NCBI RefSeq assembly: GCF_000149955.1
Contig: NC_030992.1
Coordinates: 734,987-798,986, forward strand
DNA from: Fusarium oxysporum f. sp. lycopersici 4287
Taxonomy: Eukaryota; Ascomycota; Sordariomycetes; Hypocreales; Nectriaceae
Direction: 5' to 3'
DNA length: 64,000 bases
The first letter of the stretch is position 1; the number at the start of each line of letters is the position of its first letter. The notes under the pieces were generated by a model that ran no database searches, was not told where the DNA came from, and worked only from the letters and a program-made list of their open reading frames with translations. The translations under genes were made by a program, and so were the position numbers. Shown piece after piece: positions 1 through 64,000 of the stretch.

Positions 1-3000
1 TCTTTTCTCCTCTAGAAGCAGGAAGCGAATGCGGTTCTCGACACTATGATACCCCTTTAGACAACCGACACCTGAACTTTACTCACCGCCGCGACAAACC
101 TTGCTCTCATCGCCATTACTCCTCAAATACATTTCGCCATCACAACGAACTCAATCACTCGACATGTCCACATGAAACGAAACTATAGACACTCATATTA
201 CCAAACCTGTACCACCTCTTTTCGCTCTCCCAACCGACATATTCTTTGGCATAGCATTCTGCATCACGACCGGGAAGCGCATTTAGACTTTTTAGGGGGG
301 ACCAACCCAACTCCCAGGGACATTTTGATTCAGGCGTTTTTGTTTTTTCCTAGTACCTCTCTTCTGCATTTGGGATACCCCCCATGTTGGATCACTTGGC
401 TGGTAGCCACGATTTGTGGTTTAGAGCGGGACTGCTTTTACGGACAATCTCCTTGTGGAATAAAGGAGAGTTGATTTGACGCGGGACTGGTGGTGAAACC
501 AATAAGAGGTAGCACCCACACTGAATGGCAGAAATACCATAACTTAACAATACCTACATTGTGTCTCTTGATTGCAAAGTGAATGTGATGTGTTGTGATC
601 GTCAGCTAACGAATACCGCGCTCAGCGCACTTATCGCGTAACTAACAATATGTGGCATTTGACTCGCGTCATGTTTTACAACGTTACAGTGCTTCACATC
701 TACACAGCTAAAAGGGCGTTCGCATCATGCCCTCTATGGCAGATGATCTCCACATGAGGTCACGCACACAGTCATGCCACGTGCAAATCCCATCAAACCC
801 CGATTCACTTTTGTGCATCAAGGCAAAGTCGACGTTTCATTACGATTCAGGTTTTTTTTTAAAAAAAATCCCATGCTCGTTAAATGACGTCGTTATTGAT
901 CTTGTGCAGTCGATCTTCTCCTAGCGACAAAGTATGTTGTACACCGAGGTTGTGAGTGGTTCTACAGTATGAGATTTCTCCAACGAGGGGAAATGTCAAA
1001 AAAGTCGATGTGGGAAAAGATGGGCTTTTTGATAGGTTTGCCACTTTCTGTTGTATGACGAGGCATGGTTGCTCTCCCGGTTTATTCTTATCTTTGACGG
1101 ATGGGCTCCGTGGGTTATGAGTCGTTCGGAGAGATAAATGGGATCGACTTGGCAGTTGGGGATTTTGTTGTGGCGAGCGTGGCTGTTCGTTTTGCATGAT
1201 CACGACAGTTGGGGATGTGGTTTCGATGATGCCATTTTGAGGTGCTGAATGGCACATTTTGAACATGGGATTTAATCTGGTCGCAATTCTCTTCAATGTA
1301 CCCGGTCTACGGTCTGTACATTATGTAGCTCCCCACACTGGGTCAGACTGGCGATATGATGCTGGAACTTTGTGTCGTTGCCACTGAAGAACTGTGAGAG
1401 CATCGATCGACCAATGTTACTACAGAACAGACATTTCTACCTTAACATCATAACAAGTGAAGGTATTCGTACTTGAAAGTTCGTTCGTAGCCGTTGTGTT
1501 CTTGTTGTTGATCGACATGCCCCATGGTCTTCTCCTCATCAGCGTCCGCTAGTTCTAGACCTCATCGACCTAATGCTGATCCCTCACAGCACAGGATCTA
1601 GACCTACCAGACCACTAAATTAGGTGAAGGACTGGGCATGTCAGACCCGAGCACTCGGTAAAGCTGACCTAAATCTGCTTGGTGGAACGGGCTGCGCGAT
1701 GATCCGCGGTCGCTAGAGAGGGCTGCATCGTGTCGATCCTTTAGCCGTGTTTCACGGCAATGGTCGTCCTTCCCATAGTGCTGAGATGAAAGATTGAAGG
1801 CAGAGGCTTTGCTGCTTTGAAGGGATGGTAGCGCCGAGTATCTGCGACGTTGACTCTATGTGTTAATGTGGCAGACAGCAGTCTTGGCTATGTTGTGCAG
1901 GCTGGAAAGCTTGAAGAACATAGCTTTGATCAACTATCGTATCTTTCTGTCTCTCAGTCTGTGATTCACTTGAATTCGAGTCAAATTGACTATATACGGG
2001 CGGTAGGAGTCGGAGTGTTTGGAGAGCCTCCCGAGGGCGTCGCTATAGACCTTGAATCAGTACCACACGGCCGATCGTGTTCGAGCTTGGGGCTCTTTGA
2101 AATGAGAGGTATAGAAGGTACCTGGGGTTTCATGTGCTCAAAAGAGATAGTCAGTGGTTATTCCTCAAGCTAAATACATGTAGTTTCCCACGGCGATCTA
2201 AAATAGGTAGGTGGTTGACTGTTGAGATTGTCGCGACAGATGTTGGTGTCAATATCTGAATATCCAGCCTGGTATACAAGGAACGATCGATCTATATGTG
2301 ATTCAATAAGAATAAGCTCCTACAGTTCCTCACTTTCCCTTGCTGTCCTTCCTCTCAGGCGACGGTTTGCATAGTGTCGCGGGACAACAGTCGTATGAGA
2401 AACGGTTTTCAAGGCAACCGTTGAAGATATTCATCGCGTAATTACCTCACAACAAAAGGCTCCCGAATGAGAATCTCCTATTGAATGCAATAAGGAAGTT
2501 TTACGTCTCTGAGACGGGCTGACGTACCTCCGCTTCGCTTGTAGCCATATCTTTCTCCTCCGTTTCTTCTCGACTACTGCGTAACTCACTCCGTTAGTTT
2601 CTGTTACCAGATCCTTATGAGAAGAAGTTACTATGAGATATTATGAATTCTACTTCAGTGCGAATATAAAAGAGACTTAAAGACCACGTAGGTGTCTAGA
2701 GGCTTGCTACAAGTGCTACCTGGCATTCTTCTCCAGCGAGGTCGTCAAGATATGAGAACCATTTCGGGGAACGGTGCCCAAATGAGAGAGAAAGCAAAGC
2801 TACTTGAAATGATAGAGGCCTTTCTTGAGATATTTTGGGCAGCTAATGTTTTAAATTAGATCTACGGACTCGATGGTGCGTACGCAAACGGAATGGTATG
2901 GTGTTGAAGTTCACAGTATATATCGAAGCTTGCTTGATTTATTCCAAACCTCAACATACTGTATTAATCTGGCATAAGCTTTGGTTCATTACATGGCCGT

Positions 3001-3514
3001 TTGGTAAAATCTCTTCTCTCTCCATTGGTACCTTGAGACCTGCAGGTGTAGAGCCTGCAAAGGGTGGCATGATCTGATCCGAAGCGCTCCAGGGTATCAT
3101 CGTGAGCAGGCGCCAACATCAACAGGCCTCCAACACCAACTCCAACACCAACACCACGATACATTCATCTTAATGTATTTACCCTCCCCCCGTGATCAAA
3201 CGGCATGCGACATATTCTCACTGCGCCAAATCGCACAGCGACAAACGCTGCCTAAAAACTCATGCACCCCAGAGACCACCACTACAGCCGGGCGCATTTG
3301 CCTAACGCCCAAAAACACAATTGGTCACTTCTCACAAATGAGGCTCAGCTCTGTGCTACCAACACTCGCAAGCTTCAATAGAATCATGCGGGTTATGCAC
3401 ACACTCCGCCTCTTTTGCCGCCCAACCCTGGTTCAGCCGCAGTATGAAAATGGAACCTCAGCTTCTCACAGCGGTTAATTCTTCCACTTCTTCAATTGTA
3501 ACACCACGTAAAAA
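1..3514. other. Intergenic / no supported gene
   Basis: Open frames here (for example 172-474, 1850-2173, 2964-3164) are short, show no recognisable domain, and lack convincing splice-linked continuations. The only structured sequence I see is a short CCAACA/CCAACT-type simple repeat near 3129-3157. A gene reaching in from the left edge cannot be excluded. Confidence 0.6.
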
Positions 3515-4928
3515 ATGCCGGCTAGAATTCATGAGAATTGCGTTGACTTTCGGGTTTTGATATGGGATAAGGGTAAGTAATTGAATCTGAGTGTGAGGGT
3601 CATGCTGATGAGAGTAGGGAATGAGAAGTGGCTTCGTGAGGATGTCCGACCGGGGGACTTTTATGAGGGGGAGATACCTGCGCTGTGGACTGAGTCGCAT
3701 GTTATAGTCGTGTATGTGTTTTCTCGTTGAGGTTGAGTATAATTCTGACTATGGCAGATTCGCGGATGCAGATAAAGTACGCGATTGTTCTTTGTGTAAG
3801 AAACGCTTCACCGATGTCTTCTGTATGCCTGAGCTCTGGTGGTCAAGCTACAGCCGCCGATCAAACGGCTATTTTGGAAGCGAGACATTTCGCAACAACA
3901 ACGGGATGATCACAGCATTAAGTCAGTCTTCCTCCCTCCAACTTCATCGAGGAACCTCGCTAACAATGATAGATACGTGGTCACGGTTTCTCGTCAAGCA
4001 ATTGAACCAAACTGACCATCAATGGCATAAATTCAACATCCTAACACGCTGGATAAAAGATCCCCAACAAACAATCCTGCTTGTCTTTGAAGCACCCAAA
4101 CAACTGCGCCTGCGAGATAGATTCCCCGATCCGCTGCTCATAAACTCTCATAACGACACGCTCAGCGACCCCTTCTGGTTCTACCCCCGTCTATTCGAAG
4201 ATCTCTCTCTTCTTCAGGACAAATCCGTCTGGGCAGTTCGCGACCACGTTCGCGGGATTGAGAAAACAGATCTTACACAAAAGCCTGAGCCGAGATATCG
4301 AGCTATGCACGATACAGCCAGGCATGCTATTCACGTCTCGGAAACGCTTGAAGTTGCGGAGAAGACTATCACGGCGATCATACAGCAGCATAGCGCTTTT
4401 GAAGCGGAAGCAGCTGGGGGGAGTGGACCTGCAAAAGCAAAGTTTCAACATGTAGGTGAACGACTACTGTGGTATATCCACATTCTGCAAAGTCTACGCT
4501 GCAGAGCCTCCGCGAACAAAGAACGACTCCTCAACGAGATCCAACTCGCCTTCAACTCAGTTGCTCAATACGATTCTCGTATCTCTGTTAAGATTGGCCA
4601 GGCAACCCAATCCGACAGCGCAGCTATGAAGACCGTAGCTTTCGTGACACTCACATTCTTACCCGCTACGTTTATATCAGCGCTGTTCAGCATGTCGTTC
4701 TTCAAAGTCGATGACAATACTGGGGTATGGAGCGTTAATGAGAAGTTCTGGGTGTACTGGGTGTTTGCGGTTCCCGCTACGTTGTTCACCTGGGGGTTGT
4801 GGTTGTCGTGGCAGTGGTTTTATAGACCGGTTAAGATCGGGGAAGAGGAGAAGCCTGTGAAGCAGTTTGGGGACTTGATTGGGTTTGTGAAACGGGGTGG
4901 GACGGACGAAGAATACCGGATATCTTGA
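3515..4928 (+). CDS. CorA-like Mg2+ transporter domain protein
   Basis: Three exons, 3515-3572, 3615-3711 and 3758-4928, give a 441-aa protein; both introns (42 and 46 bp) have GT-AG ends and branch sites (gctgatg, ctgac), and phases agree. The ATG at 3515 follows an in-frame TAA. The middle holds the Trp/Tyr-rich region typical of this fungal family (YFGSETF; DKSVWAVRDHVRGIE). The C-terminus has two membrane segments at about residues 325-345 and 362-382, the CorA/ZntB topology. The canonical Gly-Met-Asn after the first membrane segment is replaced by the FSMSFF context, common in fungal CorA-like paralogues, so Mg2+ transport is not assured. Likely a membrane ion channel or transporter of unknown substrate. 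Confidence 0.8.
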
Positions 4929-5219
4929 GCTGGAAAGTTATCGAATAGGGATGGGTCGGATGGTGTTATTGTTGGATATTGGGGTTACGACTTGGATAGC
5001 TTGACATTTTGAGATGCACATAAGCGACATTCTAGCGTGTATTGCTGTTAAGTTGGAATTCAAATTATATTGCGTGCTAATATCCATTGTACTCGTGTCT
5101 CGTTCCTCATTCCTTTGTGTACATTGCTATCAATCCCATCGTTGAAATCGACCAAAACATCCTAACCATAGTTTCGAATTGCATCATAATAGTCATCAGT
5201 CACAAATGTTCTCCATACA

Positions 5220-8164
5220 TCAAATGAGTGCGTTGCACCTGGCACCAACATCATAGTCAACTGGCTGCACGGGATCAACCGTCACAATAGAAGCTGGCTT
5301 TGCTGAAGCATCATATTCCTGCACAACGAGTGGTGCTGGCGATGCACTCGTCTCCAGTCCAGGCGTTGGGGTCGATTGAACCGTCACCTCCACCACAATA
5401 CTATCCTGTGGCGCTGGCGTTGATACCTGAGGAACAGGAGCCGTGTTATTCTCAGTCACTAGACTAGTACCAGCCAAGATGTCGTTACTGCCGTATCCGC
5501 TGTTGAGAATGAGTGTAGTGTTCTCTGGTGTACTCGGGACTTCAACTAGAGGAATGTCGCTCGTAATGATCTCGGGCTGGTTGTTCTGAACGAATACCGG
5601 ATACATGGGTTGCTGCGCTTGGGTCTGAGTTGTGAACAGAGGTGCTGGTTCGGCGGCATAGTCGGGTACTGAGTATGAGATGGTAACCTGCTGCTGAGGC
5701 ATTTGAGTTGGATCGTAGACATACGGCTGGGTAGGATAGGTCTCTTGCGAAGTAACCTGATATACCGGCTGTTCAGTCAGCTGAATGGGAGGCTCAACGC
5801 CGACCTGCTCAGATGTAATGACTGTCTCATAAGATGTTGTCTGCTGAGCCAAAATTGGCTCTTGGGTTGAAGTAGCTTCGAACGTAGTCTGCTGCTGGAC
5901 TTCAAAACCGGGTTGCTGCTCGTATGTTTGAGTGTACTGAACCTCCTGCTCGAAGGCTGGTTGACCCTCATTAATAGTGTAAGAAACCTCAGTCGTAACA
6001 CTGAACTGCTCAGGCTGCTGGCCAAAAGCAGGCTGTTGATCAAACGCAGGTTGTTCGAAAGCTGGCTGTTCAGTCTGTACCGAGTACTCAAATGTTGACT
6101 GCTGCTCGAAAGCTGGTTGCTGGAACATCGACTGCTGATTATCCTCAAAGGAGAATGACTGCTGAGGCTGTGAGAAAGACGATTGCTGATAGTCGAAGCT
6201 TTGCTGGAACTGTCCTTGTTGCTGGTCTTGGAATCCGCTCGAGTCGTCACCTCCAAATCCGAAGTCCCCATCATCGTTGTAACTGTCATCGTACTCGCCA
6301 TCGCTTCCGGAGCCGATACCACCGAAGCTGTTGACTGTGTTCAACATCCGACCCATTTTTCTCCAATTCTTCTTCTTGCCAAGCTTTCCGACCTGTCGAC
6401 TTGCCATCTCAACGCCTTGACCAGTGAGCCTTGCCGCATTGACCGTCGCTGAAAGGATGCTATCGCCGACGTTTTGCGGCTGATTTGGTTGACCAGGTCG
6501 TGCTTTTCTCACAATGACCTTATTTCCTTGCTTCGTCTGTCGTGGCTGCTGTCCCGGCCGATCCCACGTCGATAATCCAAGTTGTTCGTTGATATAGAAC
6601 GGCGTCATGTCTGGCGTTCTCAATTCTCTCCAACCGTCAGGCAGAGAGTTGGCAGGCTTCACCCATGAACTGGTCCCCAGTCTCTTGTTGAAGTAAAATG
6701 TTCGACCATCAGGTGTCTTGCGCTCATCCCAGCCAGGTGGCAATCCAGAGAATCCAAACAAGGCCGCTGCCGTGGGCTTCAGGTGTGTCTTCAAGCCGGT
6801 CGAATTATGAGTGTACCAGAGTCGGCCAGAGACGTTCTTTCGAATAGTCCACATTTGGGTTGTCGCATCTTGAACGGAAGATTGAACTCGCGGGTCGGAT
6901 TCAGTGGCATAGTAGGATTTATCGTGGCTGTGAGAAGTGTTGACTGCATTGGAGGTGAAGCACCACACACAGAAGTTCGTCGTGATATGCGCTGTGCTGC
7001 AGATGAGACAGGTGTAGACCGACACGTTGAGAGGTATCCCTGGGAGTGTTAGCGGCAATAACGGTTCACTCAAACGACACTCTCACCCTTTCGACAATGG
7101 TTACACAGCTGAGGTTGCCCAGTAGATGTGCGTCTCAAGTCTGCCGCAGGAGTAGCTTGAACAGCTGGAGTCGGCTGGATCGCTGGAGTATGCTGAGGTG
7201 GATGATTCTGCTGAACCGCTGGGATTTGTTGAGCTGTCGGGGCATATTGAGCCGGTTGAGGTTGCTGTGCGCCTGGAGCATGGTGAATCGCTGGACTTTG
7301 CTGGGCCGGAACATGTTGAACTGCCGGGGTTTGCTGGCTCACAGGTGGCTGCTGAACTGCGGCAGAAACAACATTTGGCTCCCATCGTGGTGTGCCCGCA
7401 ACGCTTGGTGTAGCGACTGTAGTGGCGGGCGTTGCGATACCGGCGCTGCTACCGCTGATGCTTCCTGGTCTGCCGTGATCGGCCACAAATGAACCGATGT
7501 TGCTGTTGGCAGTGTCAACACGATGGATTTGCGGAGTTGGGCTTGCCGGAGATTGTTGTGGCTGTGCTTGGTGAGTGTTTGACAGAGTCGTTTGAGGAGC
7601 GGGGTTTGGTGATGGGTTTGTCGGACTGAAGGGTTGTTGCTGAGGGTGCTGCGCTTGGACATGCTGCTGTGGAAGCTGTTGCTGTTGCTGATATTGCTGT
7701 TGCGGGGCTTGTTGATGGTTTTGCTGATACTGAATTGGTTGTTGGTGGAGATAAGGAGGTTGAGGATGAGGTTGGCTTTGCTGTTGCTGCTGCTGGGGAG
7801 GATACTGAGCAGGTTGCGCTTGCTGGTGCTGAATTGGTTGGCCTGGGTGTGCTATCGGCTGAGCTTGGTGAATCTGCTGTGGACTTTGTTCGTGATAAAC
7901 AGGTTGAACCTGTTGCCCAGGATGATATGATTGAGGTCTCTGTTGTTGGACATGTTGCTGCTGCTGCTGCTGCTGCTGCTGGTTGTGAGGAGGATACCCA
8001 GCTTGCGGATACTGCTGCTGAGGAGCAGGTCTATGCGGCAGCGAAATGCTCTGCGCTTGTCCTCCAGCCGGCTTCCCAACAGGTTTCCTAGCCACAGACC
8101 TCTGATGCATCAAAGGCTGAGGCGTCGTTTGTACAACATTACTCTGAGGCTGTGGAGACGCCAT
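5220..8164 (-). CDS. Q-rich zinc-finger and WW-domain protein
   Basis: Two exons, 8164-7087 and 7039-5220, are joined by a 47-bp intron (GTGAGA...CAG, branch gctaac), giving 965 aa. Residues 1-350 are Q/P-rich low complexity with a run of nine glutamines. Residues 354-386 carry three CxxC pairs (C354/C357, C370/C373, C383/C386), which look like a zinc-binding module, and the intron falls inside it. Then come a degenerate WW-like segment (about 423-448) and two good WW domains (459-488, LPPGW...SSW..P; 492-521, LPDGW...STW.RP). A short Gly/Asp segment and a long Q/F/P-rich tail follow. WW domains bind Pro-rich ligands and the tails look disordered, so an adaptor or condensate-forming role is plausible. 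Its target is unknown. The C-terminus ends CNALI, resembling a CaaX-type prenylation box. Confidence 0.85.
7958..7981. repeat. (CTG)8 trinucleotide tract coding for polyglutamine
   Basis: Eight CTG units on the plus strand are CAG codons in the minus-strand WW protein and encode most of its nine-glutamine run. Length variation between strains would be expected. Confidence 0.9.
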
Positions 8165-8996
8165 CTCGACTTACACCAGAAAACACAAGGACAAGGACAA
8201 GAAATGACAAGACGGGAGACGAACGGGAACCCCGCTTGGCAATGCATTCTATTTATTACTTTTATTCCCCTGTCCATCACAGGACTTTAACAATCGAGAC
8301 CTGAAAGAATATTTTGTATTTGGTGGTGACTCGTCTTTTCTTTCTACCCCTCTATCTGGTATGTGCAAGGGTCCTGGTTGTAACCTCAGCCGCAAATCTG
8401 CAACCATTCACAACGCTTTGTCGTCTACTTCGTGGCGCGCTATGAGGTGCATCTTGCTTTTTAGGGAATAGTTCGAGGCAGATTTGGGTCGAGGGCGTTT
8501 TTAGTTGCCGTTGTCTTCTCCGATGTTTGGTGTTTCGAAGCGGCGCTGTTCCGCTGTATTTATCTGCAGCTGACAGCAAGGCTTTGATGCGTACCTTATT
8601 CCGAATAAGGTACCTTAGGTAGGTAAGGTAGCCTGTTGAGGAAGCAGACATGAGAGATGCTTTCCTTGGTAGTTCAGCGGCACCTACCTAAAAAAAACCT
8701 CTCAAAGTGGCACTTGCCTGGCTTATTTCCTTGTTTGCCATTCAAACCGAAAAATCATCTTTTGCACTCTCCTAGAACTTCATCTATCACCTGTACAAGC
8801 ATTCATCATTATAGTGCTGCAGCGTATTTCCCATCAACTCTGACGTCTATGTACAACAAGGCTCTACCAATGGTATCCAACACACCATGTGAGAGACGCC
8901 GGGGGCTGAGGATCCCAATCAGGTTGAAACAGCCCTCTGGTTCCTCATCCATAGCCTGATCTCTATTCCCCGCATTACAACATTACAATAGACGCC
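8165..8996. promoter_or_regulatory. Divergent intergenic region
   Basis: This 832-bp gap separates the divergently transcribed WW protein and NLR genes, so it should carry both promoters. Near 8600-8690 there are several copies of an ACCTTA/TAGGTAGGTA-type motif (ggtaccttaggtaggtaagg and cacctaccta). I see no supported gene. Confidence 0.5.
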
Positions 8997-11900
8997 ATGT
9001 CTGGAATGGAAGGCCTGAGCATCGTTGCAAACGTTATTGCCGTGGTTGACCTGTCTCTCAAAGTCATCTCGTGGTGCTCCAAGTACGCTCAAGACGTGAA
9101 AGACTCCAGCGACGGCCGCGCCCGGCTCCTGCAGGCAGCTATCACCTTGCATTATGAGTCCGGAAAAGCCCACGACCTTCTCTCTAGCAAAAGAGGCAAT
9201 AAACTGAAAGCATCTCAGAAGCTTGCCCAGGCTATGGGAAGCAGTGAGGTTCAGTTACGCGAGCTCGAAACTCTACTCTCGGATAAAGCCAGCTGCTCAA
9301 GTCTTAGGTGGCCGCTACGCAAGGAAAAGGTCGAGAGTGCTATTAGAAACATCGAGAATGCAATAAGGACCCTATTAGAAGTCCTTCAGATTGATACGAC
9401 GTAAGTACATACAGCCTTTCGCTTATACCCTGCATTGAATAGATATCGAAACAATGGGCCAAATACACATAGAAAGATATGAGCGCGATGTTTCCGGACC
9501 ATGCACCACTGAAAACCCAGTAAGGAAAGTTAATACTGAATGCTGATTATCATGCAGAAGAGTTATTCTTGACATCGACGATAGGACGGAAGCTGGTCAG
9601 CGAAGGGCAGCAATAGACCAGTTGCCATACGTTAGTGATGCGGCCTGGGACTCACATGCTGAGGAACATAACGCAACTTGTCTGAAGAACACCCGGATGG
9701 ATATTCTACAAGATATTAATGACTGGGTCGAAGATACAGCCGATCAGGCGAAAACGGTGTTCTGGCTGAATGGAATGGCGGGAACTGGAAAGTCCACCAT
9801 TTCACGTACGATTGCTCGCTCTCTATTCGAGACCAAGAGACTCGGTGCATCGTTCTTCTTCAAGCGTGGAGAGACTAACAGAGGGAGCATCTCCAGATTC
9901 GTCCCGACAATCGCGCGTCAGCTTGTGGCGAATCAACCAGTCCTCGAGCCTTATATCCATGAGGCAGTCCTCCACGAGCCATCTATTACTAGCAAAGCCG
10001 TCAGAGTTCAATTTGAAAGACTCATTATGGAACCTCTTTCTCGATGTCCAAACGATTTCCACACAGACACCCCAATCGCTATCATCGTGGATGCACTGGA
10101 TGAATGCGAGTCGGATGCTGATATTTATCTTATTATCAACCTATTGTCTAGCACACGAAAGATCCAAAGGCCAAGGCCACGGATATTTGTGACGAGCCGC
10201 CCAGACCTCCCCATCCGTTTGGGTTTCAATGATGTACAGGGGACTTATCAAGATCTTATCCTTCACGAGATACCTGCTCAAGTGATAGAACACGATATAA
10301 CAATATTCTTGGAGCACGAAACAGAGCAGATTAAAAGACGATGGAACCATTCAGTTGCTGAGATACGAAGATTGGCAACCGACTGTCCTGGAAACGAATG
10401 CATTCGGCTACTCACAAGAAGGGCAGCACCCCTTTTCATTGTGGCTGCGACCGAATGCCGCTTCATAGCCGATCGAAGGCACGGTAGCCCCGAGGAGCAG
10501 CTGCATAGGCTCCTGAATTCGTCAGCTGATAGCACCTCATCTCAAATGGACCGTACTTACGGATCAGTTCTAAGTCAGCTGCTTGGTTCAAATTGTTCCA
10601 AGCGCAAGAAGGAAGCGATCATTCACGAGGTCAAACGAATAGTCGGTACAATCATTAACCTCGCTAGCCCACTATCATCATCCGCACTTTCGAGGCTTGT
10701 GAAAATCGACCAGAAAACCATTGACACTAGACTGGATTTTCTCCATTCGGTACTTAGCGTCCCTTCCTCTTCAGAAGCACCTATTCGGATGCTTCATGCG
10801 TCCTTTCGTGACTATCTAATGGACTTAGACGCCAAAGGAAACCCGTTCTGGATCGATGGGATTATCTCGGCACAAGCAATACTAAGGGACTGCTTCCGGG
10901 TAATGGGAAGTCTTAAAGCCGATATTTGTCATTTGGGGTTTCCTGGAACGCCCCGTACAACCTTGAAAGCCGAGTTCATCGACGCATGTATACCTCTTGA
11001 GGTTCAATATGCATGCATATACTGGATACACCACCAAGTGGTGGCAGGAGTTGGCCATGGTGATGTCAAACGAATATTCGAATTTCTGGAAGAGCATCTC
11101 TTGCACTGGATTGAAGCTTTGAACCTGCTTGGGAGAGCATATCAAATAACTGGGCTCATTAGAAATCTGAGATCTATCCTGGATATCAAGGTAAGGAGTT
11201 AAATCGATTAAAGAGTTTTCAAGATTCTAACTTGATGTATCAGTCCGAAAGTGACAAGCAGTTGATCGCCTTCCTTGACGATGCGATTAGATTCGTTGAC
11301 ACGGATATGGAGACCATCAACTTGACACCTCTGCAAATATATTCCTCGGTCTTAGCATTTGCACCCACGAACAGTGTTGTCCAAAAGACATTTAGCGCAG
11401 ATACCCCGGGATGGATGGAAATTGTGACAGGCAGAAGATCCGACTGGGATCCGCGTCTACGTTCATTCCACAACTATAGCCACCAGAATGAGCACGTCAA
11501 ACTCAGCCATTCTACCATGTTTTCTCCAGACTCTAAACTTTTGTGTTCCACGTTTGGGGAAAGCTTGAGGATTTGGAGCTGTGATACAGGCGAATGCATC
11601 GAGGATCTCAAAACAGACGAAGACCCCCTGATGGCCGTTTCTCCGAATGGAAGATATCTAGCAGCGACTACAACAAATGCGAAATATCGAATACGTCTCC
11701 TGTCCCTGGAGTCGGTGGGACATCTTTCTGAGTTGGCACAGGACAAAGCTTTGGGTGCCTTGGCCTTCTCGAAAGATTCTGCGCTCCTGTGGACGTGCTC
11801 GATCGATGGAGAGGTGAAAGTCTGGGATGTGGAAACGAGAAAGTGTGTGAGAGAGCTCAAATATCCCGAGAACTGGGCGCAAACGATCAGATACCCTATC

Positions 11901-13706
11901 AAAATGGACAAAGACCCTTCATGGATTGACGAGGGTCAACTAACCTTTTCGATGAACTACAAACCAGTTTTGCTACTTTCAGAAGGAGAGACTCATGCGC
12001 ACATTCTGTTTCTTGAAAGTGGTGAAGAAAACCTATCTTTTGATATAGAAATATCTTGCAGTGATGTAAGTGATCCCATTCGTTTCTCACCCGATGGGAA
12101 ACTATTGGCCGCTCCCTCAGCTCATGGCTCAGTAATTATGATCTGGGATCTCCGGACTCGGGTGTGTCTATGGAAATTGGTCAGATATGATTTCTCTTAT
12201 ACCGAGGATTTGGTGCCTTCAGGTTCTCTCACGGGGCACTTATTGTTCTCACAAGACTCGGGACTTCTAGCGATAGCCTACCGCGATAGAAAGATACTGG
12301 TTTGGGATATGCAAAGCGGGGACTGCTCAGCAAAACTTGCTGTCAACTGCTCGACTCACCTACCCGTTATTGCGTTCTCCAGTGACAAGGAATTTCTCCT
12401 GATAGCAAATGAGATAGAAGTGGGATTTCGCGACCACATCGAGGCCTGGAACTTGAACAAAGGGTCTCGCATGGCAGCGACCAGATGTCACATGGACAAT
12501 ATTCAATATTTGTTGTTTTCTTCCGACGGGAAGAGTTTCGTTTCAGGGCTATTTGGTGGTGAGATAAAGCTATGGGACTGGCCGAGCTTCCTTGGAGAGT
12601 CTCTAGAAGACGCCAGGGAAATGAAATCCCTGGTTCTATCGCCTGATGCATCAATAGCAGCAGCATGTTATGGTGGCAACGAACTGAGAACGTGGGATGC
12701 TGTAACGGGCGAGATGCTCCAAGAGCTCACCACTGGGCTCGCACTCTCCAACATATTTTCGCTGTCATTCTCCCCCAATTCTTCATTCATAGCAACAGCA
12801 AACACTTCGAATGCTGCAGCAGTATGGAACGCACGCAATGGCCGCTGTGAATGGCAGTTCAGGGGATCCTCCCAAAATATTCAAGTGCAGTTTTCTCCAA
12901 ACTCACAACGCATAGCAGTAAGTCATGAGGGTCCGGAGTCTGGTTACAGAATCGATGTCTGGAAGCATGCCAGCGGGAGCTTCAGCCTCGAATACACCCG
13001 GAACAAAGCTTGGGGCGACTTCTTTATGTTTTCCCAGTGTGGAAGCGTGCTCTTCCTTGGGCATATGTCGGGGAAATGGGGATTTCATTGTGCCGCAGGT
13101 AAACTATTGCATGGAATACACATGGACCCAACACAATCAGAAGCACTATCGATGGCAATTTCAGGAGACTCTTCCGTCCTTGCCCTGGGGTTTAGATTCC
13201 AGGTTGAGGTCTGGGATCTGGAGTCAATGAGATGCATTAATCGATGGAAGTCTAAATTTGGTGCCAATTTGTCATTCTCTTCAACAGGAACCCTTTTAGC
13301 TGGTGGATCAGGTCAAACAACGCGAATCCGGGATTACATAACGGGGGAGGTGGTCGCGGACATTGAATTTGCTGAACAAGACCGGGAGATGCACAGCTTT
13401 CTGCCAGACAACTCTGGAATACGCACCAACTACGGAGATATCGTTCTTAGCTCAAGTACAGTCCCCCAACAGCATCTCGCGCCAAAATTCGGACTCAAAG
13501 ACAGGTGGATCCAGTGGAACGGGCATAATTTGATTAAACTTCCAGTCAATTTGTCAGGGGTTGAGACTGCTGTCACAGGAACGGCTTGCGAACTCACTAT
13601 TGCTTTTGGGTGTAGCTGGGAGAGGGTCGTTATTCTCAAACTCTCAGAAGACGAAGAGCTACTAAAACTGCTTCCTCTCCTTGAAGAGACTACACATATC
13701 GCCTAG
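8997..13706 (+). CDS. NLR-like STAND protein: HeLo-like domain, NACHT, WD40 repeats
   Basis: Three exons, 8997-9400, 9558-11190 and 11244-13706, with all phases matching, give 1499 aa. Residues 1-135 form a helical N-terminal domain of the HeLo-like/STAND type (MEGLSIVANVIAVVDLSLKV). The NACHT NTPase follows, with Walker A GMAGTGKST at 207-215 and Walker B IIVDALDEC at 310-318, then a winged-helix-like region. About 12 divergent WD40 repeats span roughly 765-1380 (IWDLRTRVCLW, VWDMQSGDC, VWDLESMRC). This is the plan of fungal heterokaryon-incompatibility and immune receptors: the WD40 part senses, NACHT oligomerises, and the N-terminal domain executes. Unlike HET-E/HET-D, the repeats are not near-identical. 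It lies head-to-head with the WW gene and next to another NLR gene. Confidence 0.9.
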
Positions 13707-14699
13707 TTAGGGAAATGCATGGGTAAAGGTTGGTTATGCTGGAATGAACCTCAATGTCTCTCCTCTTAATACATTTGACGGGTAGCCTATGACCTCGAAA
13801 GTTTCAGTCCTGAGATCAACCTAAAAGTGCTTATTTGCTACAATAGCATACATTGCAGAAGCTTAGACTGAAGATCCCCAACAAACTGTATGGAAACTGA
13901 CGTAACCATGGACAAAGAAAGGTAGGTTATAAAACACTGTTTCCTTCAACAAGCACAAGTTTGTAACGAGACAAGTTGCCTCGCCATGGAGGTGGCAAAC
14001 GAGGGAGAAAGACCTATATAAGCATTTCAATGACCACTCAACAGCAGGTCGACCATAAAGGGTGTGTTGTCGATGCAAGCGAGCACACGACTGGCTTCTG
14101 CTTCTACCACCCAGCCTATTAGGCTTCAGAGAGTGATTGTTGGACTTCTACGCCAGTTACCTCTAATACTTAATAATTATGTATGCATCGACATCGTTGT
14201 ATATGCTGAGAAGCTGGATACACCAGATGGAGAAGACGACAACTTATTAAGAAACATTACTGATAATAACATATGATGAATACTTCACGATAGTCCTAGA
14301 TTCCTATATGTAGCTTAATTAAAAAGAAGAATTAGAACGCCTAACATGCTTGCCTTGATCATGTGAGAACGATGAGTCTCCATGCCAATAATGAAGAGCC
14401 TCTTAGTATCCCAGACTGGCACAGCTATTCTTCACTCGCCGTCTATTTCTTTCGGCAACGCACCTTTAGCCAAGTCAATCCCAAACAGGATCCCATGCTT
14501 AATGATCACTAGTATACTCAATACACTCCCTCGTAACCCTTGTCTTCCCCGAAACAGCAGTTCCATCAACCCCAACCAAATTCTCACTCAACCAACATAG
14601 CTCCAGTCTTACACGGCGCCTTCTATGCCTTCCCTATCCAGCCCAACTCATTGATATATCGCCACAAAATCCCATTTCCAGGAATCCCTCCTTGTCAGC
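13707..14699. other. Intergenic; possible decayed NLR repeat segment
   Basis: No intact gene. On the minus strand just past the NB-ARC stop codon (about 14620-14690), another frame reads ILWRYINELGWIGKA. This resembles the segment that joins NB-ARC to the first TPR in related proteins. It is broken by stops and I treat it as a possible remnant. Confidence 0.35.
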
Positions 14700-16150
14700 T
14701 CATGGTGCTTTCCCGGTTTTGAGGTGAGTCTTATGGGGATAAGTGCTGGCGACAATGTTGACTGCCACTCCAGCAAAGTACTCTTCTCCCTTCCTTGGAA
14801 CCCCTTTGCTACTTCCATTATTCGCAAACCGTCTCTTAATGCACGCTCCCAATCTACGAGAGTCTTTATTCGCTTTTTTCGCATGCCCGTCCAATATGCT
14901 TGCATTTCGTAGCTTGTAACGTATGGCATCTTTGACGAGCTTGTGTATCTCATAAATGCGTTCATTATTGCCGAGATGGTGCTCTATTAGGAAGGAGAAG
15001 TTCTTGAGTCGACGTATTGCTTCTCTCTTCTTACTCTCAAACATGTCTTCCATCGGCTTTGTTTCTCCATGCGCAGCAGCAGCATCCAATAACCGCTCAG
15101 TAATCTCCTGTTTATCCATGTAGGCAAGGATGTGTAGAATTTTGTATGCCAACTCGTTCTCTTGGCGAATGAGATGAACCGAAGAACTCCAAGTCTCAAG
15201 AATGCTGTTGGAACTGTTGTGTAACCTATATCTGTCGAACTCGGGTTCTTTCGAGATGCGCCAACGTGTTTCCTCTTCTTTCAAGTCATTAAGATACTGG
15301 CTGACGGACGTCTCTGTTCTTCGCATGTATGCCCCAGCTTGCGAAATAGCAAGCGGCAGAAACCGTAGCTCTTCAAGTAACAGAGTAGCATCATCTGGCT
15401 CATCATCACCTATTGATTGAGGCATTGTCGACTCAAGAAGTGCCTTGCTTTCATCAAAAGTCATCCTTGAGACAGCTACACCTCTCCATACGCCTACAAG
15501 ACTCCCAACAATTGCTTCGTCACGGCTGATCCACAAAATAGTGCCATTTGGGCCTTTCGGGATGTAATTTATCATCTTGCTGGTGTTTCTTGCTGCTAAA
15601 CCGACGCCAAGTAAAGACAAGTCGTCGGCATTGTCGATGATAAGTAGCCATCTAGGTAACGATTCAATTCTATGTCGGACGTTTTGTAGAAGCTCAGGCA
15701 CAGAACCTTGAGCGTTCATGCCCAGAACGCTTGCAATTGAGCCATAATCTTGTGCAAAGGTCGCCTCGCTATTTGCATGAACCCAAAAGACGGAGCTTTG
15801 TCTTTTACTGTATCGACTATATGCGAAATCCAGAGCGATTTGCGTCTTGCTGTCAATTTGATGTGAGTGACGTTCTTGTGACAATCTCAGTAGGCTTACC
15901 CAGATCCTTCGAGGCCCCAAAGAGCGGCGCTTCGAAAGTCGTCGGAATTCTTTGGTAGAAGTTCCTCAAGTTTGGATAATATTTCAGGCCGCGTAACAAA
16001 ATCTTCATGTTTCTCATAGGGAAACAGAAAGAACGGCCTCGGCTCAAAACGTTGATTGAAGTTGAAGGTTTGGTGAGCGTTGCCTGTAGCACTGATCCCT
16101 GTCACAACGTTGCTCCCGTAGACAGGGTCGTCAAATCTTGGGCCAGCCAT
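14700..16150 (-). CDS. Short NB-ARC NLR with N-terminal amyloid-like motif
   Basis: Exons 16150-15900 and 15849-14700 with a 50-bp intron give 466 aa. The intron interrupts Walker A exactly (GLEGSG|KT, residues 79-86). Walker B is LLIIDNADD at 152-160, a GLPL-like LRFLPLAISQAGAYM follows, and an MHD-like IHKLV lies in the winged-helix part. Relatives usually continue into TPR repeats for several hundred residues. This one stops soon after the YFAGVAVNIVAS segment, so it is C-terminally short, probably truncated. Residues 14-31 (NVVTGISATGNAHQTFNF) form a G/N/Q-rich motif before the NTPase, like the amyloid motifs that let NLRs nucleate a partner. A similar motif ends the divergent neighbour at 16453-17646. 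Confidence 0.82.
16058..16111 (-). other. N-terminal amyloid-like signalling motif of the NB-ARC protein
   Basis: Codons 14-31 read N-V-V-T-G-x4-G-x3-Q-x3-F. The same spacing, one residue shorter, occurs at the C-terminus of the adjacent phosphorylase-like protein. Identical positions are N14, T17, G18, G23, Q27 and F31. The match is by eye only. Confidence 0.6.
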
Positions 16151-16452
16151 TTTTTTCAGTATAAGATGATGTCTGAGATGATCAAGATGTTTTTACTGCA
16201 AGATATCGTGAGACAAATTCGCGTGTCGAGTTCCATATCCCTCAAGGACGATCAGATCAGGTCGTGGCCAATCGACGTGATCACCTTGCCGCCCAAGGCC
16301 CTGGTCAGGATCCGTAAATCGAGCCTGGATGAAACACTATCATGCTTCTCGATCTTGTCCATTTCGCAGGCGCTTAAGGCTTCTTTTCTCCTCAACTCGA
16401 CAGAAACCCTGTACTTTTTTTTCGGTATGCAAATCCGTGGTTGTGAGATCCA
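16151..16452. promoter_or_regulatory. Shared divergent promoter region of the NLR/effector pair
   Basis: Only 302 bp separate the start codons of the NB-ARC gene (minus) and the phosphorylase-like gene (plus), so the promoters must overlap or be shared. Co-expression would fit a receptor/effector pair. I did not identify specific factor sites. Confidence 0.6.
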
Positions 16453-17646
16453 ATGATCGCTCCACCAAAAAGCCGCAATGACTTCCTAATTGGCATCATC
16501 TGTGCCCTTCCTCTTGAGTATGAGGCAGTTGGCCATGTTGTCGACGAGTTTTGGGAAATCAAGCTTGGGAGAGCGGTCGGCGACACAAACTCATACTCAT
16601 TCGGCCGCATCGGAGATGACAATATTGTTCTTGTCATGTCAGGCATGGGTAAGGCCAATGCTGCGAGTACGGCAGCGAGCCTTCACATCAGCTTTCCGAA
16701 CCTCGAACTTGTTCTGGTAACTGGGATCTGCGGTGGTGTTCCGACGTCTGATTCGAGTGCGGAACTTTTGCTGGGCGATGTTGTAATCAGCAAGGCTGTC
16801 GTTGAGTACGACCTTTTCCCAGGCAAACTTAGGAGCAAAAGCACCATCGATGATCGGTTAGCAAGACCGACGAGACATGTACGCAGTTTCGTTGCTCGTT
16901 TCGAGACAAACAGACTCCGCGACGCGCTTGAAGACAGGTCAGCTCTCATCTTGGAAGAGCTTCAATCACGAGCCGGGGTGGAGGGCCAGGATTCGATCTA
17001 TCAATATCCTGGGGCAGACAAGGACTGTCTATTTATTCCCTCATATCGACACAGGCACCAATCGGACTGTGATATTTGCACATCTGACTCTAAAGAGGTG
17101 TGCGACGCAAGTCGCAAGATTTCGTGCTCCGAGCTTGGATGTGATGAGGAACAGCTTCTTGCCCGAAAGCGTCTCGACCAGAATCGTAAACTCCAGAAGG
17201 ATGGTCGCGAGAAAGAGGCTCAAGCCCCATTCGTGTTTGTTGGCCATTTCGGTTCGGGAGACACTGTCCTCAAATCAGGCGAAGAACGCGATAGGCTTGC
17301 ACGAGCTCATGATATCATCGCATTTGAGATGGAGGGTGCTGGCGTCTGGGAAGAGATACCGTGTATTATCGTTAAGGGCGTATGTGACTACGCCGATAGC
17401 CATAAGAACAAGGGATGGCAGAACTTTGCGGCTGCAACGGCGGCAGCGGTGACGAAGGCTCTCATTGAAGAGTATCCCAAGACTGATAAACCCAGAAAGC
17501 AAATTGATGATAGCAGCAGAGCTGAGAGCGAGGAAAGTAGTGAAGTGGGCAGGGATGCGCCAGTATTTTATGCCGATGTGTCAAAGTGCAATATTTTCAC
17601 TGGATTTCATTCAAGTGGTGGAACGCAGGTTATCAAATTTGGATGA
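16453..17646 (+). CDS. PNP/UDP-phosphorylase-like protein with C-terminal amyloid-like motif
   Basis: A single exon of 397 aa. Residues about 10-345 are a nucleoside phosphorylase fold (PNP_UDP type): IGIICALPLEYEAV at the N-terminus, MSGMGKANAA, VTGICGGVP, FEMEGAGVWEE near 290-300, and GVCDYADSHKNKGW near 310-323. An acidic/serine linker (about 350-368) follows, then residues 380-396, NIFTGFHSSGGTQVIKF, end the protein. PNP_UDP domains are known in fungi as N-terminal domains of NLRs and as predicted NLR effectors. The tail resembles the N-terminal motif of the divergently transcribed NB-ARC protein. I infer that it is a free effector recruited by that NLR. Whether it acts on nucleosides/NAD-like substrates or by another route cannot be told from sequence. 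Confidence 0.85.
   Translation: MIAPPKSRNDFLIGIICALPLEYEAVGHVVDEFWEIKLGRAVGDTNSYSFGRIGDDNIVLVMSGMGKANAASTAASLHISFPNLELVLVTGICGGVPTSDSSAELLLGDVVISKAVVEYDLFPGKLRSKSTIDDRLARPTRHVRSFVARFETNRLRDALEDRSALILEELQSRAGVEGQDSIYQYPGADKDCLFIPSYRHRHQSDCDICTSDSKEVCDASRKISCSELGCDEEQLLARKRLDQNRKLQKDGREKEAQAPFVFVGHFGSGDTVLKSGEERDRLARAHDIIAFEMEGAGVWEEIPCIIVKGVCDYADSHKNKGWQNFAAATAAAVTKALIEEYPKTDKPRKQIDDSSRAESEESSEVGRDAPVFYADVSKCNIFTGFHSSGGTQVIKFG
17590..17640 (+). other. C-terminal amyloid-like signalling motif of the effector candidate
   Basis: Codons 380-396, N-I-F-T-G-x4-G-x2-Q-x3-F, lie one residue from the C-terminus after a disordered linker. They share six identical positions with residues 14-31 of the neighbouring NB-ARC protein. 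Confidence 0.6.
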
Positions 17647-17843
17647 AGGTGAAGGTCTAGGAAACAGTGGAAAGAGGGGGAATGGGAGGCACGGTTGATT
17701 CACCACATGATGTCACAGTAGGCAAGGACTCAAGATGTAAGAATGAGTAATGATACTCAAAACGCTTCATAGGATTCATAACTATATATATAAGTGCCAT
17801 TTATGACACAGCTAAACCATTTCATATTTTGTATCCGATTCAT

Positions 17844-19642
17844 TTAAGCTTCCTGCTTTCGCTGGTGCTCGAGCTCAATGCCAGTGGCGTGGCTCTCCTC
17901 AGCATATCGCTGCTTCTCGTCACGAGCCTGATCAAGCTCCTCGGCGTTCTTGTTACCGTGAAGACCGATCTTGTACCAGGGAAGCTCGAAGAGCTCATCC
18001 ATGCTCTCGAGGCTTCGTCCACTGGTCTCAGGAACGGAGAACCAGACCCAGACACCACCGACGAAGGTAACAGCGGCAAAGCACCAGAAGGTTCCCTTGG
18101 GGGAGATACCGCCCTCAGAAACAGACAGAAGCATGTTGGGGACAGCGCGAGAGTTTCCGTACTGGTTGGCGAAGTGAAGAGTCATAGCCCAAGATGTAGC
18201 GAGGGCACGAATGCGCAGAGGGAACAGTTCGGCGGTCAGGAGGTACTGCATAGAGTTCCAGCCGAGAGCCCAACCGAAACCAGAGACGTAGATCATGGCA
18301 ATGGCGCCGCGAGAAGCACCCTTGTCGCTCTCGGGGGAGAACAAAGTCCTCGACGACACCGAGCTGGGGAATCTTGGTGAGGGAAGGCAGCGACGTAGAT
18401 CATGGCCAATGATCTGAAAGAGTAATACCGAATGAGAAGAAGCGCGCTTTTCGGCCTGATGACTATCGACGAGAGCAAGAGAGCCGCAAGAGTAACAAGC
18501 CGCGAATGAAGCTTGACCGATAACCGAAGACAGCGGTGACGAGAAGACCTTCCTGCTTTGCCAACAATGCCCATGATCTTGAACAGATCGGGAGCATAAA
18601 GGGTGATGGAACCAGCGCCGGACCACTGAGAGAGGACCTGAACCATAGAGGACATGTAGAGACGGTACAAGTTGCTAGGAACAAGGATCAACTCCTTGAC
18701 CTTGCCAAGGAAGCCAACACCCTTGGTAGCCTCGAGCTCATGGTCAAGAGCAGCCTGGATCTCGGTGATCTGGTGGACGATGTACTCTCCGTCAGCGGGC
18801 TGCTGTCGGAGACGGCCAAGCACACGGGCGGCTTCGTCGGGGCGGCCTTCCTTGACGAGATAGCGGGGAGACTCGGACTGGAAGAAGCTGAGGATGAAGA
18901 TGATGCCGGACATCATGATGTGAAGACTGGTGGGGACGAGCCATTGGTTGTGAGAGTCGTCGGGGAGGTTGAGATGGCAGCCGTAATTTGTGAAGTAAGC
19001 GAGAACGATACCGATGTAGACAGCACCCTGATCTGTTAGATGATGTATATGTAAAGGGTGAGCGGAGTAAACTTACAGTGAACATGCAAGAGCAGAGACC
19101 TCGAACAGCAGCGGGGGCAATCTCAGCGATGTAGACAGGTCCAACGACAGGAGTCTGACCGACACCAAGACCACAGATGAAGCGACCAGCATAGATAGCA
19201 CCAAGGTTTCCGTTGACACCACCGATCATGAAGATAACAATACCAACAGCCCAAAGTGTGCAAAGAACACGAGTAGCCCAGATACGACCAATACGATCAC
19301 AGATCAAGAAAGCACTACACCAGTCAGCACCCAAATTCCCCATCATTAGCAAGGGACGACTTACATCAGAGCACCACCAACAGAACCGATTTGAACCATA
19401 GCAGAGACATTGGCCTTGATATTAGCCTGCTCAACGGAAGAATAAGAATCATAATGAATAGTCTCCTGGAAGTCCTTGCTGTTGAACGATCCAGAAATGA
19501 GACCCTCGTCAATACCTCGCGCAGCACCGAGCAGAGCAAACGACACAACGGCAAACCAAAGACGCCAGTTGAAAGCGCCCGCTGGTTCGCCCAGGTCCTT
19601 CAGCTTGAAGATGTTGACGGGTTTCTTGACGCCTCCAGCCAT
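17844..19642 (-). CDS. MFS sugar porter (hexose-type), frame disrupted by apparent insertions
   Basis: Exons 19642-19365, 19314-19077 and 19027-17844, with introns of 50 and 49 bp. Sugar-porter signatures are present in order: GIDEGLISGSFNS in TM1, DRIGRIWATR, GPVYIAEIAPAAVRG, SESPRYLVKEGR, LTAELFPLRIRA and VPETSGRSLESMDELF. The expected length is about 550 aa with 12 membrane segments, at the plasma membrane. Between about 18330 and 18570 the frame is scrambled: conserved pieces (KQEGLLVTAVFG, SLAMIYVAAF, PESDKGASRG) sit in different frames, as if a dozen or more single bases were inserted. Flanking code is pristine, so I read this as poor sequence rather than a pseudogene. The substrate cannot be fixed; hexose transport is the family default. 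Confidence 0.85.
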
Positions 19643-21026
19643 GATGAAGTTGCCCTTGGTCCTTAGGTAAGAGATATAAGGGTAAAAAAGAAAGATGGAC
19701 AGAAGTGCCTGGGTTAGAAAAAGGGAGAGACAAGAGGAATCCGGGGATCCTTTTATACAAATTGCAATACTGGTTTCCCCACGAGATTTGCAAGTTGATC
19801 TGGTTCACCCCGCTCTTCTCTCCGGACTTCGTTACACCGAACCCAACACTAAACTTCTTTCCCCAACCCTCAAATAAACAACATGATGATCCCTCCGTTC
19901 ACTAACCATCCTCGAAAATGTCATCCAATAGCGGAGTCTCCATCGTTTTGGGCACTAGAACGTTACAGCGGCCCGTGGAGAAACCTCTCACCAGGAAAAA
20001 GAAATATGGGGGGGTCTGCAAAGGCCGTTAGCCCTCTTCTTTTGTTCGCGAGGTCCCCCCCCCCCCCCCCCCTCACGTTCAGAAAAGGGAAAGTCTGACA
20101 TCAATTATCACGGCAATGGCTTTTTCAGTTGTTACTATGTTAGGGCGCGTGGGATGCCCAGCCGCTACCGGCAAGTTTACCACGTTTTTCGCCAAGGGCC
20201 AAGGTTTTGCCAATGCAAATCGTCCCGGCTGGGCAGTGACTTCGATTGGAGGCGGGAATAGCAGAGAGCTCTTGTTCCCCAATACCAAGAGAATTCTTCA
20301 ACTACATCAACGACTCAGTGGATGGTTCTGTCAAAATAACTGCCGTTGCATTGGAAACTTTTAGTGACATTGCTTAAAGAATGGGCCAGGTCCAGAATCT
20401 CTCCGCAATCATGCCACGGCCACGGAGAAAGCAGAGACGATCACTCCGCATTCCCCCGCAGGTTTTGCATCTCACTGTGAGATCTTCAGAATAAGCATAC
20501 AAACAAAGTGTAAAGTTTAGCTTAAAGCAAATAAAGCTAGAGGCCGGGCCACCCCTGAGACTCAGGGATCATCCAGTTCTGGGTTGTCTTTAGTAAAAGA
20601 TTCGGACCGGTTCTTTTTCTACGACCGATAGACTCCACTGGCAAGGAGCATATTCCTCTATTCAGACTCGTTCGTGTGGGTTGGGCGGTTGTTGGTCGAG
20701 TAATTGGTCGAGTCAGGATGACATTAACTGCATTCTAGATGGCCGGAGCGATACCCACTACCTCCAGGCTGCCAGATAAACTACCTGAATACCCCAGGAG
20801 CCCCGTCTAATACGGTGAGCAGACCCCAGAACTTATCCTCGCTTGCAATGTCAGCTCGTCTCGTCTTTCGCTTCGCCTTCCCCAATATGGCTATGCGGAG
20901 GCGATATGGACCTCAACTGCCCCATGAGGATTTGGAGCTGCTGATGATAAAGAATTTGCGTGATGCGGAGATGACACGATGCCAAGGTGAATAATTGGGG
21001 ATTTCTTTTTTCTTGATGGATTGTTC
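19643..21026. other. Intergenic region with an 18-C homopolymer
   Basis: Upstream of the sugar porter; no supported gene. The pyrimidine-rich part at 19680-19900 probably includes its promoter and 5' UTR. Open frames at 19883-20364 have no recognisable domain. Confidence 0.5.
20055..20072. repeat. Poly-C tract, 18 bases
   Basis: An uninterrupted run of 18 C in an otherwise ordinary intergenic sequence. Length calls in such a run are unreliable. Confidence 0.9.
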
Positions 21027-22580
21027 TTACGTCCAGTATCGACCCCAGATCTTGTACTCATCTCGTGAACCACGGAACTGAAACTGCACCTCCGTAATGT
21101 CTTGGAAACCCTCCTTCATCTGTGGCGGTTTGAACCTGCTCGCGAAACCTGTAAATGCCATCTTGGGTAAGATCTGTCTTGACTCAGGATTCAATGTCGT
21201 GTTTAGCGCCCGCACAGCGTTGTTGTGTTCACAGACTTGGAGAGGAGTTTTGAACCACACACAACGGATAGAGATGCCGAATTTCTTGGCAAGCTCTACC
21301 CAAATAGTCCTGGTCTCTGGATCGGCATTGGTATTATCTGCAAAGGGACCAGGTTAGCGCGCCAGGATGGGGTAGTGGTGTGGGAATGGGGTAGCCCTGG
21401 GGTAGCAAAATTTGGAGAAAAACGCACCTATGGCAATGGGCTTACCCGCTTGGAGATGCTCCCTCGCTGCCTGCACGCACTTGTCGCGTGTCTTGAGCTG
21501 GTCCTGGTTGATGCGCTCGTACCCCAGAGGCTTGAGGGATTTCCAGTAAAACGTGGATTTGCCAGCCCCGGGTGGCCCACAGAATAAGATGATGTCCTTG
21601 TCGTTAGTCCTGTCAAAGGTCACCACGGAGTTCCCCGATTCAGCATCGTCGACGAAGGGATGCTCGGACAAGTCGAATTCACGAGCGAAACTCCGAGGCT
21701 TATGGCCGAGAAAGAACTCCTCCGGCGTCTGATACTGGATTCCGACGTTGTGGGCAAAGTTTCTGTCCGAACAGCTAAAGTCTTTAGCTGCGGCCGCAAC
21801 TCCGTCTGGACCTTTCCCCAACGTTGCTGTGCGACCCCCTGCATCGCCGACAAATACGCTGTTCCCCAGATCTATCTCGGATTCCGAGATGTCGTAGTCG
21901 TCGCAGAGTTCCTTCCACATGCCTGTTCTCGGTTTTCGATATATATCATGCTCGGTCGCCGCGTAGACGCATGTCGGAAGGTTCAAACTATTGAGGACGG
22001 CGCTGCATTTCTGTTTAAATTCGGTAACTCGTTTCTGCGCATTGGCTTTTGGTGCTTTGGACTTGGGGTCGAAGTGTAGCGTTAACCCTGCCTGGTTCGA
22101 TAAGATGACGACTCGATATCCATCTTGATACAGCTCTCGAAGTTTGGCGGGGACCGAGATGTCCCACCATTTCCAATCTGTCCCGCTACCTGCATGTTTC
22201 TTGCCTGAGGCTGTCGAGATGAGTGTCGAGTCAAGATCAAAAGCAGCTATCTTCCTCCTCTTTATTGTTTCATCTTCCTTGACACCATCGAATCGGCCGA
22301 CCAGGAGAGTCGCAGGGGTATCGTCGTTAGGACTTCGCTCAGACCAGACAGTAGGATCCTTTAGGTTTTTGCGATGCTGGAGTAAAGAAGTTTGCTACAG
22401 CGGTCTCTAGGTAGGTCATGTTAGCTAGTCATCCAACGATAGCATGCTGCGGCATGGAAATAACGCTGCTTCTGGGATTGCGCACTCACTGGTTGTGCCG
22501 CTTTGAAGTTTGCGCTTGAGGGGCGGCGGAGAAACAGGAGCATCAGAGGCTTTGCGCTTGGGTAGGTTGCTTGAAGGCAT
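21027..22580 (-). CDS. PNKP: Polynucleotide kinase 3'-phosphatase (DNA-end repair)
   Basis: Exons 22580-22490, 22406-21428 and 21337-21027 (introns 83 and 90 bp) give about 459 aa once one extra base is discounted. The N-terminus is basic (LPKRK, PPPLKRK; a likely nuclear signal), followed by ANFFTP. The HAD-type 3'-phosphatase has the DxDxT motif in AFDLDSTLIS and a later ILSNQAG. The kinase has Walker A GPPGAGKSTF and an INQDQLKTRDKC segment. The enzyme restores 5'-phosphate/3'-OH ends at DNA breaks. Near 22360-22370 (runs TTT and TTTTT on the plus strand) the frame slips by +1: both exon junctions demand SQKP before it and DPTVWSER after it, but the written sequence runs into a stop. Sequencing error is likeliest. 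Confidence 0.88.
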
Positions 22581-23330
22581 TTTGGCGCTGGCCAAAGCGG
22601 TTGCATCTGGTCGTGTTGTGATATGTCGTTGTTGTTGTTGAGGGACATTGAAATGCCGAGGCGTTAGTCGGGTTCAGCAGCCAACCACGCAAGCCACGCC
22701 AAGCCAGCTAAATGCAAGCACTTAACCTACAGTCTTGCAGTTGACACGGAAAATCAGAACAAATACTCGCAATTTCGGATAACTGAAGTTAAAAATGTAT
22801 ACAATAAATTTATTTCACTATGATTTTCACAGTTTTGAAGCTTCTGCACTCCTTATCCGTTCGGTGATGCATCATATCTTGTTAAATGAAACGGTTGGAC
22901 CCTGAATTTAGACGCGCAAATAGCTTGGATTTAGTGCTAACGCGTGAAGAGTCGCGAAGTCACGTGCCCTCGAGCAAAGTTAAGCTTGAGCTTCAAGCTC
23001 TGGTGGGGTATCTTGAATGCAACATTCATCAACAGTCAAAGTTACATTCCGCCTGAACACATCACATGGCATCATCTCAGTAACATACTAGCCTTAGTAT
23101 AATACTTGGAACAGAACACACAGCAACCGTTTGAACCTGACGAACCAACTGGCGTCAATTGACAAGTAGTCAAAGACATACCCCCTCACCCGCTTCGTGG
23201 ACCAACTTGTCTCTGAAGCATCAACCTCTAACCACGATCATCGTCGCAATACCAACATAAACTAAGAAGACAACACAAAAATCATATTCAATACAATTGG
23301 CGACAAAAGTCTTTCTTCGCTCCCGCCAAA
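22581..23330. promoter_or_regulatory. Divergent intergenic region PNKP / Med18
   Basis: Separates the divergent PNKP and Med18 genes and should contain both promoters. No coding sequence or RNA gene is recognised. Confidence 0.5.
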
Positions 23331-24168
23331 ATGCACGAGATCTTCCTCACAGCCCTCATCGAGGACAAAGACTTCACCTCGGCATGTGCCGTCCTAGGCG
23401 GTCTCACGAACATGGACCCATGGGAATCAATTCAGCGCGTTCTCTACTTTCAAGGTCCCCAGCGTCCCATGGGCNNNNNNNNNNNNNNNNNNNNNNNNNN
23501 NNNNNNNNNNNNNNNNNNNNNNNNNNNNNNNNNNNNNNNNNNNNNNNNNNNNNNNNNNNNNNNNNNNNNNNNNNCGCCGATGGATCTTGATGCGACACAG
23601 GGTATCTTGAGGTGGACGGATTTTCCTGATCCGCCGCGTGGACAGCCTTTGCTTACCCAGCGCAAGAAGGTTGAGCTTTGGGATCAGAAGAAATTACCTT
23701 CAATCATGCGCGACAACACCACACGTAAGAAGACTCGCCCGCTTGGCTCAATTAACACTGACATAGCCCAGATTCAAGACGGAAACAATTGAAGAGGTCT
23801 ACCGCTTCTACAGAGATGACATCGAGTTCTGTCTAACACGCCACTACTTCCTCCAACCTCTAGAACACTACACCCCCATGGAAACAAAACAGCAAGCAAC
23901 CATCCCAATGGGCAGTCTACCGCCTTGGGAGTCTCTCACTCCAGTGGATCAGCAGAAACGATGGTTTCTCCAGGTCAAGGCACATGTTGTCCAGGATAAC
24001 AAACCGGACGAGATTCGCAAGGCTCAAGATCAACTACTAGCTGTGCGAAGAGAGCTTGATGGAGTTTTCGAGTTCCGGGGTATTGATCGCAAGGTTCACG
24101 ATACCAGGGTTATGCAACAGATGCAGGGGGTTCAGCAGTTGCCGCAGAAGTTTACGGTTGGGAAGTAG
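23331..24168 (+). CDS. med18: Mediator complex subunit 18 (head module)
   Basis: Exon 1 runs from 23331 to about 23724 and contains a 100-N gap; exon 2 runs 23772-24168, with a 47-bp intron between. The start MHEIFLTALIEDKDFTSA, the LRWTDFPDPPRG segment, and the later EEVYRFYRDDIEFCLTRHY and FEFRGIDRKVHDTRV blocks are those of fungal Med18/Srb5, the Mediator head subunit that contacts RNA polymerase II. The intron phases disagree by one base: exon 1 ends ACAC and exon 2 must start A-TTC-AAG. One base appears to be missing just before the donor. The gap removes an internal stretch of unknown length, since 100 N is a conventional filler. Confidence 0.85.
23475..23574. other. Assembly gap (100 N) inside med18
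   Basis: Exactly 100 N, the usual placeholder for a gap of unknown size. Apparent frame continuity across it means nothing. Confidence 0.99.
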
Positions 24169-24453
24169 AATGTCCACAAGCAGAAGAAGCCGCGCGTGCG
24201 GTATTGAAGATTGCCCACTTCCCGCATGTTGACGGGGCACTGATTGCATCTGGGGTAGAGAACATGGAGCACGTGGCATCCGATGATGTCTAACTCAATT
24301 AATAGATGATACCCGGTATGATAGACGTTCGGTAGCCGAACCATCACTACTTTCCGATCGCATCAAGCCTTTCATGCGCTATATCCCAAACCCATTCATT
24401 CGTGATCATCTCCCATGCTTTCATCCAGCTCCATTTTGTGAACTACGCACGCT

Positions 24454-25268
24454 TCATTTGTTCTTCCACGCCTGATCCGCATCTACACAAGTTAGCATAA
24501 TCCCTCATCAACTCCACGCATACTCACCCTCATGAACGACAGGACTAGGAATATTCTTCCTAGCCTCCTTCTTAACCCTCCAATCCGTCCCAAACTTCCT
24601 ATCCCTCTCCCCCACATTCTTCTCAAAGTCAAACTGTCCATCCGCCGTAAAACTCGTCATAAGCTTCGGCTCCCCCAACGGCAGCGTATCACCACGATCC
24701 GTCTGCCACAAATGATACACCTTTCCGTATAGCTGCACAACTTGGTCCATCTCGTAGTTCTCAGCTACTTGCCATGCACTCTCGGGCACCGCGCGGTTCG
24801 GCATTATGAGCATTCCTGATTTCACTTCGTAGACGTGTGAATGCCAGAGTTTGCGCTCTTCTTTGTCGAGGGTTTCGTAGAGTTTGGGGGTTATCATGTA
24901 TTCGATTCCGATGAGGCGCGCGTTGGGCTCGTCAGAGTCGTAGAGGAGACATTGGCGAACGTCCTCGTCTGCTGGGGTTAGTGATTGAATCGGGGTGATT
25001 GTAAGGGACGTACTTAGATGGGCGCAGTAGTGGTTTGTTTCAACAAAGCGAGAGGGATCATCGGCGTATGCGTGAAAGGCGTTGAGATGAGCGCAGATAT
25101 GCTTCACAGGTCGAAACTCCTACCATCGAATGAGCTGAAGTTCTTCAATTCTCTCTAGAGGTAACTTACCTGTGTCACAGCAGCACCAGCAGTGAGGACC
25201 TCATTCTTCGCCGAAAGAGGCTTTCCCATGCCCTCATTCGTAACAGGAATTTTCTTTTCTTCAGCCAT
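24454..25268 (-). CDS. DUF1264 (oil-body-associated-like) protein
   Basis: Four exons, 25268-25170, 25119-25014, 24968-24528 and 24482-24454, give 224 aa with consistent phases. The core HLNAFHAYADDP, ETNHYCAHL, DVRQCLLYDSDEPNARLIGIEYMI, and WHSHVYEVKSGML matches the DUF1264 family, named from plant oil-body-associated proteins. Biochemical function is unknown; the conserved His/Cys residues are suggestive only. The third exon has a tandem CAGCAG acceptor: use of the distal AG gives HLNEDVRQ (closer to the family), the proximal one HLTDEDVRQ. The last exon codes only for ADQAWKNK and stop. It converges on med18. Confidence 0.85.
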
Positions 25269-25987
25269 CTCGAATGTCGTCAAGTTAAGATTTTGCGATC
25301 GTCAGATCTGAGATTGCGACGTTTAACGGTTCATATAAAGCCAATGGAGATTACGTCATAGACATATGAACTCACTCGACACAAAAGATGTTTAATTGGG
25401 AGCTTTTGCGGTACGTAAATATGAGATTCTTGGAGGTTCATTGTGATTTGTTGAAGCGTCAGTATGACGAGGTGATGACCTTCCGATGTAGGCTCGGCGC
25501 CGATGATCCACTTTCTCGGTCGGGCATTGCGGGGGCTAGTCCGGCGACCGGAGGTTACCCTGAAGCCGCGCATACGATCCTGATATCTTTTTCTTTCTTG
25601 TTAGTATAGACATGTAAGAACACGAACTTGATACAACATGGTCTATTTTCACATCTCAGATTATTGATGCCTTTTGTTTCTTTTAGAATGAGGTTCATTC
25701 CACAAGAAGCCGACCGTTTGTCGTCACCTCACATCTCACTCAAACCATCGAAAGGGGAACCAACTAATCGGTTTCAGACGCCAATTTATTGATCTAGTCT
25801 AAAACATCTCAATGGGAGGTATCTACTCTACTATCACAAGAAGTTTGCCCGCAGCAAGAAATCTCAATAGCAACAATCCTCTACCAGTAGTCCTCCAAAT
25901 CTGTCCCACTTGGTCCAAAGTATTCAGGATACTCTTGTCCAATCTCAATCACAAACTCCAAAACTCAAGATCTAGTTACTCACAAGC
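25269..25987. other. Intergenic region
   Basis: The right part (25800-25987) is downstream of the proline-rich gene, and the left part is upstream of the DUF1264 gene. No supported gene or repeat. Confidence 0.5.
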
Positions 25988-27349
25988 TTACTTCTTGCGG
26001 CCGAAACGTCGCTTGCGCTCCTCAAGCTCCTGCTCTTCCTTCTCGCGACGAGTGTCCTCATCAGTCCAAGGACGAGCCTGCTTATAGTAGAAGTCGTTGA
26101 TCGCGTCTTCACGATCACGCTCATCCTCGATGGCTAGGATCTGGCTGTAAGTATCCTGGATAGTCTCGACCATAGGAGCTTGAGAGTTAGTGTCCAGACC
26201 ACCGAAACCCTCAACGCCAGCTTCCTCGTGGGGGATCATGCCAAGATCGGTAGGGTTATGAGTGAACTCACTCGCCTCATAGGTAATTATGCCAGAACCG
26301 GTAGGGCTAAGAGCGAAATCAGTCGCCTCAGGGTTGTCCATACCAGGGCCGGTGGGGCTGGGAGTAAACTCACTCGCCTCAGGGTTGAATGTGGTGATGG
26401 AGCAACGGTGAGGGGGAGTAGGGGTGGGAGCCTCGTTGGGAGATGGGCTGAGCATCTCGCCCAGGGAGCTGATGCGCTGGGGACGATAAATAGCAACAGC
26501 CTGCGAGTTGTAGGGGGTAAGAGGCTGAACAAATTCGGGGTTGTTAGTGTCAGCATAGTGAGCGACCATGGGTTGGTAGGGGTGAACACCGACAGCCTGA
26601 GCACGAGGGTCAATAGACTCAGCATGGTAGTAGACGATAGGCTGAGCTGGATGAGGGCCGATAGGCTCAGGAAGACCAGGCACGATTGGTTTGGGGTGGT
26701 AAGGGGTAATGGGCTGAACAAAGCCAGGGCTGGGGGGATTCATCGCATGATGAGGTGTCATACGAAGTCGAGTCAAGGGGTCGACAGGCTGAAGATGCTC
26801 ATGGCCGACAGACTGAGGGAGAGGGGGGTTGATACCCTGGTACAGAGTGCTGTAGCCCTGGAAGGGTGAAGATGTCGGGCCAGCTGGAACTGGAGGAGTG
26901 CTAATACCACGAAGGTAGAGCATGGGGGGCTGAGGAGCCTTTGGGGAAGTGACCTCAGGCTTGCCATCACCCTGAGTCTTCTCACCGGGGAACTCACCAG
27001 CGTCCTTGGGCTCGAGAATATCAGCTGGGCAGTGATAAACACTAGCCTCGGTGTTATCGTCCTCCTTGGATTCAGCAGGATCAGCAGGACAGATGAATCC
27101 GCCAAGAAGACGGACATGTCCAGGAGGGACATCATCGCAAGGGGGAATAATGGAGGGCTTGAGACCGACGGGAAGGTTGGAGTGATAGGAATCCATGTCG
27201 GTATCTTCAGACTGGGAAGAGCTGAGAGACGGAGGAGTGACTACCTGACGCATAAGAGGGTTAGTCTTGGTAAGACTAGGTGTCTCAGGGTGAATGCTGT
27301 CGTCGGGAACAAGGTCGTCACCCTTGAGGATAGAAAAACGACGAGACAT
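25988..27349 (-). CDS. Proline-rich intrinsically disordered protein
   Basis: A single exon of 453 aa from the ATG at 27349, which has a CACCATG context; the frame stays open upstream but without a better start. No enzymatic domain is visible. The N-terminus (MSRRFSILKGDDLVPDD) and the acidic/basic C-terminus (YKQARPWTDEDTRREKEEQ, ERKRRFGRKK) look conserved in style. The middle is Pro/His/Tyr-rich with two kinds of internal repeat: QPITPYHPKPI-like units, and three tandem units of about 18 residues of the type ASEFTPSPTGPGM. The C-terminal charged helix could be a coiled coil or nucleic-acid-binding tail. I do not recognise the gene. Confidence 0.75.
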   Translation of the reverse strand: MSRRFSILKGDDLVPDDSIHPETPSLTKTNPLMRQVVTPPSLSSSQSEDTDMDSYHSNLPVGLKPSIIPPCDDVPPGHVRLLGGFICPADPAESKEDDNTEASVYHCPADILEPKDAGEFPGEKTQGDGKPEVTSPKAPQPPMLYLRGISTPPVPAGPTSSPFQGYSTLYQGINPPLPQSVGHEHLQPVDPLTRLRMTPHHAMNPPSPGFVQPITPYHPKPIVPGLPEPIGPHPAQPIVYYHAESIDPRAQAVGVHPYQPMVAHYADTNNPEFVQPLTPYNSQAVAIYRPQRISSLGEMLSPSPNEAPTPTPPHRCSITTFNPEASEFTPSPTGPGMDNPEATDFALSPTGSGIITYEASEFTHNPTDLGMIPHEEAGVEGFGGLDTNSQAPMVETIQDTYSQILAIEDERDREDAINDFYYKQARPWTDEDTRREKEEQELEERKRRFGRKK

Positions 27350-27937
27350 GGTGAAAGTAGTCACGAGACCCTTAGGGTTGTTGATGACGTTGATGATAGT
27401 GTTGGTTAATCGCTGTCGAGATGGAAGAAGGATGAAGAAGAGATGGGATGAAGTTGAGATGTGAGTTGCTCGAAAGCTGGTGAGGAAGGGAAGAAGAAGA
27501 AGATTAGGATGAGAGACTAAAGATGAGATTATAAAGGATAGATTCTGTAATTCACTGACAGCGCTCGAGATGTTCGACCACCACTGTCGGAGGGACTGCG
27601 CAGCTGTAAATGGGGAATGCATCAGTCGCCAGTGCACTCATTTCTGTTCAAATGGAAGCCTAGAGTTGCCTCCTATCCTCATGACAGTGGCACTTATATC
27701 CCTTTCAATTCATTGGGCCTCTCGAGAAGGACGAGTCTACAGTCCGTTGAAAGTCATCGAACAATATCGCTGTGTCGCCTGCAGTGGCAGGTCATCGAGG
27801 TTAGTCTTATGAATGGCACATATCGTGGGTGAACATGGAAAGTCTTCGAAGTGAAGCTCGTTAGTATGCAATATGTCGATAGAAATGTTATTCTCATTGA
27901 GATAGATAGAAGATTGATGACCTGGAAGTTGACATCG
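27350..27937. other. Intergenic region (promoter side of the proline-rich gene)
   Basis: Holds the pyrimidine-rich 5' region of the proline-rich gene and the 3' flank of the HATPase gene. No additional gene is seen. Confidence 0.5.
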
Positions 27938-30900
27938 TCAAGTTGATCCAGGCCCTGGGACGATTGACCAAGTCTCCCCCGTAAACACCAACGATCCATC
28001 TTGTCTCAATTTCTCTGGGTCAAGATAAATCTTCACTTCAACATTCGTCTTATCAACATTCGATACTCTTGCTATCAGATAAACCGTAGGCGACGTCGCT
28101 GGTGAAAGAGTCGTATTAGAATTCTCCTGCATCTGCGCAGCCCATCAGTTAATTTCCAAAAAGAAACGCTGAACGAAAGCTGCGACCACTTACCCTTTGA
28201 TACTGTCTCTTACTCATGTAAAACGGTGTTCGGCTATGTCCCGTTGTAGACTTGACTTCAATCAAGAACAAAGGCTTTTTGTTCTGCCAAGCTGTTTTGT
28301 CGAGGTAGCCTTTGTCCACCAAGTGATTCGTCAATACCCGCTTTCGGTCAAAGTACACAATGTCGGCGGTTTCTTGGGCGGTCCAGGGGAGCATGTCTGA
28401 GTAGTCGGGATGAATGGTGACGAACTTTCGCATTTGGCTTTGCCAGTTGTCGCGACTGAAGCGAGGTAGTGGTGGATCCATGTTGCGAAGAAGTTCAAAG
28501 ACCTGTAGACTTGTAAGTATTGTATGTTGGAGAAATAAGTAGTGGTAACTTACATATAGTTCACCGAGAGCTCCTATTCGCATGTCTCGTTCAGGAAGGC
28601 CATGTGACCGGAATCGTCGTGATAGCTCAATCTCTTCTTCATCTACTTCTGGTAGTGCACCGAAAAGCCCCGACATGTCATAAGCGCCCTTACTAGGAAG
28701 CGTTGCTGTGTTTGCTGCAGAAATGACATTACTGACTAGTCTCAGATACTCTTCTTCGTCTTCGATGGTAGGATGTTGGGATGCTTCGCCAAAGCTCTGG
28801 AATAGGAATGCTGAGCTGGGCTGCGCTGTAGGGGAAGAGCCAAAGACAAAGGTTGGCTGTGGCTGGCTTGCTGATCTTGGCGTCGACTGTAAAGACTCAT
28901 GCCTGCCCACGTTCCGATGAACATTTGATGATGTTCGCCTATTTTGGCGGAAGTATTCGGCCGTGGACGAAGTTGGGGTGAACAGTCGTCGTCCAGTGAT
29001 GGATGAGTTTGAAGTCGCAGGACTTCGCTGTCGAACAGGGAGATCTGATAGCCTCGGAGGAGATCTCAAGTTGTCGAATGTTTGAAGCATGGAGTCTTCG
29101 TCGCTCGATATATCATCTTCGTGAATCTCCGGTTGGGCCAGAAATCGAGCAATGGGGTCTTCCTCCGCCTCGTGGGAGCCAGTTTCATCGTTTGTCTCCA
29201 GCGCTTCATGATACACAGTGGCATCATGTACGTCCTCCTCTTCGGTATCGACATGACCTACTTCGGTGACTTCCCCAGCCTCGTCCTCAGTCGCTTGGCC
29301 GTCCCTGTCTTGAGGGATGTCCACCTCGACAACACCCTCCGCCTCCAGAATCTGCGCCATGTTGATGAGAGGTGCATTCAAAACCGCACTTACGATCTGA
29401 ATAGCTTTGGAGCCAGCATGTTTGACTTGTAAAGTAACAGGGTCTGTCATCATCCATTCTAGGAACCGTCTTGGAAGAGTCGAAAAGTAACAGAATCCTT
29501 GGGTCTTGGGATCACGTGGCACGTATATCTTGAGGCTGCTGTCGTCTTCGCGTATGTGAAGCTCACTCCTATCTTGTACATGCACCAGACCATGGCCATC
29601 CTGTGACAAATGGAGTTCGGAGGAGATGCCATCCGTTTCGTAGACCTCTGCACCCATGAGGGTCCAATAAAGCTCCGAGCTGTCCTCTGAAGTCCGAGGA
29701 CTGTTAAAATGCACCGCGATTCTGTAGAAGCAATTAACAGCTATCCGTGGCGTCTTTAGCCTGCGACTTACCTGAACAGACCATCTGCCTTTTGCCTGAA
29801 CTCCCTGTCCCGATACTGTAACTTGTCCATGAGCCCGCCCGCCACAGTAGAGATCTCTCGTACAGAGGTAGACAAATATCGCGACTCCAGGTCGAGCCAT
29901 GAAAGGAATGGCCGCAAGCGACGAACTTCGTCCAACGTAAAGTCAAGCATCTTGGCCTGAGGAGCGAAGATATCGCCCAGAGCCTTTCGGTCGGCAATAG
30001 CGAATTGTGTCCTACCAGACTGTAACTTCACTGACTTATTTGGATACCTCACAGGAAAGACCGTTCCTCGAAAGATAGGTTCTTCATCTGGTGGATCAGC
30101 TGTTGTGTCAAGTAGAGAATTGAGCGCCCAGATGGTTTCCTTGACAGCAGCGACTGATGGTGGTGGCACTCTGCTGCCCATCTCCTTGAGTTCGTCGTAG
30201 GCCATGTCCAGCGTAAGTTCTTGCACACCGAGGAAACTGACGAAGAAATCTTCCAGATCGGGGTAAAGGTCGTTGAGAGCTACTCTGCCTCGGATTTGTG
30301 TAGCGCTCGACCATAGGCATTCACCGACTGTGTACCAGCGGCTTACGTTGCCGATATTGAAGTAGATCAATGGCTCTTCAGCGAAAGTTTTTCTAGATAT
30401 CTGTCAGCTGAAAGTGTGAAAAGGGAGAGAGTTTGTACCTGAGCTTTGTAGTATCAACTTCCATCATGCCGAACCTTTCAGAGTCCAAAGAGCTGTACAG
30501 GTCATTAATCCAGTCAAAGTCCTCACTCTTCAGGTCCTTCAGTCTCCGCATCTCATTCAGGTAATCCTCCCACGAAGAGTCTTTGACCCCGAGCGCTGTC
30601 TTGAAGAATTGTCGCAAGACGTCGAGATCTTCTTCTGAGCGATGGAAAACGGTTCGGTAGAGGTGGGCGAGGGGGTATGCCGTCTGCATGTCTTCTCGGG
30701 CGTTCCACAAGCATCTGTCGGAGGATGTCCACATCGCTGGACTCGAGTCGTGTGCGGGAATGTATATCAGGTTTCCGTCATTAATCGCTTGCCTGCGTAC
30801 GTTAGTAAGTCGTAGATCGAGATACCAAATACGTGAAAACGAACCTTGCTTCCGCCTGCGCGTCGAGGAAGCTCTCAGCTTCCCGACACCGGGCATGAAT

Positions 30901-33704
30901 GACTTCGTAGAGATCTAACAACCTCGTATTCCGACGCACTCCAGCCGCAGCATTACTGTACCGGATAGTTCTCAGAATGGCTAGATAGAACTGGAGATCA
31001 TCAGTACACCCAACCCCAAGATCATCAACCAAGAAACCCCATTTGGAACGATACGTGCTCGAAGTAATCGGTTCACCCAAATCCAGAAACACAAAACCTT
31101 CATCCTCAGCATAGCGTGAATGTTTCCCCTCAAGCGCAGGCAGAGGTAGGTAAGTAGTCGACAGCGGCTCAGACAAAGCAAACTCATCTCTTCCTTTGCA
31201 AACGACCTCGACTTGCCGCAACTCCCTCATGATATCAGTAGATTCCATGACCTTTGTTCTCTCAACATCCCAGACTCTCTGAAGGGCACCCAAAAGACAT
31301 TTCGGTCGGTGCTGCTCGATGTAGAGAAAGGCGGCAGACAGCTCTAACTTTCGGTCTGGACCCTTCTTGGTAAGTCGAAGTTGAAGCCGAAGTCGGAGGC
31401 GTAACTGGAGCCATTCATCCCATCCCCAAGAGTAACCTGCTGGTGTACCTGGCTTTTCCTGGACGTAGTTGTGATGAAGAAAAGGCGCTGCGAAGCCGGG
31501 CGCATCTCCTTGAGGTTTGAACAGTTCACTGGGTCCATACGCGTCGTCTGTTGTAAGATAGACATCATGTTTAGTTGGTGACCGTGCTCTCATATTCTGG
31601 TCATACACATGGTAGCCACGCAACTTCGCCTGATCCTCATTCTCCTCGAGTAGTACCTCGGAAAGGTACAAGAACTTGAGATGGGCGATGGATACTGCAA
31701 GAGCACCTGCATCGGCGACCGGATTGATTGGCTTCTTCAGGATTAAAGCTCGTACATCCTTCACAAGCGCCTCGATGACGCCGAACTTGTCAAAGAGCGC
31801 ACGACGATCAGGGTTGCTGGCTGCTTCCGAGTCGATCAGGCTCAAATCAAGGTCGTCAGGGATTGCAAGGCTCCCCGAGGAATGCGAATAGTACAGTGGC
31901 CCGCTGCTTGAAGAAACCCAGGTGCCATTCTCGAGCGGGATGAATCGAAGTTGCTTGAGGCGGTCCTGAGCTGGACCCACTGTCGCGGTGTTCTTCAACA
32001 AGATGAGTGCTCGTGCTGCAAGTGAGTGCCATTCATTATCCGTAGCAGGACTTTTCATCCTCGAATCCTTGATGTCCCTTTCGAGATCCTTCTCAATACG
32101 AGTGATCGCATCTGATGGCGACATACTTTCCAGTCCATACGTCTCCAACAACTTCAGATCATCACGTGTATACTCCTTCGCAAGGTAAATCTCCTCGTCA
32201 AGATCAGTGAAAAGCGGATCACCGTTTTTATCTCGCAACCATGGCTGAAGACGACACAGCTTGTGTATGTAGTCCAATTTTCCAGTGCCGAGCGTGCGAA
32301 GAATTTTGACTTCCTGTATGCGCGATTCGATCCTGTCAAGGAGACCCGACCAGAAGCTGTCCCAAGGATAAGAGTTTCGTTGGGGGAGCCAGCGCATCCA
32401 TTGGTATTGGAGTGTCGGATGCTGACAAAACTCCTCGATGGCTTTAATGAAGCAATCTGCGATGCCGTTCAAGAGACCGCGGTTTCGGAGGGATGTAGTG
32501 ACGATGCCTTGTCGACTGGCCTCGGTGACGAAATCAGTGTGAATGAGGAACTACGTAAACGCATTTGTCAGTCTCTGGCAAGACTTCTGCGATGGGCTCG
32601 GTGAGATTTTCACTTACCTTGAAGCCCATTGGGCGCATTGGCAGAAATGCGAATACATCTTGATTCTCGACAATTGGTGTACCTGAATCCGCTAATGGGA
32701 ATGCCAACACAACCTCCGTAGACGAATCGGCGCGATCCTGCTCTTCGGAATACGTCCTGTTCTCGCTCTTGGGAATATTCTCCGCAACATGCTTCGTGAC
32801 ATGATACTGCCTCTCCTCCACCCCCTCAAAAGTCTCCTTTTTGACAGTAACTGGGTTGCTCCCACGGAGAGAGTACGTCGTGCTTGACGTTTGAGTGTCA
32901 TCCTCGTCGAAGAATGAGACCTGCACTTTTCGGAGTTTGCGAAGGAAAAGTAGAATCGTATGTTGTAAGTCTTGGAACTGAAGTCGGATGGTCTCGCGCT
33001 GCCTCGCATCCTCCTCCGGGTCATCACTCGTATGCAGGAACAACGTGATGCGAGTCGAAGAGCCTCTCAGTGACTCATCTGCATCTTCCCATACTGGTGT
33101 AACCATGCCGAGACCGGAGTCCCCCTTGCGATGTGTGAACGAGAAGGAAAAGTCGTTTGACTGAATGTGAACCTTCCAAGCCGCCATAAACACTGACTTG
33201 AAGCCAATGCCCTTCTCACCAATGTACCCAGCTGCCCCAACCTTTGAACTTTTGCCGATTGCACAAATGGCCTTGAGGTTCTCATGCGTGAAGCCGTTCT
33301 CATTGCACTCAATTGACACCTTATCTGGGCGAACTTCGAAAGACACATATGGATCTTGCCCGCTTGAGAGAGCCGTGCTGTAGTTGTTGTCGTCGGCATT
33401 TTGGAGCAACTCAAAGACGAATCTGGCGTTACTTGTGTAGAGGTTTCGTGCCAGTCTGAAATGTTGTCAAGAAAATACTTGGAAGCCTGAGTTTGAGATA
33501 AAGTACATACGTCAAGACAGCTGAGCCTATCATCTCATCCTTTCGAAGGAGAGCTTCTTCCACCTCGCGCCTAAGCTCAGGGTTAATCTCTCCAATCCGC
33601 GCAAGCTGCTCTTCGCCAAGATAGCCGCGCTCTTTCGCTATCTCCTTCACCAGATCCTGAGCCGTGCGCTGGGCCGGCCCGGGCTGGGGAGTATCGGTGG
33701 ACAT
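27938..33704 (-). CDS. Sacsin/NO VEIN-like HATPase with C-terminal DUF3883 nuclease-like domain
   Basis: Eight exons (33704-33511, 33455-32618, 32550-30845, 30792-30439, 30392-29772, 29721-28554, 28502-28194, 28132-27938), all seven junctions in phase, give 1794 aa. Residues 65-260 form a GHKL/HSP90-type ATPase: N box FELLQNADDN with E80/N84, a G1-like NENGF at 116-120, and a glycine lid GYIGEKGIGFKSVF at 141-154. A long mid-region without a familiar domain follows, with an acidic low-complexity stretch around 1400-1550. The end is DUF3883 (NOV C-terminal): GALGELYVFELL at the exon 6/7 junction, then D1674 and IEVKST with E1709/K1711, the PD-(D/E)xK-type arrangement. Fungal members are uncharacterised. 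Chaperone-like ATPase coupled to nuclease is an inference. Confidence 0.87.
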
Positions 33705-34581
33705 CTTTATGCGCGGCCCAGCGGGCCCTGGGCTATCGAGACCCCGTAGTTATCGCTAAGTAGATTGACGCAACATGCAGCGAAGAGAAGCAAAGACAAA
33801 GCGCGGGAAACGATTGCCTGACCTGTATGTTTATCAGCCGCCTCGCTCAAAGAAATGTGTGATTTCTTCCTACCGCTCTCCTCGTACGAGGCCGGAAAGG
33901 CGCGTCAAGAGGCGATGCAGGGGCTTTCAGCTTGAGACGCAGATGAGGGATTGATTGGCCAAAACATCGCCAAGGTGCCAGACTCCCGCGTTAATCCTGG
34001 TCTAAGTGGCATTCCGTTGTTGTTTTGCTTTTGTCATGAAACGCATTGAGTAGCGAAAACTCTGACGTTTCTGTAATTGGCCTGCCTTGAGCCCAATTTT
34101 GAGAAGCACATGAGGTGCTTCATTGGTGATCTCTGTGCTGGATTGAAAATGCCAATGGAGACTGGCTCGTGAGATGATGAAACATTCTAGGGGTAGACCC
34201 GTGCTCACCTGCTGGAGATTCACATTAATACCCGCAAACCCTGGGTATTTCCGGTGAGGGATAATACTGGAGACTAGTACGCAGACTTCACTGGGGCATG
34301 TCAAGCAAAATCAGGACTGCTTTAGGTCATGTCTTTCGCATTTTGCATTCTTGAGTCATAGTATAGGTCACATTGGAAATGAAGAACAAATTGCTCACGA
34401 CACTTTTGCATCGATCTGTAGGATACTTGAGTACTGTGTTCTGTCTTGTCTGCCGAGAGTCAAAATACGGCTCACTACTTTTCATTCAATGACTCTCCAA
34501 TCATCCCTCTGCAAAAGACCAAGACTACCCATAATACTCATCATCCTTCCCACAGCCATTTGTTGTTACTCGGTCTGGCGC
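33705..34581. other. Intergenic region
   Basis: Upstream of the HATPase gene and downstream of the low-complexity gene. No gene is supported in either strand. Confidence 0.5.
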
Positions 34582-35672
34582 TTAAGCCTTGGCCATAAGG
34601 AAGGCCTTGACGTTGGCAAACTTCTCAGCGGTCTCGAGAAGCTTCTCAGCATTGTTGGGATCATAGGAGAAGTTGACAGCACGTCGGGAAACAGCGACAA
34701 CAGGAGTCTGTTCCTGCTCCTGTCCCTTTTCATTGTCCTTGACCTCAAAGACTAGCTCAGCTGGCTGGGAGGAGTTGGAGGGGGAATTGCCAGGGGCCCA
34801 GCGGCTGGTGGAAATGCCCACTTCGTCGGGGTCCAGGATGTTCTTGACTCCTGTAGGCTGATGTCAGCCAACGCTAGGATTACAGAGGGAATATTCTTAC
34901 CAGAGTCGAAACCGTGATTGTCGGCGTTGTCACGTTGTTCACCAGTGGGGGCAGTGTTGGTAGCCCACTCATCAGCGGGAGACGAAGCGGGCTCAGCAAC
35001 AAGAGAGTCAGTGAAAATAGGCCCGACCGGAGATGGAGAGGCATCCTTCAGAGCAGCATGCTCAGAGCTGGAGAATCCACTAAAGTTCTTTTCAACGGCA
35101 GCCTCGAAGCCGGGCTTGAGCTCAGCGGACTCGGTAGTGGGCTCAAAGGCGTGCTCATGGGTGGGCTTAGTAGGTCCAGCGAGCTCAGCAGTAAGACCGA
35201 CACCAGATCGACCGGCGTCGGCATCGAAATGAACGTGCTGGGTGATGTTGATAGCGCCAGTGATGGGACCAGCGGGCTCAGTAGAGGTTTCGACGTGGTA
35301 GGGACAGGCAGGCTTGTTGAGCCAGAGCTCGGAAATGAGCTTAGAACGCTCCTCCCAGCCATTCCGGGCGTCGACAGAGCGAAGAAGAACAGACTCCAGG
35401 ATATGCTGAGCCTTGAGTCCGTTGCCAACTCGGTGCTCACGGGGAGTACATTCCGCGCAACGGACCTTCACAACATCGCCGAGGTGAATTCCTTTGGTGG
35501 GAATCTCACGGTCGATTGTGCCACAAGAGCCGAAGAAGCAAATGCATTTGCCGCGAGCGGCGTCACAAACGGTACGATCCTTAGCCACGAGGTGAAGCTT
35601 TGCACAATAAAATGCGAGAACTGGTGCCACCTCTGGGGCGCACTGGGCAATGGTGATAGTCTCACGGCACAT
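34582..35672 (-). CDS. Uncharacterised Cys-containing, low-complexity protein
   Basis: Exons 35672-34901 and 34850-34582 with a 50-bp intron (GTAAGA...CAG, branch gctgac) give 346 aa. The first 90 residues hold many cysteines (FYCAKLHLVA, CDAARGKCICFFGSCG, VRCAECTP), suggesting a small metal-binding or disulfide module. Residues about 125-250 are Ala/Glu/Pro/Thr-rich and probably disordered. The C-terminus (NILDPDEVGISTSRWAPGN and a helical NNAEKLLETAEKFANVKAF end) looks folded. No known domain is recognised. The upstream region is strongly purine-rich on the plus strand (35700-36000), so the 5' UTR would be pyrimidine-rich. Confidence 0.75.
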
Positions 35673-38559
35673 CTTGACGACCAGATGAAGAGCGCGTGAA
35701 GGAAGGCGGAAGACGCGTGAGGGTGAACTACACAGACAGGAGATGAGAGAGTGGAGATGAAGGAAAGGTGGAAGAGATACTTACCGTCGGTTCAAAAAGG
35801 GAAGAGTTCAAGATCTCTCGTGCCTTGAGTGCGGTGGAGTGGAGAAGGAAGGAGGGAAGAGAGAGGAAGGGGGAGGAGAAAAGGCCTAAGTGAAGTGCCT
35901 CAGTTGCGTGCCCTAAAGGTCAGGCAGCCGTGAGCGTGAATTCAAAACAAAAGAACGAAGAGGAAGGAGAGAGAAGGCGCTAGTGTGAGTGCAGGCACTG
36001 AGGAGACAACTGCTGTAGTTCACAGAAGTTATAGTGGATAATAGGGGCTATCCGGTGACTCGAGGCCTGAACGTACTGAAGTAGAGATGAAGTTGGGACG
36101 AAACGGTTTAGCGAGGGGGATGTGAGCGAAATTTGAGTGTCTATATGCCTTAGATGTGAAAGTGAGGATGCAAACCAGAAAGACGAAGCAGTGATGCAGC
36201 TCCTGAGTAACTCCTTATTTGCTCTTGATATTTTGGTACCATGAGATTCATATGGAGCTCAAATGCTTGATTCGAGTACTATTCTAAACCCACCTGATAA
36301 CCAAGGTTACTCGGTAGGTATTGCATATCGTGAAAGTGATGTTTGTTTGATAGTGTCTGTGTGCATTGGGGATTGATGGCAATCTGATATGTGCATCTAA
36401 TTAGGCCTATATACTCTCCAGCTCCATGCCTAACTACCCCAATAAAATCAAAAACAGATACCACATATGTATACCACGAAGATCAATGATTCGCATTTAT
36501 CATGACCACATTTGCTGTGACGACTGCTGAGTGTAACTGGTGGTTGCCTTTGAAATTCTAGAAGGACAATGGATGTTTTCCACTTTTGATTGCCCTATGT
36601 GCATTACCAAAGCAAGATCCCGAAACCAGGGATCTCAACCCCACTTCCACGGGGGTGGAAAAGGCATCCAGTGAAAGAAATTTCTTTGTGTGTTAGCAAA
36701 CACTGCATGGTGACACTCGACGACTTTTCGCCCTTTGCTTTTACTACGACAACAAAACCACGCCTGCTATCCAAAAAGATCATGTTTCTACGAAGACCGA
36801 CAGAAATCTTCAAGATTCACCGCTGGTAGTGTTGTTGTATGAGAGCCTCCCTACAAGCGCGGAAGATTTCCTTTTGTCGTTGGTTTTCGACATCCTTCTT
36901 AGAGCCAAATGCATAAAAAGCAAGTCAACTCAGCTCAGATAGACCTTTGATACAGGGCTAATGGTATAGATAGCCGAGAAGCCTGTCGCCGGCGATCGTT
37001 GCTTCTTTCTATCGACCAAGTACGGAGCCTCTGACCACGAGACACCTGCGCTGCAACATCTCAGTGATACAACTCCATTTGTATGCAGCGCTCAGATAGT
37101 TAGAGCTTGGCTCGGGGCCAGGAACACTTTTGCTTCCCAGTGTGCGGTTTAAAAGATTCGCGATCAATGTCCACAACTTCCCCGAAGCCAAGCAAACAAC
37201 ATGCAAATTGAAAGATTTGACATTCATCTGATCAAAGGCTCAGACCTTGGCGCAATGACAAGCCCGGCCAAGTCAACAGGCAACAGAATTAAAGATTGGG
37301 TCTTCTCCATACCAAGAAGTTCTTGTGGAATGTGCCTTGCACTTTGGGGTAAATTGGGTCGGGTCCACATATCTCAGCTACTGGTCAGCCAGTCCCAGTA
37401 TTCGATGATCGATTCAGTTTATTTGGACCACAACGGGTGATCCGAGTGGTACACAGGTCACCAAGTATGAGAAGTTGAGCAGCCAAGTTGCCAATGCTTG
37501 GTAGCTCCGAGGTATGTAGTCAATCTCAACGCCGCCAATCAAGCTCACCAAGAACTTAGCGGAGGTCAAGATAAGCTTGTCCTTAGCAAACCACCAACGC
37601 TGGCCATATCTGGCTCAAATCCACGTGCTCAATATCCGGGGTAAGCGAAAAACACCCAAACCTCACAGTCATCAACAAAAACTTGCTCTTGGGACGATTC
37701 AAGAATTGACGTCAAGTGCAATGTTTGGCCGACAGACTGTGACGCACGCCCAGACTAGCGCCAAGTCACCCTTGTCGTGGGAGGGTCGCCCATTTAAGCT
37801 TAATCGAGACGGCTTACCGGGGTCCTTACGCCGATGATCGTTCTTGGGGGAGACATAACGGGCTTGGCAGACGATTTAACGTCGGCGGCTTGGAGCAGGT
37901 TTGTGTGAGACTCTTTTGGCTTCATTTTTGAGTTTGCGGAGGATAACCGCTGATTGACTTCGGGCAGAACTCAATCGACAATTCTCCGACTCTGTGTCAC
38001 GGTAACGATACGGACGAGAGCACCCCTGCTTGTAAAAGAACAACAAATCTGATACAATGAAGCGGCCTTAATTGGAGAAACCACGACGTGAAAATAGGCA
38101 TGCCGTCAGATTGTAACTTCAACTCCCGTTACATCCAACGCGTCATCATCACCCAGTCTCCCCTTGAAGGATTCGAGAGGCAGCAGCAAAGAGATATCTC
38201 ACTTCATCTCACCTCTTGGACAACGTCATAAAATGGGCTGCCGAGACAGGGATACACCGAGCTTTGAGCCGCACACAGCCAAAGAACCCGACGATCATCT
38301 TGGCAGCCTCCACTCCTCCATCCTCAAACTTCTTTGAACGTTTGCTCATCGTGTGGAGTAAGTCGTCTCGAATCCTTTCCAAAGAGCCATATAATAATTG
38401 GGCCGTCCCCAGCTTCTGCGACTCTATTGCATCCAAAGTATTCTCTTGACAGAATCCGGGGCCCCAACTTCTCCCCAGACTCAGTTGCCAGTGACATTAT
38501 CACCCTCTTGAGTGGCCTGCTTCTCATCTGCTGTCTTGCTTCTTCTAGACAAGCACACG
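35673..38559. other. Long intergenic region
   Basis: About 2.9 kb without a supported gene. 35700-36000 is GA-rich on the plus strand and belongs to the promoter/5' UTR of the gene at 34582-35672. 38000-38559 is the promoter side of the sugar porter, with a possible 5'-UTR splice acceptor (cttcttctag) at about 38548. Open frames at 36590-36829, 37201-37440 and 37577-37837 have no recognisable content. Confidence 0.5.
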
Positions 38560-40749
38560 ATGCCTCTGCCAAGAGCCGACAGCGAGGCTCCGCCCGCCTA
38601 CGACACGGATCACATTGGCCCCAACAACGACAGCCACCGCAACTCCAGTAGCAATGGTACTTTTGTCAATGATAATGAGGGCGTTGGCTTCGGCCAGCGA
38701 AGAGTCTCCAAGGCAACTCTTCTACGCAACCCTCTGGCTGGCATGACTCGGGAAGAGGTCCTGGCTGACGTTGACGCTTTTGTCGAGTCCAAGGGCCTCA
38801 CCGAGCACCGCGAGGATTTCCGAAAGGGGGCTCTCGTTGCTCAAGTCAACAACACACCCGGTGGCTTTGAGAAAATCGAGATTCTTTCCGAAGATGAGAA
38901 GGCGACCTTGAGAAAGGAAGAGACTTCTCGATGGCATCAGCCTTTTGCCTTGTACTTTCTCTGTACCCTCTGCGCCGGATCTGCTATTGTTCAGGGCATG
39001 GATCAAACCACCGTAAACGGCGCGCAGGTATGTAAAACTGCTTTGTATGCCACTGGCGGGTGTATCTAACGATCATAGGAATTCTACTTTAAAGAATTCG
39101 ACATTACAAATGAATGGATGCAAGGTTTGACCAATGGTGCTCCTTACCTTTGCTCTGCCGTCATCGGTTGCTGGACCAGTCCGATTCTCAACAAGTATAC
39201 TGGCCGTCGAGGAACCATCTTCATCTCTTGCGCTATCTCCACAATCACTGGTTTCTGGATGGCTTGCACCACCTCGTAAGTCTTCTGAGCCTGTCCCGAG
39301 GCTTGGGATCTCGCTGACATCTGCCAGTCTTGGTAACTTCTTGGCTGCTCGTTTCATGCTTGGCTTTGCCGTTGGCGCCAAGTCTAGCACGACACCCGTC
39401 TACTCTGCCGAATCCACACCGAAGAACATTCGTGGAGCCCTAACTATGATGTGGCAGGTGAGAATACCCTCAATAGTGTTGAAGGTTCATAGTCTAATCA
39501 ACCTTCCAGATGTGGACTGCTTTCGGTATCGCCCTTGGCTTTATCGTATGCGTTGCTTTCCAAAATGTCACCATAATCGGCGGCCCGAACTCTCCATGGC
39601 GCTGGATGATGGCTTCAACCTCTATCCCTCCGCTGATTGTCATGCTTCAAGTGTACTTCTGCCCCGAATCTCCCCGCTGGTACATGGAACGCGGCCGATT
39701 TGACAAGGCTCTCCGATCCGTCAAGAAGCTTCGCTTCTCCCCTGTCCAAGCTACTCGTGATATGTACTACGCCTACAAGCTGCTCGAGATTGAGCGTGGT
39801 GAGCGAGAAGGCCGAAACCTGCTCAAGGAATTCTTCACTGTACGCCGTAACAGACGTGCTGCTCAGAGTGCCTGGTTCTGCATGGTAAGATATCTAACCC
39901 CAACATGAGCCCCAACCCTCTGATTTAGAATTTTGCTAATATTGTCGAAAGTTCATGCAACAATTCTGTGGCGTAAATGTGATCGCATATTACTCTACTT
40001 CCATTTTCACCGATGCCAACTACAGCCTTTCTGAAGCCCTCCTCGTCTCCATGGGTGGCGGCATCATCAACTTCCTCTTCGCCATCCCTGCAATTTACAC
40101 CATTGATACCTTTGGACGCAGAAATCTCCTTCTGGTTACCTTCCCTCTCATGGCAGCATGCCTCTTCTTCACTGGTGGAGTATTCCAACTTAGCGACGAA
40201 CCTCGTGACCCCAAGATCGCCACCATTACTTTGGGCCTTTATCTCTTCATGGCGGTCTATTCTCCTGGTCTTGGACCTGTGCCTTTCACCTACAGCGCTG
40301 AGGCTTTCCCTCTCCATATCCGAGACATCGGTATGGCCTCCAGTACAGCTATCACCTGGGGCTTCAACTTCATCATCAGTCTCACCTGGCCAGCTCTACG
40401 AAGAGCCTTCTCTAATACTGGTGCCTTCAGCTGGTACGGTGCTTGGAATATTTTTGGTTGGATCTTCTGCTACTTCCTCCTTCCTGAGACTAAGAACTTG
40501 ACTCTTGAGGAACTTGACAACGTTTTTGGTGTCTCCAACAGAGAGCATGCTTCATACTACTGGAGAAAGCTGCCCTGGTACCTCAAGAAGTATATCCTGC
40601 GCAAGGATATTGCTCCTTTCCCTCCCCTGTATGAGTTTGCTGCCAATGACGGACATTATCCCCATGAGAAGCCTGATACGAGCCATATTGAGGGTAACAA
40701 CGCTGTCGGAGGCACTCAGGATAAGGAACTGTTCCCCGGGCCCCGATGA
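38560..40749 (+). CDS. MFS sugar/polyol porter
   Basis: Five exons, 38560-39027, 39079-39275, 39328-39457, 39510-39884 and 39952-40749, all phases matching, give 655 aa. A long hydrophilic N-terminal tail (about 150 aa) comes before TM1. Sugar-porter marks follow: GMDQTTVNGAQ, NKYTGRRGT, FAVGAKSSTTPVYSAES, CPESPRWYMERGR, QQFCGVNVIAYYS, DTFGRRNLLL and LPETKNLTLEEL. The long N-tail and EFYFKEFDI after TM1 resemble inositol/polyol-transporter-like members, but the substrate cannot be assigned. Expected at the plasma membrane with 12 segments. The last intron uses an AAG acceptor. Confidence 0.88.
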
Positions 40750-41375
40750 ACCACTTAATCATGAGGCGTCTGGATGAGGAGGAATGATATTTTGAATGAA
40801 CATTATGTATTAGTTATAAAGTAAATGCTTGGCATTTAGTCAAGAGTGGGTAGTGTCGTGGTTTTTAATGTACATTAGGAGTTAAGTGTATTTGTCTGGA
40901 GGAACAATATGAAGTAATGAACTTGATCATATGAGATGAAGGCCATGTTGCAGTACTAGAGTGATTATTTCATACGAAGTGTCGAAGTCAAGTCTCTTGA
41001 AAGGGGTCAATGTTTCAGAATTCAATACAAGCCACCACATACATCATAGGCTTGAATGCGCAGCTGAAGTGGTATCCAGCACCCAATGACGGGTTTTATA
41101 TCACAGCCTGATCAGTGTTGAGAGTGCGTGATTGGTTTGGAGAGCTGCATAAATCCACCTTGACACCACCTTCTACACCACTGCAGTAAGACGGGCTTGC
41201 ATTATGGCAAATGAAACAATGAGTTAGAGGACTTGAACAGCAGGGAGTTAAAAATAGCATGGACTAGAAGAGTGGTAATGGCTCTTTTGTATTAAATCAG
41301 GCTCTCGCACTTCTAGCTTCGGTATTTAATTCTCTATCTGTCCTCTACCTGCTGACCTGGAGCGAAAAGCTTCGT
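40750..41375. other. Intergenic region
   Basis: The 3' flank of the sugar porter and 5' flank of the next membrane protein. No gene or repeat recognised. Confidence 0.5.
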
Positions 41376-43661
41376 ATGGCTACTTCAATGAGACAATTGT
41401 TACTCAGTTGCGACACAGAGCGTGATACAGAGCAAGATTTACCAAGGGAGCCCTTATCGCAGAAAGGCTCAACTTGGCGAGGGATATTCGGCTACATACA
41501 ATCAGGCGAATCATCAGTAACCAAGGCATTCAAAGACGCCTTTTATGATCTGACCTCCTTTGGAAAACCTCACAAAAATGATCGACGATTCGAATTGAGT
41601 CTCATCCGACAGGTTCTATGGGTCGGTTCCTGGAACTTATCTGTCCTCGGCTTGCTCATCTATTTATGTCTGTTGCCACTGGACTTCAGCGACGAAGAAA
41701 GCCCCTGCCAGCCAGATGGAGAGTTTCGGTTCGGTGAGATAGATCGGCGTGGTAGTTTTGATTGGTGGGCGCCTAGGGGATTCTTTTAGATTACGCTTGG
41801 CTTTGGTCGACTTAGTTTTGGGACCGCAAAACTTATTGACGTTATATGGGACTTGGTAAGTGCCCGCGGCGAAGGCTAGACCTGATGATTATGCGATTAA
41901 CATAGAGTTATAGGTTGTTGGTCGAGGGGGCCAAACACTCATGGCTCTCGTATCATGGCGAGTGTTTGTCGAATATCTCCAACTCTCTCTTATTACAAAG
42001 CCGGCGGCTTATAGCACAGTGTGGCTTATCAGGTTCCAGAAAGACAACTCCGCGCTCGCAAGCTGGAAACTGGCCTCTGGCTTCTTCAAGGTTGGCCTCG
42101 CATCCAAAAAGGTCATGTGCTTCATGATTTGGACAGCATTACTCATTCTTGCTTTCCCGACATTTGCCAGTTCAGTGACCGGTTATACGCCGTACAATAA
42201 GGCTTGCGTTAACGGCACTACTGGAAAACTCATCCAGTTTCCGGCAATCGCCCCTATCGCTTATGTGATACGAGATAGGGATAGAGTAGATGATCTTCAC
42301 AAGGACTATCCCGTGTTATGGAAAGGCAGTAAGGCGATTTACCAGGCACATAGTCAAGTACGCAAGCTTACAAGTTAGACTCAACAATGACTTCCAGGTC
42401 TTCTGCGGAGCTTTTTGACACGTGTGATGGGTGGGAAGACGTGAATAACACACAGGCTGACTGCCAGCTGCAGAGAGACGTCTCACAATGTATGCACCCA
42501 CAAGTCTGTTTGGTCAGGGTATTGAATATTGACTACTCGCTAGATGTTCAGCTCTATGGATTTGATGGAAAGGGTGGTCACGAAACAAAGCACGGCCAGA
42601 AAACCTATTTCCGTAACAAAACACTGGACTGGCCACCCCTCAACGTCAAGGCGTTCTATCTCCCCACCCCATTTTACTGGAACTGGACGGCCAACTTTAC
42701 CGGCATGGCCTCTTCAACCCCTCTTAACCCTTATCGAGACAGTTCAGAATTGACATTTCTGGTTGAGGATGAGGTATACAATGTGAAAGATGTCCAAGCT
42801 GAAGGAATATGTCAACCAATAAAGAGTGGAGTATGTTCATAGCATTGTGATCCCACCAAAAGCTGACACGCATAGGAGTCTGTCGAATATCAATGGGGCT
42901 TTTCTTTTCTTCAGTTATTCGTCATGACTGTTCTTCTTCATTCATGGAGTATTGGCCTTGTTGTGTTATGGACGACCGCACACTTGACGCTAAAACGAAA
43001 TAATATCGCAGCATCGCCTGAAGGCTGGAAGAGTCTTCTCAAAATGACGGACGGAATCAAAGAACAATTGATGTCTGCTGGCATGATTTGGGAAAACCTC
43101 AGTGACAAAGAACTGCAAGGCGAGATTCAGCTACTTCTCACAGGGGGGCCAGTCCCTATATCGTCGGAGGAATCTCATCCAGATAAACCCCTACCTCAAG
43201 GACATTTCAGTCTATGGCGATGGATGTGGAAGCACAAATTGCGTCTTCTAGAAGGTATCTTCTTTATTGTTTTCACTTGCCTGGAAAATACTCTTCGTTC
43301 TGATGGACTATACTACCACTTCGACAAAGGGGTTTTCTGTATGGTGGTCGTTTTGTACACCACTGCAAGCATGATCATCGCCTGTGCCCTTGGAGCGACA
43401 TATCGGCAGAGGCTACTAATCCTGTTGGCAAGCATTGTTTTATGCTTCCCCTTCTTGATGTACGATGCCACGGATCGCAATCTTATCTTGCCTGGGTTCT
43501 GTTTGGGAGCATGGCCTGCCTTTTTTCTTGGTTCTTCGCCCGGAAGTCGTGCTGTCTTATTTATCATTTCTGTTCTTTGTAATTACGTTGGTGTTCTTGA
43601 CTTCTTTATCTCTGCATTTAAAAGTCGGCGACCTTACTATTATCATTATCGAGAACAATAA
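41376..43661 (+). CDS. Fungal multi-pass membrane protein with an in-frame stop (possible pseudogene)
   Basis: Exons 41376-41855, 41914-42328, 42379-42830 and 42876-43661 would give 710 codons, but codon 138 (41787-41789) is TAG. Sequence on both sides is in one frame and looks conserved: FDWWAPRGFF before, ITLGFGRLSFGTAKLIDVI, then VVGRGGQTLMALVSWRVF across a phase-0 intron. There are about seven membrane segments: one near residue 95, one near 225, one at the start of exon 4, and a group at the C-terminus. Between them lies an extracytoplasmic loop with Asn-glycosylation sites. The DVVVGRGGQ-type block is familiar from uncharacterised fungal membrane proteins. A CAG-to-TAG change would explain the stop. 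An intron ending at that TAG fails on phase and lacks a branch site. Confidence 0.7.
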
Positions 43662-44179
43662 GTCAGCAGACTAGGAGGCAACATGGCTTCTCTTCCTACG
43701 CGTAGGAGGCTAGTTTCGAGAGTTTCGAAAGTCATTTACCGCCTCAGGATATCCTTACTAGCCTCTGATCCTTCTGAAGCTTAAACCCAACTCACCACGT
43801 TAAAAATACGGGAATAAGTCCCTGAACACGCTGTTTTGTAGAATGTTGAACTTCTATTGGCTTACTCAACGGTTTATCAAAAGTCAAGTGCGTCATTACC
43901 TGCACCTAAATCCAACGCCCATAAACTATCATGGTTGTTCATTGGCTTATTCGTTGCTTACTCATCCGTCTTCACCTCGCATCGAGTTCTGGGCCTAACA
44001 TCGTGGTATCGTGCTGTCTAGGGAGGCTGGCTAGTGGGACAAGGGTCTATAATCTGACAAACATGAGATATTCTGTTAAGAACTGCATTGAGGCGCAGCA
44101 TGAGATGTTTTATCTCTTTCCTTCCCCTCTTGCAGTACTTTCTCAGATATTTTGAGCCTCAAGCTGAGCTGTTGTTACG
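43662..44179. other. Intergenic region
   Basis: Separates two plus-strand membrane-protein genes. No supported gene; only short frames. Confidence 0.5.
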
Positions 44180-45054
44180 ATGCTTGGCCTTTTACCAGCT
44201 TGTGTTGCGGTTATAGCTTTTGCGGGCCATGTGCAGTGTAGTTCCGACTTCATTACACCCGAATTATCGAGTGCACCGTGGTCCGAGAATCAAGTTTATG
44301 AAGTTGACGACGAATTTGAAATCAAATGGGAAACCGATCATAAAGGCTGCAATCTCTTCCTATGGCAGGACTATCCGAAATTGGCGGTGGAATGGTACAG
44401 CAAATTGCTAGGTAAATATGATCGATATTCCTGTCTGGTCCCCAATTGGCTAACCAGAGTCAAGAAAACACAACTGAGACTTCGCACGTTTGGAACGCAA
44501 GTTCGAGCGGTTTCTCTCAAGAGTCTGAAGACATTGTCTTTCACTTTGCTCTGTACTCATCGGACAAGGATATCCCGCTCGCAAATTCCGGATCCTTCAA
44601 TATCTCAGGAACAAATTCTTCAAAGCTCAAAGCAACATCTGTATCAAATTCAATACCAGCTTCGACATTGTCTCAAGCACCAGAAACCTCGACGGGTTCA
44701 CCGGAGACAACACATCACTCAGCAACAAAGTCCGAAAATGACCCAGGATTATCGACGGCAGCATTGGTTGGAATTTCAGTTGGCGTCACAGTAGCGGGGC
44801 TTTTAATTTCTGGGGGCGTAGGCCTGTGTCTATGGAGACGCTTCACGCGTAAACGGACGACGGAGCGAGTGGATAGCATCGAGAAATCCGATTTTACAAA
44901 GGCTGAACTGGGCAATGCGCAGATATTACAAATAGGAAGTTCAGAGCTTGATAGCACGAGGGATGCAGCTGAGCTTTGGGATACGCAAAAGCCGGGAGAG
45001 CTAGGAGATGAGAACAAGATACGGACGATATACGGACTTCATGAGGCGCCGTAG
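44180..45054 (+). CDS. Type I membrane protein with signal peptide
   Basis: Exon 1 is 44180 to about 44411 and exon 2 ends at 45054. The protein has a signal peptide (MLGLLPACVAVIAFAGHVQC), then an ectodomain opening FITPELSSAPWSENQVYEVD, the pattern of a common fungal family with a small beta-sandwich and a LWQDYP motif. A Ser/Thr-rich stalk with N-glycosylation sites, one membrane helix (TAALVGISVGVTVAGLLISG), and a basic/acidic cytoplasmic tail follow. It is probably a cell-surface protein. The intron is problematic. The donor CTAG|GTAAAT is phase 1, while the only nearby AG acceptor is phase 0. Phase and homology would instead want a cut before CTAACCAG (giving LLANQSQ), where the bases are GG rather than AG. 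Confidence 0.65.
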
Positions 45055-45760
45055 TTACAATAGAGTACGACAAAATTGAACGAGGTTGATTGAAAGGTAT
45101 CTTTCTATGGTGTTTCCTTACTTTTACGGATCCTTATGTGCCGTAACATAAACCTAGTATGTCTCACAATGGCACAACGTTAGAAATCAATAGTTATTCC
45201 TGTTGAGTCTTTGCACTCTTGCCTGCCTAGGGTCTTAAAAGGTTTGTTTCAACTTTCTTTTTTTGTCTTTGGCAATGGTTTTGGCTTGATGTATCTGGTT
45301 GAGAAATCATTAGCTTGGTGTCCCAATCAATCATCTGGGCAAGACATGGCCACCAACATTAAATCATGTCAGTATTCCAAAAAGGCACAAAATGAACTTC
45401 AGGACATGCAACCTATGGAAAAATTAAGTCGTGGTATCATATGATCCGTACGATCAATCAGCCAATATTACTCGGTATGAAATGCACCGAATTCCCTCCA
45501 CTTTCCCGACCAAGGGTGCTTCAATTCAAGCCTCCAGACTTTTCCTCCTCCACAGATCCGAAAACAATCCCAGCTAATGCGGGGAGATCTGTCAATCGTC
45601 CGGGGCCCCAGATGCACCATGAGCTTAATTGGTATCGTGCCGGTTGAACCACGGCACTGGATCAGGAGATGGAACTAATTATCATCCTGTCCCTATAAGT
45701 AACTCCTGATACCAAGCTTGATCATGATGTTCACACTCAACATCATTGAGCTTCTCAAGA
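45055..45760. other. Intergenic region
   Basis: The 5' flank of the sugar porter at 45761. No gene supported. Confidence 0.5.
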
Positions 45761-47551
45761 ATGTCGAACATTGAACGAACTACGAGCAAGGCTGACTCCA
45801 TTGGAGTTGACCACAAGGAGACTATCCTAGCTGTTGAGGTTGCGGAGGAGAACAACACAACTGTTTGGAAGCTCCTGAGAGAGAATGTTCGTGTCATCAT
45901 TTTCACTTGGTTCGCGAACTGTGGTGCATTCCTCTTCGGATATGATGTCCTCGTCCAAGGAGCCATCAATGCCCTCCCTATGTTCTCGTAAGTTGAAAAC
46001 CTCCAAACCCATATCTGATACAAATGGCTGACCAGGCAGAATCACCTTTGGTTCTCCCTTTGGCGAGACCTTCATCCTTCCAGCCTTGTGGCAAGGTCTT
46101 TGGCAGGCTTTTAGCGCAATGGGAATCATGGCTGGCGCAGCAAGCAATGGCTTCCTTCAGGATCGGTTCGGTCGAAAGATCATGTTTGGAGTTGGAGGTC
46201 TCATCTCTGCCGTTGGTAAGTCGAGATAGGAAAGCTTTAAATATTGATCCAGTCTAACTTGGGCTTTTCCAGGAACTGCAATTACCTTTGTGTCCGGCAA
46301 TCCCGAGACGGTCGAACAAAGACGTGGTGTTCTCTTGGTTGGAAAGTTCTTCATTGGCCTGGCTATGGGTATTAGCATGTCGACATGCCAAACATACGTA
46401 TCTGAGATTTCACCACCCAAGCTTCGAACTATACTTCTCGGCTTTTATCCCTTCATGATCGTGAGTACTACTATCTACCGACATACAGATGACGCTAACA
46501 AAACGTTACTAGACTGTTGGTCAGATGATTGCCATTACGGTCGTGTTCAAGGAGGTCGCTACTATGACACACTGGGCTTTCAAGATCCCTTTCGCTTCTC
46601 AGTGGGCCTTCTCCGCCTACTCCGTCATCGCAGCCCTAGTCGTCCCCGAAAGCCCTGTATACCTCGCCGGTAAGAACAAAATAGACCAAGCTAGAAAGGC
46701 TTTGACTACACTCGGTTGCGGAAATATCGACGAACGAATATCGATCATCGAAGCTACAATTCAACAAGAACAGAGAATGAATACAGAGCAGCCTTCGTTC
46801 TCGGAGTGCTTCAAGGGTACCAACTTGCGAAGAACTCGTATTGTTGCTCTGCTCAACACTCTCCAGCAGTTTATGGGAATAACTCTGGTCTCGAACTCTA
46901 CCTACTTCTTCATCATGGCTGGCATGACCCCGACTTTCTCGCTCACTCTCAACCAGATCGGCGTTGGGTTGAGTATGGTATGTACCCTTGTCTCTTGGGT
47001 TATCATGTCCAAGGTTGGCCGAAGGTTTGCTATCCTCGCAAGCTTTCTTGTTGCTGGAGCCATCTTTATTGGTATGGGCGTTGCTGGCTTCTGGCCCCAG
47101 AACCAAACAGCATTGAGGTGGGTTGCCCCAAACTACTTTACCACCGTTTTATACTAACAACTGCTATAGATTCATCGGCGTATCTCTTCTTCTAGCTGCT
47201 TGCACCGGTAACTTGGGCACAGGATCAGCATATCCCATCGTGGCAGCCGAAGTCCCTTCAACCGTCCTTCGAGCCAAGACTCTTGGTATTGGTTTCTTCG
47301 TCAACGCTTTCATGACCTGGGCTTTCGCTCTTTGTGTTCCGTACATGTTCAATGCTGATCAGGGTAACCTGGGAGGCAAGATTGGTTTCGTCTTCTTTGG
47401 CTTCTGCGTCATTGGATTCGTTCTTACCTGGATCGAAATCCCCGAGACCAAGAACATTACTTATGCCCAGATCGATTATCTCTTCCAGACTAAGACTCCG
47501 GCGCCAAAGTTCAAAGAAAGGTCTACTACTGCTATTACTGAGGAGGCATAA
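45761..47551 (+). CDS. MFS sugar porter (alpha-glucoside/maltose-like)
   Basis: Five exons, 45761-45987, 46040-46215, 46273-46460, 46513-47117 and 47170-47551, in consistent phase, give 525 aa. Typical features: FANCGAFLFGYDVLVQGAI in TM1, QDRFGRKIMFG, GISMSTCQTYVSEISPPKLR, VPESPVYLAGKNK, LQQFMGITLVSNSTYFF, AAEVPSTVLRAKTLG and IEIPETKNITYAQIDYLFQ. It resembles the fungal alpha-glucoside/maltose permease branch, though uptake of other glycosides is as likely. It lies 1.1 kb upstream of the GH78 rhamnosidase on the same strand, so it is a candidate for importing rhamnosides. Confidence 0.87.
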
Positions 47552-48650
47552 TGTTTCAAATTCAACGACCTTAGCAAGGATAGGGAACTTTGAGTGTTAA
47601 TAGTGCTGATTGATATCTCTGGTGATTTTACACACAGGGTTGCTGCCTTGTTCCATATCGATATGGGGTTCATGATAGCCTGCGTTGATAGCCAAATTCG
47701 AATCAAGCATATTCTACAGATGCGCTGATGGTTGTTGTGAAGCGATGTTCCAAGCTTTTAGTCATCGTTGAAGAATGGTTGCTTGAGTTCGGGTAGATGT
47801 AAGAAGTATTTGTCTAATGCAACGTGCATGGCTAGCCCAATCTCTTCGAGAAAGTATCGACATACTCTGGTTTGGATCTGGCCACAAAACAGAATGGATT
47901 CTTCTCAACCCCAAGTAAAGTTGGATGTAAAATGAATATTTGGAAGAGCTAGAAGCTAACTGTCTAAGGAGGTAAGAAAACTTAGGACCTTCATCCTAAC
48001 TAATAAAAAGATTTTAGGTAAGTTTAGTATATCTTAGACCTTTAGACCACTTAATTTTGACACTCTAGGTTAATTTCAGTTATCTTCTTGTTTCCCTGGG
48101 AGCCTCTTGCAACGGTATGGGTCATTGTGTTTTGTATTCTACAAAATCGTCCTAGATTTCATTATGTCGAGCCAATGCATAATTCCGTTACGTAGTGAGA
48201 CCCATGTATCATCTACGTAGACTCGTGTATGAGACTCACGAAGCTATAATGAACCGACTTTTACCCATACATTCACCCGCTAGGGATCAAAGTCGATCAT
48301 CAGACCACTAGATCCTTCATAGCTCGGAGCTGTCGATGCACTCATCAAACTCTAGACCGCTCCAGATCGGTCCCCAACTCCAAAATTGGAAATAATTTCA
48401 CCTGAGGGGTACATGATGAAGCGAAGTTCAGCCGTAAACCGCACCTAGCGGAACGTCTCCTCATCGGGATGTGGAGGAAGCCAAGTCTAGCCAAGAGCCT
48501 CATCGGTTGTCATTGACCCGACGTTAACAAATGACCGAAAGCTGGAGCTGGCGATGATATCGTATCATTACAAAAGCTCTCATCTCGTGAAACTACAATG
48601 AGCTGACTGACGCCTTGTCAGGGTTGTCTTCCATTCCAGCCACCATTACA
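47552..48650. other. AT-rich intergenic region upstream of GH78
   Basis: The stretch at 47950-48080 is notably AT-rich with short TTAGACCTTTAG-like repeats and could be an old mobile-element scar, but I see no clean inverted ends. 48400-48650 should hold the rhamnosidase promoter. Confidence 0.4.
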
Positions 48651-51344
48651 ATGGCAAACGTCAAAATTGTTGACGTCAGATTCGAACATTACAGGCCTGG
48701 AAATACTCTTGGAATTGACGAGACAAAGCCTCGCATCTCATGGCGCTTTGAAGGGACCCATTCAAGTCTCACGCAGGAAGCATATGAGATTGAACTCACA
48801 GAAATCGACCCAAAGTCGCGACAGCCTCATGAGGCAAAAACCTACAAAGTCAAGTCATCGCAAGCGTACCTCGTTCCCTGGCCTAGTGACGAACCACTAG
48901 GTTCTCGCCAACGCTATGAGTTTCGAATAAGAGCATACCTTTCCGACGAATATGAACTAACGCCTTGGAGCGATGTTGCATATGTCGAAGCTGGTCTCTT
49001 GAACCGACAAGATTGGTCAGGTACCCAGCTCATTTCAGCACCATGGTCCGACGAGCAGGACAAACCCTTGCCTGAAGACTTGTTCCGCAAACAATTCAGC
49101 ATCACTGGCGGCATTCAGTCCGCAAGGCTGTATATCACCTCTCATGGAGTCTACGAAGCTGAGATCAACGGAAAGAGAGTCGGAGATCATTTTCTTGCGC
49201 CTGGATGGACAGTGTATGAGCATCAACTGAGATATCAGACCTTTGATGTGACGGAACTTCTTTCCGATGGCGAGAATTGCATCGGAGCTCGCGTCGCTGA
49301 AGGGTGGTTCAAAGGCCGTTTGGGATTTGAGGGTGGAAAGCGTAATATCCATGGAACGCGGACAGCGCTATTTTCTCGACTCGAGATCACAGCAAAGGAT
49401 GGAACCATCTCGAAAATATCGACAGATGAGACATGGAAAACGACCCAGGGACCGATCCGAATGGCTGAGATTTACGACGGGGAGAAGTACGATACCACTG
49501 CTGAAATAGAAGGGTGGTCAGCAGCAGGTTCTGTGTCAGGAGATTGGCACCAAGTCGAAGTTCCACCGCCTTTGTCTGAAGATACAGCACTCGTCGCTGG
49601 ATCAGCGGAGCCAACTAGAAGGATTGAGATCATCAAGCCAATCTCAAAGATCGACACGCCTTCAGGCAAGTTAGTGCTCGACTTTGGGCAAAATCTGGTT
49701 GGCTATCTTCGCATCCGTGTAAACGGCTCAAGAGGCCACAAGATCACCCTCTATCATGCCGAAGTCCTCGAAAACGGTGAGCTTGGAACCAGGCCATTGA
49801 GACACTGTGAAGCCAAGGATACCTATACTCTTCGTGGTGAAGGCGAAGAAGTCTATGAGCCTAGGTTCACATTCCATGGCTTCAGATATGCCCAAATCGA
49901 CAATTGGCCTGGGTCCCAAGACGACATTCTGTATAAAGTGGATGCTGTTGTTTGTCATACCGATATGCAAGAAACAGGCGACTTCCGCTGCTCAGACAGC
50001 ATGCTCAATCAGCTATGGAGTAACGTCCGTTGGTCAACAAAGGGCAACTTCCTCTCTATACCTACAGATTGCCCTCAGCGGGATGAACGTCTCGGCTGGA
50101 CCGGCGACATCGCTCTCTTCGCCCCAACAGCGACATTCCTCTATGGATGCCACGGAATCCTGAACGATTGGCTCAAGGGCCTCTACTACGAACAGAAGAA
50201 GCGCAATGGTATCCCACCGATGGTCTCCCCTAATACCATCGTGGATGGCCTCTTTGCTCAAGTCCACCCATTTGCGATTTGGCATGATGTCACTGTACTA
50301 GCGCCTTGGGCGTTGTGGGAGGAACATGGGGACTCCGAGATTCTGGCTCAGAAGTATGACTCGATGGTGGCGTGGCTGGATGCTGTGCCTATGGACAAGG
50401 CAGCTGACAAGGACCATTTGTGGGACTCAAATATGTTCCAGCTAGCTGTAAGTGTTTTCTTCCTTCGCCCGTTGAGGACGCTTTACTGACATGGATACCA
50501 GGACTGGCTTGACCCCAGTGCTCCTCCAGACGCTCCTCAGAAGTCAGCGACTGACATGATGCTCGTCGCCAACGCATTTCTGATACACTCATATGACATC
50601 ATGGTTCGAATTGCAGATATTCTTGGAAACGACTCCTCTATCTACAGGGCAAAAGCAGCTACTGCCAGAGAACAATATGCCAAGCACTATATTTCGGAAA
50701 CTGGCCGTTTGACATCAGATTCACAGACAGCCTACGCTCTAGTCATTTGCTTCAACTTACTCACCTCGCCTTCCCAGCTGAAGTTGGCAGGCGACCGTCT
50801 CGCTGAGATTGTTCAAGCTAATGAATACCGCGTTGGCACCGGCTTCGCAGGAACACCATTCGTCTGCGAAGCTTTGGCAAAAACACAACATATGGATGTT
50901 GCATACGGCATGCTTCTGAACAAGAAATGTCCTTCATGGCTATACCCTGTGACAATGGGCGCGACAACAATATGGGAACGTTGGGACAGCATGCTGCCTG
51001 ATGGCTCGATCAACCCAGGAGACATGACCAGTTTCAATCACTACGCCTATGGTGCAGTGGCTAAGTTCATGGTGGAGCGTGTCGCAGGTCTGAAGCAATT
51101 GACACCCGCGTGGACGAGATGTCGAGTAGATCCTTGTGTTGGTGGTGGTATTACATCTGCGAAAGCGTCGCATTCGACACCGCATGGGAAAGTCTTAGTC
51201 TCTTGGAAGTTAGTCCAAGGGGGCGAGGTACAAATTGACGTGACTGTACCGCCGTTTACAGAAATGGAGGTCGTGCTTGGAGATAGTGACTCTGACGTTC
51301 AAGTCGTTGGACATGGAGAATGGTCTTTCAAGCGATACGTATAG
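48651..51344 (+). CDS. Alpha-L-rhamnosidase, GH78
   Basis: Exons 48651-50447 and 50502-51344 (54-bp intron, phase 0) give 879 aa; the ATG at 48651 is the first in frame. Domain order is that of GH78: an N-terminal beta-sandwich (ETKPRISWRFEG), the carbohydrate-binding-like N domain (LYITSHGVYEAEINGKRVGD), the catalytic (alpha/alpha)6 barrel, and a C-terminal beta domain (VEIQ-like VQIDVTVPPFTEMEVV). The catalytic Asp/Glu cluster is present in DCPQRDERLGWTGD at about 473-486, with GATTIWERWDS further on. It removes terminal alpha-L-rhamnose from plant glycosides such as flavonoids or pectin fragments. No signal peptide is visible, so it is probably intracellular and needs imported substrate, which fits the sugar porter upstream. 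Confidence 0.93.
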
Positions 51345-51710
51345 TACAAGACTGACCGAAAATAACACTAAAAGGCCTCTATCAGTTGCAGGCATCAATT
51401 AAATCGCATTTTATGTGACTCAGTTGGCCAATTGTTTGCCGACATCGCAGAGACCCGAGGTGATCTGTCGTGAGGGGTTTCCGAAGGATCATCTTGGCAA
51501 CACGGAAACACATCTCCAAGCCAACTGATTCGATGAGTGACCACGTAAATCTTCAATTGCAACGAAAGGAAATCCACTTCTAAGCTGCTAGAGCCAATGC
51601 GTGATGGGTAAGCCCTCCGACCGAAAATTACCTTATAGCAATGAGAAGGTGCTTTCCATCTAAGATCAGCTTCTCTTCCAAACTTCATCTTCAACCTCAA
51701 CATTTTCACC
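51345..51710. promoter_or_regulatory. Intergenic region GH78 to DHA2 transporter
   Basis: 366 bp between two plus-strand genes. It should contain the rhamnosidase terminator and the transporter promoter. Nothing else recognised. Confidence 0.5.
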
Positions 51711-53792
51711 ATGACCTCACTGCCTCAAATGGACGCAATCGAGCCTGCAACAGTTCAGTCTAATCGTGACCTCTCTGATCATGTCGAGAAAACGGCGACT
51801 GCCGACTCCGTTGCTGGCTCGGTAGACCAACCAGTTGATCTTGACACCGAAAGCAACAGCGGAGATCCAGAGCTCCAAGATCAATCCCAGCGTCTACCAT
51901 TCTTCCGACTCATTCTTGCCTACCTCTGTCTATGTTTCTGCTACTTTATCTCATATCTCGACATGAACTCTGTCGCAACATCATTGCCCACTGTATCTGA
52001 GGCTCTCGATGCTGGTCCGACTGTTACATGGGTTGGAACATCATACCTTCTCGGCCAACTCTCATTTCAGCCACTTTATGGANNNNNNNNNNNNNNNNNN
52101 NNNNNNNNNNNNNNNNNNNNNNNNNNNNNNNNNNNNNNNNNNNNNNNNNNNNNNNNNNNNNNNNNNNNNNNNNNNNNNNNNNNNNNNNNNNNNNNNNNNN
52201 NNNNNNNNNNNNNNNNNNNNNNNNNNNNNNNNNNNNNNNNNNNNNNNNNNNNNNNNNNNNNNNNNNNNNNNNNNNNNNNNNNNNNNNNNNNNNNNNNNNN
52301 NNNNNNNNNNNNNNNNNNNNNNNNNNNNNNNNNNNNNNNNNNNNNNNNNNNNNNNNNNNNNNNNNNNNNNNNNNNNNNNNNNNNNNNNNNNNNNNNNNNN
52401 NNNNNNNNNNNNNNNNNNNNNNNNNNNNNNNNNNNNNNNNNNNNNNNNNNNNNNNNNNNNNNNNNNNNNNNNNNNNNNNNNNNNNNNNNNNNNNNNNNNN
52501 NNNNNNNNNNNNNNNNNNNNNNNNNNNNNNNNNNNNNNNNNNNNNNNNNNNNNNNNNNNNNNNNNNNNNNNNNNNNNNNNNNNNNNNNNNNNNNNNNNNN
52601 NNNNNNNNNNNNNTTCGGTGTTATGGCCTCATTAGCAGGTATCGTGCTGACGGCTCTGTAAGTATTTCGAGCACCCCAGGAGCTACATGTTCTAATGATT
52701 GACATAGATGGCGATCAATTCTGGTGGAAGTATGTGGGCCTGGAAGAATGTGAAGACCGTCTCCATCCTCACTATCGGCATCGTCATGCTGTTTGTCTTC
52801 ATCATTATTGAGGCTTTCTTTGCCCGAATTCCCATCATTCCCTTGAGACTGTTCAGGCAGAAATCCCCAGCTGTTCTCATCCTTATAGGATTCTTGCACG
52901 ACTTCGCGTGGCAGTCTACGCAGTACTTTGTTCCTCTCTACTACCAAACTGTTCGTGGCTTCACGCCTCTGAAGAGCGCGATGCTCATAGTACCGTTTCT
53001 GCTCGCGCAAGGACTTGCTGGCGCTGCTTCAGGGCCTATCATGGCTCGTTATGCAAGGTAAGCAGGACTTGTGGTTGAATGACCGATGTAATTCCTCACG
53101 CATCTACAGATACATGCCCATCTTACGGACTGGTTTCGCAATTTGGACGATCGGTGCCGGCCTCAAACTTCTATTTAATGAGCACACTCATGTCGCCGTC
53201 TACGTAGTAGTTCTAGCTGTTGAAGGAGCTGGGATAGGATGGGTCCATCAGCCAGGTACGTTGAACGCTTCCTTTGACGTTGGACTGTCAATTTGTCTAA
53301 TGCACTAACTCCGATTGAGGCCTTGTTGCACTACAAGCCAACTCTGCAGACGAAGACCGTGCTGTAGCGACAGGAACCCGCAACGTCTTTCGCTCCCTCG
53401 GCGGCGTTGTTGGTATCGCTGTGTCCACAGCTGCATACTATACAACTCTGAGCAAAGCCCTTTCACAAACCAGCGCGGTGCCTGAATGGCTTCGTGACCG
53501 TGTTTTGGATGGAACCTGGGCTGTTGGAGACCCCAACACACCAGAGTTCGAAAGCGCTATCATCGATGCGCGCATGCAAGGTTTTCGAGTGATCTTCATC
53601 ACAACTATACCTCTTATGGCTCTATGTCTCCTGGCCAGTTTCTTTGTGGATGATATCCTGCTGAAGGGCGACGCTGGCCAGGGAGGTATGAGAGAAGGAG
53701 GCCAGATGACGAGGTCAACAAGTACTCCCACGGTGCCATCGGACACCAAGAGGGATGACTCGCAGCAGGCGGAAGCTTCTAAGGGACAATAA
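51711..53792 (+). CDS. MFS drug:H+ antiporter (DHA2, 14-TM type), interrupted by a gap
   Basis: Exon 1 starts at 51711 and contains a 531-N gap (52083-52613). Later exons are to 52657, 52708-53057, 53110-53255 and 53320-53792. About 65 acidic residues precede the membrane part, which starts CFCYFISYLDMNSVATSLPT (TM1) and TVTWVGTSYLLGQLSFQP (TM2). After the gap come LAGIVLTAL, FARIPIIPLRLF, WQSTQYFVPLYYQTVRG, and GTRNVFRSLGGVVGIAVSTA, all typical of fungal DHA2 multidrug exporters. The central third is missing. The junction 52657/52708 is out of phase by conventional sites; reading LAINSGG would need a shifted acceptor, so an indel near the gap is likely. Substrate unknown; export of a toxic or secondary product is the family role. 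Confidence 0.85.
52083..52613. other. Assembly gap (531 N) inside the DHA2 transporter
   Basis: 531 N, a non-standard length, suggesting an estimated scaffold gap. It hides several membrane segments and possibly an intron. Confidence 0.99.
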
Positions 53793-53887
53793 CGGTCCAC
53801 AGACATGCCACAGTTCATATTATCTTCTGAGTGTTGCCCGGTATTCTCAGGACGTGCCATAATCGACTTTGAAGAGCCTTTCCTATT

Positions 53888-54865
53888 TCATGGACCGGTC
53901 TCAGTATCAACATCAAACGTCAACGCAGGTTGTCCCCTCTTTCTCCGCCAATAATTCGTCGAATCCAGGATCTCAGGGCAATCTTGAATCAGGCTCCCCC
54001 ATTTCTTCACAAACGCGGCATTTACTTCCCAACCTCTTGCATCCCAAGCGACAGTCCACACCAAAAGCGACGGCTGCTCCCCCACTCCTGCTCCTTCAAC
54101 TCCCAACAGATCGCCACAGAGTTCATCATCGTCGAACAACCCTTTTTGCATACCACGAAGAACATTGTCGCGGAACTTGGGGAAAGGGAACAGGTCTATC
54201 CAGGGATGATGTGCCGTCGAGCGCTGCAGCGACGTTGGTTGAAGACTCGTGGGACAGTCGGGTGATGGAATTTGGATTGGGCCGGTCTGGTAAAAGGGCG
54301 ATATGAACTCATCCCGACATAGCCTTTCCTTTGGAAATCCAATTACTGTGGCGTTATCGGCTATGGCGTTCAGAACATTTAGGCGGATGATTATGTGTAG
54401 GTTGGATGGGCGCGGGGTTTGTAGTGAATAGTCTTCAAGAGACTGACGTATCAAGTTTCGAAGTCTCTCTGCTTCGCATACATTGGGTATGAGTAGAATT
54501 CCATCGCCAATGATTGGTGCTCTAGCAAATATCGAAGGGAAAGTGTCTCTCAACACCACCGAATCATCATGAGAAGTATGAGTGGATGTCGCTGTGACAG
54601 TCTGGGATTGTTGTCCATCTGATGTATACTGAGCAGCCTTTCTTCGGCCTATCGGTGGTCTAGTTATCAGTAAAGCCATGCCGCCATGTCATGGAGTATG
54701 CTCACGCCATGCTCTTTGATTGAGCCTGTTCTGTCGTCGCTTTCTTTCCTGTCTTGAAGTTACACCAGTCCAATCGTCTGCATGAGTGCGGAGGTCGGGA
54801 AGAGGTTTGAAACGATCAAGTCCTGCAAGCACATCTTGACCCTTGACCGCTGAGCTCGAGTCCAT
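53888..54865 (-). CDS. bZIP transcription factor, DUF3425 family
   Basis: Exon 1 is 54865-54706 and exon 2 is 54659-53888, about 310 aa after one missing base is allowed for. The N-terminal part DDWTGVTSRQERKRRQNRLN followed by QRAWR is the basic region of the fungal bZIP/DUF3425 family (N-R-L-N-Q-R-A-x-R). The C-terminal DUF3425 domain follows: LRNLIRQSLEDYSL, LNVLNAIADNATVIGF, PSLLVWTVAWDARGWEVN. These are nuclear regulators, often beside secondary-metabolism or catabolic genes. The written donor C|GTGAGC is off by one base from the acceptor phase; TGGCG|GTGAGC would fit, so one G has probably been dropped. It converges on the DHA2 transporter, so it is a candidate local regulator, without direct proof. 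Confidence 0.82.
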
Positions 54866-55155
54866 TTTGATCTAGGCGATTTAGTCAGTGTAATTCCCGT
54901 AATGACTAATTAAAATTGATGCCAGCCAGCAGTGGTATTCTCTGTCTCTCGGCCGAATGCTGAATGGGCGGGGTTGATCAAGGAAAGCACTGGGATGACT
55001 TTCAGTGAAACATAAGTAAGTTTTAGCGCATTATTGCAGTGGAGTTATTGGTAATGACGTCGCTGTCCAATGAGAATCATGTGTCTTTCCATTATCTGAG
55101 GAACGTCCCGGCAATAAGTTGCCCTTTGCTATTTTAACTGTGCTAATGAACCAAT

Positions 55156-56450
55156 CTAGTGGTCGACCAAAGCCTGATGAGTAGCACTATATCTATTCCC
55201 CTGTGGTTTAGCCGAATCAATAATCCTCCTCATCTCAGCCTTTTCGTCATCAGTCAAGTCAACATTCCTAGATGCCCAATTCTCCTCCAAACGGTGCGCC
55301 TTGGTCGTACCAGGAATAGCAATCATTCCCTGGGACGCAACCCAAGCAAGCGCGATTTGCGTCAAAGTGCATCCCTTGCGAACAGCGAGTTTCTTAATCT
55401 CCTCTACTATAGCCTTGTTCTTGTAAAAGTTTTCGCCTTGAAACTTGGGTACTGAATGACATGTTAGTTAACGTGAGCTGCAGTACCTAGGCAAGTTGGA
55501 GGTGTGATGAAAACGTACCTGTTCGTCGAAAGTCGTCAGGTGCGAAATCATCCGGACTCTTGTAAGGGAAGTCATCGACGAGCCAGCCGTGGCCAAGTGG
55601 GCTGTAGGCGACGTAGGCGATGCCGAGCTCTTTCGCCGTATCAATAAGACCATCGGTCTCGTGCAGTGTCTCAAAGGCCGAGTATTCGGCTTGGACAGCA
55701 TCGATCTTTGCAACTATTATTTGTAAGTCAAGTTCACTGGTTCTAATGATAAACGTACTGGAATTGGCCTTGCGCAAGGTGTTGGCGGAACATTCAGATA
55801 GGCCAATGTACTTTGTCTTTCCCTGCTTTCGGATTTCATCCAGAGCAGGAATGGACTCCTCGAGCGGCGTGTCTGGAATGTAAGGTTAGAATCATCTTCA
55901 TTATAGTATCTCAAATCGAAGAGCACATACTAGGATCAATTCGATGCAGGTAGTACAGGTCAGGGGCAAAGCCAAGTCTTTCGATGGTTCCTTCGATATA
56001 CTCCTTGATGTGGGAGGCAGAATTGGTCACTCCGCCCTTACCAAACACATCGAAACCACACTTTGAAGCGACTATTATTTTGGTACCAAGTCAGCGAAGG
56101 CTCAAGTCAAACCCAATTTCAAGTTCCAAGTCTTTGTGAACTTGTTATCAACTTACTAAAGACCTTGTCTCGAACGTTATGTTTCCTGATAAAGTCCCCA
56201 AGGAGCTTTTCGTTAACGCCAGCCTGATATACTACCTGTTAAAGAGAGTTAGCACGTCCATGGCATCTGCTACTCCTTTGCTTGGACATACAGCTGTATC
56301 CCAGAAGGTGCAGCCTAGCTCAATAGCTTTGAGCAGGACTGGTTCGGCTTCCTCAAGGCTCAGGTTAGAGCCGAGACCAAAGCTCATGCCCATTGCTCCA
56401 AAGCCGGGCGACGGAATAGTGATGCCGCCGAAGGGAATAGTTTTGACCAT
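55156..56450 (-). CDS. Aldo-keto reductase (AKR13-like)
   Basis: Six exons, 56450-56292, 56235-56157, 56071-55931, 55872-55759, 55713-55519 and 55451-55156, all in phase, give 327 aa, the normal AKR length. The (beta/alpha)8 tetrad is visible: FWDTAV (Asp), VVYQAGVNE (Tyr), IASKCGFD (Lys) and YYLHRIDP (His). [21 protein letters not shown] and the NADPH-binding [13 protein letters not shown] end complete the fold. It would reduce aldehydes or ketones with NADPH in the cytosol. The physiological substrate cannot be inferred. It is divergent from a second AKR at 57125, with 674 bp between them. Confidence 0.92.
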
Positions 56451-57124
56451 TGTGAATTGAATAGTAGTAGTTTGAAAAGTGAAAGATGAGTTGTTTGTTG
56501 CCAGGATACTGTTGAGTTGTTGTTCGAGTGATGTTTCATAAATATCTTTTTGATAGACCTTCGGCTACCTATTAATAGTCCTCACAAAATATCAATTATC
56601 GCGTCTGTCTAATGAGGCTACGGACTTAGCTGTAAACTCCATCAGGAGATAAACGAAGCAATCCACAATGACGTTGTATAACGATCGAGACTCCACGGTG
56701 GGGCCAGGAGTCCTCGGAAGATAAGCCAGTCGCATAAGGTTTAAAGATCTGATTCTGGGAAATGCCGTTGCCTCTAAATCCGTGGAATTGAGTGGGGGAT
56801 AAGCCAGTTGCATTAGCGCCGAGTAGAGACTGTCACCAACAGTTCAGCTGTAATGCCTGTTGTGGTGGGTCTTCAACAACATGCGTCTGTCCTCTCGCGC
56901 TTTGAGATATAAGATTTCACTTAGTGGCAACTCATGCAATCGGCTTATTGTGCTGAACGCGCCAACTAGGTTGAAATAGCATTTGCGGTACTGACCTTAT
57001 GAATCGGCGAGATGGGAAAGTACATAAACCAGTGGCATTTGCTGCCATTCAAATCTTGTTCAACATGCAATATCTGCGATTGAGGATTATCTAGCAATAT
57101 TTTACCAAGTTCAGGTTGAAAGTC
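56451..57124. promoter_or_regulatory. Divergent promoter region of the two aldo-keto reductases
   Basis: 674 bp between divergent AKR genes. The sequence ataagccagt..gcat occurs twice, near 56720 and 56800, as an imperfect direct repeat. No coding sequence recognised. Confidence 0.45.
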
Positions 57125-58261
57125 ATGACATCCGAAATGAAATATGCCCGGTATGCATCTCATAACCCTTTCTGTTCCCAAACATCGACTAATATGTCTT
57201 CTAGGGTTGGGAAGTCTGGTCTCAAAGTCTCACAGATCATCCTGGGATGCATGAGCTTCGGCGACAAGAACTGGCAACCCTGGCTTCTTGAAAAAGACGA
57301 AGCTCTCCCGATCCTCAAGTATGCCTTCGACAAGGGCATCAACACGTGGGATGTCGCCGATACATACTCGAATGGAGAGTCAGAGAGGATCCTTGGCGCG
57401 GCTATCAAGCACTACAACATTCCCCGCTCAAAGCTGGTCATTATGTCCAAGTGCTTCCAGTTCGTCGATGAAGAAAAAGGCCCTATAGATCCTGCAACTC
57501 TCACCAGTAACGATGGTTCTCGCGTCAACAGAGTCGGCCTCTCTCGAAAGCACATTCTTGATGCAGTGGATCAGAGTGTCGAACGACTGGGCACCTACAT
57601 CGATGTTTTGCAGATTCACAGAATGGATCGTGATGTTCCGCCAGAGGAGATTATGAAAGCACTCAATGATGTAATCGAAAGTGGAAAGGTTCGCTATATT
57701 GGTGCCAGCTCGGTATGTTGACCTCGGCCATATTATTCTTTGGAAAATCTAACGGCCGAGAAGATGGGAGCTTGGGAGTTTCAAATGCTCCAGAACGTCG
57801 CCGAGAAAAACGGATGGCATAAATTCATCTCCATGCAAGGTCTATATAACCTTCTCTACCGCGAAGAAGAAAGAGAAATGAATCCTTACTGCAATTACAC
57901 CGGGGTCGGTCTGTTCCCTTGGTCTCCCCTTGCCGCGGGAGTTCTTGCACATTCTTGGACCGACAGAACAGATGCTCGAGAGCAGAAGGACCCCTTCCTC
58001 AAGCTTCTATTCCGCGGTGAAGACCAAAACGTTGATCGAGCCATTGTTGACCGTGTTGAGCAGTTGGCTCAGAAGAAGGGTGTCGCTATGGCTCAGATAG
58101 CGCAGTCTTGGCTGATTGTGAAGGGATGCATGCCTATCTGTGGTTTGGAGAGTAAAGAAAGAATTGATCAGGCAGTGGGAGCCCTTCAGGTAACACTAAG
58201 CGATGAGGAGATCGCGTATCTCGAAGAGCTCTATGTTCCCAAGGTGCCATTCCCTTTCTGA
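57125..58261 (+). CDS. Aldo-keto reductase (versiconal-reductase/YajO-like)
   Basis: Exons 57125-57150, 57205-57712 and 57764-58261 give 343 aa. The tiny first exon (MTSEMKYAR) restores the family start, MKY.R.G.SGLKVSQIILGC. The tetrad is seen in INTWDVADTYSNGESE (Asp, Tyr), IMSKCFQF (Lys) and LQIHRMD (His). VRYIGASS then MGAWEFQMLQ marks the second junction, where AG at 57760 or 57763 could be used. NQYNLL-like MQGLYNLLYREEEREM and GLESKERIDQAVGA complete the NADPH fold. This subfamily includes fungal secondary-metabolite reductases as well as general detoxifying ones, so the role is open. Confidence 0.9.
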
Positions 58262-59135
58262 GTGGTCATGCTAAAACTTCTGGATGGATGTGGAAGCCAA
58301 GCTATCTCAAACCAACTATTTGACATGCATATGAAAATTCTATCATAATTCTTATGTTGCCATGGATTCAATGACGCCCATTATTCGTGTACTATACGGT
58401 GCCTAAAAGGTGCCTTAGTCTAATTCTCGAAAAGAAAAGGAGCCGGGACAAAGACCTGCCGAATTAAATTAATTTCTCAGCATTTTCTAGCCAATTGCAA
58501 AAATGATAAGAATATCGAAGAACTTGGTTCATATGATGGATGGTTTCCAAGCGATCGGATCAAGTTTAGCTTCCGAGCTGTCAATCAAGACCTTGCGCCT
58601 CATCTTCTTTCAAGGCCCGACAAAAAGCAGCGAGATGTCGAAAAGCGACCTTTGTCTATCTCGTCAAGTAAAGTCAAAGGCTTTGCATGCGTTCAGGGTG
58701 TTTGTAAATTGGTTGTCTCATAAGTTCATAATTATAATTCATTCGGCTTTGATAGGCCATGCACAGCTAACGGCTGAAGTTGATGGCGGGTCTTGAAAAT
58801 GGTTCTGGGCAGGCTGTCATGTAAGCGTAAGCACCTAATTATCGCAACACCATGACAGTATCAGAAACTTCTCGAAGTTCACATATTATCAGCTAAATAG
58901 TTTTAAATAATTCCGATTTAAACAATGAGCGGATCAATTAACTCGCCAAAGGAAATGGAATCGGAGCAAAGACTCGCCGAGTCTACTGGAGGTATTTCTC
59001 CTTTGGGCAATAGTCCACGCCGTCCGCGGACACGGGCCTCGGCTCGACGACTAATACAACATGGCGAGATTTTCATATTTAATAACTTGAGATCAACCAA
59101 TGTCACCTCACAAACCATAGACACAAATCGAAATC
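58262..59135. other. Intergenic region
   Basis: Promoter side of the FMN oxidoreductase. A short frame at 58925-59167 (starting MSGSINSPKEM) has no recognisable domain and overlaps the next start codon. I do not call it. Confidence 0.5.
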
Positions 59136-60458
59136 ATGACAGACCTACTCGTTTCAAAACCTCTTGAGCTACCATGCGGCCTCACGCTGCCCAACCGCCT
59201 CGTCAAGGCAGCCCTCGCTGAGGAGATGGCTGATCGTCAAAATCTTCCTACAACAGAGCAGATGGAGCGTACATATGGTGCCTGGGCTGATGGAGGCTGG
59301 GGTATGATCTTGACTGGAAATGTTCAGATTGACGATCGATACCTCGGTGGATTCGCTGATTGCTCCATCAATGGGAATCTGCCAGAAGAAAAAGTCCTTG
59401 AGGCGTATAAGAGATTCGTTGGTATTTGTCGAAGAAAGGGAACGCCGACAATCATGCAAATCAACCATCCGGGTCGACAGTCGCCCATTGGAGCTGGCAG
59501 CAAATCATTCTTGGCTAAGAATATCGCCCCGAGTGCTGTTCCGCTTGATATGGGAAACGACATTATTTCAAAGATCGTGACGACCTTTGTCTTTGGATGT
59601 CCAAAGGAGATGACGCTCGAGGACATTGAGGATGTTGTAAAGCGATTCGCTAATACAGCCCGGATCGCAGCGGCCGCCGGTTTCGATGGAGTTGAGATTC
59701 ATGCTGCTCATGGGTATCTCTTGTCTCAGTTCCTGTCTGCAAAGTCCAATAAGCGAACCGATGCGTATGGAGGATCAGCAGTCGCCAGGGCAAAGATCAT
59801 CGTCGACGTCGTCAAGGCAATCCGAGCAGCAACGCCAGCGAACTTTTGCGTCGGTCTCAAGATGAACTCTGCAGACCACCAGTCTCCCACTGAGCTCCAG
59901 GAGTGTCTGGAGCAAATTTCTCTGATTACAGAGGTCGGTTTGGACTTTTTGGAAGTCAGCGGCGGAAGCTACGAGAACCCAACTGTACGTCAGACAACAC
60001 ATTTTTGGAAGCCTTTCTAACATGCAAAGATGTTTACCGGAACTGGTGAGAAGAAAGCCGCCAGTACAGCTGCGCGAGAGTCGTTCTTCCTCGAATTCGC
60101 CCATGAGGTGCGCGCCAAGTTTCCAAAGGTTCTTCTGATGGTCACTGGCGGATTCCGCACGCGAGCGGGTATAGAAGATGCTCTGAGTCAAGGTGCTTGC
60201 GACCTAATTGGAATTGGCAGGCCCTCTATCATCAACCCCTCTTTGCCTGCGAGTATCATTTTGAACAAGGAGGTCAAGACTGAGGATGCGAAGCTTTATG
60301 CGAAAAGGATTCATACTCCGTGGATCCTGAAGCAGATTGGACCCAAGAGCGTTGGATCTGGTGTTGAAATTGTGAGTCGTGCTCTGTGATTAAATGTTGG
60401 CAAAGCTAATCCTTCTCAGACATGGTACAGGAAACAACTGCAGGCTATCGGAAAGTGA
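59136..60458 (+). CDS. NADH:flavin oxidoreductase (old yellow enzyme family)
   Basis: Exons 59136-59984, 60030-60371 and 60420-60458 (introns 45 and 48 bp) give 409 aa; the last exon codes only for TWYRKQLQAIGK. The TIM-barrel FMN enzyme shows LPNRLVKAALAEEMAD, the strand MQINHPGRQSPIG, the FMN/substrate segment GFDGVEIHAAHGYLLSQFLS with its two histidines, and the phosphate-binding MVTGGFR...LIGIGRPSI end. Members reduce activated C=C bonds with NAD(P)H, for example enones or aromatic breakdown products. Neighbours are two AKRs and a CYP53 P450, so a shared xenobiotic or phenolic pathway is possible but unproven. Confidence 0.92.
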
Positions 60459-61043
60459 GAAATCGCGGTGCTGAGTTCCTGTTTACTGTCGTTTTCTTCG
60501 CTATAGGATATCCCAAGGCCATATTAGGCCTTTTTGATGGAGACTCACATTTGCAAATAATTCCTAGAGCTTGATCTCAATTAGAACAATAGACTTGTTT
60601 TCCCATGATCACGAAAATTGGTGGTTCATGCAAAGGCAGTGCATAAAGAAACGGAAAGAGACAGACAAGGCTGCGATTGGACCAACGCGTCACGTGGCGA
60701 GCGCTGCCAAGCTTTTCTGCGTCCAATGAAATCGCAAGGCTGAGAATTAGAGATGCGGGCCTCCCGCTCTCCCCACGATCCATGCTGTGCGACCAGAGCT
60801 AAAAGTAAACGACACGAAAGCATCACGAGAACAGCAAAACGAGGAGGATTCGATATCAAGAGAAACAAGCAAGTTCCAAAGCTGAACGACAGCCTGATAT
60901 ATAAGCATGTTCTCTGCCGCTGTCTCCACGACCCGTCACGTGTGCGTGCGGCCAACTTTAGAAAACATGGCAAAAATCCAAAGAAGACCCGATCTCAAAA
61001 ATTTTGTTCCAAATTCTTGACTCAGGTTCCTGAATTCAAGGTG
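60459..61043. other. Intergenic region before tRNA
   Basis: The 3' flank of the FMN oxidoreductase gene. On the minus strand a T5 run near 61000 (AAAAA on the plus strand) could serve as pol III terminator for the tRNA. No protein gene supported. Confidence 0.45.
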
Positions 61044-61146
61044 AGCTCCCGGCCAGGATCGAACTGGCAATCTTCTGATTCTCATCTAGCAACCTTTTGA
61101 GACTGCTCTTAGAAGTCAGACGCCTTAGCCATTAGGCCACGGGAGC
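61044..61146 (-). tRNA. tRNA-Arg(TCT) with a 30-nt intron
   Basis: Reading the minus strand, the acceptor stem GCTCCCG pairs with CGGGAGC and the D stem is GCC/GGC. The anticodon stem TCTGA/TCAGA frames the loop C-T-T-C-T-A, with anticodon TCT at 61113-61111. The T arm is GCCAG-TTCGATC-CTGGC. A 30-nt intron (61109-61080) sits one base 3' of the anticodon, the standard position. All four arms pair. The discriminator base is T. It decodes AGA. Confidence 0.93.
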
Positions 61147-61346
61147 TAGCTGTAGTTGGATATTGGCCGGACAAGGTTGTGAACCGTGTTATATGACTCA
61201 CATGTTATGGGGCCATCCTTCACAGCGTTTGACAACACCTTGACCTGCTGACCTATCACGAACGGTCGTTGGCAATGGGGCTGAACTGTGTGTTGCACCA
61301 GATTCTCTTAAAAAGCTATGTACCTCGTGTATGACTTGTTTACTAT

Positions 61347-62935
61347 CTACCTCATCTTAAGCGCGATGTCCAACCCCAATGGCTTCCTCAAGAACCCCTC
61401 GCGTGTCTCCATAACCTCCTGCTTCAACTCCGGCGTGTATCTCCTCGCCCACGTCGCCGCGATCAACTTCATCTCCATCTCCGCGACATTCCTGCCCACA
61501 CACGCCCTCGGCCCATGACTAAACGGATTAAACGCAGTCTTTTGCAGGTTATTCACACTATCCCAACGCTCAGGCTTAAAGTCATCTGCGTCAGAGCCCC
61601 AGATCTCCTTCGAGTGATGCAGCGTGTACGTCGGCACGCTCAGCACGCTGCCGGGCGGGAAATAATGACCTTTGATCGTGACGCCGGGGGAGTTGTCGGG
61701 AATTTGGCGCGGGAGGCCAATGCCGGATGTCGAATGATATCGGAGGGTTTCACTGATGACGTTGTTGAGATAGGTTAGGTCACGAACCATGTCGTACGTA
61801 GGGACTGATACGTCAGCGGGGATCGCCTCGTCAAGCTCGGCCTGTAGCTTCTCGAGAACGCCGGGAGTTCGTGTGACGTGATACAGTAAAGCGCATGACG
61901 AATTGGACGTGGTGTCACTGCCGGCGATGAGCTGCGTCAAAGCTTCTGCTGTCAATTCCTCGCGACCCAACGGCTCACCCTTCTCATCTCTGCCTTCCAT
62001 GAGTCGCGCGAGAAGATCTTTTCGCTCAACGGATGGTGGGTTATCCAATCTGGCCTTGACGCGCGCGATCGCAATTCCCGCAAGATTCTTGACTGCGTTG
62101 AGGCCGTTGCTGAAAAACGGGTCGGGCAACCATTGTGCATACGGCTTCAATTGCGGCCAGCAACCCAACGTCGCGCTGACCTCACCTCTTCTGTTCAGAA
62201 TCTCAATCGCGGACGCATAAATAGGCGCGCTGTCGGGCGTCTCTCGAACTTCAGCTACGTCGGCGCCATTTGCGAGCATGCCGAAGGGTACACCAAAAGC
62301 AAGGTCGCCGATGACATCAAATGCGAGGTAGTTGAACCATGGGAGACAATCAATAAGCGCTTGTCGCTTTCCATTCTTATCGGTAGTCTGGCCTGATGCG
62401 ACAAGTTTGTCGAGCTGTTTGACGAAAAGTTCAAGGTTGGCGTGGATGTAAGGCTCAAATTGGCTGATTGACTTGGCGGAAAAGACGTGAGAGATGAGCT
62501 TGCGCTTTCGTGTGTGCTCAGCGCGATCGCGAGTGTTGAAGAGACCTCGTCGAATTGAAACAAAAGCGTCGTAGAAATCACTGTCGCTCATTAGCTATGA
62601 GAAGACGTGAAGCTGCGCGATACTCACGATTTCAAGAAGCCATTTCCGTGGCCGTAAATGGTTGCGATCGCATCAGGATCGGCGATGGAAGTGTGGTTGG
62701 GCTGGATTCGTACGACAGGACCCAATCTCTTGTGAATCTCATCCACGACGCGATATCGTCCACCACGCCTGCAGACGTAGAGAAGCCACAGATTCGTGAA
62801 CTGCGCCGGGAAAGGCGCTGGGATATCTCTCAGATGCCCATAGGTCACAAAGTATGAGTAGAGATACGTCGCGATGAGGACACATGCGGCAATGGGGATT
62901 GACCACCAGGTGAAGAGGATGTCGACAACAGCCAT
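61347..62935 (-). CDS. bphA: Cytochrome P450, CYP53 family (benzoate 4-monooxygenase type)
   Basis: Exons 62935-62628 and 62580-61347 (47-bp intron) give 513 aa. An N-terminal membrane anchor (residues about 5-28) is followed by YFVTYGHLRDIPAPFPA. P450 marks: I-helix AGSDTTSNSS, ExxR in SETLRYHS, PERW in FKPERWDSV, and the heme-Cys loop FNPFSHGPRACVGRN. DFYDAFVSIRRGLFNTRDR and RYHSTSGIGLPRQIP are characteristic of CYP53A, the benzoate para-hydroxylases that feed 4-hydroxybenzoate into the protocatechuate/beta-ketoadipate route. It is an ER-bound monooxygenase needing a P450 reductase. The nearby OYE and AKR genes may act on related aromatics. The subfamily call is from memory of the family, so the exact substrate is probable, not certain. 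Confidence 0.9.
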
Positions 62936-64000
62936 GACGACGGGATTGCAATGCTGTTGTTGGTTAGCTCTGTTCATTCTCTACTGTCGCGCACGCTCAC
63001 CTTTGATCGCTCAAGAAGCGCGAGTGTTTAAAGACAGCGCGACACTCGTTCAGTCAATTCGAGCCGTAGAGCAGTATTTAAGCAATTGAATCACCACGAG
63101 GACGGAAGAATGAAGTCAGACATCTCCAAACTTCCGCATTCTGGGCTAGGTAAACCTCCGCTCGCCCCCGCATCTCGTTCGGCTTGTCTGGATCGGTAGT
63201 TGATTGAAGATGGGGATATTCTCAAAAGCTTACCCGGGATCCAATGACATTTCTTTCATTCAAACTTAGTCAAGATGATGGCTTTCGTCATCGGCCTCCG
63301 AAAGTGCCGATAACCTTACACACCCTGTTGCTGTCTTTTGAGCTAGAGTGCAAAGAGCGTTTGGTGGTCAATGTGGAGTTCGTGATGGTTGGATACCCTG
63401 TGGCGGCAATAAGATTGATGAAAGACCATGAATTGGACGCGTTCTAGAGTGTAACTCATGATCTTATAGAATCTATATATATAAATAATAATTTGGTATC
63501 ATTTTATCACGGTTTTCAGTGTTGGAATAGGCAGATTAGTAAATGAACGAGGTCTTCTGACGTGCGTAGCCCGTTCGTGATTTGAGCGTCATGCGAAGTC
63601 TCGCAGATTTCCATCTTCCTAGTTTCTGTGAGACTCACAGTGTTCAAATCTCGTTGAAGTTCAGGGTACGCAATCATCAAAGGATAGTTAACATTATTTC
63701 GGCACCATGCTACAGCAACGGCTCTGAGACTCCTCATCCGAGGCTCACAGGGCTGGATCTCTGCCAAGCTGATGCCCCGCTCCAAGCAGAAACACGACCG
63801 TCTTGGCTCTGTTTACAGTCCCTCACACAAAAGTCGCGTGCTAATCTACCCGTTCTGAGCATTCAAATCTCTTCCAATGACACCAAAAAATAAAGATGGA
63901 AATGAAACAGCTGACGCATTTGACACCTGCACCGCCCATCATTTGGCCATGGAAACAGTGCGATCCGAACAACCGATAACCGCTGTCAAGCACAAGCCAT
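62936..64000. other. Intergenic region at right edge
   Basis: Starts with the P450 promoter. Frames at 63244-63447 and 63582-63893 show no domain. An AT-rich patch lies at 63470-63500. A gene entering from the right cannot be excluded. Confidence 0.5.

What the first reader, a model, noticed from the sequence alone, without database searches (positions are those of the whole stretch)
14700..17646. Candidate amyloid-signalling NLR/effector pair with a phosphorylase-like effector
The NB-ARC protein (minus) carries NVVTGISATGNAHQTFNF at residues 14-31. The divergently transcribed PNP/UDP-phosphorylase-like protein (plus) ends with NIFTGFHSSGGTQVIKF at 380-396. Aligned with one gap they share N, T, G, G, Q and F, with V/I and A/S, T/S exchanges between. 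Seen directly: the motif match, the terminal placement (N-term in the NLR, C-term in the partner), a disordered linker before the motif, and 302 bp between start codons. Known: HET-S/NWD2 and the HELLP/SBP/PNT1 cluster use this layout, where the NLR motif templates an amyloid fold on the effector tail, and PNT1 is also NB-ARC-based. Inference: here the effector is an enzyme-like nucleoside phosphorylase rather than a pore-former. This may be a less-described member of the class or a new motif family.
Basis: partly seen in the sequence, partly recalled or inferred. Interest (0 to 1): 0.88.

Follow-up and report, generated by a model that had tools for sequence, protein, structure and literature searches.

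The report
Fungal immune receptor and nucleosidase pair
In a Fusarium genome an immune-receptor-like gene sits beside a gene for a nucleoside-cleaving enzyme, and both carry the same short, conserved, amyloid-like tag; this is a known kind of fungal alarm circuit, but related fungi also keep a second version of the enzyme whose catalytic residues are gone while the tag is kept.

Summary
The pair is real. On the two window sequences alone the motif match is not significant (1240 of 20000 shuffles do as well). Across the families it is: an effector-tail profile finds receptor heads (50 of 205 listed NLR homologues, within the first 40 residues) and a receptor-head profile finds 45 of 120 listed phosphorylase tails. 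Linked pairs occur in eleven further species; fused versions exist. Best reading: an NLR/effector pair using an amyloid-signalling-type motif to switch on an MTA/SAH-nucleosidase-like enzyme. Amyloid formation is untested. New here: receptors without TPR repeats in 20 Fusarium species or strains; the window's own tail is the worst match to its receptor of 45; and a second effector class (59% identical body, 85% identical tail) has lost two of three catalytic residues, suggesting a HET-S/HET-s-like live/dead pair.

The parts
14700..16150 (-). NB-ARC/AAA_22-type NLR gene, 466 aa, CDS join(16150..15900, 15849..14700); NTPase and following region, no TPR repeats
   Evidence: model; Pfam AAA_22 3.8e-7 (above cut-off), DUF7779 2.4e-5 and NB-ARC 1.6e-4 (both below cut-off); 24 database clusters of 446-467 aa
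15850..15899 (-). 50-nt intron (GT...AG) that interrupts the P-loop codons
   Evidence: phosphorylase-NB-ARC gene models of other species end at the same place (...AALWGLGGSG)
16058..16135 (-). N-terminal motif (head), NLR residues 6-31
   Evidence: effector-only HMM 19.3 bits, 0 of 20000 shuffles as high; alignment A2
16151..16452 (.). 302-bp divergent intergenic region
16453..17646 (+). PNP_UDP_1 effector gene, 397 aa, MTA/SAH-nucleosidase-like
   Evidence: Pfam PF01048 9e-20; PADLOC 'PN-superfamily' effector 2.4e-13; Foldseek best matches are MTAN structures, E about 1e-14
16516..16518 (+). Glu22, aligned with MTAN Glu12
   Evidence: alignment; Glu in 116 of 120 homologues
17332..17334 (+). 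Glu294, aligned with MTAN Glu174
   Evidence: Glu in 120 of 120 homologues
17386..17388 (+). Asp312, aligned with MTAN Asp197
   Evidence: alignment; Asp in 111 of 120 homologues
17488..17559 (+). Variable, low-confidence linker, residues 346-369
17560..17643 (+). C-terminal motif (tail), residues 370-397

Best explanation
The two genes are a two-component fungal NLR/effector module. Shown: the STAND/NB-ARC protein has no N-terminal effector domain and begins with a 26-residue motif; the divergently transcribed MTA/SAH-nucleosidase-like protein ends with the same motif after a low-confidence linker; the arrangement recurs in other species. Inferred: on activation the NLR oligomerises, its heads stack into a beta-arch amyloid nucleus, this templates the effector tails, and the clustered nucleosidase domains become active and cleave a purine nucleotide or nucleoside (ATP is the best guess, from bacterial PNP effectors), leading to cell death or growth arrest.
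For: Profiles built from one side only find the motif at the expected end of the other. Effector-only HMM (31 tails): best hit per protein at least 5 bits in 39 of 120 and 11 of 85 NLRs, within the first 40 residues, and only two best hits at 0 bits or more elsewhere (0.9 and 1.2). NLR-only HMM (16 heads): 45 of 120 phosphorylases at 4 bits or more, all within 15 residues of the C-end. Linkage: equal contig lengths for NLR and effector in ten species, consecutive locus tags in six, eleven species together. Receptor and effector motifs match better with their own partner than permuted (11 pairs, 114 of 100000 permutations as high). The same phosphorylase family is fused to the same NB-ARC subfamily, broken at the same intron place, in F. 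falciforme, F. solani-melongenae and unnamed sequences. The closest NLR paralogue in this genome (51% identical) carries a HeLo domain. Catalytic residues intact in the window effector. Bacterial PNP effectors cleave ATP (PMC11249213 and PMC10197012, passages).
Against: No amyloid, oligomerisation or enzyme data. The pairwise match in the window is not significant. The window tail is the worst of 45 for its own receptor, so templating in this strain may be weak. The receptor lacks the TPR sensor of its relatives. Fusarium receptors mostly do not prefer their own partner. 75 of the 120 listed phosphorylase homologues lack the motif; some of these are fusions or fragments. The permutation test does not remove phylogeny.
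Confidence: 0.74

Rival explanations
1. The shared motif mediates an ordinary, non-amyloid contact (a short beta-addition or docking peptide) between receptor and enzyme.
For: Nothing run here distinguishes amyloid from other homotypic binding; no Pfam model hits the 24 heads and tails scanned.
Against: Layout, length, Gly/Asn/Gln/Ser-rich pattern and association with PNP_UDP follow described amyloid signalling motifs.
Confidence: 0.15
2. HET-S/HET-s-like polymorphism (not exclusive of the best explanation): the effector exists as a catalytically intact class (A, in the window) and a class with lost catalytic residues (B) that share one tail; contact between fused hyphae carrying A and B would let prion-form B convert and activate A, giving incompatibility, with the truncated receptor now secondary.
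For: Only B (4 of 120 homologues) lacks Glu22, and the same four have Asn for Asp312 and Thr for Met293; A-B bodies 59% identical, tails 85%, the largest tail excess of 21 group comparisons; A found in the window, redolens and verticillioides, B in clusters named for F. oxysporum, sp. NRRL 52700, sp. DS 682 and proliferatum; A (redolens), B (NRRL 52700) and C (coicis) effectors each share a contig length with a homologous NLR; this genome has A only.
Against: Allelism is inferred from one genome and from contig lengths; no strain pairing data; A and B could be paralogues lost at random; Asn for Asp312 also occurs in four homologues that keep Glu22, and Thr for Met293 in two more, so the changes could alter specificity rather than kill the enzyme.
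Confidence: 0.22
3. A decaying module: the receptor lost its repeats, the tail drifts, and the locus is on its way to pseudogene.
For: No TPR remnant found downstream; own head-tail score 29-36 in the three A pairs and 52 in the B pair against 63-78 in coicis, austroafricanum and sarcochroum (the verticillioides pair joins two strains).
Against: Receptor of 446-467 aa in 24 clusters from 20 Fusarium species or strains, head nearly invariant; effector active site intact in A.
Confidence: 0.12
4. Chance resemblance of two low-complexity ends.
For: Window-only shuffles: 1240 of 20000 as good.
Against: Two-way family profiles and recurrence in linked pairs.
Confidence: 0.02

Closest known systems
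UDP-phosphorylase/STAND pairs with sigma-type extensions (Daskalov et al. 2012, PMC3321046; passages seen)
   Same: Stand-alone phosphorylase domain beside an NLR without effector domain, shared C-/N-terminal motif
   Different: Those named come from Aspergillus oryzae, A. terreus and Magnaporthe and have sigma-type extensions; sigma is defined by three-fold repeats, here there is a single motif with one GGTQ
PNP_UDP-associated motifs NLR12 (HRAM3-like), PUASM and PF01048_015 (Wojciechowski et al. 2022, PMC9815663; passages and section 20 seen, supplements not readable here)
   Same: PNP_UDP effector with a single C-terminal motif; NLR12 is 26 residues, Sordariomycetes, mostly NLR position 5-9, like this one
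   Different: PUASM pattern absent; the NLR12 and PF01048_015 profiles could not be read, so identity with either is open
HET-S/NWD2 of Podospora anserina (PMC3321046 passages, PMC4518210 passages, PMC3531502 outline)
   Same: Divergent adjacent genes, NLR head templating an effector tail; toxic and nontoxic allelic forms of the effector
   Different: HeLo pore-former with two repeats; here a nucleosidase-like enzyme with one motif without the HRAM glycine
Bacterial PNP immune effectors (Detocs; PADLOC 'PN-superfamily' effector)
   Same: Same nucleosidase superfamily used as an immune effector (PADLOC 2.4e-13; Detocs from PMC11249213 passages)
   Different: Activated by other sensors; substrate of the fungal protein unknown

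Membership tests
Fungal NLR/effector amyloid-signalling pair (general kind) | NLR without N-terminal effector domain carrying a short N-terminal motif | tested here: met
Fungal NLR/effector amyloid-signalling pair (general kind) | Effector domain with the same motif at its C-end, encoded by a neighbouring gene | tested here: met
Fungal NLR/effector amyloid-signalling pair (general kind) | Concerted evolution of the two motifs | tested here: inconclusive
   11 pairs: 114 of 100000 permutations; own partner ranks first in 4 of 11, last in the window; phylogeny not removed
Fungal NLR/effector amyloid-signalling pair (general kind) | Amyloid/prion formation and cross-seeding | not testable with these tools
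   bench work needed
HRAM (HET-s-related motif) | Conserved Gly at position 19 and preference for Arg/Lys at 15 | tested here: not met
   0 of 46 pattern-picked heads with Gly19, 2 of 46 with Arg/Lys15; 1 of 43 pattern-picked tails with Gly19; positions from PMC4518210; register assumed by me
HRAM (HET-s-related motif) | Two copies in the effector | tested here: not met
   single copy
sigma | Submotifs GxGxQFNxx / GGTQNINT repeated three times | tested here: not met
   one GGTQ only, read directly; consensus from PMC3321046; no Pfam sigma hit
PP | NxGxQxGxN core | tested here: not met
   regex: 1 of 120 tails (P0112, which lacks our motif), 0 of 205 heads
PUASM | FxGxGxQxxGxGxF | tested here: not met
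   0 of 120 tails, 0 of 205 heads; another phosphorylase in this genome does show it, read by eye (L006 tail)
GDQN | NxxxGxQYxxxGxGDQN... | tested here: not met
   0 of 120 tails, 0 of 205 heads; pattern from PMC12261475
NLR12 / PF01048_015 (2022 motifs) | Match to the published profile | not testable with these tools
MTA/SAH nucleosidase (catalytic machinery) | Glu12, Glu174, Asp197 equivalents | tested here: met
   E22, E294, D312 in the window protein; the four B-type relatives keep only E294. That these three are the catalytic residues is recalled; PDB titles 1z5n and 1z5o name the Glu12 and Asp197 mutants

The most novel reading that the evidence does not exclude
The locus is an enzyme-based counterpart of HET-S/HET-s: two old, trans-species effector classes share one amyloid tail, one with an intact nucleosidase site (A) and one with catalytic residues lost (B), and their contact in fused hyphae triggers A's activity as an allorecognition reaction, while the NLR that once controlled it has lost its sensor repeats.
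Probability: 0.22. Interest if true: 0.87.

Novelty: new variant of a known kind. Interest (0 to 1): 0.56.

Why it matters
Purine and uridine phosphorylases are among the four largest effector families of fungal NLRs (PMC9815663 passage). This pair gives a compact example in a well-studied genus, with the fused one-gene version in relatives and a natural class with lost catalytic residues as a built-in control. If A and B behave like HET-S and HET-s, it would show that prion-based allorecognition can run on an enzyme rather than on a membrane pore, and would make the question of what fungal PNP effectors cleave directly testable.

Tried and rejected
Window-only pairwise statistics: not significant, so not used as support. 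A third motif copy elsewhere in the window: the best other hit (11.2 bits, E 0.09, about 4.8-5.0 kb minus) lies antisense to a long plus-strand ORF and is taken as chance. A hidden TPR region downstream of the NLR stop: tblastn with three TPR-bearing relatives finds none; stray hits of E 0.6-0.7 lie at 37.7 and 56.2 kb. A B-type effector elsewhere in this genome: none seen (next phosphorylase after the window's own is 49% identical). Pfam on 24 heads and tails: no hit listed at E up to 10, but HMMER's filters drop most weak matches. Papers on MTAN Glu12/Asp197 mutants: two searches gave nothing useful. Papers naming this pair or motif in Fusarium oxysporum: I saw none in the listings or in the passages opened; most listed papers were not opened and no supplement could be read, so this is not proof of absence. 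Seed choice: the 31 tails and 16 heads of the two profiles were picked by a text pattern and by eye; neither set holds members of the other side. Homologue lists are capped: the best 120 of 3619 phosphorylases, of 368 NLRs and of 174 NLRs (of which 85 were new). For one search I used one pair per lineage (11) and left out redolens, NRRL 52700, albosuccineum and verticillioides; two of the 11 (Colletotrichum somersetense, Thelonectria olida) are same-species only, not shown linked.

Full report
Where it is. The window is contig C7, 734987-798986, of a 61.2-Mb genome. Two of its contig lengths (C8 3984410, C3 5634991) equal those given for FOXG_15699 and FOXG_06903 of Fusarium oxysporum f. sp. 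lycopersici 4287, so that is most likely the strain.

The observation. Both proteins are as described, with one 50-nt intron in the receptor gene. The receptor hits AAA_22 above cut-off and DUF7779 and NB-ARC below; relatives 55-63% identical over the shared region carry TPR repeats. The effector is PNP_UDP_1, closest by sequence and fold to bacterial MTA/SAH nucleosidases (Foldseek E about 1e-14, TM-score by target 0.62-0.73 in the 50 rows shown; NCBIfam equivalog cut-offs not reached), with residues aligned to Glu12, Glu174 and Asp197 in place.

Chance. The two window ends alone do not pass: 1240 of 20000 shuffles match as well. The families do. A profile from 31 effector tails scores the window receptor head 19.3 bits; the best of 20000 shuffled heads gets 8.6. 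Counting the best hit per protein, it reaches 5 bits in 39 of the 120 receptors listed and in 11 of the 85 new ones, all within the first 40 residues; best hits of 0 bits or more elsewhere are two, at 0.9 and 1.2 bits. A few further heads score between 0 and 5 bits and are not counted. The reverse profile, from 16 receptor heads, reaches 4 bits in 45 of the 120 phosphorylases listed, all within 15 residues of the C-end. The motif runs about 26-28 residues, majority consensus PVFxGxVxGSNVxTGxxxSGGTQTFNF.

Linkage and concerted change. Lineage-specific variants go together: NVVAG in receptor and effector of Colletotrichum somersetense, a Y..P variant in both of Ilyonectria destructans, mostly NVxTG-like forms in Fusarium; Thelonectria olida differs (NVLAG against NVVSG). 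Over 11 pairs the own-partner sum is reached by 114 of 100000 permutations, but the own partner ranks first in only 4 of 11, most Fusarium receptors fit other Fusarium tails as well or better, and the window receptor ranks its own tail last; over 45 motif-bearing tails the window's own is the worst.

Rosetta evidence. Phosphorylase homologues P0019, P0022, P0024, P0025 and P0034 run into the start of the same NB-ARC subfamily and end at ...AALWGLGGSG, where the window receptor has its intron; P0022 and P0216, which begins with the next exon, share the contig length 108320. P0069 and P0279 are annotated as PNP plus NB-ARC. In this genome at least three phosphorylase genes (two of them in duplicate) are followed at once by NB-ARC-like sequence on the same strand; their phosphorylase frames end in a stop first, so whether they are fusions with an intron or neighbours is open. 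The nearest receptor paralogue, FOXG_15699, has a HeLo domain in front.

Receptor without sensor. 24 of the 120 receptor clusters, from 20 named Fusarium species or strains, are 446-467 aa long with no TPR family listed and keep the head nearly unchanged; tblastn finds no TPR remnant beside the gene. Three clusters from proliferatum, anthophilum and coicis keep TPR.

Two effector classes. Bodies of A (window, redolens, verticillioides) and B (a 33-member cluster named for F. oxysporum NRRL 32931, NRRL 52700, DS 682, proliferatum) are 59% identical, tails 85%; among 21 between-group comparisons this tail excess of 26 points is the largest, the next being 14. The PNP tree groups A and B each across species with full support, whereas the receptor tree mostly follows species, with F. 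oxysporum in three places, one of them weakly supported. The four B sequences, and no others of 120, have lost Glu22 (His, His, Arg, His); all four also have Asn for Asp312 and Thr for Met293; Glu294 stays. Asp312 is also changed in P0042, P0049, P0079, P0106 and P0111, which keep Glu22, and Met293 in P0060 and P0106, so those changes alone need not mean loss of function. This genome holds A only. That A and B are alleles is inference.

What is known. UDP-phosphorylase/STAND pairs with sigma-like extensions were reported in 2012 (PMC3321046, passages). In 2022 PNP_UDP effectors were linked to NLR12, PUASM and PF01048_015, and PP and sigma were found with both pore-forming and enzymatic effectors (PMC9815663, passages and section 20). 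A 2025 scan of F. oxysporum Fo5176 listed sigma, HET-s and GDQN motifs (PMC12261475, section 12); whether Fo5176 has this pair I did not check. Our motif fails the HRAM, PP, PUASM, GDQN and three-fold sigma definitions that could be tested, and no Pfam model hits it. Its length, place, clade and effector fit NLR12, whose profile I could not read; so it may be catalogued already. Its GGTQxFNF half resembles the sigma B submotif, which is a lead, not a test.

How it likely works. Shown: anatomy, conservation, linkage, intact active-site residues. Inferred: oligomerised heads seed tails, clustering activates the nucleosidase, and purine nucleotide loss kills or arrests the compartment. That PNP effectors can cleave ATP is taken from reviews of bacterial work (passages).

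Noticed in passing
L006 (C3:2614420; copies C3:3515877, C6:1847959): Another phosphorylase of the same genome ends in VFHGKGTQNSGSGHFSIGKDLNIY, which by eye fits the published PUASM pattern FxGxGxQxxGxGxF; its neighbour genes were not looked at.
   Followed up: partly
L037, L040, L041, L044 and many of P0163-P0325: Related NLRs carry a different conserved head (like NSQFxDNTxIxQGNxxxN); phosphorylases P0067 and P0113 (Colletotrichum) end in a similar stretch (NNSFGNNxxxxQGD), suggesting a second head/tail class; seen by eye, not tested.
   Followed up: no
window 9547-13706 plus (with an ORF at 8955-9404): A NACHT-WD40 NLR lies about 1 kb from the end of the NB-ARC gene; the ORF at 8955-9404, possibly its first exon, matches no Pfam family.
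   Followed up: no
G000 contigs C1, C3, C6, C15: Several phosphorylase and NLR loci occur in two or three copies with identical scores on these contigs, which looks like duplicated accessory regions.
   Followed up: no
P0049, P0079, P0106, P0111: Phosphorylase homologues, one with NACHT-type domains, with Asn at the Asp197 equivalent but Glu22 and Glu294 kept: possibly altered specificity.
   Followed up: partly
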